A program made the translations under genes and the position numbers. Of a stretch of DNA of 55,556 nucleotides, positions 1-55,556 are shown one piece after another; positions within the stretch are counted from its first letter, which is position 1, and the number at the start of each line of letters is the position of its first letter. The DNA is from Paludibacteraceae bacterium (lineage in GTDB: Bacteria; Bacteroidota; Bacteroidia; Bacteroidales; Paludibacteraceae). The stretch is from NCBI GenBank assembly GCA_017525455.1, contig JAFXSS010000104.1:1-55556 (forward strand). The letters are read 5' to 3'. Below the pieces are notes generated by a model, which did no database searches, was not told where the DNA came from, and saw nothing but the letters and a program-made list of their open reading frames with translations.

Positions 1-112
1 CGGGCAGGTACGGCACGTCGGAAAGGACGGTCACGCCCGAACAGTCGTACTGCAGGCGTCGCAAACGCAGGGCGTCGTTAGTCTCGAACAGCAGACGACC
101 TACATGGGCCAT
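1..112 (-). CDS. Partial CDS, N-terminal 37 residues, unrecognised
   Basis: An open frame runs leftward from an ATG at 112-110 and leaves the window at base 1. It encodes MAHVGRLLFETNDALRLRRL and about 17 more residues. I do not recognise the family. Support for a real gene is mainly the two Bacteroidetes-type -7 boxes on the minus strand just upstream (136-143 and 152-159), with no other gene on that strand to use them. There is too little protein to assign a function. Confidence 0.5.
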   Translation of the reverse strand, partial: MAHVGRLLFETNDALRLRRLQYDCSGVTVLSDVPYLP

Positions 113-151
113 AATTTTTGAGTATATCGGCATCGCAAAGGTAAGTTGGCG

Positions 152-183
152 CAAAGGTACTAAAAAATTCTGACTTATGCAAG
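152..183 (-). promoter_or_regulatory. Promoter of the cut-off minus-strand gene
   Basis: On the minus strand TACCTTTG (159-152) is preceded 20 bp upstream by CTTG (183-180), matching the Bacteroidetes -33/-7 pattern. A second TACCTTTG at 143-136 lies closer to the start codon and could be an alternative or tandem start. Confidence 0.6.
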
Positions 184-212
184 TGACAACTGTAATTTTT
201 TAGCAAAAAATA

Positions 213-244
213 TTTGCGCGTTCGAAAAAATTTTTGTAACTTTG
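213..244 (+). promoter_or_regulatory. Promoter of the GH3-family gene
   Basis: TTTG (213-216), a 20-bp spacer and TAACTTTG (237-244), the Bacteroidetes primary sigma pattern. It implies a leader of about 68 nt before the ATG at 319, which supports that start over the in-frame upstream ATG at 214, as 214 lies inside the promoter. Confidence 0.75.
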
Positions 245-318
245 CATTTGCTTGCGTTGCAAGTTTGATTAAAAATCAAAAATCTATAAATTCAACCATA
301 AATTCTAAATATTTCAAT

Positions 319-2013
319 ATGGAAAAACCAGTTAGTGCTTTTGTTCCCAACTTCCTGCTTGGAATGGCAGGAGGTATTCAATATCTAAAACTCAAATCCG
401 TCAGCCGCAACCCTCGCCGTGCGAGCGAGCAGACCTTGCGCGGTATTCTCACCTATGCCAAGGACACCGTTTATGGCCGTGAGCATCATTTTGCCGATAT
501 CCTGGCTGCTAAGGATGACAAGGAGTTATATGCTCTTTACCAACAGTACGTGCCCGCGCAGGAGTATGAGGCATTGCGCCCGTACGTGGAACGCCACAAG
601 CAGGGTGAGGAGAACGTGCTCTTTCCGGGCAAACCTATCATGTACGCCACCACCTCAGGCACCACAAAGGAACCGAAATGGGTGCCCATCACTGATGTGT
701 ATCTCAACTCCGTCTATGGCAAGATGACCAAGGTTTGGCTGTTCAACTTCATCAAGAACCGTCCGAAGGTGTTCACCGGCAAGATTGTCAGCATCGTGGG
801 TAAGGTTATCGAGGGTTATGCACCCGACGGCACGGTGTTCGGGTCGGTCAGCGGTGTCACGCAGCGTGACTGCCCGAAGTTTGTCAAGAAACTCTACGCC
901 TCGCCGGCTGATGTGTTCTCTATCACTGATTACAACGCGCGCTACTATGCTATCATGCGTATGGGTATTGAGCGCAACATTACCCTGATTGTCACCGCCA
1001 ACCCGTCAACCATCGTCGAGATGCAGAACAATGTCAACGAGTTCTACGACCAGTATGTCGATGACATTGAGCACGGCACGCTCAACAAGGATCTAAATAT
1101 CTCTCCCGAGATTCGCGCCGCTATCCAGCCGTATCTCAAGCCCAATCCCGAACGTGCTGCTGAGCTCCGTGCGCTCAAGCAGAAGTACGGCACGGTGCTG
1201 CCTAAGCACTATTGGCCCAACCTGCAGATATTGAACACCTGGAAGTGCGGAAACACTAAGGTGTATGTCGATAAGTTCGAGCATTCGTTCCCCGAGCAGA
1301 TGTTACACCAGGAGTTCGGCTATTTCTCTTCGGAGTGCCGTTTCGGTTTGGTGCTCGACGATACCAACAACACCGTCCTCTTCCCGCATTTCCACTACTA
1401 CGAGTTCATCGAGGAACATGATTTGGAAAACGAGCATCCGCACTTCCTGCAACTCCACGAACTGGAGCAAGGCAAACGTTACTGCCCGTACGTAACAACA
1501 TACGCCGGTTTGTACCGTTATAACATGAACGATCTGGTGGAAGTTGGGCCCAACTTCGTAAACACGCCTACCGTGCACATGATTCAAAAAGTCAACGGCA
1601 TCGTTACCATGACTGGTGAGAAACTGCACGAGCGCCAGTTCATCGAGGCGGTGCACACAGCAGAGAAAGAACTGCAGATGCCCGTTAAGTTCTTCGTGGG
1701 ATTTGCCGACCTGAGCATTTCGGCGTACCACTTCTATTACGAGTTTGAGGACCTCGCCACCACACAGCAGCAGGCGGAGCAGTTCACGCAGAAAGTTGAT
1801 CAGGTGCTGAAGCAGACGAACATCGAGTACAAAGCCAAACGGGAGTCGTTCCGCGTCAAGGATCCTGTTACACATCGCTTGCAGCGCGAGTCATTCGAGC
1901 ACTTCAAGGCACAGTGTATAGCAGAAGGCGCACGCGACGGACAGTTCAAGATGAACCTGCTCATGCAGGACGAGAAACGCCACGCCAAGTTCAAATCTCT
2001 TGTTATAGAGTAA
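319..2013 (+). CDS. GH3 auxin-responsive-promoter-like family protein (adenylate-forming)
   Basis: The product has 564 residues from the ATG at 319. An in-frame ATG at 214 would give 599 residues but lies upstream of the transcription start. It shows the nucleotide-binding loop of the GH3 superfamily, ATTSGTTKEPKWVP, near residues 110-123. The later part contains conserved blocks such as YRYNMNDLVEV and MTGEKLHE that close the adenylation active site. Plant GH3 enzymes adenylate an acyl acid and join it to an amino acid. Bacteroidetes homologues are common, but their substrate is not established, so acyl-acid amido synthetase is a family-level call only. The protein has no signal peptide and is presumably cytoplasmic. 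It is monocistronic, with its own promoter at 213-244 and a terminator at 2035-2067. Confidence 0.85.
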   Translation: MEKPVSAFVPNFLLGMAGGIQYLKLKSVSRNPRRASEQTLRGILTYAKDTVYGREHHFADILAAKDDKELYALYQQYVPAQEYEALRPYVERHKQGEENVLFPGKPIMYATTSGTTKEPKWVPITDVYLNSVYGKMTKVWLFNFIKNRPKVFTGKIVSIVGKVIEGYAPDGTVFGSVSGVTQRDCPKFVKKLYASPADVFSITDYNARYYAIMRMGIERNITLIVTANPSTIVEMQNNVNEFYDQYVDDIEHGTLNKDLNISPEIRAAIQPYLKPNPERAAELRALKQKYGTVLPKHYWPNLQILNTWKCGNTKVYVDKFEHSFPEQMLHQEFGYFSSECRFGLVLDDTNNTVLFPHFHYYEFIEEHDLENEHPHFLQLHELEQGKRYCPYVTTYAGLYRYNMNDLVEVGPNFVNTPTVHMIQKVNGIVTMTGEKLHERQFIEAVHTAEKELQMPVKFFVGFADLSISAYHFYYEFEDLATTQQQAEQFTQKVDQVLKQTNIEYKAKRESFRVKDPVTHRLQRESFEHFKAQCIAEGARDGQFKMNLLMQDEKRHAKFKSLVIE

Positions 2014-2034
2014 CACACCATACTGTTAGACAAA

Positions 2035-2067
2035 ACATCCCGCCTTTCGTGGCGGGATGTTTGTTTG
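2035..2067 (+). terminator. Bidirectional terminator between convergent genes
   Basis: A perfect 10-bp stem ACATCCCGCC/GGCGGGATGT with loop TTTCGT (2035-2060) is followed by TTTGTTTG on the plus strand and TTTTG on the minus strand. It sits between the GH3-like gene and the convergent secreted protein gene ending at 2069. Confidence 0.85.
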
Positions 2068-2068
2068 T

Positions 2069-2683
2069 TCAGTCAACGTATGTCACATAACTGCCGCGGA
2101 CGCATTTCCAACGGCCGTTGTTAAGCAAACTGACTTCGTCACCATACACTCCGTCAATTTTTCTGCCGGTATCATCCACTGCGTACCAATACCTGCCTTG
2201 TTTAACCAGAAAACAGCCGTTGTAGAACATGTACGGAGTCTCTTGGGAATAACACTCTACTTTACTACCGTTGCAGTGGTAGATATCCCAATAACCGGAT
2301 GAGCGTAGAACAGTAACGTAACCCCAAGGATAGTATAGTATCTCTTTGCCATAGATCCCGCTGACCAAATCGCCATCCTCATCCGCAATATACCATGTTC
2401 CGCTCCTGCGAACCTTGTAATAGCCGTTGTACAACAGGCTTATCTCATCACCGTACAGGATGGAATAGCCGTTGCGATAGACATACGTTGTCCTGCCGGA
2501 TAGCCGCACGTAGCAACCGTTCCAGAGATCCTGATAATCCTCGTTGCAACCGACGGCTTTGCGCGTGGTAACTTCGTGGCCTGTGTCCTCGAACCACAGA
2601 TCATACTTGTCGGAAACGACATACTGCGCGTGTAGCGACATGCCCGCCACGATAGCGAGAAGCAAGGTGTATAGCTTTTTCAT
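2069..2683 (-). CDS. Secreted WG-repeat-like protein
   Basis: 204 residues. An N-terminal signal peptide (MKKLYTLLLAIVAGMSLHAQ, cleavage after about residue 20) is followed by about five imperfect repeats of 30-40 residues. Each repeat carries aromatic motifs such as YGDEISLLYNG, GTWYIADEDG, SGYWDIYHCNG and RYWYAVDDTG. The repeat style (short beta hairpins with W/Y and D-x-x-G turns) resembles WG repeats, which probably form a beta-rich ligand-binding surface. No catalytic motif is visible. It is periplasmic or surface exposed and its function is unknown. It is convergent with the GH3-like gene and shares the terminator at 2035-2067. I see no clear TAnnTTTG promoter upstream. Confidence 0.75.
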   Translation of the reverse strand: MKKLYTLLLAIVAGMSLHAQYVVSDKYDLWFEDTGHEVTTRKAVGCNEDYQDLWNGCYVRLSGRTTYVYRNGYSILYGDEISLLYNGYYKVRRSGTWYIADEDGDLVSGIYGKEILYYPWGYVTVLRSSGYWDIYHCNGSKVECYSQETPYMFYNGCFLVKQGRYWYAVDDTGRKIDGVYGDEVSLLNNGRWKCVRGSYVTYVD

Positions 2684-2763
2684 AAGGATGATATTTTACG
2701 GGTTACACAACTTGTTTGCCAACATTATCACAAATTGCATGCCAGCACTTTCTTGCATGGACA

Positions 2764-2800
2764 GAAAAAACAGTGTGGCTCTCGAATGAAGCCACACTGT
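2764..2800 (-). terminator. Terminator of the BspA-like gene
   Basis: Read on the minus strand, CAGTGTGGCT, a 9-nt loop and AGCCACACTG form a perfect 10-bp stem (2799-2771) followed by TTTTTTCTG (2770-2762). It lies 35 bp beyond the stop of the gene at 2835-4265. Confidence 0.85.
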
Positions 2801-2834
2801 GCTGAGTAGTCAACAGGATTGCGCCGATGACAAA

Positions 2835-4265
2835 TTATCTCACTTCTTGCCCTTGGACGGTGTAAGTCTTGTCACCACGTAAGATGAATAGTTGACCGTC
2901 AATCAGTTTCTTACGGAACACGGTGTTGCCAGCATTGACGTCGTTGAGAGCATTAAGATCAGCCTCAAATTGGGCTGTCAACGATAAGTCTTTCTCCACT
3001 TTAATCGTTCTGGTAGCAGATTCATCGTTATCGCTCCATTTAACGAAATGATAGCCTTCATTTGGCGTTGCTGATATATTGATATTTGTCAAATAATCAA
3101 ATGTTCCTGCACCTTCGACCTTGCCTTGTTCTGCGTCGCACTCAAGAGTAATTGTATATTGATTAGGGGCAAATTCGGCTGTATATGTCACATCTTCTGT
3201 GGGATCAATGGTCCGCGGATTATCTGTATTACCATCACTCCATTGCGTAAAATGGTAGCCGTAATTAGCTGTTGCAGTTGTTTTGGTTGTACATATTGAT
3301 TTTATCTCAGTAACGCTACCTTTATTCTTATCCGCTGAAACAGATTTAGCGGCCGCCTCAGGTTCTTGTATTAATGATGCATATTCTGTCCATTCTTTTT
3401 TGTAGGCATTTACAGAACCACATGGGACATATATTTTTAGAGACGATGAAGCTTCATCAAAGACTTCACTACCACCCAAACCGTCTTTTGTGCCCATGCC
3501 TATTGGAGAAGGATTTCCCACATATACAGTAGTTAGTTGCGAACAGTATGCAAACGCTCGATAACCAATAAAAGTAATACTCTTCGGGATAGTTACTGTG
3601 CTGATTTTACTTGAAGAAAAGCATTGACTCGGAATGCGTTCTACCTCATTGCCTATATATAAACATTTTTTAGCGCTAAAGTTATAATATATACTTTGAC
3701 CGTTTTTTGCCGATGGATAATCTATTGCATTCCAATAAAGTGTATCCGGCGTACTACTACCGGAAAATGCACATACACCAATATAAATTACACTCTTACC
3801 TATAGTAAGTGAGGATATTTGGGGACATTCTTCGAAAGCACGCTCTTCGATATTTGTAACACAATCTCCAATGACAACTGAGGTTAAATTATAACAGTGA
3901 CGGAATGCACGAGCACCAATATGGGTGACGTTATTATCAGGTATTTTAACTGATTTTAAACTTTCGCAACCACAGAAAGCATAGTCAGAAATCGATTTAA
4001 CTGGGTATTTTTCTCCATCAACCGATATTGAAGATGGAATATTGGCTGAGGTAATATTCCACCCTTCATTATAAACAGTATATTTATCCCCCGTTGCATA
4101 ATCCTTTTTCTCCGTTTTGGACTTATATGTAACGACTGCGTATTCGTATTTATTACCAGTAGGATTTTTGAGCTCGTAATACAAGTCGCCGATTTTAATA
4201 CTAGAGAACATAGTTCCCACGCTTGCTGTAAGCGCAAGGAATAAAGTAAATAGTTTTGTTTTCAT
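2835..4265 (-). CDS. Secreted BspA-like leucine-rich-repeat protein with InlB B-type repeats
   Basis: 476 residues from the ATG at 4265. A codon seven triplets upstream (4286) is also ATG, but the signal peptide MKTKLFTLFLALTASVGTMF begins at 4265. Residues of about 60-280 carry BspA-type LRR_5 repeats (for example SISDYAFCGCESLKSVKIPD and IGARAFRHCYNLTSVVIGD). They are followed by two divergent InlB B-repeat-like modules marked by GYHFTQWSDG and GYHFVKWSDN. The C-terminus LIDGQLFILRGDKTYTVQGQ is a short tail also seen in the protein at 50857-52776. BspA-like proteins are surface adhesins; that role is inferred here. The gene lies in an AT-rich stretch. Its leader shares a hairpin element with the lipoprotein gene at 4966-5787. 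Confidence 0.85.
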   Translation of the reverse strand: MKTKLFTLFLALTASVGTMFSSIKIGDLYYELKNPTGNKYEYAVVTYKSKTEKKDYATGDKYTVYNEGWNITSANIPSSISVDGEKYPVKSISDYAFCGCESLKSVKIPDNNVTHIGARAFRHCYNLTSVVIGDCVTNIEERAFEECPQISSLTIGKSVIYIGVCAFSGSSTPDTLYWNAIDYPSAKNGQSIYYNFSAKKCLYIGNEVERIPSQCFSSSKISTVTIPKSITFIGYRAFAYCSQLTTVYVGNPSPIGMGTKDGLGGSEVFDEASSSLKIYVPCGSVNAYKKEWTEYASLIQEPEAAAKSVSADKNKGSVTEIKSICTTKTTATANYGYHFTQWSDGNTDNPRTIDPTEDVTYTAEFAPNQYTITLECDAEQGKVEGAGTFDYLTNINISATPNEGYHFVKWSDNDESATRTIKVEKDLSLTAQFEADLNALNDVNAGNTVFRKKLIDGQLFILRGDKTYTVQGQEVR

Positions 4266-4280
4266 TGTTTTGTTGTTTTG

Positions 4281-4302
4281 TCCCATCTAATGCCTTCAGG
4301 GA
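4281..4302 (-). promoter_or_regulatory. Shared leader hairpin, copy 2
   Basis: On the minus strand TCCC, TGAAGGCATTAGAT and GGGA form a short stem-loop 15 nt before the start codon at 4265. The same element with a different but still pairing stem occurs at 5805-5824 before another secreted gene. The role is unknown. Confidence 0.45.
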
Positions 4303-4321
4303 TTGGCTTATTGAATAGTCT

Positions 4322-4609
4322 TTAACGACTGAGAAGTTTATTAATTATCTCATCAAATTCTGAATTTTCGATAGGCATCATGAATTCATTATTCAACCAT
4401 TCTCCACGTTTTAAGATGGAACCATCAGCTGCATACAACGTGCCTAATCCATTACGGATATCATTGTTAGTTGTATAACCGATGTATTTCGTGTCGTCTG
4501 TATACGTCAAGGTATTCCAGCCTCTTGATCCATAAGATATTTCTCTAACAAATGGCATAATCTTATACCCTTCATCCGTGTCGGGCGCAACTTCTTTATC
4601 AAATATCAT
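4322..4609 (-). CDS. Small protein with MORN-like C-terminal segment, unknown function
   Basis: 95 residues. Its ATG overlaps the end of the preceding gene by 11 bp (the ATG lies within the codons for the last residues NDI), indicating translational coupling. Residues of about 45-75 contain the string GLGTLYAADGSILKRGEW, which matches the G-x-G-x-x-Y/G-x-x-G rhythm of a MORN repeat. The N-terminal half is unrecognised. There is no signal peptide. It is third in a tightly overlapping set (4966-5787, 4599-4979, 4322-4609). Confidence rests on the overlap pattern and the MORN-like segment. Confidence 0.5.
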   Translation of the reverse strand: MIFDKEVAPDTDEGYKIMPFVREISYGSRGWNTLTYTDDTKYIGYTTNNDIRNGLGTLYAADGSILKRGEWLNNEFMMPIENSEFDEIINKLLSR

Positions 4610-4979
4610 TTAGGTTAATGATACAATTTCGCATATATGCGTACTTCTTGGCAGAAATGTGGTTGATGCCTTTTCTCAAATACCTTTGGATACATGCCAC
4701 GGCATTTTCTGCAAAATGCTGAGTACAATGACCACTATTCTGCCTTATCGCGGTAGTCGGATAGCGTCTGTTTATTCTGCGCTGAATAGAACGCGTAAGA
4801 GCTTGATTAAACTCTTTCGACCATACTCGATTCTTAACGCTTAATGCGACCTTCTGTAGTTCATACGAACTATGTTTCCATGTGCCGTTCGTATAATCAT
4901 AACTATCTGCTAGTTCTTTCAATGCGGCACGTAAAGGTCTGTCATTTTGTATCATATTCTTACATTCATTTAGGAACAT
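4599..4979 (-). CDS. Hypothetical basic protein, unrecognised
   Basis: 126 residues from the ATG at 4979, which overlaps the upstream lipoprotein gene by 14 bp. An ATG at 4955 would give 118 residues and avoid the overlap. The middle and C-terminal parts are rich in Arg and Lys (SIQRRINRRYP, IQRYLRKGINH), with no membrane segment and no signal peptide. I recognise no domain. It is probably co-transcribed and translationally coupled with both neighbours. It may be an intracellular partner of the overlapping MORN-like protein, but nothing in the sequence shows this. A degenerate frame cannot be excluded. Confidence 0.4.
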   Translation of the reverse strand: MFLNECKNMIQNDRPLRAALKELADSYDYTNGTWKHSSYELQKVALSVKNRVWSKEFNQALTRSIQRRINRRYPTTAIRQNSGHCTQHFAENAVACIQRYLRKGINHISAKKYAYMRNCIINLNDI

Positions 4980-5787
4980 CTCTTACCAAACGGACAGAGT
5001 GTTTAACAGATCGACCGTAATAACCACCTCCCACGGCATACCAATCTCCATCTTTTCTATAAAAATGGAAGCTATATGCACCATAATCTACATTATTATC
5101 TTCTTCAGGCGAAGCAGACCAATATCTCCCCATGATTTGAACTTCTTTAATAATATATGACGTGTATGCTGCCGGTAAAAAGACTGCGCCCGCTTTTTCC
5201 AATTTCTCCCAATCGGCTAATGAGTAAGTTTCACCGTAACTAACCATTACGTCATATGGGGCGTTCGCGCTCCAGTTATCAGGAAGGAATATTATACCAA
5301 ATATTCCTTCGATAATACCACACGAGTAAAGGAATTCCGCACCTTCTCTACCATTGTATAAATAACTCCATTCTTCTTCGGTTAAAGTGCGCCAGGAATA
5401 GGAGCGCCCGTTACTAATTTGATTTTGTCCCCAATCAACAAATGTACCATATTCTTCGTTCTTTTGACTCGACTTAACAGGGTTATCGCCTGTGCCCCAT
5501 CCAAAAACATCTATCCACCCATCACTAAGCTTATAGCCGCCTTTATCTGTAGGACCGATAATGTCATATTGCTGTTCCGCGAAGCTCCACGTACCCGTTT
5601 CTATTTGATACCGTAAATTACCTTGCGAGAACTGCACCTGCTTGTTGTCACTAATAGAGAATTTTCCGGGCAGTGCCCCATTAATAATTTGATTACTCGG
5701 ATCATTTTCCCCGTTGTCTACTTGATTTTGTCCTGTGCATGCAAGCATTCCTAATGTTGCGATTGCAAAAATTAAAAATTTTTTCAT
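4966..5787 (-). CDS. Lipoprotein of the FISUMP / major paralogous domain type
   Basis: 273 residues. A lipoprotein signal MKKFLIFAIATLGMLACTGQ puts the acylated Cys at residue 17. The rest matches the Bacteroidales family with GKFSISDNKQVQFSQGNLRY, WSFAEQQYDIIG, WIDVFGWGTGDNP, SWRTLTEEEWSYLYN and GRYWSASPEEDN. This resembles the Fibrobacter succinogenes major paralogous domain, whose biochemical role is unknown. It is cell-envelope anchored and probably surface exposed. It is first of three overlapping genes. Its leader contains the shared hairpin element (5805-5824) and, further upstream, a terminator-like hairpin (5861-5898) and a folded tract. Confidence 0.75.
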   Translation of the reverse strand: MKKFLIFAIATLGMLACTGQNQVDNGENDPSNQIINGALPGKFSISDNKQVQFSQGNLRYQIETGTWSFAEQQYDIIGPTDKGGYKLSDGWIDVFGWGTGDNPVKSSQKNEEYGTFVDWGQNQISNGRSYSWRTLTEEEWSYLYNGREGAEFLYSCGIIEGIFGIIFLPDNWSANAPYDVMVSYGETYSLADWEKLEKAGAVFLPAAYTSYIIKEVQIMGRYWSASPEEDNNVDYGAYSFHFYRKDGDWYAVGGGYYGRSVKHSVRLVRDVPK

Positions 5788-5804
5788 AATTGTTTGTAGT
5801 TTCC

Positions 5805-5824
5805 CCCCTCTAACGCCTTCGGGG
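5805..5824 (-). promoter_or_regulatory. Shared leader hairpin, copy 1
   Basis: On the minus strand CCCC, GAAGGCGTTAGA and GGGG form a stem-loop 17 nt before the start at 5787. Compared with the copy at 4281-4302, the loop GAAGGCnTTAGA is kept and the stem pairs change together. Similarity continues both ways (AAGCCAATC upstream, ACAAACAA-type sequence to the ATG). Confidence 0.45.
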
Positions 5825-5860
5825 ATTGGATTGGCTTTTATATTTGTTTACATCTATTTA

Positions 5861-5898
5861 CACACAAAAAGCGGGACTGCAATGTTGCTGTTCCGCTT
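5861..5898 (-). terminator. Terminator-like hairpin ahead of the lipoprotein gene
   Basis: On the minus strand AAGCGG (5898-5893) pairs with CCGCTT (5874-5869), with an inner GCAA/TTGC stem, and is followed by TTTTTGTGTG. It lies 74 nt before the ATG at 5787. It either ends the transcript from the promoter at 6426-6457 or acts as an attenuator. Confidence 0.6.
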
Positions 5899-6213
5899 AC
5901 AGAGGCTCTGGTATTGCCTTAACTTCCGAACAAGCAACACTATAGCCCACGCTGTATGTATATAGTGCACGCAGTGCGTGTACGCAAATACACACCATGA
6001 GCATCTTCGTGCTGCAATGTTTTGGTCGTTAGTTTAGAATTTACCAGATTCCTGTAAGCCAAAACAAAGCGCGTAAGACGCTTTTTGTATTATGTCTTTC
6101 CCGATATTTACGTCATCGGGGTGACGCATCGTTTTTTACGCTGTCGATGGCAGCGACCGCATAACCTGCGGTGAGGTGTTAGTCAGCGGAGCTGAGCTCC
6201 TTAATATATGCCT
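5899..6213 (-). ncRNA. Densely folded non-coding tract (candidate structured RNA or leader)
   Basis: No credible protein frame is present. Stems visible by eye are 5965-5983 (GTGCACGC/GCGTGTAC with one wobble), 6019-6025 with 6059-6065 (GTTTTGG/CCAAAAC), 6066-6084 (AAAGCG/CGCTTT), 6100-6120 (CCCGAT/ATCGGG) or alternatively 6111-6126 (CGTCA/TGACG), 6140-6154, 6156-6172 (ACCGCA/TGCGGT) and 6188-6200. On the minus strand the tract lies between the promoter at 6426-6457 and the terminator at 5861-5898. It could be the 3' part of the truncated nucleotidyltransferase transcript, a long leader for the lipoprotein gene, or a free small RNA. It does not look like tmRNA, RNase P RNA or 4.5S RNA. Confidence 0.4.
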
Positions 6214-6360
6214 CTATCTGCGGAAAAGCAAATCAATATCACTGTCCGGACGTTCGTCGCCACGGGCACAAGAGCCGAACAGGTACGCTCGTTCGACCGG
6301 CTGGGTGGCAAGATACGCTTGTATCTTCGGAATCATTGCTTGTACTTCAGGACTTGGCAT
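6214..6360 (-). pseudogene. Truncated MNT-type nucleotidyltransferase
   Basis: 48 codons from the ATG at 6360. The fragment has the minimal nucleotidyltransferase signature LFGSCARGDERPDSDIDLL at residues 27-45. This is the G-S-x(n)-D-x-D block that holds the first two metal-binding Asp residues. The frame then stops at 6214-6216, only three residues after DIDLL, so the remainder of the fold and the third carboxylate are missing. Intact MNT proteins are about 95-110 residues and are often paired with HEPN partners; none is present here. A well-formed promoter (6426-6457) still drives it. I read it as a decayed gene, although expression of the 48-residue peptide is possible. Confidence 0.65.
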
Positions 6361-6425
6361 AAAGTCATTTGCGGTTTTTGATGCACCGCCAAAGTTAATC
6401 GGCAATTGTTCAACGTTTTCGCCTG

Positions 6426-6457
6426 CAAAGATAATAAAAAATATTGAATTATGCAAA
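6426..6457 (-). promoter_or_regulatory. Promoter upstream of the truncated nucleotidyltransferase
   Basis: On the minus strand TTTG (6457-6454), a 20-bp spacer and TATCTTTG (6433-6426): an exact match to the pattern used by the housekeeping genes in this window. The predicted start near 6420 gives a leader of about 60 nt. Confidence 0.75.
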
Positions 6458-6517
6458 TAATTTTGCATATTTGTCTCCGCCGCACAAAGAAAAATAACTT
6501 TTGCAACCGAATCAAGC

Positions 6518-6548
6518 AAAAAGCCTGCTCTGCTCGCCGGGCTTTTTT
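6518..6548. terminator. Bidirectional terminator-like hairpin
   Basis: AAAAAGCC (6518-6525) pairs with GGCTTTTT (6540-6547) around a 14-nt GC-rich loop, with T runs on both strands. No plus-strand gene precedes it. On the minus strand it could end a transcript from the unassigned region 6549-6754. Confidence 0.55.
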
Positions 6549-6754
6549 ACCTCATGTCAACCGCACTCTGAGCGCAAAACGATACTTCTCCGGTACTCTT
6601 CAGAGGGTGAGTAGGGGTAATCCTAGACCTTATACATTCCCACACCGCTGTATCTATCTCTTTTTCAGTAACTTACATAGCATTTTTCGAGCCGCAAATT
6701 TTCAGGCATTTTTGCTATAAATTCGCATGAATGAACTTTCTGCAGAAACAAAAA
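6549..6754. other. Unassigned intergenic stretch
   Basis: No convincing protein frame, known RNA or promoter. A weak pairing of CACTCTGA with TCAGAGGGTG (about 6563-6610) is present. It is bounded by the terminator-like hairpin at 6518-6548 and the tRNA terminator at 6755-6785. Confidence 0.3.
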
Positions 6755-6785
6755 GAAAAACACCTCACAAGTAAACTTGCAGGTG
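6755..6785 (-). terminator. Terminator of tRNA-Leu
   Basis: On the minus strand CACCT-g-CAAGT, loop, ACTTG-tg-AGGTG (6785-6761) is followed by TTTTTC and then TTTTTG. It lies 20 bp past the 3' end of the tRNA. Confidence 0.75.
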
Positions 6786-6805
6786 CTCTTCTTTTCGTTT
6801 CTCAG

Positions 6806-6891
6806 TACCGCGAGTGGGACTTGAACCCACACAGCCGTTTCGGGCCAAAGGATTTTAAGTCCTTCGTGTCTACCGATTCCACCATCGCGGC
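6806..6891 (-). tRNA. tRNA-Leu(UAA)
   Basis: An 86-nt class II tRNA. The acceptor stem GCCGCGA pairs with TCGCGGT, with a G-U first pair. The D arm has GGTAGAC, and the anticodon stem AAGGA/TCCTT holds loop CTTAAAA with anticodon TAA. A long variable arm and the T arm GTGGGTTCAAGTCCCAC follow. The discriminator base is A73 and the CCA end is not encoded. Its own promoter lies at 6905-6936. The accessory AT-rich stretch lies on its 3' side, the usual side for tRNA-targeted integration, but I see no integrase and no repeated copy of the tRNA end. Confidence 0.97.
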
Positions 6892-6904
6892 AGTAAAAAC
6901 AGCG

Positions 6905-6936
6905 CAAAGATACGATATTTTATTGAAATTTGCAAA
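6905..6936 (-). promoter_or_regulatory. Promoter of tRNA-Leu
   Basis: On the minus strand TTTG (6936-6933), 20 bp and TATCTTTG (6912-6905), 13 bp before the tRNA 5' end. This is a textbook Bacteroidetes promoter. Confidence 0.85.
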
Positions 6937-6971
6937 TTTTTGACCAAAAATCGTAAAAAAAAGTATAGACA

Positions 6972-7003
6972 TTTGCAAATATCAGAAATTTTACTTATCT
7001 TTG
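6972..7003 (+). promoter_or_regulatory. Promoter of pfp operon
   Basis: TTTG (6972-6975), 20 bp and TATCTTTG (6996-7003). It gives a leader of about 120 nt before the pfp ATG at 7130. It is divergent from, but not overlapping, the tRNA-Leu promoter. Confidence 0.8.
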
Positions 7004-7129
7004 TATGCTATTTGTGCGCAGAGCTCTTTATGTAAGACTGATGCGATCAAAGAGGAATTAGTTTTATCTTTGAGTGAGCGCAACAAATGGTCTTTTAACT
7101 TTCGACTAACAAATAAAAAAAATACAATC

Positions 7130-8785
7130 ATGCAAAAATCTCCTTTACAGATTGCCAGAGGCAGTTATCAACCGAAAATGCCGGTAGCCCTGTCCGGCAA
7201 TGTTCGTCTGTCTGAAGGTGCAGCAACGCAGAGTGTTGCTGATCAGGAAGAAATCAAAAAACTCTTTCCAAACACCTATGGATTGCCCATTATCACTATG
7301 GAGCCGAGTGCTGACGCTCCCGTAGCATTGCCTGCTATGAACGTTGGCGTTATACTCTCCGGTGGTCAAGCTCCCGGCGGACACAACGTCATCAGCGGAT
7401 TGTTTGACGGACTCAAAAAACTCAATCCCGCCAACAAACTCTACGGCTTCCTCGGAGGCCCTTCAGGACTCATTGAGGGCAAGTATCAGGAACTGACCAA
7501 AGATATTATCGACGAGTACCGCAACACCGGTGGTTTTGACATCATCGGTTCGGGTCGTACCAAATTGGAAGAGACCTGGCAGTTCGACAACGGTATCGAG
7601 GTTTGCAAGAAACTGGGCATCAAGGCCATTGTAATCATCGGCGGAGACGATTCAAACACCAACGCCTGCGTGCTCGCTGAGTATTACCTCCAGAAACAAT
7701 GCGGCATACAGGTTATCGGCTGCCCGAAAACCATCGACGGCGACCTGAAGAACGAGATGATTGAGACCTCTTTCGGTTTCGATACCGCTTGCAAAGTGTA
7801 CTCCGAACTAATCGGTAACATCCAGCGCGATGCCAATTCCGCCAAGAAATACTGGCACTTCATCCGCCTGATGGGCCGTAGCGCCAGCCATATTGCTTTG
7901 GAGTGCGCCCTGCAGTCGCAACCGAACATTTGCCTTATCAGCGAGGAAGTAGAGGCTAAGAATATGACACTCAACGATATAGTTGAGCAGATTGTAGAGG
8001 TAATCGTTGACCGCGCCAACGCCGGACTGAACTTCGGCACCGTTCTTATTCCCGAAGGACTGATAGAGTTCATCCCCGCTATGCGTTTCCTGATTCAGGA
8101 ACTTAACGACTTGCTCGCACAGAACGAGGAGTTTGCTTCGCTCGAGGGCGATGATGCCAAACGCGAATACGTCAAGTCAATGCTGTCACCGGCCAGCTGC
8201 GAACTCTATCGCTCGCTACCGAAGGGTATTGCACGCCAGTTGACGCTCGACCGCGATCCTCACGGAAACGTGATGGTTAGCCAGATTGAGACCGAGAAGC
8301 TGCTCATCGAGATGGTAAGCAAGCGTCTGGCACAACTCAAGGCTGCCGGCACGTACAAAGGCAAGTTCTCTGCATTGAACCACTTCTTCGGCTACGAAGG
8401 ACGCTGCGCTATACCTTCGAACTTCGATGCCGACTATTGCTACTCGATTGGCGTAACGGCTACCCACCTGATTGCTGCCGGCAAGACCGGATATATGTCG
8501 CTCGTGCGCAACCTGACCAAACCTGCTACTGAGTGGATCGCAGGTGGCGTGCCTATCACCATGATGATGAACATGGAGAAACGTAACGGTAAGATGAAAC
8601 CTGTTATCCAGAAAGCTCTGGTTGACCTCAATGGTGCACCGTACAAGTTCTTCGCTGCTCATCGCGCCGAGTGGGCTGACGCTAACACCAGTTACATCTA
8701 CCCGGGACCAATCCAATATTATGGCCCGACGGAGGTTTGCGACCAGCCGACCCACACACTGATGCTCGAGCAGGCAGACAAATAA
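7130..8785 (+). CDS. pfp: Diphosphate--fructose-6-phosphate 1-phosphotransferase (long PPi-PFK)
   Basis: 551 residues from the ATG at 7130. The open frame extends upstream to 7001, but that part overlaps the -7 box. The enzyme transfers phosphate from pyrophosphate to fructose 6-phosphate reversibly in glycolysis (EC 2.7.1.90). Key motifs are [13 protein letters not shown] near residue 66, GGDDSNT at 171-177, PKTIDGD at 199-205 with catalytic Asp203, and [11 protein letters not shown]. The second Asp of GGDD and the Lys of PKTIDGD are the classic markers of PPi rather than ATP use. The length fits the long (about 550-residue) class. It is first gene of an operon with the TPR-like protein (15-bp gap) and the EF-G2-like GTPase. 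Confidence 0.95.
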
Positions 8786-8800
8786 AGCAACAGGCAAGTA

Positions 8801-9553
8801 ATGCTGCATAAGCGCGTTGTCATACTGCTCGCAGCCATGGCTGCCATGCTGCCATGCGGAGTAAAGGCGCAACCTGCTGAGGTCGCGCCATACTCCGACG
8901 AGCAACTCTACGCCGCTTATCAGGCGGGGGACATGGGACTGTGGAAAGAGTATATCGACCATGCTTGTTTCGACTCGCTTACGCCGCAGGAGCAGACGCG
9001 CAGATTGTACTACGAATATGGGTATGCAGCCGCGCTACTGGACATCGACAAACGTGCCGCACGGCCGTATATCCGTCAGTTCGGGGAACATATAGAAGCG
9101 CTCAAAAACAACCTGCCGCAAGTGCTGGTACATGTTTATATGGTTGCGTTCCACACCTACGATTTGGCTGTATATGCACGACATATCATATCACACAGCG
9201 ACCAGATTTTCAGTCATGCCGAACAGGCTATTGAGGCAGACTCCACACATCCGCTGGCGTGGGGCATACAGGCTAATGTACATTTCTACGCGCCGAGATT
9301 GATGGGCGGCAACAAACAGCAAGCAATGCAGGAGTACGAACGCGCCGACAGCCTGTTTGCAGCACGGGCCGCAGAGCACCAACGCGACTGGACATACATG
9401 GCGCAAACGGTAAGCCTGGTGCAGTGCTACGACAAACTCGGACTGACCGACAAGGCGCTGGCGAAAGCACGTGAAGCCACTGCAAGATGGCCGAAATTCG
9501 ACTACATGAAGCAATACTTGCAAAAACTGGAAAAGAAAAATAACAAAATATAA
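8801..9553 (+). CDS. Periplasmic TPR-like helical repeat protein
   Basis: 250 residues. A signal peptide (MLHKRVVILLAAMAAMLPCG through VKAQ) is followed by an all-helical protein. The C-terminal half holds TPR-like pairs such as HAEQAIEADSTHPLAWGIQA, AMQEYERADSLFAARAAEH and DKALAKAREATARWPKFDYM. It is probably an exported scaffold; the partner is unknown. It starts 15 bp after pfp and ends 22 bp before the GTPase gene, so it belongs to the same operon, though the link to glycolysis is not obvious. Confidence 0.7.
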   Translation: MLHKRVVILLAAMAAMLPCGVKAQPAEVAPYSDEQLYAAYQAGDMGLWKEYIDHACFDSLTPQEQTRRLYYEYGYAAALLDIDKRAARPYIRQFGEHIEALKNNLPQVLVHVYMVAFHTYDLAVYARHIISHSDQIFSHAEQAIEADSTHPLAWGIQANVHFYAPRLMGGNKQQAMQEYERADSLFAARAAEHQRDWTYMAQTVSLVQCYDKLGLTDKALAKAREATARWPKFDYMKQYLQKLEKKNNKI

Positions 9554-9575
9554 TTAACCATTTAATCTAAAACTT

Positions 9576-11738
9576 ATGGCTAAAGTTTATCATGCAAATG
9601 AAATCAAGAACATTGCCTTGATGGGAGGTAGTGGTTCTGGTAAGACCACGTTGATGGAGGCGATGCTCTATGAGAGCGGAGTTATCAAACGTCGCGGAAC
9701 GGTGGAGGCTCAATCGACTGTTTGTGACTACTTCCCCGTAGAAAAAGAATACGGCTATTCGGTATTCTCGACCGTATGTAATGTTGAATTCGCCGGCAAG
9801 AAACTGAACATCATCGACTGCCCGGGTTCGGACGACTTCTGCGGCGGTGCAATCTCTGCACTGCACGTTTGTGATACCGCCATCATCACGCTGACGGCTA
9901 ACGGAGGCGTGGAGGTTGGTACGCAGAACAACTTCCGTCTGGCTGAGAACGCCAAAAAACCCGTAGTGTTCTTGGTGAACAAATGCGACCACGAAAACGC
10001 AAATATCGACCGTACGCTGGAAGGACTCAAGGAGAACTTCGGCAACAAGGTTGTTGTACTGCAGTACCCCGTTAATCCTGGTGCAGGTTTCAATGCCGCT
10101 ATCGACGTATTGAAACGCAAAATGCTCGTATGGAAAGCCGAAGGTGGCGCCCCCGAGTTGAAAGACATTCCTGCTGAGGAGCAAAGCAAGGCCGAAGAAA
10201 TGCTGGCCAATGTTATGGAGATTGCCGCTTCGTACGACGAGGCATTGATGGAGAAGTTCTTCGATCAGGGCGAACTGAGCATCGAAGAGACGATAGAGGG
10301 CATCCGCAACACATTCAAGGATGGCGGTATCTACCCCGTAATCTGCGCATCAGGTATACGCGACATGGGTGTACGCCGACTGATGGAGTTCTTGGGCGAA
10401 ATGGCACCTGCTGTAGCCGATGCACCCAAGCCGCTGAGCACCGAAGGTGCAGAAGTGGCTCCGGACGACAAAGCGCCGGTTTCGATGTTCATCTTCAAGA
10501 CATCCGTTGAGCCGCACATCGGTGATGTGAACTACTTCAAGGTTATGCAGGGTACGGTACATGCTGCCGATGACCTGGTAAATATGGACCGTGGCTCTAA
10601 GGAGCGCATCTCGCAGTTGTATGCTGTGGACGGCAGTATCCGCGTGCCGGTAGATGAGGTTTGTGCCGGAGACATTGCAGCTACGGTTAAGTTGAAAGAT
10701 ACCCGCACTGGCAACACACTCAACGCCAAAGAGTGCGAGTTGCAATATGAGCCGGTCAGCTATCCTGATCCGAAGTACCGCCGTGCTATTCGCCCGAACA
10801 ACGAGCAGGAAGCTGAGAAACTTAGTGCATTGCTCACCCGAATGCATGAGGAAGATCCTACATGGCTCGTTGAGCAGAGCAAGGAACTTAAGCAAACCAT
10901 CGTTAGCGGTCAGGGTGAATTCCACCTGCGTACACTGAAGTGGCGTTTGGAGAACAACGACAAGATGATGGTTACCTTCGAGGAGCCGAAGATCCCGTAT
11001 CGTGAGACAATCACAAAGGCTGCACGTGCCGATTACCGCCACAAGAAACAGTCTGGTGGTTCGGGTCAGTTCGGTGAGGTGCATCTGATTGTTGAACCGT
11101 ACGAGGAAGGCGTACCTGTAAAGGAGGTCTACAAGTTCGGCAACCAGGAGTACCGCATCAGCGTGAAGGATACACAGGAGATTCCTTTGGAGTGGGGAGG
11201 CAAACTCGTGCTGGTCAACTCCATCGTAGGTGGTGCTATCGATGCACGCTTCATACCGGCTATCCTGAAAGGCTTGATGGATCGCATGGAGCAAGGTCCT
11301 CTCACGGGCTCGTATGCGCGTGACGTGCGCGTCATTATATATGATGGCAAGATGCACCCCGTTGACTCTAACGAAATCTCGTTCCGTCTGGCTGGCCGCA
11401 ACGCTTTCGCCGAGGCATTCCGCAATGCCAACCCGAAGGTGCTGGAGCCTATCTACGATGTAGAGGTATTTGTACCGTCAGACATGATGGGCGATGTAAT
11501 GTCCGACATCACCGGCCGTCGTGGAATGGTACTGGGCATGCACACCGAGAAGAACTTCACCCGTCTGAGCGCACAAGTGCCTCTGGCAGAGATGGCTTCG
11601 TACTCAACTACACTGTCTTCGCTCACCGGCGGTCGTGCCACATTCACTATGAAGTTCAAGGACTACGAACTCGTTCCTGGCGATGTACAGGACAAGCTGC
11701 TCAAGGCTTACCAGGAATCGCTCAAGGAGGAAGAATAA
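9576..11738 (+). CDS. EF-G2-like translational GTPase
   Basis: 720 residues with the full EF-G architecture. The G domain has G1 MGGSGSGKTT at about 16-25, G3 DCPGSDDF at about 82-89 and G4 NKCD. Domain II, domain III, domain IV (RKQSGGSGQFGEV-type region, here HKKQSGGSGQFGEV) and domain V (GRRGMVLGMH) follow. In canonical EF-G the G3 motif is DTPGHVDF, and its His positions the hydrolytic water; here it is Ser. The G1 also lacks the usual GHxDxGKTT. Both are features of the EF-G2/EF-G-like subfamily rather than of the main fusA product. The exact role is unsettled. It is last in the pfp operon with a terminator at 11821. Confidence 0.85.
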   Translation: MAKVYHANEIKNIALMGGSGSGKTTLMEAMLYESGVIKRRGTVEAQSTVCDYFPVEKEYGYSVFSTVCNVEFAGKKLNIIDCPGSDDFCGGAISALHVCDTAIITLTANGGVEVGTQNNFRLAENAKKPVVFLVNKCDHENANIDRTLEGLKENFGNKVVVLQYPVNPGAGFNAAIDVLKRKMLVWKAEGGAPELKDIPAEEQSKAEEMLANVMEIAASYDEALMEKFFDQGELSIEETIEGIRNTFKDGGIYPVICASGIRDMGVRRLMEFLGEMAPAVADAPKPLSTEGAEVAPDDKAPVSMFIFKTSVEPHIGDVNYFKVMQGTVHAADDLVNMDRGSKERISQLYAVDGSIRVPVDEVCAGDIAATVKLKDTRTGNTLNAKECELQYEPVSYPDPKYRRAIRPNNEQEAEKLSALLTRMHEEDPTWLVEQSKELKQTIVSGQGEFHLRTLKWRLENNDKMMVTFEEPKIPYRETITKAARADYRHKKQSGGSGQFGEVHLIVEPYEEGVPVKEVYKFGNQEYRISVKDTQEIPLEWGGKLVLVNSIVGGAIDARFIPAILKGLMDRMEQGPLTGSYARDVRVIIYDGKMHPVDSNEISFRLAGRNAFAEAFRNANPKVLEPIYDVEVFVPSDMMGDVMSDITGRRGMVLGMHTEKNFTRLSAQVPLAEMASYSTTLSSLTGGRATFTMKFKDYELVPGDVQDKLLKAYQESLKEEE

Positions 11739-11820
11739 ATCTTACTCACCCGCAGCCTTGCCTCCAAGCAACGCATCGGGAAAACACATTTCGGATTCAT
11801 ATAGAATCAGAGATGGCATC

Positions 11821-11862
11821 AATAGGAGTCGGCATTGCGCCGGCTCTTATTGTTTTATTTGT
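11821..11862 (+). terminator. Terminator of the pfp operon
   Basis: A 13-bp stem (11821-11833 with 11839-11851, two G-U pairs) with loop ATTGC is followed by GTTTTATTTGTT. Confidence 0.8.
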
Positions 11863-12017
11863 TACAGTTTGGCACGATATTTGTGCGAATCATAGCACCT
11901 TGACACAAAATTCGGCTTTTCGCATACAAAATGATACATAATTCAGCATATTTTGTAAACTTTTGATAGCAGAAATGTGTTTTAGGGCACATTTTGAACA
12001 TTCGGAACTTACTATTA

Positions 12018-12049
12018 TTTGAAGAAGAAAAAAAATTATTGTACCTTTG
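12018..12049 (+). promoter_or_regulatory. Promoter of the SusC/SusD operon
   Basis: TTTG (12018-12021), 20 bp and TACCTTTG (12042-12049). The leader is about 100 nt and can fold: GTTTCAC (12065-12071) pairs with GTGAAAC (12118-12124), enclosing AAACC (12081-12085) that can pair with GGTTT (12103-12107). Confidence 0.8.
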
Positions 12050-12155
12050 CAAGCGTATTTGTTGGTTTCACGATAATCCTAAACCGGTTTACATCCTTGA
12101 CTGGTTTTTAATAGTAAGTGAAACATATAGGTATTAGTTAAAAAAACTTTAAGGT

Positions 12156-15100
12156 ATGAAAAAATTCTTACTCGTTTTGTCCGTATGCATTCTTGCCATC
12201 GGACAGGTTTTGGGTCAAACCCAGACCATTACCGGTAAGGTTGTAAGTGCAGCAGATGGCGAGGGTATTCCCGGCGCCTCAGTATCTGTACTTGGTACCA
12301 GCCGGGGAACTGTGACGGACTACACCGGTCAGTTCCGCATCGAGGCAGAGCCGGGTGCAACACTGGTAGTAAGTTTTGTGGGTATGCGTTCTGTATCATT
12401 ACCCGCTTCGACCGGTGAAATGCTCATCAGCCTGGAGGAAGACACCGAGGTGCTGGACGAGGTTGTAGTAACCGCCTTGGGCATCTCACGTAGCGAGAGA
12501 ACTCTGGGTTATGCTGCCACCAAGGTAGATGCCGAAGAGATTACCAAGGCTCGTACAACGAACGTTGCCACGGCTCTGGCCGGTAAGGTGGCGGGCGTAC
12601 AGGTGCAGTCTACGTCGACTGACCCGGGTGCTGCAAGCACCATTATCATCCGTGGTTTCTCCTCTGTGAGTGGAAGCAACCAGCCGTTGTATGTAATCGA
12701 CGGTGTGCCCTTGCAGAACACCACCGATTATGGTAACAGCAGTCTGCGTCTGGATGAGAAAGCTGCCTCGCTGGGTGGTATCAGCAACGTCGCTGCACAG
12801 GACATCGAATCGATGACCGTGCTGAAAGGTGCTGCTGCAACAGCCTTGTATGGTAGCCGTGCTGCCAATGGTGTAGTAATCATCACAACCAAGCAGGGTG
12901 CCAAAGGTGAGAGGCGAAACTTCAACATCGAGTACAGCGGTGGCGTAGCCTTCAACCAGATTGCCAACCTGCCCATCTTCCAGAACCAGTTTGGTCAGGG
13001 ATGGAACGGTCAGCAGACGTTTATCGAGAATGGCTCGTGGGGTCCCGCACTGGACGGATCGATTCAGGTGTATGGTCCTATTTGGAACAACCAGCAGTTG
13101 ATTCACAAGTTCTCGGCTGTACCGACGAACGTCAAGGATTTCTTCGACACCGGTATTTCACACAACCACAATGTATCGTTCAGTGGCGCCTCTGCCGACA
13201 ACAAGATGACGTACTACGCATCTTACTCGTACTCAGGCGACAATGGTGTAATGCCGGGTGACAAAGACACTTACAAGCGTCACACAATTGCTTTCCGCGG
13301 TAGTTACGAGCCTATTCATTGGCTGAAGATTTCGAGTTCAGTGAACTTTGCCAAATCCAAAACCGACGTGGTAGATACCTATCAGGGTACATCCGTGATT
13401 GACGGTTTGTATGAGTTCCCGCGTGACATCTCTCTGGTGGACAAGGCTGATTTGTCGAGTCCGTTCAACACACCGGAAGCTTACTTGACTCCTTACGGTA
13501 TCACCAACCCGTATTGGGCTATTGCCAACAACTATCACCACAGTGATGCAAAGCAGGTGTACGGCAAGGTTCAGGTTGATGCCAAACCCGTCAAAGGTCT
13601 GACGCTGACCTACCGTTTCGGTTTCGACTACACAGATGCTGACACCAAGATCGGCATGCCGCAAATCAATTTGGACGACGCTCTGATCACCGATGATATG
13701 GGTTATCCTCCCAGCTCGATGAACCAGACGGGTTCTGTATATGCGCGCTATCGTCGTTTGTATGAATTAAACCACGACATTTTGGCAACTTACCAAAACA
13801 AGTGGGGTGACTTTGACCTGAACATCGTAGCCGGTGTGAACATCAACGAGCGTGCTTCGACATCGCTTTCTGCTACGACGAGTGACTTGACTTTCGAGAC
13901 GGGCTTCTGGGATCTGAGCAATGGTGCTAACAAGGATGACATCACCGAGTCACAATCCAAGCGTCGTTCGATAGGTCTGTTCGGTGACATCACCTTCGGC
14001 TATGCCGATCAGTTGTTCATCGACCTGACAGCACGTAATGACTGGTCGTCAACCCTGCCGTTGGCTAAGAACAGCTACTTCTACCCGGGCGTAACAGCCA
14101 GCTGGATATTTACGGAACTTCTCCCGACGAACAACATTCTGTCGTTCGGTAAGATCCGCGCAGCCTATGGTATGACCGGTAACGATGCCAATGTGTATCT
14201 GACCAACCCGTCGTTCGTTCAGGCATTTGCTACTACTACTTACAACTCGGATGCTATTCTGTTCCCGATGAACGGTATAAACGCATTCATGGCTACGGCC
14301 ACATTGGGTAGCGGTAGCCTGCGTCCGGAGATGACATCCGAGGCAGAGGCAGGCTTGAACCTGCAGTTCTTCAACGGCCGTTTGGGTTTGGATGCTACGT
14401 ACTATCACCGTATCACCAAAGATCAGATCTTCACACTGCCGGTTGATCCTGCTACGGGTTACAACTGGATGGTTACGAACTTCGGTAAGGTACGCAACAC
14501 CGGTTTCGAGTTGGTGCTGAACACCACGCCTGTTAAGACGAAGAACTTCCAGTGGGATTTGAATTTCAACGTTGCCCGCAACTGGAACACCGTTTTGGAG
14601 TTGCCTGACGGTTTGGACGGTGGCAAGAGTATCATCGAGGGCTTCTCTACATCAGCTGACGCCGTATACGCTTACGCTGAAGTAGGCAAACCGATGGGTC
14701 AGTTCTACACCAATCTGCCGCAATACACCGAGGATGGCAAAATCATCGTAGGTGCTGACGGTCAACCTATTATCGGTACAGATATCGAAGACACAGGTAA
14801 GAACATGCAGAGCAAGTGGACAGGAGGCATCAGCACATCGCTGTCTTTCTACGGCGTAACGCTGAGCGCAACCCTGGACGCACGTCTGGGCGGATATATG
14901 TTCTCACGTACGAAGAACCTGATGGAGTTCACCGGTAACGGCATAGCTACTACCTACAACGGCCGTAAGCCGTTCGTCGTTCCGAACTCTGTAGTAGAGG
15001 TAGGAACGGATGCCGAAGGCAATCCTATCTACGAGGAGAACACTACTCCGATCTTCCTGATTGATGGTAGTTACCAGAATTTCTTCGACGGTACAGGTGC

Positions 15101-15389
15101 CGGTCAGGGAGGTGAATTCTTCCTGATAAACCGTTCGTTTGCTAAACTGCGTAACATCAGTTTGACTTGGGATATGCCTAAGAAATGGATGCAGGCAATG
15201 CACTTCGAGGGTATAGCCATTACTGCTTACGTGAACAATGTAGCAACGTTCACGGCTAAGGACAACTACTATATTGATCCGGAAACCACCTCGTATGCTA
15301 CAGATGGTGACCTGGCTGCACAGTTCGGTGAGTTGTACTCCAACCCGACAAGCCGTCAGTATGGTGTGAACGTGAATATAAAATTCTAA
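12156..15389 (+). CDS. SusC/RagA-family TonB-dependent outer-membrane transporter
   Basis: 1077 residues. The order is a signal peptide ending near residue 21 (VLGQTQT), then a carboxypeptidase-regulatory-like beta domain (GKVVSAADGEGIPGASVSVL, about 25-100). The TonB plug follows, with the SusC signature around residues 120-260 (VQVQSTSTDPG, IIIRGFSS, QPLYVIDGVP, LKGAAATALYGSRAANGV). A 22-strand barrel ends in NVNIKF with the terminal Phe. The protein forms the channel half of a SusCD nutrient importer in the outer membrane and is energised by TonB. The neighbours (SusD-like_2, a BT2262-type lipoprotein, a lipid-binding-type lipoprotein, and no glycoside hydrolase) favour a non-glycan substrate, possibly oligopeptide, by analogy with BT2264-BT2261. 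Confidence 0.93.
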   Translation: MKKFLLVLSVCILAIGQVLGQTQTITGKVVSAADGEGIPGASVSVLGTSRGTVTDYTGQFRIEAEPGATLVVSFVGMRSVSLPASTGEMLISLEEDTEVLDEVVVTALGISRSERTLGYAATKVDAEEITKARTTNVATALAGKVAGVQVQSTSTDPGAASTIIIRGFSSVSGSNQPLYVIDGVPLQNTTDYGNSSLRLDEKAASLGGISNVAAQDIESMTVLKGAAATALYGSRAANGVVIITTKQGAKGERRNFNIEYSGGVAFNQIANLPIFQNQFGQGWNGQQTFIENGSWGPALDGSIQVYGPIWNNQQLIHKFSAVPTNVKDFFDTGISHNHNVSFSGASADNKMTYYASYSYSGDNGVMPGDKDTYKRHTIAFRGSYEPIHWLKISSSVNFAKSKTDVVDTYQGTSVIDGLYEFPRDISLVDKADLSSPFNTPEAYLTPYGITNPYWAIANNYHHSDAKQVYGKVQVDAKPVKGLTLTYRFGFDYTDADTKIGMPQINLDDALITDDMGYPPSSMNQTGSVYARYRRLYELNHDILATYQNKWGDFDLNIVAGVNINERASTSLSATTSDLTFETGFWDLSNGANKDDITESQSKRRSIGLFGDITFGYADQLFIDLTARNDWSSTLPLAKNSYFYPGVTASWIFTELLPTNNILSFGKIRAAYGMTGNDANVYLTNPSFVQAFATTTYNSDAILFPMNGINAFMATATLGSGSLRPEMTSEAEAGLNLQFFNGRLGLDATYYHRITKDQIFTLPVDPATGYNWMVTNFGKVRNTGFELVLNTTPVKTKNFQWDLNFNVARNWNTVLELPDGLDGGKSIIEGFSTSADAVYAYAEVGKPMGQFYTNLPQYTEDGKIIVGADGQPIIGTDIEDTGKNMQSKWTGGISTSLSFYGVTLSATLDARLGGYMFSRTKNLMEFTGNGIATTYNGRKPFVVPNSVVEVGTDAEGNPIYEENTTPIFLIDGSYQNFFDGTGAGQGGEFFLINRSFAKLRNISLTWDMPKKWMQAMHFEGIAITAYVNNVATFTAKDNYYIDPETTSYATDGDLAAQFGELYSNPTSRQYGVNVNIKF

Positions 15390-15407
15390 ACTGAGGAGGA
15401 CAAAGAT

Positions 15408-16898
15408 ATGAAAAAACTTAGTATATTATTGTTTTCCGTACTTGTTTTGGGTCTGACCGGTTGCAAGGATTACCTGGATATCAACTACGACCCCAATTCT
15501 CCTGCTGAGGAGAACTTGAAGAGTGAAATGATCCTGCCTGCAGCAGAGATGAATATTGCTGCCACGTACGCTTATACGCTGCACATCCTCGGTGCTTACA
15601 ATGCGCAATACTACGCACAGCAATTCGGCACACCGAACTATGTGAAGTATTCGCAGTTTGAGGTTTCGGCCGAGAATGGTAGCGGTGCTTACCGTCAGTT
15701 GTTCCAGCGCGCATTGAGCAACCTGAATACGGTAATCAAGAAGGCTAAAGACAGCAACGAGTCTGTCGTTCTGCTGCAAGCCACCGTTCTGCGTGCGTTC
15801 GCTTTCCAACTGCTGGTAGATGCTTTCGGCGAACTGCCCTACTCTGAGGCTTTTGATCCCGAGAACCTGGCACCGAAGTATGACAACGGTGAGGATATCT
15901 ACCAGGGTCTGATCAATGAGATCGACAACGCTCTGGCAGAGCTGAACAGCAGCGACATGGCTGTAACCAGTTTCATCTTCCCGGACAAGTCGGTTGAAGG
16001 TTGGGTAAGTTTTGCATACGCTCAGAAACTGAAATTACTGAGCCGCATGTCAAACGTAGAGGACGTGTCTGCACAGATTCAGTCAATCATCGATGCAGGT
16101 CTGCTGCCTGATGACGACATTCAGATTGCCGGCTGCTGGGCTAACGCCAACGGACAGGCTAACCCCTTCTACTCGGAAGAGCGCGCCTCATGGGCGGCTG
16201 TTAAGGGTAACGTGATTGCTAACCTGGCATTGGTTGGTACGATGCAAACCGATACCTACACCGATCCCCGTCTGGCTGCTTGGATCCAACCGAACGGTGA
16301 TGGCAAGTTCCAGGGCAGTATATCCGGAACGAACCTCTCGACTGTTGAGGATAAGTACGCCACAACAACCGCATGGTGCCCGATTGTACTGGAGTACAAC
16401 ACACCGGTTATCTTGATTAGCCGTGCTGAGATCGACTTCTTCCTGGCTGAGTTCTATGCCCGCAAGAATGACGCTGTCAATGCCGCATCTGCTTATGCTG
16501 ATGCTATTGCAGCCTCGTTTGCTACAGCAGGCGTTAGCGGAGCAGCTGCTCACGTGGCACTGTTCCCGTACGACCAGAGCAATTGGAAAGAGTGCATCGG
16601 TCTGCAGAAGTGGATCGCATTGGCCGGTATCAACGGCTTTGAGGGTTACACGGAAGCCCGTCGTCTTGACCAACCGGCTTTCGGCTCGGTTAAAGCATCA
16701 GACATGTTTGCCGGTAGCGGTGCACTGAATCTCGCTCTCTATCAGCCGGGCACGCTCTATACACCGTTCCAGGTATTCAACCAGGTAGGTGACAACAAAC
16801 TCCTGGAGCGCTTCGCTTATCCGGAAATCAGTACGTCGCGTAACAGCAACGCACCGTCGTTCCCGGGATATCTGGAGCCGATATTCTGGGGTAAGTAA
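15408..16898 (+). CDS. SusD/RagB-family nutrient-binding lipoprotein (SusD-like_2 type)
   Basis: 496 residues with lipoprotein signal MKKLSILLFSVLVLGLTGC, acylated at Cys19. The body opens with KDYLDINYDPNSP. It then has TPR-like helices with YRQLFQRALSNLNTV and LRAFAFQLLVDAFGELPYSE, as in SusD lids of the PF12771 type. It caps the SusC barrel from the outside and delivers ligand. It begins 18 bp after susC behind a GAGGAGG-like purine stretch. The substrate cannot be read from sequence; see the SusC entry for the peptide hypothesis. Confidence 0.92.
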   Translation: MKKLSILLFSVLVLGLTGCKDYLDINYDPNSPAEENLKSEMILPAAEMNIAATYAYTLHILGAYNAQYYAQQFGTPNYVKYSQFEVSAENGSGAYRQLFQRALSNLNTVIKKAKDSNESVVLLQATVLRAFAFQLLVDAFGELPYSEAFDPENLAPKYDNGEDIYQGLINEIDNALAELNSSDMAVTSFIFPDKSVEGWVSFAYAQKLKLLSRMSNVEDVSAQIQSIIDAGLLPDDDIQIAGCWANANGQANPFYSEERASWAAVKGNVIANLALVGTMQTDTYTDPRLAAWIQPNGDGKFQGSISGTNLSTVEDKYATTTAWCPIVLEYNTPVILISRAEIDFFLAEFYARKNDAVNAASAYADAIAASFATAGVSGAAAHVALFPYDQSNWKECIGLQKWIALAGINGFEGYTEARRLDQPAFGSVKASDMFAGSGALNLALYQPGTLYTPFQVFNQVGDNKLLERFAYPEISTSRNSNAPSFPGYLEPIFWGK

Positions 16899-16936
16899 TT
16901 GTTAGATAGTATTAACCTATTGATAAGATTACGATT

Positions 16937-17662
16937 ATGAAAAAGAATATATTATTTATCGCAACCCTGGCTCTGCTTGCTCTCGGATTTACGAGTTGCG
17001 AGAAGGAGTCTGCCGGCTTGACGAAGATTACCTATTATGCAGAGATTGCTCTGGAGGGTGAGTCAACGATGATTGTGGCCAAGGGTTCGGAGTTTGTTGA
17101 CCCGGGTTTCACTGCTACAATGAAGGGTGAGGACGTAAGCGACCAGGTAGAGGTTTCCAGCGATGTGGATACTTCGGAATCGGGTGTTTACTCCATCATC
17201 TATAGTATTGTCAACGAGGACGGTTTCACCGCTTCAGCCAGCCGCACGGTTATTGTGTTGGATCTGGGTAACCCCATCGAGGGCTTCTGGGCTTGCAGTC
17301 CTGCCAGCTACCGCACGAACAACAATTCCGGTGCTGTAGGTGAATATGGAGCTTCGTACGAGATTCTGATTATCGGTAACGGTGACGGCACCTACTTTGT
17401 AGATGACTTGCTTGCCGGTTGGTATGCTCAAAAAGCCGGCTACGGAAGCGATTATGCTATGCAGGCTGAGATTGCCATCGATGATGTTACCGGTGCTATC
17501 ACGCTCAACGACAGTTATGTTCCCGGCTGGTCAGATGCAGCCGACGCTTTGTCGTCCGACGCCAAGTATGACGCTGCGACACAAACTATCTCTTACACGG
17601 TTACGTATGCCGGATATATGGATTTCACAGTTGAACTTACTAAAGTTGATTTGGGATTATGA
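16937..17662 (+). CDS. Surface lipoprotein with DUF5011-like Ig domain and BT2262-type C-terminal domain
   Basis: 241 residues. The lipoprotein signal ends in LGFTSC (Cys at about 21). Residues of about 35-115 form a DUF5011-like Ig fold (KGSEFVDPGFTA, VDTSESGVYSIIYSIVNEDG, SRTVIVLD). The rest begins GNPIEGFWACSPASYRTNN and resembles the C-terminal domain of BT_2262-like proteins found next to SusCD pairs. It probably sits in the SusCD complex on the cell surface. The stop overlaps the next start by 4 bp (ATGA), so the two are coupled. Confidence 0.8.
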   Translation: MKKNILFIATLALLALGFTSCEKESAGLTKITYYAEIALEGESTMIVAKGSEFVDPGFTATMKGEDVSDQVEVSSDVDTSESGVYSIIYSIVNEDGFTASASRTVIVLDLGNPIEGFWACSPASYRTNNNSGAVGEYGASYEILIIGNGDGTYFVDDLLAGWYAQKAGYGSDYAMQAEIAIDDVTGAITLNDSYVPGWSDAADALSSDAKYDAATQTISYTVTYAGYMDFTVELTKVDLGL

Positions 17663-18177
17663 AAAAGTTAGTATATGCATTAGTAGCTCTGGCAACATTG
17701 ACGCTTGCCTCGTGCGAGAAAGAGCCTATCGGCGGTACTGAAACCGAGCAGGTAGCAGGTCAGTGGTATGTAGAGTGCCTGGGTATAGATAACGACGGCA
17801 CCATACTGTTTGAAGACGCCGATTTGTTCGGCATCGGCAAATTCTGGGTGATTACCTTCAACACAGCATCCAACGATGTTGATTCGATATTCGTTCAGGA
17901 CGTATTCGGTGCTTTATGGGATTTCAAGGTTAAGGTTTCCGTGGATCAGTCGGATCACACGTTTGGCATCACCGGTGGCGACAACCTGCAGTATCCCTGC
18001 AAGGCTGATATCACCAATGGTAAGATTCTGTTCGATGCTGCCAAAACGCCGAGTGGCCAACCCGCAGACTCCATTGTATTCGATATCCTGTTCGACGACG
18101 ATTCGTACGCAGGTGTTTACTACGACCGTCTGCGTATAACGGGTATCCGTTACACTGGTCTGGCCGCTGATGATTAA
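17659..18177 (+). CDS. SusCD-associated small lipoprotein (lipid-binding putative hydrolase-like)
   Basis: 172 residues with lipoprotein signal MKKLVYALVALATLTLASC (Cys19). The body starts EPIGGTETEQVAGQWYVECLG and ends DRLRITGIRYTGL, a beta-rich single domain like the PF12888 family that accompanies SusCD and BT2262-type genes (BT2261 type). It is surface anchored; no enzymatic motif stands out. It is the last gene of the four-gene operon, followed 20 bp later by a strong terminator. Confidence 0.75.
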   Translation: MKKLVYALVALATLTLASCEKEPIGGTETEQVAGQWYVECLGIDNDGTILFEDADLFGIGKFWVITFNTASNDVDSIFVQDVFGALWDFKVKVSVDQSDHTFGITGGDNLQYPCKADITNGKILFDAAKTPSGQPADSIVFDILFDDDSYAGVYYDRLRITGIRYTGLAADD

Positions 18178-18197
18178 TTATCAGCCCGGACAAATGT

Positions 18198-18240
18198 AAA
18201 ACGGCATCGCTCACGCGGTGCCGTTTTGCTTTGTTGATTT
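18198..18240 (+). terminator. Terminator of the SusCD operon
   Basis: A 13-bp stem AAAACGGCATCGC/GCGGTGCCGTTTT (18198-18227, one T-G pair) with loop TCAC, followed by GCTTTGTTGATTTT. Confidence 0.85.
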
Positions 18241-18278
18241 TCCGCTAAGCGGTGATCAGCAGTAAATCATTCGGCTGC

Positions 18279-18632
18279 TTAGTTGTTTCTTTTCTGCCTT
18301 TTTACCGTCTTGCGCTGTACATTCTTCGGCGCGTTGTCCTGATAGGCGACGAGGCGCTGAGCCATAGCCTCATCGAACTCCGGAAAAGAGGTGGACAGTT
18401 TGCCATCGGACAAGGTAGCGATATCCTCCTTGAGGCGCTGGATACCTGACTCAAAATCTTTGTTCCAAATCTGGTTCTTCTGCCTCATACAGCGTGCGAT
18501 ATAGATAGTGGCAGCCTGACGCTGCGCTTCATCGGCAATAGTGGTAGCGTATGCTACCAGGTCTTGAAGTATTCTACCGTAGTTGCGCAACTTGATTGCA
18601 TCGGTGCGGTAATGCAGTGGGCATTGAGTCAT
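18279..18632 (-). CDS. DUF4290 family protein (short form)
   Basis: 117 residues. The N-terminal RTDAIKLRNYGRILQDLVAY and TIADEAQRQAATIYIARCM match the DUF4290 pattern (PEYGRNIQxMVDxxxTIExR-type). DUF4290 proteins in Bacteroides are about 200 residues. Here the C-terminal half is reduced and ends in a basic tail (KRKTVKRQK-like). It is cytoplasmic with function unknown. It starts 5 bp after the endonuclease gene, with which it is co-transcribed. Confidence 0.75.
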   Translation of the reverse strand: MTQCPLHYRTDAIKLRNYGRILQDLVAYATTIADEAQRQAATIYIARCMRQKNQIWNKDFESGIQRLKEDIATLSDGKLSTSFPEFDEAMAQRLVAYQDNAPKNVQRKTVKRQKRNN

Positions 18633-18637
18633 AGGTC

Positions 18638-19768
18638 TTATTTATTCTTAATCAGGTAAATCATTGTAGGATAGTGGTCGCCGTAGCCATTCTGCCAAAC
18701 GCCACCTTTGTGTGTACGTAGTGGGCCACCTTTGTCCTTACCCTCTTGTACTGTCAGGAAAGGTTTGTTGAACACCTCAGATTTCCAATACGACCACTGT
18801 GTGCGCTCGTGAGGTGCATTGAGCAGCGGTTCGCTGATGATAATCTGGTCAAACAAATCCCACGAGCCGTTGTACATCAGCGTTCCTATGCCACGCTCCA
18901 GGTGCAGCCACATGGTGTTGAAGAAACCCTGTGTTCCAACATCCTCACGTTTCATTCTAGCCTCAAGAATCTCAGCGCAGGAGTGATTGAACGGATCGTC
19001 GTTCAGGTCACCCATGATTATAACTTTGGCGCTTGGATCCTTGAGATACAGGGAGTCGGTAATGTGCCGGCAGAGCATAGCCGCCGTGTCACGCGTTGCG
19101 CGCGATGACTCTTCGCCTCCGTAACGTGAAGGCCAGTGATTGACAATGAAGTGGAGTTTATCTTTGACGATAGCACCGTTCTCATCCTTCATATATCCTG
19201 ACAGCAACAACTGGAATCGACTGCGAACAACGCCTCCGTCAGAATAATGCGCTTTGAGGGTATATGGGATAGGTTTGCCGGAGGGAACAAAGTACCTTGG
19301 ATCGTACAAGTATCCTACATCCACGCCACGGCGGTCGGGGCCTTCGAGCAGCAGCGGAACGTACTTTCTGCCGGTCTGATTCTCAATTTCCTTGCACAAA
19401 TCGTGCAAGCAGCCGATATTCTCGACCTCGCACACGCCCACAACAGATGCTCCGAGCGGCGTCTTATCCAATCCGAACTGCGAGATGGCATAAGCCATGT
19501 TCTTGAGTTTGGCACGATACTTGAGTCCTGTCCAGTGCATACCGCCGTCAGGCAAGTACTCATAATCATTCTTGTGAATAGTATCGCCGGTGTTAAGCAC
19601 ATAGAAATCGTGAATCGTGTCGAACAGGTTCTCCAGATTGTAGAACGCGACACAGCGGACAACGTAGTCCTGCGCCTCGGCAGATCCTTGCGAATTTTTC
19701 TGCGCCTGAACAGGCAGGCTCAGCAGAGCCAGACAGGCGATAACAAGAGATGTGAGGATGTTTTTCAT
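18638..19768 (-). CDS. Secreted endonuclease/exonuclease/phosphatase family protein
   Basis: 376 residues from the ATG at 19768. The frame opens at 19849, but that part crosses the promoter, and the signal peptide MKNILTSLVIACLALLSLPV begins at 19768. EEP-fold motifs are present: FYNLENLF (Asn/Glu metal site), VVGVCEVENIG, VNHWPSR, MGDLNDDP (catalytic Asn-Asp) and GYGDHYP (final Asp-His). This is the Bacteroidales exported subgroup. It hydrolyses a phosphodiester or phosphomonoester; the substrate (extracellular DNA, nucleotide or lipid) is unknown. It forms an operon with DUF4290 and is divergent from ssb through the shared promoter region 19827-19874. Confidence 0.88.
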   Translation of the reverse strand: MKNILTSLVIACLALLSLPVQAQKNSQGSAEAQDYVVRCVAFYNLENLFDTIHDFYVLNTGDTIHKNDYEYLPDGGMHWTGLKYRAKLKNMAYAISQFGLDKTPLGASVVGVCEVENIGCLHDLCKEIENQTGRKYVPLLLEGPDRRGVDVGYLYDPRYFVPSGKPIPYTLKAHYSDGGVVRSRFQLLLSGYMKDENGAIVKDKLHFIVNHWPSRYGGEESSRATRDTAAMLCRHITDSLYLKDPSAKVIIMGDLNDDPFNHSCAEILEARMKREDVGTQGFFNTMWLHLERGIGTLMYNGSWDLFDQIIISEPLLNAPHERTQWSYWKSEVFNKPFLTVQEGKDKGGPLRTHKGGVWQNGYGDHYPTMIYLIKNK

Positions 19769-19826
19769 ATGGGTCAATTCTTTCAATTGTAGCGGTCTGT
19801 GATTAGTTTTTTTCAAAAAAAACATA

Positions 19827-19874
19827 CAAAGGTACGATTTTTTTTGCATATTTGCAAATTTTTTTGTAACTTTG
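19827..19874. promoter_or_regulatory. Interlocked divergent promoters (endonuclease / ssb)
   Basis: Minus strand: TTTG (19858-19855), 20 bp, TACCTTTG (19834-19827). Plus strand: TTTG (19843-19846), 20 bp, TAACTTTG (19867-19874). Each -33 box lies inside the spacer of the opposing promoter, so the two polymerase footprints coincide. Confidence 0.8.
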
Positions 19875-19904
19875 CATCAAAATATTCACAAAAAATACAT
19901 TATT

Positions 19905-20336
19905 ATGTCTTCAGTCAATAAAGTAATCCTGATTGGTAACGTTGGTTCCGACCCTGACGTCCGCTATTTGGACCGCGGTGTTGCGATAGCCAACTTCAAT
20001 CTGGCTACAACCGAACGCGGCTACACGATGCAGAACGGCACGCAAGTGCCGGACAAAACCGATTGGCACGCTATCGTACTCTGGCGGAATTTGGCAGAGT
20101 GGGCAGAGCGTAACATCCGTAAAGGAATGAAATTGTATGTCGAAGGTAAACTCCAGACCCGCACATGGGAGAAAGACGGTCAGCGCCGTCAAAAGACCGA
20201 AGTGATTGCTGAGAATATACAAATTCTGTATCGTCCGCAAGAGTACCAGCAACGTAACGAGGACGCCATTCAGGAGCCGGACGGAGAATATGAGAATGCC
20301 GACAATCTGCAGGGAGGAGAGTCCATCTTCTTCTGA
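19905..20336 (+). CDS. ssb: Single-stranded DNA-binding protein, paralogue 1
   Basis: 143 residues from the ATG at 19905 (MSSVNKVILIGNVGSDPDVR). The OB fold spans 1-105, including DKTDWHAIVLWRNLAEWAE and VEGKLQTRTWEKDGQRR. A Gln/Asp/Glu-rich tail ends in GGESIFF. Standard SSB tips end in acidic residues plus Pro-Phe and recruit repair and replication proteins. This tip keeps terminal Phe but is less acidic. It acts at forks and repair sites. It has its own promoter (19843-19874), and a paralogue lies 1.5 kb downstream beyond an AraC-type gene. Confidence 0.93.
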   Translation: MSSVNKVILIGNVGSDPDVRYLDRGVAIANFNLATTERGYTMQNGTQVPDKTDWHAIVLWRNLAEWAERNIRKGMKLYVEGKLQTRTWEKDGQRRQKTEVIAENIQILYRPQEYQQRNEDAIQEPDGEYENADNLQGGESIFF

Positions 20337-20394
20337 TTGAGAGCAGAACTCTTTTTTCCACTTACATCTCGCTTAGGCAACGCAGTGAGATAGC

Positions 20395-20422
20395 AAATAG
20401 GCTCTCATCCGAGGGCCTATTT
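20395..20422 (+). terminator. Possible terminator after ssb
   Basis: AAATAGG (20395-20401) pairs with CCTATTT (20416-20422), with an inner CTC/GAG. There is no long T tract, so it may be a weak or Rho-assisted site. A further partial stem ATCTCGC/GCagtGAGAT precedes it. Confidence 0.4.
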
Positions 20423-20452
20423 AGCAAGATAAATTTGATTGCGACATGCTAT

Positions 20453-20470
20453 TGTGTACGTGAGTACACA
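20453..20470. promoter_or_regulatory. Inverted repeat upstream of the AraC-type gene (candidate operator)
   Basis: A perfect 7-bp inverted repeat TGTGTAC-GTGA-GTACACA ends 13 bp before the start at 20484. A possible -33 TTTG (20434-20437) stands 19 bp before a TACGTGAG that overlaps the repeat. A regulator bound here would block the promoter. Autoregulation is inference. Confidence 0.45.
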
Positions 20471-20483
20471 TCTACTATAATCT

Positions 20484-21683
20484 ATGATCAACATGCGTAT
20501 TGACAAGAAACAGATTCGACAACTTTATTACGACTATCGTTCGGAATTGGTGTTCGGGCTAGTTCTTTCAGTGCTAACGGCGCTCAGTTTCTGGCTTGCC
20601 ATCTATATACCCGAAGACTTTTACAACACTTACATTGATCCGTCAATGTACCTAAGCATGGCAGTGTGCTGTTTTTGGTGCGGCTGGCTTATGCTACGCC
20701 ACCTTGACGGCAATATTTTGCGTAGTTCATGGGCTGGAGTGCTGTTTACGTGGGGCATTATTGAGGGGGGAATGCTTATATTAAAAGCTAACGGCGTCAA
20801 TGCAGTTGGCGGTACTCCCGATGACCCGTTGTACAATGCCTCAGTTGTGATGGGAAACATTCTTGCCTGGCTATTGTTTGTCTATCCCTCGCAAGTACTT
20901 CGCCCGGGATGGCTCAATTGGTGGCGAGTGCTTATACAGGTCTTGCCGATGATTGCGCTGGGAGTGGCGGATTATGTGTGTAACGTCAATTTGTTGCCGT
21001 TTATACTGCTCTTCCCGTTATGGATATTCTTTGCCACATGCGCGCACATACGCAAATATAAGCAGTGGTGTGAGGATAACTTCTCATCGATGGACAGTAT
21101 CGATGTGCAGTGGATTGTACGCTACTTGATTATGATTGTGCTGGCAGGTGTGAACTTCTATATTGTATGTACCTGTTTTTTCCCAAACCGACTATTCACG
21201 CAGCAGTGGTTTTTGTTCTTTATACTGATGTACACCACTGAGCAGATTCTGTTCCGTCCGAATCCGTGGCAAAAGTTGCTGCAAAATAGTGTTTCGGAGG
21301 GCGAAGACCAACAAGCAGATGATAATCAGGCAAATGATGTATCTGTACAACACACCGCACTTGAGCAATGGATGGAACAGGACAAGCCATACTTGAACCC
21401 GGACTTCCAGTTGATGGATTTGCGTAAAGTTCTACCTATGAATCGTACGTACATCAGTCAGTTCATCAATACGGAGTTCGGTTGCTCGTTCTATCATTTC
21501 GTCAACCAATACCGCATTGACGAAGCCAAACGGTTGATGGCAGATAGCCCTGACATGAAAATTGCCGATGTCGCAGCCCGTTCGGGATTCTCATCGCGAA
21601 CAGTGTTCTCTTCCACATTTACAAAGATTGTAGGAGTCTCGCCCAGCGAATGGAGCAAGCAACAGACGAATAATGAGGGTTAA
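20484..21683 (+). CDS. Membrane-anchored AraC-family transcriptional regulator
   Basis: 399 residues. Residues of about 20-250 contain around seven hydrophobic segments (for example VFGLVLSVLTALSFWLAIYI, WLLFVYPSQVL, YLIMIVLAGVNFYIVCTCFF). A short acidic linker (EGEDQQADDNQAND) follows, then a C-terminal AraC double helix-turn-helix (TYISQFINTEFGCSFYHFVN, IADVAARSGFSSRTVFSSTF, VGVSPSEW). This layout keeps the DNA-binding domain at the inner membrane and suggests sensing of an envelope or membrane-soluble signal. An alternative start is the ATG at 20493. It is flanked on both sides by ssb paralogues. Its transcript ends in a hairpin that doubles as part of the next promoter. Confidence 0.88.
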   Translation: MINMRIDKKQIRQLYYDYRSELVFGLVLSVLTALSFWLAIYIPEDFYNTYIDPSMYLSMAVCCFWCGWLMLRHLDGNILRSSWAGVLFTWGIIEGGMLILKANGVNAVGGTPDDPLYNASVVMGNILAWLLFVYPSQVLRPGWLNWWRVLIQVLPMIALGVADYVCNVNLLPFILLFPLWIFFATCAHIRKYKQWCEDNFSSMDSIDVQWIVRYLIMIVLAGVNFYIVCTCFFPNRLFTQQWFLFFILMYTTEQILFRPNPWQKLLQNSVSEGEDQQADDNQANDVSVQHTALEQWMEQDKPYLNPDFQLMDLRKVLPMNRTYISQFINTEFGCSFYHFVNQYRIDEAKRLMADSPDMKIADVAARSGFSSRTVFSSTFTKIVGVSPSEWSKQQTNNEG

Positions 21684-21795
21684 CGGACAATTTATCAAAA
21701 TCACAAGACAAAAGATAAAACCAAGGCCGTTGGACAATAAAATGGCGCCGACATCATAATTCGTAAAAAATTGACGGTTTTTTGTCAGTTTACGT

Positions 21796-21836
21796 AAAAA
21801 TCAGCTCGAGTGTATTGCACACGTGCTGATTTTTTT
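21796..21836 (+). terminator. Terminator of the AraC-type gene, overlapping the ssb2 promoter
   Basis: AAAAATCAGC (21796-21805) pairs with GCTGATTTTT (21825-21834), with an inner GTGT/ACAC stem around ATTGC, followed by TT. The loop base run ATTG (21814-21817) is also the -33 box of the next promoter. Confidence 0.8.
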
Positions 21837-21845
21837 GTATCTTTG
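21814..21845 (+). promoter_or_regulatory. Promoter of ssb paralogue 2
   Basis: ATTG (21814-21817), 20 bp and TATCTTTG (21838-21845). The -33 box lies in the loop, and the spacer covers the descending arm, of the upstream terminator hairpin. Confidence 0.7.
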
Positions 21846-21876
21846 CATAACGAATCATTTATAAAAGTATTATCCT

Positions 21877-22275
21877 ATGACTTCACTTAATAAAGTTATC
21901 CTCATCGGCAACGTGGGGTCTGACCCCGATGTACGCTACCTCGATCGTGGGGATGTGATTGCATCATTTAATCTGGCTACGGCTGAACGCGGTTACACGA
22001 TGCAAAACGGCACCGTTGTACCCGACAAGACCGATTGGCATTCTATCGTGCTCTGGCGCAACCTCGCGACTTGGGCAGAGCGGAGCATCCGCAAAGGAAT
22101 GAAACTGTACGTCGAGGGCAAACTGCAAACACGCACCTGGGAAAAAGACGGTCAGCGTCGTCAAAAGACCGAAATCATTGCAGACAATGTGCAAATCCTA
22201 TACCGCCCACCTGTTAACAAGCAGTTCAACGACAACGAAACCTTGCAAGACGAGGACGAAGAACAATTAGTATAA
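21877..22275 (+). CDS. Single-stranded DNA-binding protein, paralogue 2
   Basis: 132 residues, nearly identical to paralogue 1 over the OB fold (NKVILIGNVGSDPDVRYLDR, ERGYTMQNGT, DKTDWHSIVLWRNLA, GKLQTRTWEKDGQRRQKTE). The tail diverges and ends DEDEEQLV, acidic but without the terminal aromatic residue that binds SSB partners. It therefore may coat single strands without recruiting the usual set of proteins, or serve in a special process. It has its own promoter. The relation to paralogue 1 looks like a local duplication with the AraC-type gene in between. Confidence 0.9.
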   Translation: MTSLNKVILIGNVGSDPDVRYLDRGDVIASFNLATAERGYTMQNGTVVPDKTDWHSIVLWRNLATWAERSIRKGMKLYVEGKLQTRTWEKDGQRRQKTEIIADNVQILYRPPVNKQFNDNETLQDEDEEQLV

Positions 22276-22389
22276 TTGTTTAAACGATACTGACGTTCGA
22301 GACTGGACGAATGTAATCTCTTTTTCGAGCCTACACAAAAAGTCCTAACTTCAAAGAATCGGACAATTTTACATTTTTCTTCGGAAAAA

Positions 22390-22421
22390 TTTGCAAATGT
22401 GCATTATTTTTTGTAACTTTG
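22390..22421 (+). promoter_or_regulatory. Promoter of the small lipoprotein gene
   Basis: TTTG (22390-22393), 20 bp and TAACTTTG (22414-22421), giving a leader of about 27 nt before the ATG at 22455. Confidence 0.8.
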
Positions 22422-22454
22422 CGTACCAAAACAATCAACAAAAACATAATCAGT

Positions 22455-22859
22455 ATGAAAAAAATCTTTTTTGCATTAGTAGCTATCGTGGCTATGTTCG
22501 CTTTCACATCGTGCGGGGGCAATACTGTAGAGTCACAAATCTTTGACCTGAGTTACGACAAGGGTGATTTGGGCGACGGTGACGTTATTCTTTATCAAAC
22601 CACCTACGCTCCTATTTTCATCGAGGAAATCAGCAAGGTTGCCCAACCTGCAACCGAATCAGGCACGACATTCATGGTTAACGCCACCGAGAAGAAAGCC
22701 AAAGCCGATGTCAAGGCTGCTTTCGACAAAGCTGCTGACGAGGCACAAAAACTTAACGACCAGAGCAATCTCTCACTCAAAGGCCTGAAGGTTATTCTTG
22801 AGCACTCGACTGCATCGAATCAGAACAAAAAGGAGTTCTGTACCTACACGTTCAAATAA
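22455..22859 (+). CDS. Small lipoprotein, unknown function
   Basis: 134 residues from the ATG at 22455. The in-frame ATG at 22419 lies in the -7 box. The lipoprotein signal MKKIFFALVAIVAMFAFTSC has Cys20, followed by a GGNTVESQIFDLSYDKGD mature start. The C-terminal half is helical and Lys/Ala rich (KKAKADVKAAFDKAADEAQK). It is envelope anchored and I do not recognise the family. It is monocistronic, with a strong promoter and terminator. Confidence 0.8.
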   Translation: MKKIFFALVAIVAMFAFTSCGGNTVESQIFDLSYDKGDLGDGDVILYQTTYAPIFIEEISKVAQPATESGTTFMVNATEKKAKADVKAAFDKAADEAQKLNDQSNLSLKGLKVILEHSTASNQNKKEFCTYTFK

Positions 22860-22888
22860 ACAATGTATTTGAGATTTTAAGCAAACAG

Positions 22889-22926
22889 AAAAAGAGTGTG
22901 CCTCAAACGCGCACTCCTTTTTTATT
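22889..22926. terminator. Bidirectional terminator between convergent genes
   Basis: GAGTGTGC (22894-22901) pairs with GCGCACTC (22909-22916), flanked by AAAAA on the left and CTTTTTTATT on the right. It serves the lipoprotein gene on plus and tcdA on minus. Confidence 0.85.
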
Positions 22927-22963
22927 AGCAGGCATAGCGATGGAATGCCACTTGGCAGGATTT

Positions 22964-23674
22964 TTATGATTGGCAAATATGCTTGATCACCATCGACGCC
23001 AGCATTACACCGAAAGTGATAGTGATGTGCGCCACTGTTCCGTTGATGCGCTCGGTGGAAGGCTCTGCATTGGGTAGCACTTCGCTACTCCATACACACA
23101 TAAACTTGCGAGCAGGGAACATACCTGTGCGTTTGAAAGTCTGTCGTAGAGCACGAGCCAACGGGTCGGAATGAACCTTGTTAAACTCCGATACAGTGAT
23201 GGCTGTCGGATCCATTTTTCTGGCTGCCCCCATACTGGAGAACAATTGCGTGTCGGGCAATAGGGTGACGGAATGGATGAGCAATGCTTTGTCGGCAAGC
23301 GAGTCAATAGCGTCAATCACATAATCATAGTCGCCGAGGCAGAAACTGTCAGAAGTATCGGCATTGTAGCGATTGACCACCGCGCGGATATCTGCCTCCG
23401 GATTGATGAGTCGGAGCCGCTGTGCAAGTACATCCACCTTAGGCTGGCCTACAGTGGCCGTAGTAGCCATGAGTTGACGATTGATATTCGACGGCACTAC
23501 CACATCGCTATCGACAATAGTCAAGTGGCATATGCCGGAACGGACAAGGGCTTCGGCACACCATGAGCCTACGCCGCCCACGCCAAAGATAATGACGCGG
23601 GCGGACGCTAATCGCTCCAACTGCTGACGGCCTACTAGCAGTTGAAGACGGCTGAAGGATTCGTTCTCAGACAA
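22964..23674 (-). CDS. tcdA: tRNA threonylcarbamoyladenosine dehydratase (ThiF/E1-like)
   Basis: 236 residues if translation starts at the TTG at 23674-23672, one base after the stop of the upstream gene. There is no ATG in the right place. The open frame reaches 23809, but that part overlaps the zinc-ribbon gene and lacks homology. The first residues after the start are SENESFSRLQLLVGRQQLER. Motifs are IIFGVGGVGSWCAEAL (nucleotide-binding glycine loop), DSDVVVPSNINRQL (catalytic NINRQ block) and AIDSLADK. The enzyme cyclises t6A to ct6A at position 37 of ANN-decoding tRNAs using ATP. The size fits the family. It is last gene of the minus-strand operon from 25809. Confidence 0.88.
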   Translation of the reverse strand: MSENESFSRLQLLVGRQQLERLASARVIIFGVGGVGSWCAEALVRSGICHLTIVDSDVVVPSNINRQLMATTATVGQPKVDVLAQRLRLINPEADIRAVVNRYNADTSDSFCLGDYDYVIDAIDSLADKALLIHSVTLLPDTQLFSSMGAARKMDPTAITVSEFNKVHSDPLARALRQTFKRTGMFPARKFMCVWSSEVLPNAEPSTERINGTVAHITITFGVMLASMVIKHICQS

Positions 23675-23675
23675 T

Positions 23676-24425
23676 TTATTTGATTTTCTCGATTTCCGGG
23701 TCAACCAATATTCGTCCGCAGAACTCACACACGATAATCTTCTTATGCATGCGTATGTCAAGTTGGCGCTGTGCTGGAATCTTGCTGTGGCATCCACCGC
23801 AGGAGTCACGCTCTACCGTAACAACGGCCAAACCGTTGCGAGCGTTCTTGCGTATACGCTTGAAGGCTGTGAGCAGACGGTCATCAATCTGGCGCTCAAG
23901 GTCGGTGGTCTTTAGAATTAGAGTCTCTGTCTGCTCTTTTGTTTCTGCCAGAATAGAGTCCAGGTCTTGACGTTTGTTGGTCAAATCCACTGTGCGATCT
24001 TCGATGTCTGTGGTGGTCTTGACCTTGTCGGCGCGTAACTGCTCAAGGGCTGCTGTGTGCTCTTTGATACGTTTTTGGCAAAGTTCGATGTCCAATGTCT
24101 GGTACTCAATCTCCTTCGACAGATTGTCATACTCACGGTTGTTGCGAACATTGTCCTGCTGCTCTTTGTAACGAGAGATAGACGCATTATCGTTCTCAAT
24201 CTGCACACGGCGGTCGCTGATCTTCGTCTCCAGATCTTTGATCTCGTTCTCAATGTTCGTGAGGCGGGTTTTCAGACCTTCTACCTCATCGGACATATCC
24301 TTGACCTCCTGCGGAAGTTCGCCGGCCAGCGTACGCAACTCGTCAATCTTTGAGTTAACCTGCTGCAACTCGTACAGCACTTTTAGTTTTTGCTCAATGG
24401 AGAGCTCTTTTTCTTCTTTTTTCAT
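23676..24425 (-). CDS. Coiled-coil protein with C-terminal C4 zinc ribbon
   Basis: 249 residues. Residues of about 10-195 form a long antiparallel coiled coil (heptads such as LKTRLTNIENEIKDLETKIS). Residues of about 205-245 hold the zinc ribbon, with CGGCHSKIP and CEFCGRIL supplying four Cys ligands (zf-RING_7 type, PF02591). Homologues are widespread bacterial proteins with a poorly defined nucleic-acid or surface-associated role. It is cytoplasmic. It lies between nif3 (71-bp gap) and tcdA (1-bp gap) in one operon, an order I associate with Bacteroidales. Confidence 0.88.
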   Translation of the reverse strand: MKKEEKELSIEQKLKVLYELQQVNSKIDELRTLAGELPQEVKDMSDEVEGLKTRLTNIENEIKDLETKISDRRVQIENDNASISRYKEQQDNVRNNREYDNLSKEIEYQTLDIELCQKRIKEHTAALEQLRADKVKTTTDIEDRTVDLTNKRQDLDSILAETKEQTETLILKTTDLERQIDDRLLTAFKRIRKNARNGLAVVTVERDSCGGCHSKIPAQRQLDIRMHKKIIVCEFCGRILVDPEIEKIK

Positions 24426-24496
24426 TATAGTTTGTATTTGTTAATATTCTCTTTTGGCTGCAACTAGCTGCGGGCTGTCATCTGCCACGCAATGTT

Positions 24497-25273
24497 TTAC
24501 ACCAACACATGCACAGGCGAAGCATCAGCCTGTGATATATGTATTTCCACCTTGCCTTGTAGCAGTTCCGCAAAAATGTCGCGCGTAAAATGCTCCGACA
24601 CCCAGTGATCGATGTCCACTGCCATGATTTGTCCTGCTGCTGACTGCATATCATGATACTTGATATCCGCTGACAGATAGGCATCCGCTCCGGCTGCTAT
24701 TGCATCGTTGATAAACTCTGCACCCGCACCGCCACATAGTGCTACACAGCGCACCGTATCACGTACCGGCTCCGTATATCGCACATACTGCGCACCGAAC
24801 ACTTGCTGTACTTGCCTTAACCAGTCTTTCCATGGCACAGGTTGCAGCAGGGATGCTATAACGCCTAATCCTACCTGTTCGTCTGACTGCGAAGGAACAA
24901 GCACACGTATATCCTGCAGCCCGAGTCGCAATGCCATACGCCCGGATACGCCCTGAAGGGCTTTGTCCATACTCGTATGCGCGGAATATATTGCAATATC
25001 ATGGCGAATAGCCTCAGTCAGGCATCGTTCTTGAGGCGAGCTGCCCGTTACATGCTTCAGACCGTGAAAAAGCAAAGGATGGTGCGACACTATCAGGTCA
25101 CACCCTCCCTTTATTGCTTCAGCCACTACAGCTTCGGTTACATCCACCGTAAGCAATACAGAGTGTATCGCTCTGTTGCTGTCGCCTACCTGCAGTCCCG
25201 AATTATCCCACTCCTCTTGCTGACTCCGCGGAGCTACAGATTCTATGATATCAATTATTTGTTTGAGTAACAC
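24497..25273 (-). CDS. Nif3-like dinuclear metal centre protein (short form)
   Basis: 258 residues, starting with GTG at 25273, whose first base is the last base of the preceding TAG stop. Metal-ligand motifs are SHHPLLFHG (His64, His65), YSAHTSMDKA and, near the C-terminus, VDIDHWVSEHF. Many Bacteroidetes Nif3 proteins are about 365 residues because of an inserted regulatory domain; this one lacks it and matches the compact YbgI-like form. It is often annotated as GTP cyclohydrolase 1 type 2 homologue, but the substrate is uncertain. It is coupled to the DUF5606 gene. Confidence 0.88.
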   Translation of the reverse strand: MLLKQIIDIIESVAPRSQQEEWDNSGLQVGDSNRAIHSVLLTVDVTEAVVAEAIKGGCDLIVSHHPLLFHGLKHVTGSSPQERCLTEAIRHDIAIYSAHTSMDKALQGVSGRMALRLGLQDIRVLVPSQSDEQVGLGVIASLLQPVPWKDWLRQVQQVFGAQYVRYTEPVRDTVRCVALCGGAGAEFINDAIAAGADAYLSADIKYHDMQSAAGQIMAVDIDHWVSEHFTRDIFAELLQGKVEIHISQADASPVHVLV

Positions 25274-25809
25274 TATCCTCGTTTGGTGCCAACGCCTGTC
25301 TTGACGCTATTGGCTGCGGATTTGCTCGTCTTGACATTGGCCTTGGGCTTGGATTGCTTCTCTGCCTTCGCTTCTGTCTTGGGAGCGCTACCGGCAGCTA
25401 CCGGTTCCTCATCCTCTTGCAGAGTAAAATCAGTAAAACCGGCACCGATGAGCAGATTGTACCACGCAATGAGTTTACGGATATCTGACGGATATACGCG
25501 GTCACGGTCAAAGTCTGGCAAAATCTCGGCAAACAATGCGCGCAACGCATCGTTATCTGCCTTCTTTACATCTACCTCAATGGGCTTGAACTGATACTTT
25601 TTACCCGCTGCATTCAGAACTTCGCTCAACGATACATCTTCTCCGGTGGTGTACATCGACACCTCGGCGAGCGACACAATCTTGTCGCGGGAATAAGTCG
25701 GCATACGTTTGCCGTCTACCAACGACTCTACAATCAGCATATTCGTGCCACGACTGACTAACTTATACAATCCCGGCTTGCCGGTAATAGCTAAAATGTT
25801 TTTAAGCAT
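25273..25809 (-). CDS. DUF5606 family protein
   Basis: 178 residues from the ATG at 25809. The frame extends to 25956 but would cross the promoter. The conserved N-terminus [20 protein letters not shown] is the DUF5606 hallmark. Residues of about 100-125 ([20 protein letters not shown]) are also conserved, and the C-terminal 45 residues are a Lys/Ala/Ser-rich disordered tail. It is cytoplasmic with function unknown. It is the first gene of the operon with nif3, the zinc-ribbon gene and tcdA. It is divergent from smpB through interlocked promoters. Confidence 0.85.
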
Positions 25810-25852
25810 GACTAAATCTATGTTTAACTTTCCACTTTTACGAAAATCGGCA

Positions 25853-25900
25853 CAAAGATATGAAAAAATTTGCAAAAATGCAAATCTTTTTGTAACTTTG
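25853..25900. promoter_or_regulatory. Interlocked divergent promoters (DUF5606 operon / smpB)
   Basis: Minus strand: TTTG (25884-25881), 20 bp, TATCTTTG (25860-25853). Plus strand: TTTG (25869-25872), 20 bp, TAACTTTG (25893-25900). The offsets are identical to those at 19827-19874. Confidence 0.8.
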
Positions 25901-25927
25901 TATGTTTTTTCCGAAAAAATGCAAACT

Positions 25928-26386
25928 ATGCATCTTAAGAGCGATGTAAATATCAAGAATCGCCGCGCTACGTTCGACTACGAGATACTTGAGCGTTACA
26001 ATGCGGGCATACAGCTGTTCGGCACGGAAATCAAGTCTATCCGTGATTCGAAGGCCAGCCTTGCCGATTCCTATTGCCAGTTCGTCGGAAATGAATTATT
26101 CGCCAAACAGATGCATATAGCACAATACCAGTTCGGCAGTTATGCCAACCACGACGTTCTACGTGACCGTAAGTTGTTGCTAACCAAACGCGAACTGCGA
26201 AAACTACAGAAAGCAACGAAGGATAACGGAAAAACAATCATCCCTCTTCGTATGTACATCAACGACAGGGGATTGGCTAAACTAGAAATAGCATTGTGCC
26301 AAGGCAAACATGCTTACGACAAACGCCAATCGCTGCGAGAAGCAGACGACAAACGCGAGATGCAAAGACTTTTCCGCCACGGGTAG
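25928..26386 (+). CDS. smpB: SsrA-binding protein SmpB
   Basis: 152 residues from the ATG at 25928; an ATG three codons upstream (25919) is possible, but leaves a leader of only about 12 nt. The protein has the SmpB core: [39 protein letters not shown] and [13 protein letters not shown] basic C-terminal tail of the kind that enters the mRNA channel ([20 protein letters not shown]) follows. It binds tmRNA and brings it to stalled ribosomes. It is first in a run with gpmI, rsfS, ftsH and the M16 protease, although the 114-bp gap to gpmI may hold a separate start. Confidence 0.95.
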
Positions 26387-26500
26387 GGCTGGAACGCCCG
26401 TAAATAAAGGGATGCATAGAGTTTGTATTAGGCTATTAACACGTTATTCGATAATTCGCAACGCAAACAACGCATATAAAGTAAATAAAATCAACCAAAT

Positions 26501-28030
26501 ATGAGTAAAGTATTACTGATGATTCTTGACGGCTGGGGAATCGGAAAAAAAGATACAGCCGATGCTATTGCATGCACATCAACTCCGCACTGGGACAAGT
26601 TGTTGGCTACCTACCCTAACTCGCAACTCCAGGCCAGCGGCGAGAACGTAGGTCTGCCTGACGGGCAGATGGGCAACTCAGAGGTAGGACACCTGAATAT
26701 CGGCGCGGGACGCGTCGTTTATCAGGACTTGGTGAAGATTAACCGTGCATGCAAAGATGGCTCAATCATGCAGAACCCCGAGATACAGTCTGCTTTCGGC
26801 TATGCGCAGAAGACAGGCAAGAACCTGCATATCATGGGTCTGACCAGCGACGGCGGCGTACACAGTTCGCTCGACCACCTGTTCTATCTCACCGATATTG
26901 CCAAGGAGTACGGATTGCAGGGAAAGACATTCATTCATTGCTTTATGGACGGCCGTGACACCGACCCCCGTTCGGGTATTGGGTTCATCGACCAACTTGA
27001 AGCACACATGAAGCAGTCATGCGGCGAGATTGCCAGCATTTGCGGCCGATTCTATGCCATGGATCGTGACAAACGTTGGGAACGCATCAAGGAGGCTTAC
27101 GACTTGCTCGTAGGCGGAAAAGGCGCAGAGTTTGAGTGCATGCACACGGCGATGCAGGCTTCATACGATGCCGATGTCACCGACGAGTTCATCAAGCCTA
27201 TCGTACACGTGCGTAACGGCAAGCCTCTGGCTACAATTGAGGAAGGTGACGTAGTAATCTTCTTCAACTACCGCAACGACCGCGCCAAAGAGATCACCAT
27301 CGTCCTGACGCAACAGGATATGCCCGAGAACGGCATGCACACTATTCCTAATCTGCAGTATTACTGCATGACGCCGTACGACAGTTCGTTCCAAGGCTTG
27401 CACATCCTCTTCCCGAAAGAGAATGTAACAAACACTCTCGGCGAGATTGTATCCAAGGCCGGACTCAAGCAGTTACGTATAGCAGAAACGGAGAAGTTCG
27501 CACACGTCACATTTTTCTTCAGTGGCGGCCGTGAGGCAGAGTTTGAAAACGAGGATCGTATCCTTATCCCGAGTCCAAAGGTTGCCACCTACGACCTGCA
27601 ACCTATGATGTCTGCACCGGAGGTAACCATCGCCCTGCGTGACGCATTGAACTCACAAAAATACGACTGCATCATTCTCAACTACGCCAATGGCGATATG
27701 GTTGGTCATACCGGCGTGTACAACTCCATCCAGCAAGCGATAACAGCTATCGACATCTGCGTCAACGAGACCGTAGAAGCTGCCTTGCGCAATGATTATG
27801 AGATTATTATCATTGCCGATCACGGCAACTGCGACAATGCCATCAACCCCGACGGCACACCTAACACTGCCCACTCGCTCAACCCCGTACCGTTCGTTTA
27901 TGTGAGCAACAATCATAAGGATGCCAAGGTTGAGTGGGGTATATTGGCTGACGTGGCACCGTCCATCTGCCACATTCTCGGTATTGAGCAACCTGCTGAA
28001 ATGACTGGACACAACTTGATTAATAATTGA
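26501..28030 (+). CDS. gpmI: 2,3-bisphosphoglycerate-independent phosphoglycerate mutase
   Basis: 509 residues, full length. It belongs to the alkaline-phosphatase superfamily: MILDGWGIG at 7-15 (metal site), [14 protein letters not shown] at 58-71 with catalytic Ser60, GRDTDPRSG and [11 protein letters not shown] in the mutase insert, and [11 protein letters not shown] and HSLNPVPF near the C-terminus supplying the second metal site. It interconverts 3- and 2-phosphoglycerate in glycolysis and gluconeogenesis in the cytoplasm with manganese. It ends 13 bp before rsfS. Confidence 0.96.
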
Positions 28031-28043
28031 CAATTGATAATTC

Positions 28044-28406
28044 ATGGCAAAAGAAGTAACAACAAAGAAACTGTTAGAAGAGATTATCGAAGGTATTCGC
28101 AACCGCAAAGGTGAACGCATCGTACAGATTGACCTGCGCAAGATCAAAGAGGCTCCGGTTGAGTACATGATCATCGCCCAAGGCAACAGCAACACCCAAG
28201 TGGCTGCCATCGCTGCCGAAGTGGATGACCACGTTCGTACTGCAACACATATTCACCCTCTCTCACATGTCGGCGAAGACAACGCCGAGTGGATAGCTTT
28301 GGACTACGGCTCTGTGTTCGTGCATATTATGCAACGCGAACCGCGTGCTTACTATGATTTGGAGCATCTGTGGGCAGATGGCACCATCAAAGAAATTGAA
28401 AGTTAA
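28044..28406 (+). CDS. rsfS: Ribosomal silencing factor RsfS
   Basis: 120 residues of the RsfS/Iojap family: KKLLEEIIEGIRNRKGERIV, EYMIIAQGNSNTQVAAIA, DNAEWIALDYGSVFVHIMQ and YYDLEHLWADG. RsfS binds ribosomal protein L14 and blocks 30S-50S joining when nutrients are short. It ends 5 bp before ftsH, the usual rsfS-ftsH arrangement in Bacteroidales, so co-translation is likely. Confidence 0.95.
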   Translation: MAKEVTTKKLLEEIIEGIRNRKGERIVQIDLRKIKEAPVEYMIIAQGNSNTQVAAIAAEVDDHVRTATHIHPLSHVGEDNAEWIALDYGSVFVHIMQREPRAYYDLEHLWADGTIKEIES

Positions 28407-28411
28407 CTACT

Positions 28412-30487
28412 ATGAGTGACAATCGTAATCAGAAATCAGAAATCAGAAATCAGAAATCAGGCGCCAACCCCAATAATCCGAAAGAGCCGAGTAAATGGGG
28501 AAGACTGCTGACTACATTGTTTTACGTAGCGGCAGTGTTCCTGATTGGCATGTGGATGTTCGGCGACAAGGATTCGTCACGCGCTAAAAAAGAACTGAGT
28601 TACACAAAGTTCACGGCCTATGTTGAGAGTAACATGGTCGAAAAACTCGTTGTATATGACGACAACTCTGCCAAGGCTACCATCCGTCCTATGCACTATG
28701 CTATTGTTTTTGGTGACCAGGATAGCGGCGAGGCAGCGAAAGGCTTGATCAAGACTCAAGTTCCTTCCAACGAAGAGGTGGCCAAGTACATGGACAGCGT
28801 TAACGCTTCCCGCAAAGAACAAGGACTGGCTGCTATCGATGTGACGTATGAGAAATCGAAAGACTACTGGTATCTCATCCTGGTTAATATACTGCCGTTT
28901 GCACTACTCGTTCTATTCTTCATATGGATGAGCAGAGGCATTGGTAGCGGAGGAGGTATAGGAGGCATTTTCGGAGTTGGCAAGGCGCAAGCGCAGGTGT
29001 TCGACAAAGATAAGCAGCAGAAAGTTACCTTCAAAGATGTAGCAGGACTCGAAGGCGCCAAGCAGGAAGTAGAAGAGATCGTCTCGTTCCTCAAGAACCC
29101 CGACAAATATACGGCTTTGGGCGGTAAGATTCCCAAAGGTGCGCTGCTCGTTGGCCCTCCGGGAACCGGTAAAACTTTGCTTGCCAAAGCAGTAGCAGGC
29201 GAGGCAGATGTGCCGTTCCTGTCGATGTCGGGCTCTGACTTTGTGGAGATGTTCGTGGGCGTAGGCGCCAGTCGCGTGCGCGACCTCTTCCGCCAAGCCA
29301 AGGAGAAAGCACCATGCATCATCTTTATCGACGAGATCGATGCCGTGGGCCGCGCTCGCGGTAAGAATGTAATGACCGGCGGCAACGACGAACGCGAATC
29401 GACGCTCAACCAGTTGCTCACCGAAATGGACGGTTTTGGCACGAACAGTGGCGTTATCATTCTCGCAGCTACCAACCGTGCAGACGTTCTTGATTCAGCC
29501 TTGCTGCGTGCAGGACGTTTCGACAGACAGATACATGTCGAGTTACCCGACTTGCAGGAGCGTAAGGATATTTTCGGCGTGCACCTGCGTAACATCAAAC
29601 TGTCAAAAGATGTAGATGTCGATTTTCTCGCCAAGCAGACTCCGGGTTTCTCCGGCGCGGATATAGCCAACGTCTGCAACGAAGCGGCACTTATCGCTGC
29701 ACGCCATGACAAGAAGCAAGTGGACAAACAGGACTTCATGGATGCTGTAGATCGTATCATCGGTGGTCTGGAGCGCAAGACGAAGATCATGACTCAAGAG
29801 GAGAAACGCTCTGTGGCATATCACGAAGCCGGTCACGCTACCATCTCATGGCTACTGCAATACGCCAATCCGTTGGTGAAGGTTACTATCGTGCCACGTG
29901 GCGTAGCACTGGGTGCCGCATGGTACCTGCCGGAGGAACGACAATTGACCACCAAGGAACATATCCTCGACGAGTTATGCTCTCTGCTGGGTGGTCGTGC
30001 GGCTGAACAGCTGTTCCTTGAGCATACATCAACCGGCGCACTCAACGATCTGGAACGTGCCACAAAACAGGCGTATGCCATGGTGGCTTACTACGGAATG
30101 AGCGACAAACTCAAAGATGTATCGTTCTACGACTCAACCGGACGGTATGAATATGGATTCACCAAGCCTTATTCCGAATCAACGGCTGAAACGATTGACA
30201 AGGAGACAGAGGCTATCATAGCCGAGCAGATGCTTCGTGCCAAACAGATACTGACCGAACATGCCGAGGGACATCACGCTTTGGCTGAAATGCTTGTGGA
30301 GCGCGAGGTCATCACTCATGAGGATGTAGAGCGCATACTTGGTCCGCGCCCTTGGAAGAGTCGCGGCGACGAGATTATAGCAGCCAACACCCCAAAGGCT
30401 GAAACGGCAGATAACACGGACAATGCTGATGCTGCAGAGGCCGCGCCGACTGAAAATACACAAACAACGAAAAATACGGAATCATGA
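28412..30487 (+). CDS. ftsH: ATP-dependent zinc metalloprotease FtsH
   Basis: 691 residues. A cytoplasmic N-terminal tail encoded partly by a 7-bp tandem repeat precedes TM1 (about 30-48), a periplasmic domain and TM2 (about 150-170). The AAA module has Walker A GPPGTGKT at 248-255, Walker [11 protein letters not shown] and second region of homology [12 protein letters not shown]-type (LLRAGRFDR). The protease carries zinc motif HEAGH at 471-475. A disordered Ala/Thr/Asn-rich C-tail ends in TEN-rich sequence. It degrades membrane and soluble regulatory proteins. It overlaps the M16 gene by 4 bp (ATGA). Confidence 0.96.
28427..28461 (+). repeat. Tandem 7-bp repeat inside the 5' end of ftsH
   Basis: Four exact copies of AATCAGA (28427-28454) and a fifth AATCAGG (28455-28461), starting 15 bp after the ATG. 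The unit is not a multiple of three. Confidence 0.95.
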
Positions 30488-33285
30488 AACGGACACTTAT
30501 TCTTTCACTGGTGTTTGTTGCACTCGGTATGAGTGCGCAACAACCCGTTCCACTGCCTATTGACAGTGATATTCGTTACGGTCAACTTCCCAACGGATTG
30601 ACGTACTACATCCGCCACAACGAAGAACCCAAGCAACGTTGCGACTACCATATCGCTCAGCGCGTAGGAGCCGTGCTGGAGGAAGATGACCAAAACGGCC
30701 TTGCTCACTTCCTGGAACATATGGCATTCAATGGCACGCAGCATTTCCCTGGCAAAGGTATAATCAACTATTTCGAGTCTATCGGTGTAAACTTCGGCGG
30801 TAACATCAACGCCTATACCTCAATCGACGAAACGGTATACCGCCTGTCTGACGTGCCAACGATTCGCGAGGGGATTATCGACTCCGCCTTGCTCGTTATG
30901 CATGACTGGAGTTGCGGTCTGCTTCTGCTGGGCGATGAGATTGATGCCGAGCGTGGCGTCATTCGTGAGGAGTGGCGTACAGGCGCAACGGCACAACGCA
31001 GATTGTGGAAAGAGAGCCGCGCCAAGATGTTCCCCAACAGCCAGTACGGCAAACGCGATGTAATAGGTGACACCGCTGTCATCAACAACTTTGCCTACCA
31101 AGCCCTGCGCGACTACTACCATAAGTGGTATGGACCGGACAATCAGGCGATAGTCGTTGTGGGAGATATCAATGTCGATACTATCGAGGCAAAGATCAAA
31201 GCCCTTTGGGCTGATGTGCCCGAACGCAGCAACCGCGGTGAACGGCCGCTGTACAGCGTGGATGACAATCAGGATCCTATCGTGGCTATCGTTACCGACA
31301 AAGAGGCCCAACAGACCCGTATCCAACTCTACTGGAAGCACCCGCAGACACCGATGTATATGCAATGTACGAACATGTCATACTTGTTGGATCGTTGCCG
31401 AAGCCTCATCAGCGCTATGCTCGACACCCGGTTCGAAGAGGCTGCCATGAAACCTGATGCCCCGTTTGTAGGAGCTGGCGCAGGATACTTCGAACTGGTC
31501 AAACTCCGTGACGCATTCACAGCTATTGCCGTAGCAAAAGAGGGCAAAGAGACAGAGGCTTATCAGGCTTTGCTCTACGAACTGGAAAAAATGCGACGCT
31601 ACGGCTTCACCGAAAGCGAACTTGAAGTGGCTAAAGCAAATATGTTGTCGGAGTTCGAGAAATCCTACAATAGCCGCCAGACACGCAAAAACATCTCGTA
31701 TGCTCGCGAGTATATACGCCATTTCGAGGACAACGAACCTATACCGGGCATAGAATTTGAATATGAATTTGTGCAGCAGATGTTACCGCTCGTTAATCTG
31801 GAGATGATTAACAACATTGCCCAAAAACAACTTATGGGCGATGAGAATATTATCATCTGCATCACCGGAGTAGACAAAGAAGGTGTGAATATTCCTTCTG
31901 AAGCACAAGCCGTTCAAATGCTTCGCTCAATGCCGGATCTTGCTATCGAAGCGCCCGTGTCAGAGAAAATTGAGCGCCCGTTAGTAGCCAAAGCCCCAAA
32001 GAAAGGTAAGATCAAAAAGCAAACGGTCAACGAGGCTCTCGGCACAACCGAGTGGCTGCTTAACAATGGCATTCGCGTCATATTCAAGACCACCGATTTC
32101 CGTCACGACCAAATACAGATGGAGGCTTTCTCGCAAGGAGGATTGAGTCTTGTTCCCACAGCCGACCTGCCGTCAGCAGCCGTTGCTACATCCGTCGTAC
32201 AAATGTCCGGTCTGGGCACGTTCAGTTACACCGATCTGCAAAAGGTACTTGCTGGCAAACAAGTCAGCGTTAGTCCGTCTATCGGTGATTATGAGGAAGA
32301 GATAACCGGTTCATCCACTGTACGTGACCTTGAGACGATGCTCCAACTCACCTATCTCACATTCACGGCACCGCGACGCGACGAGCAGGCATATCACACA
32401 CTGATTGCTATGCTTCAGACCCAGCTCAAGAATAAAGAGAAAAACCCAAAAGCTATCTTCCGCGACTCGCTCTCGCTGTTCTCTACCGGACATTCCGAGC
32501 GCACGCTCATCATGAATGAGCAACTCGTTGAACAGATGGATTTGGATAAAGCACTCAAGTACTATAAGCAGCGCTTTGCCAACCCTGCGGACTTCACATT
32601 TACCTTTGTCGGGCAAATCGATCCTAACGATCCGCAAACCAAAGAACTTATCCTTCAATGGATTGGAGGTCTGAAGAAGAAAGGGAAAAACGAACATTTC
32701 GTTGACTGGAATGTACGCCAACCTGCCGGAGACAACAAACTCTATTTCCGTCGCGAAATGACAACCCGCACAGCTACCAACCGCATAGAATATGCTCTGT
32801 ACGATACGCCATACGACTTGACCAAACGACTGAATCTGCAGATGGTAGGTCGCGTACTTGACACACGTTATCTTGAATCGGTGCGCGAGCGTGAAGGAGG
32901 TTCATACGGCGTAGGTGTAGGAGGAGGTATGAAACTGATTCCTACTACCGAAGAATATCTAATCATCCAGTTCGACACCGATCCGGAAAAGCAAGACCGT
33001 ATAATGGAAATCATCAACGAGGAAATACAAACCATCCTCCGCGAAGGACCGTTGGCAGGCGATGTTGAGAAGGAACGTGCCTCAATGCTCAAAGATCATG
33101 AGCAGAACCTGCGAGATAACGATTGGTGGCAAGCCGTCATATACCGCTACTACCGCTACGGAGAAAATGTTGTGGACAATTACGTGAAAGCTGTAGAAAG
33201 CATCTCACAAGAATCAGTACGCCAAACGCTACAGGCACTTGTTGGTGCCAACAACCGCATTGAGGTTGTTATGCTACCGGAGTAA
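30484..33285 (+). CDS. Exported M16-family (pitrilysin) metallopeptidase
   Basis: 933 residues. A signal peptide ([19 protein letters not shown]) is followed by two M16 halves. The N-terminal half has the inverted zinc motif HFLEH (His75, Glu78, His79), preceded by GLA, with a distal Glu in the block EIDAERGVIREEW. The C-terminal half (about 500-930) has the M16_C fold with no zinc motif, and a conserved ESVREREGGSYGVGVGG. It probably degrades peptides in the periplasm. It is coupled to ftsH by a 4-bp overlap, which suggests a shared proteostasis task; that is inference. A terminator follows at 33318. Confidence 0.93.
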   Translation: MKRTLILSLVFVALGMSAQQPVPLPIDSDIRYGQLPNGLTYYIRHNEEPKQRCDYHIAQRVGAVLEEDDQNGLAHFLEHMAFNGTQHFPGKGIINYFESIGVNFGGNINAYTSIDETVYRLSDVPTIREGIIDSALLVMHDWSCGLLLLGDEIDAERGVIREEWRTGATAQRRLWKESRAKMFPNSQYGKRDVIGDTAVINNFAYQALRDYYHKWYGPDNQAIVVVGDINVDTIEAKIKALWADVPERSNRGERPLYSVDDNQDPIVAIVTDKEAQQTRIQLYWKHPQTPMYMQCTNMSYLLDRCRSLISAMLDTRFEEAAMKPDAPFVGAGAGYFELVKLRDAFTAIAVAKEGKETEAYQALLYELEKMRRYGFTESELEVAKANMLSEFEKSYNSRQTRKNISYAREYIRHFEDNEPIPGIEFEYEFVQQMLPLVNLEMINNIAQKQLMGDENIIICITGVDKEGVNIPSEAQAVQMLRSMPDLAIEAPVSEKIERPLVAKAPKKGKIKKQTVNEALGTTEWLLNNGIRVIFKTTDFRHDQIQMEAFSQGGLSLVPTADLPSAAVATSVVQMSGLGTFSYTDLQKVLAGKQVSVSPSIGDYEEEITGSSTVRDLETMLQLTYLTFTAPRRDEQAYHTLIAMLQTQLKNKEKNPKAIFRDSLSLFSTGHSERTLIMNEQLVEQMDLDKALKYYKQRFANPADFTFTFVGQIDPNDPQTKELILQWIGGLKKKGKNEHFVDWNVRQPAGDNKLYFRREMTTRTATNRIEYALYDTPYDLTKRLNLQMVGRVLDTRYLESVREREGGSYGVGVGGGMKLIPTTEEYLIIQFDTDPEKQDRIMEIINEEIQTILREGPLAGDVEKERASMLKDHEQNLRDNDWWQAVIYRYYRYGENVVDNYVKAVESISQESVRQTLQALVGANNRIEVVMLPE

Positions 33286-33317
33286 ATCATACTTCTCTCC
33301 TGTTTTCCATACTAATA

Positions 33318-33350
33318 GGGACAAGCGTCATGCTTGCCCCTGTTTTTTTA
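33318..33350 (+). terminator. Terminator of the gpmI-rsfS-ftsH-M16 run
   Basis: GGGACAAGC (33318-33326) pairs with GCTTGCCCC (33332-33340), one mismatch, loop GTCAT, followed by TGTTTTTTTA. Confidence 0.85.
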
Positions 33351-33660
33351 GAAATGTCATATATCCCCACCAAAGATGCAATATTCACATATCACAACAC
33401 CCGGCAATATGCTATATGTTGTTTTCAATATTTTGTATAAATGTAGAATTTTATGTTATATGGCATATTTTGGCATGTCTATTGCGGCCTATCTTGTAAA
33501 AGCGCACAGTTAATGGTGCGAAATAGCAAACAACAATTAACAAAACAAGGATTATTAACTTAACAAAAGGGAAGATAAACCCTTAAAGGCACTCTATGTT
33601 ATGCCACTGACGGATATACAGTAGGAGCGCATAGGGTACACCTAAAAAAACCTACTAACA
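33351..33660 (+). other. Long AT-rich leader or intergenic region with small hairpins
   Basis: No protein frame and no TAnnTTTG promoter with proper spacing. Visible stems are CGCAC/GTGCG (33503-33520) and AAGGG/CCCTT (33567-33584). The promoter of the gene at 33661 must lie here but has a different or degenerate form (a TATCTTGT at 33490-33497 is the closest match). That gene may depend on an alternative sigma factor. Confidence 0.35.
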
Positions 33661-34032
33661 ATGAAAAAGACTTTTGTAACAGTATCACTTATCGTAGCTC
33701 TGGCGACAGCCGCCAACGCTACTGGCATTCAGCAGGACAACAGCGCAATCAACACAACGCGCAATAGCCTGAGTGAGCAACCCGCAACCCCTGAAGAGCA
33801 TGATATCTATCGAGAACACGTGCTCAATAGCGAGGAAGTTGACAAGCACATTATTCACTTCTACGACATCGACCGGATAGTTATCAAAAACGACAAACAC
33901 GCGGTTATCCGCATCTATGATGCCAAATGGCAACTAATCGAACAGACCAACGACGATGTTGACAAGGAGGTACGCGCAGGAAATTATCACGTGACCTGCT
34001 CAAGCCGCATAAAAAGTAGTTACATTCACTAA
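33661..34032 (+). CDS. Small secreted protein with beta-strand C-terminal tail
   Basis: 123 residues. A signal peptide (MKKTFVTVSLIVALATAANA) is followed by a polar region and then a C-terminal stretch HAVIRIYDAKWQLIEQTNDD and VRAGNYHVTCSSRIKSSYIH. This has the pattern of a shortened T9SS-type sorting domain (x-V-x-I-Y-D-x-x-G-x-L ... L-x-A-G-x-Y-x-V). It may be a small exported or surface protein; the function is unknown. It has no clear standard promoter. Confidence 0.65.
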   Translation: MKKTFVTVSLIVALATAANATGIQQDNSAINTTRNSLSEQPATPEEHDIYREHVLNSEEVDKHIIHFYDIDRIVIKNDKHAVIRIYDAKWQLIEQTNDDVDKEVRAGNYHVTCSSRIKSSYIH

Positions 34033-34067
34033 AAAATTTGCATTTTTTACGGTTTTTGACAAAAAGA

Positions 34068-34099
34068 CTTGCAATTGTCAAAAAAAAATCGTACCTTTG
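34068..34099 (+). promoter_or_regulatory. Promoter of the GHL10-propeller-amidase operon
   Basis: CTTG (34068-34071), 20 bp and TACCTTTG (34092-34099). The transcript would begin with a perfect 8-bp hairpin ATTACGTT-ATCA-AACGTAAT at 34107-34126. Confidence 0.8.
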
Positions 34100-34163
34100 T
34101 GGCGTGATTACGTTATCAAACGTAATTGCGCCATTTCTTTGTTCAGACTAAAGTTCTTATACC

Positions 34164-36767
34164 ATGAACAGAAAGATTACCATATCTCTCATCCTGGCAT
34201 ACTGTGTGCTTTCTTTCGGCATGCAGGCGCAAAGTCCGAAAACTGAGTTCCGCGCTACCTGGTTCACTACGCACTACGGCATCGACTGGCCTAAAACCAA
34301 GGCAACCACATCTGCCAATATCACCAAGCAGCAGAAAGAGATGACCGACATCCTCGATGCACTGCAGGCCGGCAATATGAATGCAACATGCTTCCAAGCG
34401 CGTCCGGTAGCCGATGCATTCTACCGGTCATCCTACGAGCCGTGGAGTCATATCCTGACCGGCAAACGCGGGCAAGATCCCGGCTACGACCCATTAGCCT
34501 ATGCCGTGCAACAGGCTCACAAACGCGGCATGGAACTTCATGCATGGGTCAACCCGTTCCGCTATGAGATAACTGCCGGCGAGCGAACAAAAGCCATCAA
34601 CAACGGTACCGCGCTGGCAGGTTCTGATCCCATACGTACTAACCACCCTGATTGGTTGCTGACATACGACAACGGCACGTTCAGCGGCACAATACTTGAC
34701 CCCGGTAATCCCGAGGCGCGAGCATACGTGGTGCAAGTTCTTTTGGAGATAGTCAACAATTACGACATCGACGGAATGCTCATGGACGATTATTTCTACC
34801 CCTATGGCGGCACGACAACCGAGGATGCCGACAGCAAGGCAAAGTACAAACCGGCGAACATGTCTGACGGCGACTGGCGGCGCGAGAACGTAAACAAGGT
34901 CATCAAGGCTGTGTATGACAGCATCCAGTTGGTCAAGCCGTGGGTTAAGTTCGGCATGGCTCCCGGTGGCATTTATTCGATGACTGCTTCGGCAGCCGAG
35001 GCCTACGGACTGACTTTGCCGAGCGGCATCAGCGGAGGAGATATTTGGAAGACACTGTACTGCGATGCGTTGGCCTGGATTGACGGCGGCTATGTGGAAT
35101 ACATGGCTCCTCAAGTTTATTGGTCCACTACTGCTGCAAAACAGGATTACGATGTACTCTGCCAATGGTGGGGCAAAAGCATTTCAACGCTCAACGCACG
35201 TCGCACCGACGGCAAAAGAGTTCACTCATATATCAGCCAGGCCTCATACCGCTTCGGTCCCGAAGAACTTGCACTTGAAATTGATGCCAACCGCCGCTAT
35301 TCGCCCTACGAAGCACCGGGAAGCATCTTCTACAACACCAACACCTATCTCACTTACGATGGCGAGACTTCCTGTGCAACTCTTGCCATAACCCGTTTCA
35401 CACAACGCGCTCTGCCGCCCGCCGTATCGTGGAAGCAGCACCCCGAACTTGATGCACCTGCCGATCTTGCACTCAACGGCGCAACATTGAGTTGGCAACA
35501 TCCTGTTGCCGAAAGGTTCAGCGTGTACGCTTTCCCAAAAGGCATGGACAAAGCCTCAGCGCTATGCAGTAGCGAGTATCTCGTGCAGATGGTATATGGC
35601 AAGCAGTTGAATCTGAGCAGCATCGCCGATTTGGCAAACAAGACCATTGCTGTATGCGCAATGGATCGCTACGGCAACGAGTTTGAGCCAGCCACACTCA
35701 ACGAGGGCGAACCTGCCACGCCTCCCGAACCTGAAGAAGGTTCTCTTTCACGAGCCGAACTTTGGCGAAAGACAGCTGCACAAACCGGCGTGATGACCAC
35801 CGATGCCAACCGTAGTATAGCCTACTACGATGGCAAATTGTATATTGCCGACGGAACGAACAAGAAATATTATATTCTCAATGCTTCTACCGGAAACACA
35901 GAGAGCAGCGTCAGTCTGCCTGACCAATATTTTGTATGGCACAACTTACGTATTACACCCAACGGCACTATGCTCCTTGGAAATAGCGGCACCGGAGCAA
36001 ACTACCAGAACGTATATACTTCAGCAATAGGAGGCGATGCCCCCGAGAATGTTGCCACATACAACAATAGCGGATTCGGGAGGGCCGATTACTTCTACCC
36101 TTTTGGCGCATTTGAGAGCAGCGGTTTTTTGCTGATGCTCAGTAATGTGAATCATCAAGCACTGAGAATGAACTACATCAATGGCATCATGACATCATCG
36201 TCAGTCATAGCCGATGAATCTTTGCCTACAGGCACGAGTGCCAAAGCTATTCCTCTGGATGCACAGAGGTTTATTGCAAGTACTTCCAACACCTTGCCCA
36301 CCGTCCACAGTCTGGCCACCGGCGCAAAGATTGCCGGTTGGACGGGTAGCACCAAGCCCACAGCAACAAATGTATCCGGAGTAGGTGTCATAACATTAGG
36401 CAGACGTACATACCTACTCCTACCTGCAGATATCTACGGTGCATTTGACACATACGATATCACCGATGGTCTGCCTTCTGCCCGTTTGTTACTCACCACT
36501 ACCGCACCGCTCGGAACAAACGCCAATGCCACATTTACCATCGATTTTGCGGTCTGCATCCGAGGCTACGAGGCTTATGTATATGAGCTTGCGCCGAACA
36601 ATGGCATAGCAGCCTACAAGTACACGTTCACACCTGAAAGTACGGACATCAGGCAATCAACCATCAGTTGCCAGCAGACAATTGTCAGCAAGCGTATTAC
36701 GCCCAACGGGATTGTGATTGACATCAACGGACACACTTATACCCCGACGGGATTACTAATCAGATAA
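34164..36767 (+). CDS. Secreted GHL10 (DUF187, DigH/YngK-like) family hydrolase with C-terminal propeller-like region
   Basis: 867 residues. A signal peptide (MNRKITISLILAYCVLSFGM, then QAQ) is followed by a TIM-barrel hydrolase at about 28-370. Its GHL10 motifs are EFRATWFTTHYGIDWP, NATCFQARPVADAFY, MELHAWVNPFRYE, YDIDGMLMDDYFYPYGG (acidic pair in the active site) and EYMAPQVYWS. Residues of about 400-500 look like an Fn3-type module. Residues of about 540-830 form a repetitive beta region like a propeller. The tail ends NGIVIDINGHTYTPTGLLIR, resembling an envelope-sorting tail. E. coli DigH of this family cleaves glycan strands stripped of peptides. It is in an operon with an amidase that makes such strands. 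Confidence 0.85.
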   Translation: MNRKITISLILAYCVLSFGMQAQSPKTEFRATWFTTHYGIDWPKTKATTSANITKQQKEMTDILDALQAGNMNATCFQARPVADAFYRSSYEPWSHILTGKRGQDPGYDPLAYAVQQAHKRGMELHAWVNPFRYEITAGERTKAINNGTALAGSDPIRTNHPDWLLTYDNGTFSGTILDPGNPEARAYVVQVLLEIVNNYDIDGMLMDDYFYPYGGTTTEDADSKAKYKPANMSDGDWRRENVNKVIKAVYDSIQLVKPWVKFGMAPGGIYSMTASAAEAYGLTLPSGISGGDIWKTLYCDALAWIDGGYVEYMAPQVYWSTTAAKQDYDVLCQWWGKSISTLNARRTDGKRVHSYISQASYRFGPEELALEIDANRRYSPYEAPGSIFYNTNTYLTYDGETSCATLAITRFTQRALPPAVSWKQHPELDAPADLALNGATLSWQHPVAERFSVYAFPKGMDKASALCSSEYLVQMVYGKQLNLSSIADLANKTIAVCAMDRYGNEFEPATLNEGEPATPPEPEEGSLSRAELWRKTAAQTGVMTTDANRSIAYYDGKLYIADGTNKKYYILNASTGNTESSVSLPDQYFVWHNLRITPNGTMLLGNSGTGANYQNVYTSAIGGDAPENVATYNNSGFGRADYFYPFGAFESSGFLLMLSNVNHQALRMNYINGIMTSSSVIADESLPTGTSAKAIPLDAQRFIASTSNTLPTVHSLATGAKIAGWTGSTKPTATNVSGVGVITLGRRTYLLLPADIYGAFDTYDITDGLPSARLLLTTTAPLGTNANATFTIDFAVCIRGYEAYVYELAPNNGIAAYKYTFTPESTDIRQSTISCQQTIVSKRITPNGIVIDINGHTYTPTGLLIR

Positions 36768-36798
36768 ATATATTAACAACACAAAACCATATCACATC

Positions 36799-37632
36799 AT
36801 GAAAAAGCTATTTCTTGCATTGATGGTAGCAGCCCCGATGCTGGCTGTTGCCCAGGTACTGGAAGTTCAATCACTCCAGAAGATTAACACTCCCGCTAAT
36901 AGCGAGACAAAGATTGCCGGCATATCTCCGGCAGGTGATTACATTCTGCTCACTACAGTATCCAACGAGGGTCTTACCCGTTACGACCTGGCTTCCGGCA
37001 AGGCTATCGTACTCTCTAAAGCACAGGGAGCAGGCTATAACGTAAAAATCAGCCACGATGGCAAGGAGATTGCTTACCGCGAGACGACTATCGACAGTCA
37101 TCGTCTGCGCCGCAACAACATCCTCCGTCAGAACTTCGCTTCCGGCAAACGCCAACTGATTGCCAAAGGCCAGCGTGATCTGACCAAGATGGACACCAAG
37201 GATGCTGAACTGACCGTAACCATTCTCGACCGTCATATAGCTCTTACCCGCGGCACCATGACCACTATGCTTGCTCCGTGCGGCGAGGACAAGAGTTACA
37301 TCTGGCCGAGTATCTCACCCGACGGACAAAAACTCTGTTTCTATGTCACAACCGGCGGTTGCTATGTATGTAACATCGATGGTTCTAACCTGCAATTCAT
37401 CGCTAACGCCTGCCGCGCAGCCAAATGGTACAACAACAATGTTATCGTTGGCATGGCTGATGAGGATGATGGAGAGCGTCTGACTGCTTCATCTATTGTA
37501 GCCTACTCACTCGACGGACAGAAACAAGTACTGACCGACAAGTCAATGGTAGCGGTTTACCCGTATGCTGTGGAAGGTGCAGTTGTTTTCACCACTGAGC
37601 AAGGCGAGACCTATCTGTTGAAAGTAAAGTAA
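36799..37632 (+). CDS. Secreted TolB-like/PD40 beta-propeller protein
   Basis: 277 residues. A signal peptide (MKKLFLALMVAAPMLAVAQ) is followed by blade motifs such as ISPAGDYILLT, ISHDGKEIAYRE, PSISPDGQKLCFYV and VCNIDGSNLQFIA, the S-P-D-G-x-x-(I/L)-x-(F/Y) rhythm of PD40/WD40-like repeats. It is short for a complete propeller (about six blades). It has no enzymatic motif and is probably a periplasmic or extracellular binding protein. It lies 31 bp after the GHL10 gene and 19 bp before the amidase, so it is co-expressed and perhaps a substrate-holding partner. Confidence 0.75.
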   Translation: MKKLFLALMVAAPMLAVAQVLEVQSLQKINTPANSETKIAGISPAGDYILLTTVSNEGLTRYDLASGKAIVLSKAQGAGYNVKISHDGKEIAYRETTIDSHRLRRNNILRQNFASGKRQLIAKGQRDLTKMDTKDAELTVTILDRHIALTRGTMTTMLAPCGEDKSYIWPSISPDGQKLCFYVTTGGCYVCNIDGSNLQFIANACRAAKWYNNNVIVGMADEDDGERLTASSIVAYSLDGQKQVLTDKSMVAVYPYAVEGAVVFTTEQGETYLLKVK

Positions 37633-37651
37633 AATACTAAATTGCAAAACC

Positions 37652-40600
37652 ATGAAGAAACTATTTACCATAATCGCTGCCCTACTGACGGTGGTCACCT
37701 TGAGTGCCGCAAACCTGGCAGGCAAGCGTATATATGTCAATCCCGGTCACGGTTCATTCGGCCCGAACGACCGACCGATGGCTACTATCCCGTATCCCAA
37801 CTTGTCAAGCACCGGCATGCCGGATACTTGTGGATTCTACGAGTCAAATACCAATCTATGGAAGTGTCTCTATTTGCGTGACCGCCTGGTAGCTGCCGGC
37901 GCAACGGTAGTCATGAGCCGCGAGGAGTGCGGGCCGTGGCCGTACGAGAAAGTCAACGGCGAATACCCGAGTTACTCGTGGGAAGACTACCAGAACCGCT
38001 CGGATTATACCAAGTACAACAAAAACCTATCCGTCATCTGTGAGGAGGTTGAATCCGGCAACTACGACCTGTTCATCTCCGTTCACTCCAATGCTAATAC
38101 GGACGGCACTACCACCAACTATCCTATTTGGTTGTATCGCGGCTATGATGCCGCAGAATCGCAGTTTGAGAAAGACTGCAAGGCGTTCGGCGCAGCCATG
38201 TGGCCTTACCGCTTTGAACCGATGACCGCAGGCTACGATCACGCCAGTTACTACTCCGCCACCAACATGGCTCTCCGCGGTGACGTCAGTTTTATGGGTA
38301 GCGGCAGCAATAGCACACGCACCTGCAGCGGCAAGACTTACTACGGCTACTACGGCGTGCTCAAGCACGGTACGGTTGGAGGGATCTTTGAGGGATATTT
38401 TCATACTTACCAGCCCGCACGTCACCGTGTGCTTAACCACGACAACTGCAAGATGGAGGGCTACTGCTACTATCGCGGCATCGTGGACTACTTCAATGCC
38501 GATAAAGACACCAAGGGCTACATTCTCGGTCTCATCAAGGACGAACACGAGCGTATCAGCAACAAGCTCTTCACCTATGCGCCCAAAATGCACGACCAGT
38601 GGCTGCCGCTCAACGGTGCTGTTGTAACGTTGTACAAAGGAGGCGTAAAGATCAAAGAGTACAAGGTTGACAACAATTACAACGGTGTATTCTATTTCGG
38701 CGATCTGGAGCCGGGAAACGATTACACGCTCGATGCCACATGCGAGGGTTACAAACCGATGTGGGATCAATACAAGGCTCCTATCACAGTCAAAGCCAAC
38801 ACTGTTACTTATCCGCGTATCTATCTGGAGAACAACGATTATCAAGAGCAGGTTGAACAACCCAAGACGTATCCTGAACCCGAACTCCCCGCTTCGGTTG
38901 GCATAGCAGGTTCATATGAATTAAAGCAGTCATTCACCGATGCCGCTATTGCAGAGCTTGCCGGCAAGACCATCCGCCGCAGCATACTCCGCAACGATAC
39001 GACCTTGTACGTGCTGGCATTGGATGCACAGAACGAGCCGTCGCTCTACCTTATCAACCCTCTCACCCAAACTCTCAAAGCTACATTGCCGACATCCTTC
39101 TGTTCCGTAAGTGCTGAAGGCAAACTTAAGTTGTCGGATATAGCCGTCACCGCCGAAGGGGTACTGGTAGGATGCAACGAGGAGGCTGTAACCTTCACAC
39201 CCGCCAACAAACTGCTCATTTACAAATGGACTGAGACTAACGGTGTTTGGTCAGGCGAGACTTGGATCAACACAACCAACAACGAGACTGCCGGTAACTT
39301 CTACAACGCTATGGCAGGTTCAACCATGGCTTATGCCGGTACACTCGATGAGGGTAACATCTACTTTACCACATACACCACAGGTTCCGATGCGCATACC
39401 GTTCGATTCGTTTGCTATACGGTAGCCGGAGGACAGTATGCAGGCGCGTTCCGCAACCAGGATGCGGCCTACAAACTTTCTGAGATGGGCCATGACATAC
39501 AATTTACTGTTTCCCCGCGTGGCGATGACCGCGTGATGATCACAGCCGGTAACATTGCACCTATGGAGTGGAAGACTGTTTTAGCCACCTCATCAGCACC
39601 GGAGATCACCGCTATGCCGGAAGCCTTCAAGGGTGTCAAAGGCTTGAACTACTTCAAGTATGCAAAGCACCAACTGATGACCATACCGGTCCAAACGGAT
39701 GGTCAAAATGCAGGAATGGCATTGTACGACATAACCGCCGGTGTAGATCAACCGACAGCTATCCGACTCACGAACACCTCCCTAACGCCAAAGGCCGTTA
39801 CCAATCTCGCCACTGCGGGACTGGTATCTGGAGGAGCCATCACGCTCTATCTGTTGCGCGACAATGAGCTGGCACGCTTCACCACATTGGGTGTTGAGCA
39901 ACCGGTTGTTCCTAATATTAATGCATATGCTCTCGGATTGAGTTACAACGAAGGCACTGCCACCTACACGTTCACCTACACGGCCAACAGCGCAGCCGTA
40001 GCCACGAACATCATCTTCTATCAGGAAGGTCAAGAGGTTGGTAAGGTTGCTGTTCCTGCTGCTGTCAAGGGCGACAACAGCGCACAGATTGCAGCCGCTG
40101 ACATACCGGGCTTCACAGGCACACCTACTACGTGGGCTGTCGAACTTATCGGTGATGCAGTAGCCAACTTCGGACAACTGTTTGCCGACAACTCAATGAT
40201 TCGCACAAGCACAACACGCGTGTTCAATGCTGTGGACAAGAGTCCTGAGTCTGACTTCTTCGGACGCATCTATATCATGCGCCGTGCTGGTTCTTCCGCT
40301 TCGGCAGAACGTCCGTATAGCGGTATCTACGCTTACGCACAAGATTACACGCTCCTAACTCCGGACTATCTGAAGGGCGGATGTGAATTCGGCAACCCTG
40401 CACGTCTGAGCGTTGCTCCGGACGGATTCGTTTATCAATCCGATTGGGCCGATGGCTACTCGGGTGTATATGTTATAGACCCGTCTAACCTCAATGGTGC
40501 GTTCACGCAGTTCTTCCTTGGAACGCGTGCAAGTTCGGGTATCTTCGACAACAATGGTGTGAAGACCGGTAGTTCAACACCGGGTTTGAACATCTACGGT

Positions 40601-42430
40601 ACAGGCAAGGATACCAAACTTGTCGTCTATAACGAAGACGAAGGTGGCACGCTTCCGAAGAATGGTCTGGCTGTCTATAACATTGGCCGGGAAGATGGTA
40701 CAATAGAACACAGCTGGGGTGCTGCGCCAAGTGCTGTTTACTCTTTGACCATGCAAGGCAATACCGAAGGAACACCTGTGGGCACCTCACACGGCATCTT
40801 TGTCAGCCAGCACCGCTCATCGGGTAACAACAACACGGCTGCACCGTCGCTGATGTTCATCGACAACAGCGGCAAGATGGTCATGGCCTCTTGCAATGAC
40901 CCGTACAGGGAGATTATCGAGGGTTCGGATGGCGGCGGTTACGCTGTCAGTGCCGACGAGAAAGTATTGATTCTGCAAGGTGGACAAAAGCAGTTCTATG
41001 TATTTGACATCGACTGGAACGGCGACACGCCTGTGCTTAACCTCCGTTATGAGTATGAGCATGGTATCCAGACTATCCGTCAGATGAACTTCGACTTTGC
41101 GGGCAACCTCGTTTGCTCGGGAGAGGCAGGATTGCATATCTTCACTGTTCCTACCGACAAGAACCTGACCGTTGTTCCCGCCAAGAGCGCACTGACTGTA
41201 GAAAAACCGTTCAGCGGACACGTGGAAGGTATATTGCTTGACCGTGAGGATGCTACTATCGTCAAGGGGCAGACGTTGACTCTCGCTGCTACAGTTATGC
41301 CAAAGGCTGCTACGAACAAGAACATCACATGGAGTACCTCTAACGAGGCTGTAGCCACCGTTGCTGACGGCGTTGTGAGTGCCGTGGCATCGGGCAAGGC
41401 AACCATTACCGTGAAGACTGAGGAAGGTGAGTTTACGGCTACTTGCGCAGTCACAGTCATCAATCCTGTTACCGGCATCACGCTCGACAAGACGGAGGCC
41501 GCTATGACTAAAGGACAGACGCTCACACTCAATGCCAATATTGTTCCGGCTGATGCTGACAACAAGAATATTATCTGGACCTCGTCGAATACTGCTGCAG
41601 CTACAGTATCTAACGGCATTGTTACAGCCGTTGCATCTGGCAAAGCAACGATCACAGCCAAGACTGAGGATGGTGAGTTCACTGCCACCTGTGCTGTTTC
41701 GGTAACCACTCCTGTCACCGGTGTTGAGCTCAGCGATAACGAGCTCACACTCACCGAGGGTGGAACAGCAACACTCACTGCAACTATCGCTCCGGCAGAT
41801 GCAGACAACAAGAAGGTCATCTGGTCCAGCACCGATGAGGCTGTAGCTACGGTTGCCGCCGGTGTTGTTACTGCCATCGCCCAAGGCCAGGCTACAATCA
41901 CAGTAACTACCGAAGATGGCGGGCTGACCGCTACATGCGTTGTTACGGTTGAGCAAGCTGTTGTGCCTGTCACTGGTCTGTCGTTGCTCGATAGCGAACT
42001 GACGTTTGACCTGCGCGAAAGCGACAAACTCACGTACCAACTGACAGCTGTCGTAGCTCCGGAGAACGCTACCGACAAACGTGTAACCTGGGCGAGTGAC
42101 AACGAGACTGTAGCCACCGTCAACGAGGGACTCGTTACGGCAATCGCGGTCGGCACAGCCAACATCACTGCAACAGCCGTTGCTGCCGACATCTCAGCCA
42201 CTTGCGTGGTTACCGTCGTTCTCACCGATGGCGTTATGCAAATCACTGTTGACGGTATATCATACAGCGACCTGACGATCCACAATGCCAATAACCTCGA
42301 ACTGCTTGTATTCACGGCTGACGGCAAACTTGTGGCAACAGGCAACTCCGACATACCGATGAGTACTATGCCGGCCGGCACGTACCTCGTTCGCACACCT
42401 GCCGGACATGTGCTCAAGGTTATGCGATAA
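37652..42430 (+). CDS. Giant secreted N-acetylmuramoyl-L-alanine amidase with propeller-like region, four Big_2 domains and T9SS-like tail
   Basis: 1592 residues. A signal peptide covers about 1-20. An Amidase_3 domain spans about 24-280 with all zinc and catalytic residues in place: NPGHG (His33), FYESN (Glu64), ISVHSN (His145) and GGIFEGYF (Glu247). A CarboxypepD_reg-like module (LNGAVVTLYKGG, about 325-395) and a long beta-rich propeller-like region (about 415-1180) follow. Four Big_2 Ig-like repeats lie at about 1191-1525. The C-terminal domain reads NLELLVFTADGKLVATG and MPAGTYLVRTPAGHVLKVMR, typical of type A T9SS sorting. The enzyme cuts the amide bond between MurNAc and the stem peptide. 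Its size and surface domains argue for action outside the cell rather than in division. Confidence 0.9.
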   Translation: MKKLFTIIAALLTVVTLSAANLAGKRIYVNPGHGSFGPNDRPMATIPYPNLSSTGMPDTCGFYESNTNLWKCLYLRDRLVAAGATVVMSREECGPWPYEKVNGEYPSYSWEDYQNRSDYTKYNKNLSVICEEVESGNYDLFISVHSNANTDGTTTNYPIWLYRGYDAAESQFEKDCKAFGAAMWPYRFEPMTAGYDHASYYSATNMALRGDVSFMGSGSNSTRTCSGKTYYGYYGVLKHGTVGGIFEGYFHTYQPARHRVLNHDNCKMEGYCYYRGIVDYFNADKDTKGYILGLIKDEHERISNKLFTYAPKMHDQWLPLNGAVVTLYKGGVKIKEYKVDNNYNGVFYFGDLEPGNDYTLDATCEGYKPMWDQYKAPITVKANTVTYPRIYLENNDYQEQVEQPKTYPEPELPASVGIAGSYELKQSFTDAAIAELAGKTIRRSILRNDTTLYVLALDAQNEPSLYLINPLTQTLKATLPTSFCSVSAEGKLKLSDIAVTAEGVLVGCNEEAVTFTPANKLLIYKWTETNGVWSGETWINTTNNETAGNFYNAMAGSTMAYAGTLDEGNIYFTTYTTGSDAHTVRFVCYTVAGGQYAGAFRNQDAAYKLSEMGHDIQFTVSPRGDDRVMITAGNIAPMEWKTVLATSSAPEITAMPEAFKGVKGLNYFKYAKHQLMTIPVQTDGQNAGMALYDITAGVDQPTAIRLTNTSLTPKAVTNLATAGLVSGGAITLYLLRDNELARFTTLGVEQPVVPNINAYALGLSYNEGTATYTFTYTANSAAVATNIIFYQEGQEVGKVAVPAAVKGDNSAQIAAADIPGFTGTPTTWAVELIGDAVANFGQLFADNSMIRTSTTRVFNAVDKSPESDFFGRIYIMRRAGSSASAERPYSGIYAYAQDYTLLTPDYLKGGCEFGNPARLSVAPDGFVYQSDWADGYSGVYVIDPSNLNGAFTQFFLGTRASSGIFDNNGVKTGSSTPGLNIYGTGKDTKLVVYNEDEGGTLPKNGLAVYNIGREDGTIEHSWGAAPSAVYSLTMQGNTEGTPVGTSHGIFVSQHRSSGNNNTAAPSLMFIDNSGKMVMASCNDPYREIIEGSDGGGYAVSADEKVLILQGGQKQFYVFDIDWNGDTPVLNLRYEYEHGIQTIRQMNFDFAGNLVCSGEAGLHIFTVPTDKNLTVVPAKSALTVEKPFSGHVEGILLDREDATIVKGQTLTLAATVMPKAATNKNITWSTSNEAVATVADGVVSAVASGKATITVKTEEGEFTATCAVTVINPVTGITLDKTEAAMTKGQTLTLNANIVPADADNKNIIWTSSNTAAATVSNGIVTAVASGKATITAKTEDGEFTATCAVSVTTPVTGVELSDNELTLTEGGTATLTATIAPADADNKKVIWSSTDEAVATVAAGVVTAIAQGQATITVTTEDGGLTATCVVTVEQAVVPVTGLSLLDSELTFDLRESDKLTYQLTAVVAPENATDKRVTWASDNETVATVNEGLVTAIAVGTANITATAVAADISATCVVTVVLTDGVMQITVDGISYSDLTIHNANNLELLVFTADGKLVATGNSDIPMSTMPAGTYLVRTPAGHVLKVMR
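41222..42228 (+). repeat. Four tandem Big_2 (Ig-like) domain repeats
   Basis: Each unit of about 80-90 codons contains GxxLDxxxxxxxxGxTxTL, then NKxIxWSSxNxxVATVxxGxVTAxAxGxATIT and an ATCxVTV end. Units start near residues 1191, 1271, 1350 and 1434. The middle two are the most alike. Confidence 0.85.
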
Positions 42431-42442
42431 TGCTTCTACATT

Positions 42443-42477
42443 CCTCCGCCCTCTCCTTTAGTGAAGAGGTCGGAGGA
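42443..42477. repeat. Long imperfect palindrome
   Basis: CCTCCG-c-CCTCT pairs with AGAGG-t-CGGAGG (42443-42477) around a 10-nt loop. There is no T tract, so it is unlikely to be a simple terminator. It resembles the intergenic palindromes built on CCCTCTCC that are scattered in many Bacteroidales. Confidence 0.5.
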
Positions 42478-42496
42478 CGGTATCTGACAACTACAG

Positions 42497-42533
42497 CACG
42501 GGCACCCATTGCGGGTGCTCGTGTCGTGTTTTG
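42497..42533 (+). terminator. Terminator of the GHL10-amidase operon
   Basis: CACGGGCACCC (42497-42507) pairs with GGGTGCTCGTG (42513-42523), one G-T pair, loop ATTGC, then TCGTGTTTTG. Confidence 0.7.
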
Positions 42534-42595
42534 ACTGCTGCATTTGCCAATAATTAATTCATATGGGACATTATTTGCGCTGAATATACCTAAAA

Positions 42596-42627
42596 TTTGC
42601 AGATGCGATATATATTTAGTAACTTTG
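42596..42627 (+). promoter_or_regulatory. Promoter of the yhcH-glgB-nagB-cysS run
   Basis: TTTG (42596-42599), 20 bp and TAACTTTG (42620-42627). The leader is about 60 nt. Confidence 0.8.
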
Positions 42628-42693
42628 CACGTTATCATAAATCGCGCGTGCCGTGCGCACACGTATGGCTGATAGAATATTCAAATACACGTT

Positions 42694-43143
42694 ATGATAC
42701 TCGACAAATTAGAAAACGCTGACTGGTACTTTGGATGTGTACCCGGTTTCCAACAGTTCATGAAGTTCTTCAACGACAATGACCTTGAAGAACTCCCGGC
42801 TTGCAAAATTAAGTTAGACGGTCAGGATCTCATTGTCAACATCTGCGATCAAACGCCTAAGGATGAGAAGGACTGCAAACTTGAAGCTCACAAGGATTAT
42901 ATTGATATCCAAATCCCGCTGACTGCTACCGAGACTATGCTTTGGAGTTCGCTTGAGGACTGCCAGAATGTCATCAAGGAGTATGACGAGGGCAAAGATG
43001 TTGAGCTCTACGGCGACAAGCCTGCTGCACGATTCAGTGTGCCTAAAGGATACTTCGCTGTATTCTTCCCTACCGACGCACATGCCGCCGGCATGGCTTC
43101 AGGGACGTTTCGCAAAATAATTGTTAAAGCTAAAGTTGAATAA
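42694..43143 (+). CDS. YhcH/YjgK/YiaL (DUF386) family protein
   Basis: 149 residues. The double-stranded beta-helix fold of DUF386 is indicated by LENADWYFGCVPGFQQFMKF, EAHKDYIDIQIPL (metal-binding His and Glu on the family pattern) and FSVPKGYFAVFFPTDAHAAG (His). Family members act on sugar anomers or bind sugar acids; E. coli NanQ (YhcH) opens sialic acid rings. It is cytoplasmic. It is first gene of a carbohydrate operon with glgB 11 bp downstream and nagB next, which fits an amino-sugar role, although no sialic acid genes are present here. Confidence 0.9.
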   Translation: MILDKLENADWYFGCVPGFQQFMKFFNDNDLEELPACKIKLDGQDLIVNICDQTPKDEKDCKLEAHKDYIDIQIPLTATETMLWSSLEDCQNVIKEYDEGKDVELYGDKPAARFSVPKGYFAVFFPTDAHAAGMASGTFRKIIVKAKVE

Positions 43144-43154
43144 ATCTATCAATT

Positions 43155-45164
43155 ATGCTACCTATTGTACAAAACGAGCCGGGACTGCAACCATATGAGC
43201 AGGCCTTACAAGCCCGGCAAGACTATGCACTCCGCAAGATTAAAGAATTGACAGGCGGCAAAAGAAAACTCGCTCCTTGGGCTGACGGATATTTGTATTT
43301 TGGTCTGCATCACCTCAATCCCGGATGGGTATTGCGAGAGTGGGCACCCAATGCCACAGCTATCTATGTCAAGGGCGACTTCAACAATTGGCAGAAGAGC
43401 GAAGCCTATAGGCTTTATCCTGTCGGCAACGGCGTATGGGAAGGTTACTTTACCGAGGACCAGATGCATCACGGGCAGCTTTACAAACTTCTGGTTGAGT
43501 GGATGGGAGGTTACGGCGAACGCATACCTTCATATGCTCGCCGAGTGGTTCAGGACGACAACACCAAGATTTTCTCCGCTCAGGTTTGGGCACCTGTCAA
43601 AGAGTTTGACATGGGTAAGCGCCGTGGTCCGAAAGGTTGGAAGGCTGATAAGCCACTGTTCATCTACGAATGCCATATTGGCATGGCCACCGAGGAGCAA
43701 CGTGTAGGTACATACAACGAGTTCCGCTTGAACGTACTGCCACGTGTAGCACAACTCGGATACAACTGCATACAGATCATGGCTATTCAGGAGCACCCGT
43801 ACTATGGCTCGTTTGGATACCATGTCTCCAACTTCTTTGCTCCGTCATCGCGTTTCGGCACTCCTGAGGAACTCAAGGAACTCATCAGCGATGCACACGA
43901 AAGAGGCACTGCTGTTATCATGGACATCGTACACTCGCATGCTGTCAAGAACGAGATTGAGGGTCTGGGTAACTTCGACGGTACGCCTTACCAGTATTTC
44001 CACGACGGTCCGCGACGCGAACATCCGGCATGGGACAGTCTGTGCTTCAATTATGGCAAAAATGAGGTTTTGCACTTCCTGCTGTCTAACTGCAAGTATT
44101 GGCTTGAAGAGTATGACTTCGACGGCTTCCGGTTCGACGGCGTTACATCGATGATGTATCTCAGTCACGGTCTGGGCGAGGACTTCAACGGCTACCCGTC
44201 ATATTTCAACGGCAATGAGGATGGCGACGCTATCTGCTACCTTACGCTGGCTAACAAACTTATCCATGAGATTAAGAAGGATGCTATCACCATCGCCGAG
44301 GATATGTCCGGCATGCCCGGCATAGCCGCTCCGTTTGCTGACGGAGGCATGGGCTTCGACTATCGCCTGGCTATGGGTATACCTGACTTCTGGATTAAGT
44401 ATATCAAGGAGGTTCGCGACGAGGATTGGAAAGCCGGTCACATCCTTTATGAGATGACCAATCGCCGTCAGGGTGAAAAAACTATTTCTTACGCCGAGAG
44501 CCACGACCAGGCACTCGTTGGCGACAAAACTATTATTTTCCGTCTTGTAGATTCCGATATGTACTGGCACTTCGAGCACGGACACTCCACATATATGGTT
44601 GATCGCGGCATAGCCCTGCACAAGATGATCAGGCTTATCACAGCTTCTACCATCAATGGCGGATACCTCAACTTCATGGGCAATGAGTTCGGTCATCCCG
44701 AATGGATCGATTTCCCGCGGCAGGGCAACGGCTGGAGTTACCAGTATGCGCGCCGCCAATGGTCGCTGGTGGATAATCCGAATTTCTACTACGCCGACCT
44801 CAACCGCTTCGATGAAGCTATGATCCATCTGATGCGCAAGTCGGGTATCATGCCTGATACACCGATCATCAACCTCTGGGACCGCGAAGGCGATCAGGTC
44901 GTTGCATACATGCGCGACGACTACGTGTTCGTATTCAACTGGAACGGCACCAAGTCTTTCCCCGACTACGGATTCCTTGCGCCTGAAGGCAAGTACCAGG
45001 TTGTGCTCAACACCGACAATCCGAAATTTGCCGGTTTCGAGCAGACCGATGATACTGTGGATCACTTCACTATGCCCGACCGCGAGTATGCCAAGGACAA
45101 GAAGGGCTGGCTCAAGCTCTACCTGCCTGCGCGCACGGCCGTGGTGCTCAAAAAGGTGGATTGA
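43155..45164 (+). CDS. glgB: 1,4-alpha-glucan branching enzyme (GH13)
   Basis: 669 residues. An N-terminal CBM48-like domain (VLREWAPNATAIYVKGDFNN, about 58-77) is followed by the GH13 barrel: region I MDIVHSHAVKN, region II DGFRFDGVTSM with nucleophile Asp328, region III ITIAEDMSGMPG with acid/base Glu382, and region IV YAESHDQAL. The sequence type (LHHLNPGW, GGYLNFMGNEFGHPEWIDFP) is that of the GH13_8 group, shared with eukaryotic branching enzymes, and not the longer E. coli type. It forms alpha-1,6 branches in glycogen in the cytoplasm. It lies between the DUF386 gene and nagB. Confidence 0.95.
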   Translation: MLPIVQNEPGLQPYEQALQARQDYALRKIKELTGGKRKLAPWADGYLYFGLHHLNPGWVLREWAPNATAIYVKGDFNNWQKSEAYRLYPVGNGVWEGYFTEDQMHHGQLYKLLVEWMGGYGERIPSYARRVVQDDNTKIFSAQVWAPVKEFDMGKRRGPKGWKADKPLFIYECHIGMATEEQRVGTYNEFRLNVLPRVAQLGYNCIQIMAIQEHPYYGSFGYHVSNFFAPSSRFGTPEELKELISDAHERGTAVIMDIVHSHAVKNEIEGLGNFDGTPYQYFHDGPRREHPAWDSLCFNYGKNEVLHFLLSNCKYWLEEYDFDGFRFDGVTSMMYLSHGLGEDFNGYPSYFNGNEDGDAICYLTLANKLIHEIKKDAITIAEDMSGMPGIAAPFADGGMGFDYRLAMGIPDFWIKYIKEVRDEDWKAGHILYEMTNRRQGEKTISYAESHDQALVGDKTIIFRLVDSDMYWHFEHGHSTYMVDRGIALHKMIRLITASTINGGYLNFMGNEFGHPEWIDFPRQGNGWSYQYARRQWSLVDNPNFYYADLNRFDEAMIHLMRKSGIMPDTPIINLWDREGDQVVAYMRDDYVFVFNWNGTKSFPDYGFLAPEGKYQVVLNTDNPKFAGFEQTDDTVDHFTMPDREYAKDKKGWLKLYLPARTAVVLKKVD

Positions 45165-45204
45165 TGCAATCATTAAAGTATAATATCTAATACTTGTTAC
45201 CAAT

Positions 45205-45999
45205 ATGCGTCTGATAATTGAAAAGAATTATGACCTGATGTCGGAGTGGGCTGCGAATTTCGTTGCTCAGCGCATCAACGAGTTTGCACCAAAGGAGAGT
45301 AATCCTTTCGTGCTTGGACTGCCTACCGGCTCTTCGCCGCTGGGGATGTACCGCAAACTGATTGAACTCAACAAAGCCGGAAAAGTATCTTTCCGCAATG
45401 TTGTTACCTTCAATATGGACGAATATGTCGGACTGCCCGAAGAGCATCCCGAGAGTTATCACTCATTTATGTGGAACAACTTCTTCTCGCACATCGACAT
45501 TCGCAAGGAGAACGTCAATATCCTTAACGGCAATGCCGCGGATCTTGAGGCTGAGTGCTCTCGCTATGAGGCGAAGATCAAGAACTACGGAGGTATTCAT
45601 CTGTTCCTCGGCGGCATAGGACCTGACGGATATATAGCCTTCAACGAGCCGGGATCGTCGCTCACTTCGCGCACACGCAAAAAGGAACTGACCACTGATA
45701 CAATCATCGCTAACTCGCGATTCTTCAACAACGACATCAATCTTGTGCCTAAGACTGCACTCACCGTCGGTGTAGGTACAGTGATGGATGCCAAGGAGGT
45801 GCTGATACTCGTTAACGGCCACAACAAGGCTCGCGCACTGCAGCACGCAGTAGAAGGTGGCGTATCGCATATGTGGACCATCAGTGCTTTGCAGATGCAC
45901 CAGCATGGTATCATCGTATGTGACGAACTGGCCTGCGGCGAACTGAAGGTGGATACGTACAAGTACTTCCTCGACATCGAAAAAAATAATATTCTTTAA
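45205..45999 (+). CDS. nagB: Glucosamine-6-phosphate deaminase, catalytic His replaced by Tyr
   Basis: 264 residues, collinear with E. coli NagB. The substrate loop [14 protein letters not shown], the catalytic base in FNMDEYVGL (Asp72), and the active-site block [17 protein letters not shown] hold Asp141 and Glu148 at the exact E. coli numbers. Position 143, His in E. coli NagB and part of the Asp141-His143-Glu148 ring-opening relay, is Tyr here (codon TAT at 45631-45633, one base from CAT). SRTRKKEL follows normally. The enzyme converts GlcN6P to Fru6P and ammonia. Activity may be reduced or altered. Confidence 0.92.
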
Positions 46000-46038
46000 T
46001 CCGCTATTTGGTCAGAGTCAACCAATCAAATAGTAATT

Positions 46039-47559
46039 ATGGCTAATCAGTTATACCTCTATAATACGCTCGCGCGCACGAAGCAGCCTTTCCGTCCCTT
46101 GCATGAGGGCCATGTAGGTATGTACGTGTGCGGACCGACTGTGTACGGCGATGCTCATCTGGGGCATGCACGACCCGCTATCACGTTCGATATTCTGTTC
46201 CGCTACCTGACCAATATCGGGTATAAAGTTCGCTACGTACGCAACATAACGGATGTCGGTCACCTTGAGCACGATGCCGATGAGGGTGAGGATAAGATTG
46301 CCAAGAAAGCTCGTCTGGAGCAACTCGAACCGATGGAGGTTGTGCAATTCTTCACCAATCGCTACCATCATGATATGGAGGCGCTGAATGTGCTACCGCC
46401 ATCCATCGAGCCGCATGCTTCCGGACATATAATTGAGCAGATTGCTTTTGTGCAGAAGATTCTCGACAAGGGGTATGCCTACGTATCCAACGGCAGCATC
46501 TATATGGATGTTGAGCGGTACGCACAGGATTTTCCGTACGGCAAACTCAGCGGCCGCAACCTGGAGGATATAGTTACCGACACCCGCGAATTGGACGGGC
46601 AGGATGAGAAACGTCACTCTTTCGACTTCGCGCTGTGGAAGAAAGCTGCGCCCGAGCATATCATGCACTGGCCGGCTGTGTTCCGATATACAGAGAACGG
46701 CGAAGTAAAACAGCTGCAGTCCGAGGGATTCCCCGGCTGGCATATGGAGTGCTCGGCTATGGGCACGAAGTATCTGGGCGAGGAGTTTGATATCCACGGC
46801 GGCGGTATGGATTTGATGTTCCCGCACCACGAGGCAGAGATAGCACAATCCTGCGCAGCACTCGGCCATGACACCGTGCACTATTGGTTGCACAACAATA
46901 TGATCACCATCGCCGGCAAGAAGATGGGTAAGAGTTACAACAACTTCATCACTCTCCGGCAGTTCTTCACAGGCGATCATCCGCTGCTCACCAAGGCTTT
47001 CAGTCCGATGACCATCCGATTCTTCATTCTCATGGCGCACTATCGCTCAACGGTAGATTTCTCGTCAGAGGCACTGGAGGCAGCGGAGAAGGGCTACCAA
47101 CGTATGGCTGAGGCTTATGCCCGATTGCAAAAACTCCAGTCTGCTGACAATGCCCAACCTTTGGATGAAGTAGCCGGGCTGCGCGAGCGTTGTGCCGAAG
47201 CAATGAACGATGACCTGAATACGCCTATCGTCATCTCCAACCTGTTTGATTCTACCAAGATTATCAACAGCGTTGCCGACGGCAAGGCTGCTATCAGTGC
47301 TAGCGACTTAACCGAACTGCGCGATGTATGGCAGACCTACGCCATCGATATCCTTGGCCTGCAACTTAATGCCGGCGCTCAGCAAGCCGGAGATAGCCAT
47401 CAGCAAGCCTACAACGGCGCTATCGACCTGCTGCTTAACATCCGCCTGGAAGCCAAGCGTAACAAGGATTGGGGCACATCCGACCGCATACGCAACTCGC
47501 TCACCGATCTGGGATTCAAAATCAAGGATACCAAGGACGGCTTCGAGTGGTCGCTGTAG
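46039..47559 (+). CDS. cysS: Cysteine--tRNA ligase
   Basis: 506 residues, full length class I synthetase. The zinc ligand is in [10 protein letters not shown] (Cys31). The HIGH signature is HLGH at 40-43. Further zinc ligands are in WHMECSAMG and [10 protein letters not shown], and the KMSKS loop is present as KKMGKSYNN (KMGKS at 295-299). The C-terminal helical anticodon-binding region reaches [20 protein letters not shown]. It charges tRNA-Cys in the cytoplasm. It lies 39 bp after nagB and is followed by a strong terminator at 47593. Confidence 0.97.
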
Positions 47560-47592
47560 TAATCCTGGACAACACAATTTGTACAGACATAT

Positions 47593-47624
47593 AAAAGGGA
47601 ACTCATTACGAGTTCCCTTTTTTG
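47593..47624 (+). terminator. Terminator of cysS
   Basis: A perfect 12-bp stem AAAAGGGAACTC/GAGTTCCCTTTT (47593-47621), loop ATTAC, followed by TT. It may also stop minus-strand transcription (TTTTAT on that strand). Confidence 0.9.
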
Positions 47625-47675
47625 TCCAGTTTTGTCGAGGTTTTGTCGGGGTTTTGCACTATTCCCGCCAATCCC

Positions 47676-47774
47676 TTATTTCGCATCCGGGAAATATTTC
47701 AGGTCAGTCAATGCGCTGAATACATAGTTCGGAAATACGAACAATGTGCCCCAGTCCAAATACTTGTCAATCAT
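47676..47774 (-). pseudogene. Probable C-terminal gene fragment downstream of thrS
   Basis: A short minus-strand frame ends at 47676 and reads MIDKYLDWGTLFVFPNYVFS followed by ALTDLKYFPDAK. The frame is open upstream into the end of thrS (preceded by DGDSPWY) without an ATG start. The composition (Trp, Tyr, Phe and Pro in natural-looking context) suggests a real protein end rather than a random frame. I cannot name the family. It may be the remnant of a gene whose 5' part was lost next to thrS. Confidence 0.35.
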
Positions 47775-47800
47775 GTACCAGGGGGAATCGCCGTCGGCTG

Positions 47801-49768
<1,968 letters not shown>

Positions 49769-49816
49769 ATTGTTATAAACTTACAAATGTTTATGCCCGC
49801 AGCTGACCCACAAGAT

Positions 49817-49845
49817 TTTGCTCGCAAAATAATCGTTCGAGCAAA
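49817..49845 (-). other. Intercistronic hairpin ahead of thrS
   Basis: TTTGCTCG (49817-49824) and CGAGCAAA (49838-49845) form a perfect 8-bp stem around 13 nt. There is no T tract. It lies between the TlpA-like gene and thrS on their coding strand and could be a processing or attenuation site. The rest of 49769-49912 shows nothing recognisable. Confidence 0.4.
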
Positions 49846-49912
49846 GCGAGATAAGAATTGTCTGCCCGGGCGGATATGTTATTAGTTGTGATTTTCTGTT
49901 TCCTGCTTTCTC

Positions 49913-50671
49913 TTATTTCAGCAACTCCGCTATCTGCTCATGCTCGGGATTATGCGCCAGGATCGTTCCGTCGCGGCTGATGAGTACGGTGTGCGGTATA
50001 GCCATTATGCCATAGGCATTCGAGCCTTCGTCGTTGGTATCGCGCAGCTGAGTCCATGTCAGTTCAAGCTCGCTTACGGCTTTCTGCCATGCCTCGGGAT
50101 CGTTGTCTACCGATATGCCTACTATCGCTAGTTTGTTGCCATACTCTGCCAGCAGGGCTTTGAGCGCCGGCATCGAGCGACGGCATGGTCCGCACCAGCT
50201 TGCCCAGAAGTCCACCAGCAGATAATCTTTCTGCCCTACCAGCGAACTCAGTGCTACCTGCTCGCCATCTTTGGTATAAACGGTAAAGTCGGTGTACGGT
50301 TCGCCGGGCATCGTGGCTTGCTCTGCCTGGAACGCACGCAGATGACGCTCCAGACCGTGTGCCTCAATGCTGTCTACATCCAGCACGCTGAATGCTTGGA
50401 TCTTCTGGGGCATATCGAGCATATAATAGATATCTGCCAGTATCACATACGCAGCCTCCGAACCGGGTTCGGCTTGCTGCAGGGCCAGTGCCTCGTCGAT
50501 AAACGCGCTGATGATAGAGTCCGCCGCCTCGGGCTGCAGATCCTGACTGAGTTGTTCGGCCACACGGTCGTTCAGAGCCTGATACTCCTCCAGCAGTTGT
50601 GACGACTTGGGTTCTTTCTGGCACGCTGCCAACAGCATAGCAATGCTCAGGATGTAATAGATGCGCTTCAT
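49913..50671 (-). CDS. TlpA-like thioredoxin-fold lipoprotein
   Basis: 252 residues from the ATG at 50671 (a TTG three codons upstream is in frame but unlikely). The lipoprotein signal MKRIYYILSIAMLLAAC has Cys17. A helical N-terminal region at about 25-115 is followed by the AhpC/TSA-TlpA domain with LVDFWASWCGPCRRSMPALK (redox Cys pair near residue 160). A cis-Pro follows in MAIPHTVLI. It reduces disulfides of exported proteins in the periplasm; the N-terminal helical part is the DUF4369-replacing type seen in Bacteroidetes. It is monocistronic or leads into thrS. Confidence 0.9.
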   Translation of the reverse strand: MKRIYYILSIAMLLAACQKEPKSSQLLEEYQALNDRVAEQLSQDLQPEAADSIISAFIDEALALQQAEPGSEAAYVILADIYYMLDMPQKIQAFSVLDVDSIEAHGLERHLRAFQAEQATMPGEPYTDFTVYTKDGEQVALSSLVGQKDYLLVDFWASWCGPCRRSMPALKALLAEYGNKLAIVGISVDNDPEAWQKAVSELELTWTQLRDTNDEGSNAYGIMAIPHTVLISRDGTILAHNPEHEQIAELLK

Positions 50672-50723
50672 ATTTGTCAATTGTTGATTATGTTAACTAT
50701 AGCTGTTTGTATTTACACGGCTG

Positions 50724-50755
50724 CAAATTTACAAAATATTTTCCGTTTTTGCAAA
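50724..50755 (-). promoter_or_regulatory. Promoter of the TlpA-like gene
   Basis: On the minus strand TTTG (50755-50752), 20 bp and TAAATTTG (50731-50724), about 50 bp before the ATG. Confidence 0.75.
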
Positions 50756-50762
50756 TTATTGC

Positions 50763-50790
50763 ACAAAAAAGCCACCAAAGGTGGCTCTTT
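50763..50790 (-). terminator. Terminator of the OB-fold protein gene
   Basis: On the minus strand AGCCACC-TTT-GGTGGCT (50786-50770) is followed by TTTTTGTG. A second hairpin (50822-50847, TGCACG/CGTGCA core) lies between it and the stop codon at 50857. Confidence 0.85.
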
Positions 50791-50856
50791 TGCAGTAATA
50801 TGCTCAATAGAGTTTACCATCACCCCTTGCACGTAGCGTGCAGGGTTGCGGCTGTC

Positions 50857-52776
50857 TTACTCAGCTACTTGACCTTGCAGGTTGTAACGAACGCCGTTGC
50901 GCAAGATGTATATCTGTCCGTTCTCAATGAACTTGACAGCCTGCACATCGGTATTGATGTTGTCCACGCCCGTGCCATAGAGCACAACTTTACCGTTGAC
51001 GATTTCCAGAATAGTACGCTCGGGTTTAACCGTGCCGTCTTCTTCCGTCTTCTCGGCGTCATATTGCTTCTTGAGGTTACCTGTAATAACGACCTTTGCT
51101 CCGGCAACGAGCTGCTCTGCAATCGAAGCATCGCACTTGGCACGATAAGCCTGGAACACTTGTTCGCTGCTTCCTTCGGTATCGGTCAGCCAGAGAGAAA
51201 TATTGCCATAATCTGCGCTATACGCATAAGCCACGTCAGCTATAAACGCAGTAATCTCGTAGAGGTCGGTTGTAACGGCATTGTTAGCCAGAGCTTCAGC
51301 AGCCGTGATTGCTTCGGCAACGGTTGCCTTGATAGTTTTAACTTCTTCACCGCCGGAAAGGATTTCGACTGCACCGTCCATCAGCTCAGGAGTTGTGCCT
51401 TTGTAGTTGGTTACATATCCCGTTACTTTAACTTTTGCACCGTTCTTCAGACCTACACCTGCAGGTTGAACGGTCTTAACCATATATGCCTGGAAGGTCT
51501 TGGCCGAACCTTGCTGATCATCCATCCAGAATGTTACGCCATTGCTGTACAGGTCAGTTACGTAACCTACTACGGTTACTTTAACGTCACCCGTGGTACC
51601 GCTGGCCAGCGACAATGCATACTCGCGTGCCTGAGCGCATGTAATCTCCTGTCCTTCGGTCGGCTTGAACGGACGGTCGCCTACCAGAGCAATCTCGTCG
51701 CTGTTCTCATCAACTGCGTAGAACTCAACATCGTTCATGATACGGTAAACCTTCTCGCCTACAGTAAATGTGGCTTGTACGTCATAAATATTCAGGCTGT
51801 TTACGCCAATCTCCTTGAAGGTTACTTTTACGTTACCTGCGGTGATAGCGGTCTTGGTGCCGTTCAGCACAATCTCCGAACCTGCTGCCAGCGGATACGA
51901 TCCGGCGATAGCATCTTTCTTCGTGCTGTTGATCTTCAGGTTAACCAGGTTATTCTGGTCGTTGTTACCCTTGGCAATCTCCAGTGTCCAGCCTGTGCTC
52001 TCGCGGTAAGCGGTACCGGTAGCCCAATCCAAGTCTATCACACTGGTATTTGATTTTAGAGTACGGAAATAATATCCACCATCTATTTCATATACTTTAT
52101 TGTTATATAATTTCAAAGCTGTAGCATATACAAGGATCTCGTCACCTGCAAAGAATTCGACATCTGCTGAAGAAGAATATTTCTTGTTGTTTGCGCCATA
52201 CATTTTATACCCTTCAATAGAATCGTTCGCATTTTCAAGGTCTACCATCCAATAGTTAATGTTGCCGTATTTTGCGACATCTGCATCTTTTGTTAGGATT
52301 TCTACAACCTTTCCTTTCACATAGCATGGGCCAAGATTGTTCTCTTTAATTCGTTTAATCGCGTCTGATACACTAATTGTATCTAAGGTCACCACTGCGG
52401 CGCGCTCAATAATAGCAACGTTGCCATTTTTGATTTCTGCTGTACCACTGTAGTTCATAATTTTGCCTGTAAGTGTGATCTTGTCACCAACCTTTAGAGG
52501 GATATCCTTCTCGCCTTCCGGCAGGTTGCACCAATAGCCTTGGATGGTTTTCTTTGTCCCTGGTTCGTCATCCATCCAGAACGTCTGCTGCTCGCGACTG
52601 ATTACTTCATTGGTATTGGTAATGTAACCAGTAACGACATACGTTTCATTAGTTACACCATTAGAAGTTTCAGGCATAGCAGCCTTGGCTTCAGCACAAG
52701 TTACAGGAATAGGGTCTTGCGCATAAATGGAAGCCACAGCAACTAGCATTGCTGCAAGAGATAAAAATTTCTTCAT
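50857..52776 (-). CDS. Secreted protein with about four OB-fold-like domains
   Basis: 639 residues. A signal peptide (MKKFLSLAAMLVAVASIYAQ) is followed by repeated beta modules. Module 1 is at about 22-125 (YVVTGYITNTNEV, TFWMDDEPGTKKTIQGYW, GDKITLTGKIMNYSGTAEI). Module 2 is at about 130-240 (YVKGKVVEIL, INYWMVDLENAN). Module 3, at about 375-470, is very like module 1 (VTVVGYVTDLYSNGVTFWMD, KVKVTGYVTNYKGTTPEL). Module 4 is at about 480-605 (ITAFIADVAYAYSADYGNIS, AKVVITGNLKKQYDAE). Between modules 2 and 3 is a 130-residue beta insert. The tail FIENGQIYILRNGVRYNLQG matches that of the BspA-like protein. This is the exported nucleic-acid-binding-OB-like group of Bacteroidales, ligand unknown. 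Confidence 0.8.
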   Translation of the reverse strand: MKKFLSLAAMLVAVASIYAQDPIPVTCAEAKAAMPETSNGVTNETYVVTGYITNTNEVISREQQTFWMDDEPGTKKTIQGYWCNLPEGEKDIPLKVGDKITLTGKIMNYSGTAEIKNGNVAIIERAAVVTLDTISVSDAIKRIKENNLGPCYVKGKVVEILTKDADVAKYGNINYWMVDLENANDSIEGYKMYGANNKKYSSSADVEFFAGDEILVYATALKLYNNKVYEIDGGYYFRTLKSNTSVIDLDWATGTAYRESTGWTLEIAKGNNDQNNLVNLKINSTKKDAIAGSYPLAAGSEIVLNGTKTAITAGNVKVTFKEIGVNSLNIYDVQATFTVGEKVYRIMNDVEFYAVDENSDEIALVGDRPFKPTEGQEITCAQAREYALSLASGTTGDVKVTVVGYVTDLYSNGVTFWMDDQQGSAKTFQAYMVKTVQPAGVGLKNGAKVKVTGYVTNYKGTTPELMDGAVEILSGGEEVKTIKATVAEAITAAEALANNAVTTDLYEITAFIADVAYAYSADYGNISLWLTDTEGSSEQVFQAYRAKCDASIAEQLVAGAKVVITGNLKKQYDAEKTEEDGTVKPERTILEIVNGKVVLYGTGVDNINTDVQAVKFIENGQIYILRNGVRYNLQGQVAE

Positions 52777-52877
52777 GATTCTTTGGTTAATAAAGATTGA
52801 ATATTTATGTTAACTGAATTTTGACCTTTTTGCAATGACGAGGTGATAGATTTTTGCCACCGCGCCATAAGTCAGTA

Positions 52878-52925
52878 CAAAGATACAACAATTTTTGCAA
52901 ATATCAAAATTTTTTCATAACTTTG
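52878..52925. promoter_or_regulatory. Interlocked divergent promoters (OB-fold gene / NtrC-like gene)
   Basis: Minus strand: TTTG (52908-52905), 19 bp, TATCTTTG (52885-52878). Plus strand: TTTG (52894-52897), 20 bp, TAACTTTG (52918-52925). The overall span is 48 bp as in the other two modules. Confidence 0.8.
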
Positions 52926-52964
52926 TTGCAATTTTAGTAAAATATCTTCATTTTTAAACTGAAT

Positions 52965-54146
52965 ATGGCAAAAATCCTTGTTATTGACGACGAACGTGCG
53001 ATACGAAATATTCTGAAGGAGACTCTGGAGTTCGAGGGGTACTCCGTTGATGTTGCCGAGAACGGTGCTCAAGGCGTTGAGATGGCGCAAGCTGGCAGTT
53101 ACGACCTGATCTACAGCGATGTCAAGATGCCCCAGATGGACGGAACAGAACTGCTGGCTGCACTCAAGCATCCCGATAGCAACTGTGCCGATGTGCCCGT
53201 AGTGATGATTTCCGGACACGGCAATATAGAGACCGCTGTCGATTGCATCAAGCAGGGCGCGTACGATTTTCTGGAAAAACCGCTCGACCTCAACCGTCTG
53301 CTCGTTACCACACGTCACGGCATCGATAGCAAGCAGCTGCGCCATGAGGCTACCACCTTGCGCAACGAGGCTACCGCGCTCAAGAAGAAAGTCAACAGCA
53401 AATACCAGATGATCGGCTCCAGTGCCGCCATCGGGCAAGTTCGTGATATGATTGCCAAGGTCGCACCTACCGAAGCACGCGTGCTTATCACCGGCGAGAA
53501 CGGTACGGGCAAGGAGGTTGTGGCACGTATGCTGTTCGAGCAGAGTAACCGTGCCGACATGCCGCTCGTGACATGTAACTGCGCTGCCATACCGTCCGAA
53601 CTGATAGAGAGCGAACTGTTCGGTCATACCAAAGGCTCGTTCACCGGTGCTGTCAAGGATCGTGCCGGTAAGTTCGAGCAGGCCAACGGAGGCACACTGT
53701 TCCTCGATGAGATTGGCGACATGTCGCTCGCAGCACAAACCAAGGTTCTCCGTGCACTGCAGGAGGGCGAGGTTACACGCGTTGGTAGCGACAAACCTAT
53801 TCAGGTCAACGTGCGCGTCATTGCCGCCACTAACAAAGATCTGCATCGCGAGATTGAGAAAGGCACGTTCCGCGAGGATCTGTTCCATCGGCTCAATGTC
53901 ATTCCTATCCATGTGCCCGCGCTCGACGACCGCAAGGAAGATATACCCGAACTGGTCGAGTTCTTCACCTCACAGATCTGCGAGGAGCAAGGCTGGGCGG
54001 TCAAGCATTTTACACAAGATGCTATAGCGGCGTTGCAGCAACGTCACTGGCCCGGTAACATTCGTGAATTGAGGAACGTGGTCGAACGACTGATTATCTT
54101 ATCCGGCACGGAAATCTCCGCCGCTGACATAGAACACTTTGCTTGA
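52965..54146 (+). CDS. NtrC-like response regulator lacking a C-terminal DNA-binding domain
   Basis: 393 residues. The receiver domain (1-120) has the acidic pocket DDE at 8-10, phospho-acceptor Asp52 in [11 protein letters not shown], and Lys in FLEKPLD. A linker of about 20 residues rich in Arg/Lys/Glu follows. The sigma54-type AAA domain (about 145-375) has Walker A GENGTGKE at 177-184, the sigma54-contact loop as GSFTGA at 224-229 (usually GAFTGA), Walker [13 protein letters not shown], and [11 protein letters not shown]. The frame ends at ADIEHFA, directly after the AAA lid, so the Fis-type helix-turn-helix normally present is missing. The gene overlaps the 3' end of recF by 48 bp. No histidine kinase is nearby. 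Confidence 0.9.
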
Positions 54147-55274
54147 CCCCAGAGGTTGTACTATCTCCGTCAGGTGCTGACGGTCGGTGTCGGTCAGAAA
54201 TATCTGTCCGAACTGTTCGCCGCGCAACATATCTACTATGCGCGCTACACGCGTGGCATCCAGTTTGTCGAATATATCATCCAGCAGCAATATAGGCTTA
54301 CCCAATTGTTGGGGAGAGCGGAGGCACGCGTCGCCTTTATGCCGCGTGGCATCTGATGCTACCGCGTTATCGAACGCGAGCGCCTGAGCCAGCTTCATGG
54401 CTATCAGATAGGTCTTTTGCTGTCCCTGACTGCCTACGCGCCGCAACGGATAATCGCCCAGCTGCATCTCCAGCTCATCTTTATGCACACCCTGCGATGT
54501 CCAGCCCAGTATCAGGTCGCGCTGACGCGTGCGGCGCAGCGACTCTGCCAGATCGCGGTCGAACAGTTGCGAACGGTACGTCAGCCGGGGCTGCTCCTCT
54601 ACTTCCGCTATGGTCTTGTACAGGTCGGCAAAGATCGGAACGAACGCTTCCACAAACGCCTTGCGACGTGCAAATATATACTCCGCATGCGGCACCATCT
54701 GCATCTCTATCACATCAAACAGGTCGCCGGGAACTGTTGGCTGATCGCCGTCGCCGTACTGCTTCAGCAACGCGTTACGCTGCTTGACCAATGAGTTGTA
54801 CAGGTTCAGATGCTCCAGATACGCACGGTCGGTCTGACCAATTATTATGTCCAGAAACCGGCGGCGCTCATCGCTTCCTTCGGCTATCAACTGGTTATCT
54901 TCCGGCGACACCATCACCAGCGGTATACGCCCTATGTGGTCGAGCATACGCTGATAATCCTTCTTGCCTAACTTGAATTGTTTCTTCAGTCCCCGCCGTA
55001 TCCCGCACGTCACTTGTATCGGCTCATCCGATGCGAACCCATTGCCGAACGCGTAAACTCCCTGTATCATCGCAAACTCAGCGTCATGCCGTATGTTCTG
55101 CGAGTCAACGGTGTTGAATGCTGACTTGGTGAAACTCAGGTAATATATGGCATCCAGCAGGTTGGTTTTGCCTTGCCCGTTCAGTCCCACGAAGCAGTTC
55201 AGTTTGTCCGCAAACGTCAGATCCGCCTCACGTATGTTCTTAAAGTCGATAATATGTAACTCCTGCAGTATCAT
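54099..55274 (-). CDS. recF: DNA replication and repair protein RecF with an in-frame palindromic insert
   Basis: 391 residues of the SMC-like RecF family: Walker A GLNGQGKT at 30-37, the signature motif region RRVGSQGQQKTYLIAMKLAQ, Walker B ILLLDDIFDKLD, and the D-loop His region FLTDTDRQHL. It loads RecA at gaps with RecO and RecR. Between KLAQ and the Walker B strand are about 31 residues (ALAFDNAVASDATRHKGDAC and more), about twice the usual spacing by comparison with E. coli RecF. This stretch is encoded by a palindromic repeat that occurs again upstream at 55433-55487. The 3' end overlaps the convergent NtrC-like gene. No clear promoter is visible upstream. Confidence 0.93.
   Translation of the reverse strand: MILQELHIIDFKNIREADLTFADKLNCFVGLNGQGKTNLLDAIYYLSFTKSAFNTVDSQNIRHDAEFAMIQGVYAFGNGFASDEPIQVTCGIRRGLKKQFKLGKKDYQRMLDHIGRIPLVMVSPEDNQLIAEGSDERRRFLDIIIGQTDRAYLEHLNLYNSLVKQRNALLKQYGDGDQPTVPGDLFDVIEMQMVPHAEYIFARRKAFVEAFVPIFADLYKTIAEVEEQPRLTYRSQLFDRDLAESLRRTRQRDLILGWTSQGVHKDELEMQLGDYPLRRVGSQGQQKTYLIAMKLAQALAFDNAVASDATRHKGDACLRSPQQLGKPILLLDDIFDKLDATRVARIVDMLRGEQFGQIFLTDTDRQHLTEIVQPLGSSKVFYVSGGDFRAG
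54328..54380 (-). repeat. Palindromic repeat element, copy A, inside recF
   Basis: On the minus strand it reads CTCGCGTTC, six variable bases, GCGGT, n, GCATC, n, then a hairpin ATGCC-ACGC-GGCAT, and ends AAAGGCGACGC. It is in frame and codes for recF residues of about 299-316. Confidence 0.8.
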
Positions 55275-55363
55275 TTCGCGCTAATCTATTATTGGATAAT
55301 CGTTTTCAATCCCGGGGCCCCCAAAGAAACCAGCGCAGCGTTTCGCATGGGGAGAGCATGGAG

Positions 55364-55384
55364 AAAGCAATTGACTTTTGCTTT
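55364..55384. other. Intergenic hairpin upstream of recF
   Basis: AAAGCAA and TTGCTTT form a 7-bp stem around TTGACTT. With the palindrome GGGGCCCC at 55313-55320 and copy B of the repeat, most of 55275-55488 appears to be repeat-derived sequence with no gene. Confidence 0.45.
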
Positions 55385-55432
55385 CGAACGGGAGGGACAG
55401 CGGGGAGCGTCGTCACGACCCAGATAGCAACG

Positions 55433-55487
55433 GCGTCGCCTTTATGGTGCAAGCACCATCCGATGCGACCGCCTTGCTGAACGCGAG
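55433..55487 (-). repeat. Palindromic repeat element, copy B, intergenic
   Basis: On the minus strand it has the same flanks as copy A (CTCGCGTTC ... GCGGT-n-GCATC-n, and AAAGGCGACGC) around a different hairpin, ATGGTG-CTTG-CACCAT. It begins 1 bp after the stop codon of the gene cut off at the window end. Confidence 0.8.
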
Positions 55488-55488
55488 G

Positions 55489-55556
55489 TTACGGGTTCGT
55501 CTGGTCGTACTCGGCGGCACACTCGTGCCAAAGGTACTGGTACAGGGTCTTGTAAC
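55489..55556 (-). CDS. Partial CDS, C-terminal 21 residues, unrecognised
   Basis: A minus-strand frame enters from beyond the window and stops with TAA at 55491-55489. The visible end is YKTLYQYLWHECAAEYDQTN plus P. The residue mix looks natural. The position just upstream of recF on the same strand suggests a conserved neighbour of recF, but the family cannot be told from this length. Confidence 0.5.
   Translation of the reverse strand, partial: YKTLYQYLWHECAAEYDQTNP

Follow-up and report, generated by a model that had tools for sequence, protein, structure and literature searches.

The recF gene of a Paludibacteraceae bacterium raises the question of how a palindromic repeat can lie in frame within a conserved gene and recur upstream of it. 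The window analysed here, the whole stretch of 55,556 nucleotides in which this gene lies, is one contig (G000:C10) of a host genome of 2.15 Mb in 165 contigs (85.6% complete). We propose, with a probability of about 0.85, that the repeat belongs to a family of genus-specific, non-autonomous mobile palindromic repeats whose heads abut the outer edges of functional sequence; that it is a mobile repeat which is translated in frame is very probable.

An initial annotation had noticed blocks shared by an insert in recF (copy A) and an upstream sequence (copy B), set around two hairpins of different sequence, and these blocks and hairpins are present where it placed them (Table 1). The place given for copy A, 54328..54380, also stands, and its extent is revised to about 79 bp with the leading TC counted. 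The in-frame position of copy A, with the RecF signature region on one side and Walker B on the other, is as had been suggested; the length it adds, put at about 17 residues, is instead 23 relative to a short relative (L020) and 14 relative to the nearest ones (L018, G001 and G007). The insert is absent from all the other Bacteroidales RecF proteins aligned, which came from 29 of the 57 genus genomes with a match and from 25 of 80 wider loci. The second in-frame piece of recF, a head fragment, agrees with the head consensus at 26 of 30 positions, against 21 of 30 for the next-best match in the window, and is absent from the aligned genus relatives.

Table 1. Features of the recF locus, in positions of the window.
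Feature	Position	Strand	Description
recF	54099..55274	-	391 aa, with two in-frame repeat pieces; from the open reading frame list and NCBIfam TIGR00611 (E 1.2e-86), matched in two stretches
Copy A	54301..54379	-	Head, first hairpin and short third stem CCCAA/TTGGG; covariance model match at 54293-54377, E 1.5e-10
recF head fragment	55025..55052	-	GCGTTCGGCAATGGGTTCGCATCGGATG, 28 nt, in frame in an N-proximal loop, residues AFGNGFASDE
Copy C	55312..55391	-	Variant element; weak covariance model match, E 0.013; P3 and tail like those of the host copy at C131
Copy B	55433..55486	-	Head and first hairpin, truncated after P1'; covariance model match at 55400-55484, E 7.7e-9

The region upstream of recF, which had been taken from 55313 to 55487 as a possible longer version of the element, reads as two elements in a row, the truncated copy B and the variant copy C. 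Copy C has a different hairpin (GAAAGCAA...TTGCTTTC) in place of the P1/P2 part, and its tail lies some 37 nt before the start codon of recF. The head of copy B lies 4 nt after the TAA that ends an open frame entering from the contig end, this frame being a predicted one only. The covariance model that recognizes copies A and B was built from nine other host copies, with neither of the two among them. A conserved-block pattern that allowed any hairpin found copies A and B and two further host places (a reversed-pattern control found 0), and a longer pattern found copy B only, with 0 matches expected from 100 shuffles of the window.

At E<=0.01 the 80 recF loci taken from named genomes proved free of the element under the covariance model, as did the 66 examined of the 102 recF, porQ, rlmN and gluQRS loci, bar one known host copy near gluQRS. 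The named relatives are largely from ruminant guts, judging by record titles, and the nearest named RecF (78% identical) is that of a Paludibacteraceae assembly from red deer. The recF of Red_deer_2_mag_14, also of the Paludibacteraceae (L022:5222-6118), contains a TCTCACTTCCCACAGCGCAGCGG-like repeat in frame at three places; this repeat is seemingly unrelated and occupies loops where the host recF varies too.

A search of the host genome and its relatives with the conserved flanks, which had been recommended, revealed many more copies, several of them in frame in other genes. The first relatives in the host genome came from BLAST with copy A and from two patterns, and the covariance model raised the number to 35 matches at E<=1, of which 31 lie at E<=0.01. 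The host copies define a family of about 105 bp with two hairpins and fixed end motifs, in which (T)C is followed in order by GCGTTCGGCAA, P1, P2, P1', GCCTCSGCT, CCCC, P3 and GGGGACCCC. The head is (T)C before G[CG]GTTCGGCAA or near variants; P1 is a stem with a bulge and P2 a closed hairpin, after which come P1', GCCTC[CG]GCT and CCCC, and the 3' part consists of the variable stem P3, GGGG and then ACCCC. Both ends are sharp. Among 88 heads passing a motif filter, the GCG is preceded by C in 77 and by T in 50, with no conservation further out; among 37 tails with exact GGGGACCCC, conservation drops within one base past this motif. The end logos contain no terminal inverted repeats when the head (TC before GCGTTCGGCAA) is set against the GGGGACCCC tail, the best possible terminal match being TCG/CGA in some copies only. 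In 26 copies from other species, TC precedes GCG in 22 and many have a different central hairpin, so that the covariance model probably undercounts them. Two other origins were considered and rejected: no Rfam family matched the repeat in the nine loci scanned, which speaks against a known RNA family, and a pattern from the head to GCCTCCGCT gave 0 exact matches in a viral contig collection, which speaks against a viral origin.

The initial annotation had held that the stem changes while its pairing is kept, and the wider family bears this out. Across 98 distinct aligned copies, in an alignment fitted to the model and hence favouring the structure, both sides have changed in 19 of 19 stem pairs and 89% of the cells are paired, compared with 70% in shuffles and only 31-53% when the partners are slid; the covariation score is 0.387 against 0.111 in shuffles. 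Of the cells in the short-loop hairpin P2, 98% are paired, and of those in the irregular P1, 76%. Where the host (L130) and G001 (L181) have a copy at an orthologous tRNA-Ser site, the P2 stem has changed as a block on both arms and the remainder is nearly identical, which could reflect selection on the structure or arm-to-arm copying in replication. The second of these leads to an alternative in which pairing is kept by mutation: intrastrand template switching would repair one arm from the other, and the stems would drift yet stay palindromic. The difference between P2 and P1 and the block change at the tRNA-Ser site both fit such a process, which we regard as a serious possibility somewhat short of even odds. 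It accounts for covariation and for neither the spread of the repeat nor the placement of its head described below, and would thus add to the mobile repeat reading and not replace it.

In-frame copies are present in at least six conserved genes: recF, porQ and rlmN in the host, gluQRS in G007, murB in G009 and dapB in G004. For the first four of these (recF, porQ, rlmN and gluQRS), the insert is absent from relatives at both the protein and the DNA level, and NCBIfam matches each protein in two stretches, RlmN at 289.3 against a cut-off of 290 (0.7 bits under). In murB and dapB the insert is placed by domains only: 93 profile positions of MurB_C span 155 residues, and the dapB insert lies between DapB_N and DapB_C, with an NCBIfam score of 87.4 against a cut-off of 122. 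A Nudix gene of G003, in which only the later part of the domain is matched, probably holds another in-frame copy. The copies in recF, porQ, gluQRS and dapB are in sense orientation and those in rlmN, murB and the Nudix gene in antisense orientation, and in the cases checked by eye the head adjoins a conserved protein segment. The gene search was of a kind that could show frame-keeping insertions only, frame-breaking ones being invisible to it.

The repeat itself is rich in open frames, with a mean of 2.7 of the six per element against 1.7 in shuffles (113 elements of >=90 nt). Element length is divisible by three in 56 of the 113; this was set aside as evidence, since related copies share lengths. 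Because nearly half of the six frames are stop-free, a copy that landed in a surface loop could be translated and tolerated there. Two further observations concern genes near or at such sites. On host contig C131 (L112), the end of a called gene falls about 25 nt into the element head, which would give that gene its last residues and its stop codon. Element-free genes at the recF, rlmN and gluQRS sites (L223, L283, L284, L313 and L314) often carry in-frame 7-bp tandem-like units such as GTCGAAA, CAGTCAG and TTACACC, as if these loops collected several kinds of repeat.

For the analysis of placement, a set of 122 elements was assembled from 30 of the 35 host matches, 32 rows from G001, 34 from G007 and 26 from other genomes; 102 matches were reduced to 96 by removal of two tail fragments and of four rows that duplicated one place, and 33 further matches to 26 by removal of five duplicates and two weak ones. 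The 26 represent a few loci per genome and are a sample of those genomes, not a full census. Gene edges were taken from a purpose-made, non-standard codon-usage caller and tRNA edges from tRNA calls; distances were counted from TC, and the edge had to face the head. By this measure, a stop codon or a tRNA or tmRNA end is no more than 6 nt away from 39 of the 122 heads, compared with 2 of the 122 tails (Fisher p 2.9e-11). The 39 comprise 19 at tRNA/tmRNA 5' ends, all antisense, 5 at their 3' ends, 15 at stop codons and 0 at start codons; of the two tails, one is at a stop codon and the other at a start codon. Only 2.2% of random intergenic positions in the same loci were that near an edge.

A third kind of edge is the TAnnTTTG box, which we take to be the -7 promoter element of Bacteroidetes. 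It precedes 18 of 120 uncut heads in sense and 0 of 121 uncut tails on the opposite strand, the heads of L124 and L191 and the tail of L177 being cut by contig ends; the gap from box to GCG is exactly 5 nt in 12 of the 18. The box was found at 483 of 32,996 intergenic control positions (1.5%; p 2.5e-13 for the uncut heads against these) and at 30 of 5550 random positions anywhere in the loci. Altogether 57 of the 122 heads lie at a recognisable edge and 65 elsewhere, and removal of identical upstream 25-mers (120 kept) gave the same picture. The bias is weaker among the 26 copies from other genomes, where 5 are at promoters, 2 at tRNAs, 0 at stop codons and 19 elsewhere. In addition, a called start codon follows seven of the tails at a distance of 29-31 nt. 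At element-free tRNA 5' ends of G001 (L171:1321-1389 and L188:559-577), other small palindromes adjoin the tRNA by eye, suggesting that a hairpin at this position may be usual in the genus.

These positions can be explained in several ways. Structured RNAs acting in cis as leader, attenuator, terminator or mRNA protection might be selected at transcript edges, with the in-gene copies as strays; the promoter-box heads in sense with their regular gap, the 15 heads at stop codons, the seven tails before start codons and the strong covariation, in an alignment fitted to the model, would all be expected of such RNAs. We consider this explanation unlikely, as the 19 copies at tRNA and tmRNA 5' ends are antisense, those in rlmN and murB are antisense within coding sequence so that no consistent sense orientation to the target gene exists, the nine loci match no Rfam family, and copy number varies widely within one genus. 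Selection could also have produced the bias by itself, if insertion were random and the survivors were those that left a stop codon, tRNA or promoter intact in compact intergenic DNA. Many copies do fill short spacers between such edges, and all three kinds of edge bound likely essential sequence; selection of this sort, however, predicts tails at edges about as often as heads, in conflict with the 2 and 39 observed and with the low frequency of edges at random intergenic positions, and is therefore a doubtful account. Head and tail would be told apart if targets were chosen by a rule linked to transcription or to RNA ends. The element may pick its target, inserting head first where a transcribed or translated unit begins or ends (a transcription start, a mature tRNA end or a stop codon) by a mechanism that reads RNA ends or single-stranded DNA opened by transcription; we hold this version of the mobile repeat reading as a tentative suggestion with the odds against it. 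To our knowledge, no bacterial repeat with head-first insertion at such boundaries has been known.

Genome comparison reveals sites that are filled in one genome and lacking in another. The porQ site is filled in the host and lacking in G007, where the protein reads cleanly as SVMYGYNFGE-HNYF; a tRNA-Arg site is filled in the host and G007 and lacking in G001; and the TGA/ATG gene junction beside L126 is filled in the host and lacking in G001. The porQ insertion seems to have replaced about 12-15 nt. No target-site duplication is visible at porQ, and the other sites are too diverged for one to be read, many with other short repeats (7-bp units). Since some other short repeat or a small palindrome is often present at lacking sites, these do not represent a clean ancestral state. 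Host and G007 have flanks that are 95% identical at the tmRNA 3' end but elements that are quite different, which suggests that sites are refilled or elements exchanged. The genomic data contain no transposition event as such. We envisage that the repeat spreads through the chromosome as DNA, probably with a hairpin-recognising host protein acting in trans.

All the genomes surveyed are drafts in many contigs, and the contig of the window ends 70 nt past copy B, so an assembly or binning artefact had to be considered; it is very improbable. Several separate genomes contain the element with its covarying stems, L113 and L197 from separate genomes have near-identical copies at an orthologous place, and the in-gene copies keep frame.

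The family appears restricted to one genus among the 41 genomes searched with the covariance model at E<=0.01: matches were obtained in 18 of 25 genomes of the genus, host included, and in 0 of 16 genomes of other families. Copy numbers are 31, 33 and 35 in three genomes and 0-12 in the other 22 of the genus, seven of which have no match. With stricter filters and E<=1e-4, only the host matched among 198 genomes of the order, then with 18 copies; that scan spanned two other genera of the family, and weak relatives could escape its filters.

The resemblance to Rickettsia palindromic elements (RPEs) that the initial annotation had drawn holds for behaviour. Like RPE and the Wolbachia elements (WPE), the repeat is a hairpin repeat in the range of about 100-150 bp (RPEs measure 105-146 bp, PMC2229807), found between genes and in frame within conserved genes. 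It differs in belonging to another phylum, in its two hairpins with fixed end motifs and in lacking terminal inverted repeats, which in RPEs are 12 bp long (PMC2229807); it also adjoins tRNA and tmRNA genes and is not inside them, whereas RPEs also occur within tmRNA and RNase P RNA genes (PMC2229807). The likeness, as compared by description, is one of behaviour, and any kinship would be hypothetical. Miniature inverted-repeat elements (MITEs) such as Correia/NEMIS, RUP, ERIC and YPAL are non-autonomous, structured, about 100-170 bp long and in some cases intragenic (PMC2229807), features that our repeat appears to share; it has no terminal inverted repeats and, at porQ, shows no target-site duplication, the other sites being too diverged for one to be read.

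REP elements are likewise palindromic and numerous, lie close to the 3' end of the gene upstream and are sometimes found inside genes, including DNA repair genes (PMC3733652), all of which recalls the present repeat. They are defined as palindromes of 20-40 bp with a GTAG or CGTC (TGTC, CCTC) end tag (PMC3733652); our repeat is about 105 bp and shows no GTAG or CGTC end tag by eye. The claim that no counterpart had been described in Bacteroidales holds for this element within the open-licence full-text literature searched, which yielded no description of it; CGTC-tagged REPs are described in Bacteroidetes, and in-frame REPs in other bacteria (PMC3733652). The best-known palindromic repeats that lie in frame are those of intracellular alphaproteobacteria (RPE and WPE), with some as REPs in other bacteria (PMC2229807, PMC3733652). 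A Bacteroidales family suggests that translated repeats are a more general route to protein loops, beyond genome decay. For annotators, it means that parts of RecF, RlmN, PorQ, GluQRS, MurB and DapB are repeat-derived in some species. How RPE-like elements choose their targets is, as far as we know, an open question; head-first placement is a rule open to measurement, and could reveal how they do so.

The search for a RAYT-type transposase, also recommended at the outset, succeeded in finding RAYT-like proteins in the host and its relatives and failed to link them to the repeat. The host, G001 and G007 encode seven such proteins of 332-469 aa, with HUH and Y..NP motifs recognised by eye. Their matches to the RAYT model NF047646 are weak and below cut-off, only G009 passing among 31 genomes; PF01797 matched nothing in the host or G001 and only below threshold in G007, and Pfam Y1_Tnp scored 15.3-19.8 bits against a cut-off of 23 in the four of the seven scanned, a G009 protein being above this cut-off at 33 bits. 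In having RAYT-like proteins with HUH motifs the genus resembles, by description, the Bacteroidetes TnpA-REP subclass 2.6, in which "atypical secondary structures" flank the gene and recur elsewhere in the genome (PMC6006769). In our case, unlike both REPs and subclass 2.6, no significant copy lies near any of the seven loci of these three high-copy genomes, the host gene included, within about 2 kb on each side (less at contig ends). Over all 11 loci there is one such copy (L363, genome G022), and G001 has one copy about 4.3 kb from a RAYT-like gene on the same contig. RAYT-like matches occur in 14 of the 18 genomes with the repeat and 3 of the 7 without (Fisher p 0.16; Spearman rho 0.22, p 0.28). 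An IS200/RAYT enzyme was accordingly rejected as an established mover, given the lack of linkage, and remains a candidate only; that a RAYT-like HUH transposase moves the repeat is conceivable at rather less than even odds. The RAYT-like proteins of about 330-470 aa (L353:2110-3261 in the host, L354-L360 and L362) have a long C-terminal extension, and those of L355 and L359 contain in-frame tandem repeats, for example ALTHGAPNEE and LDITDAEHRT.
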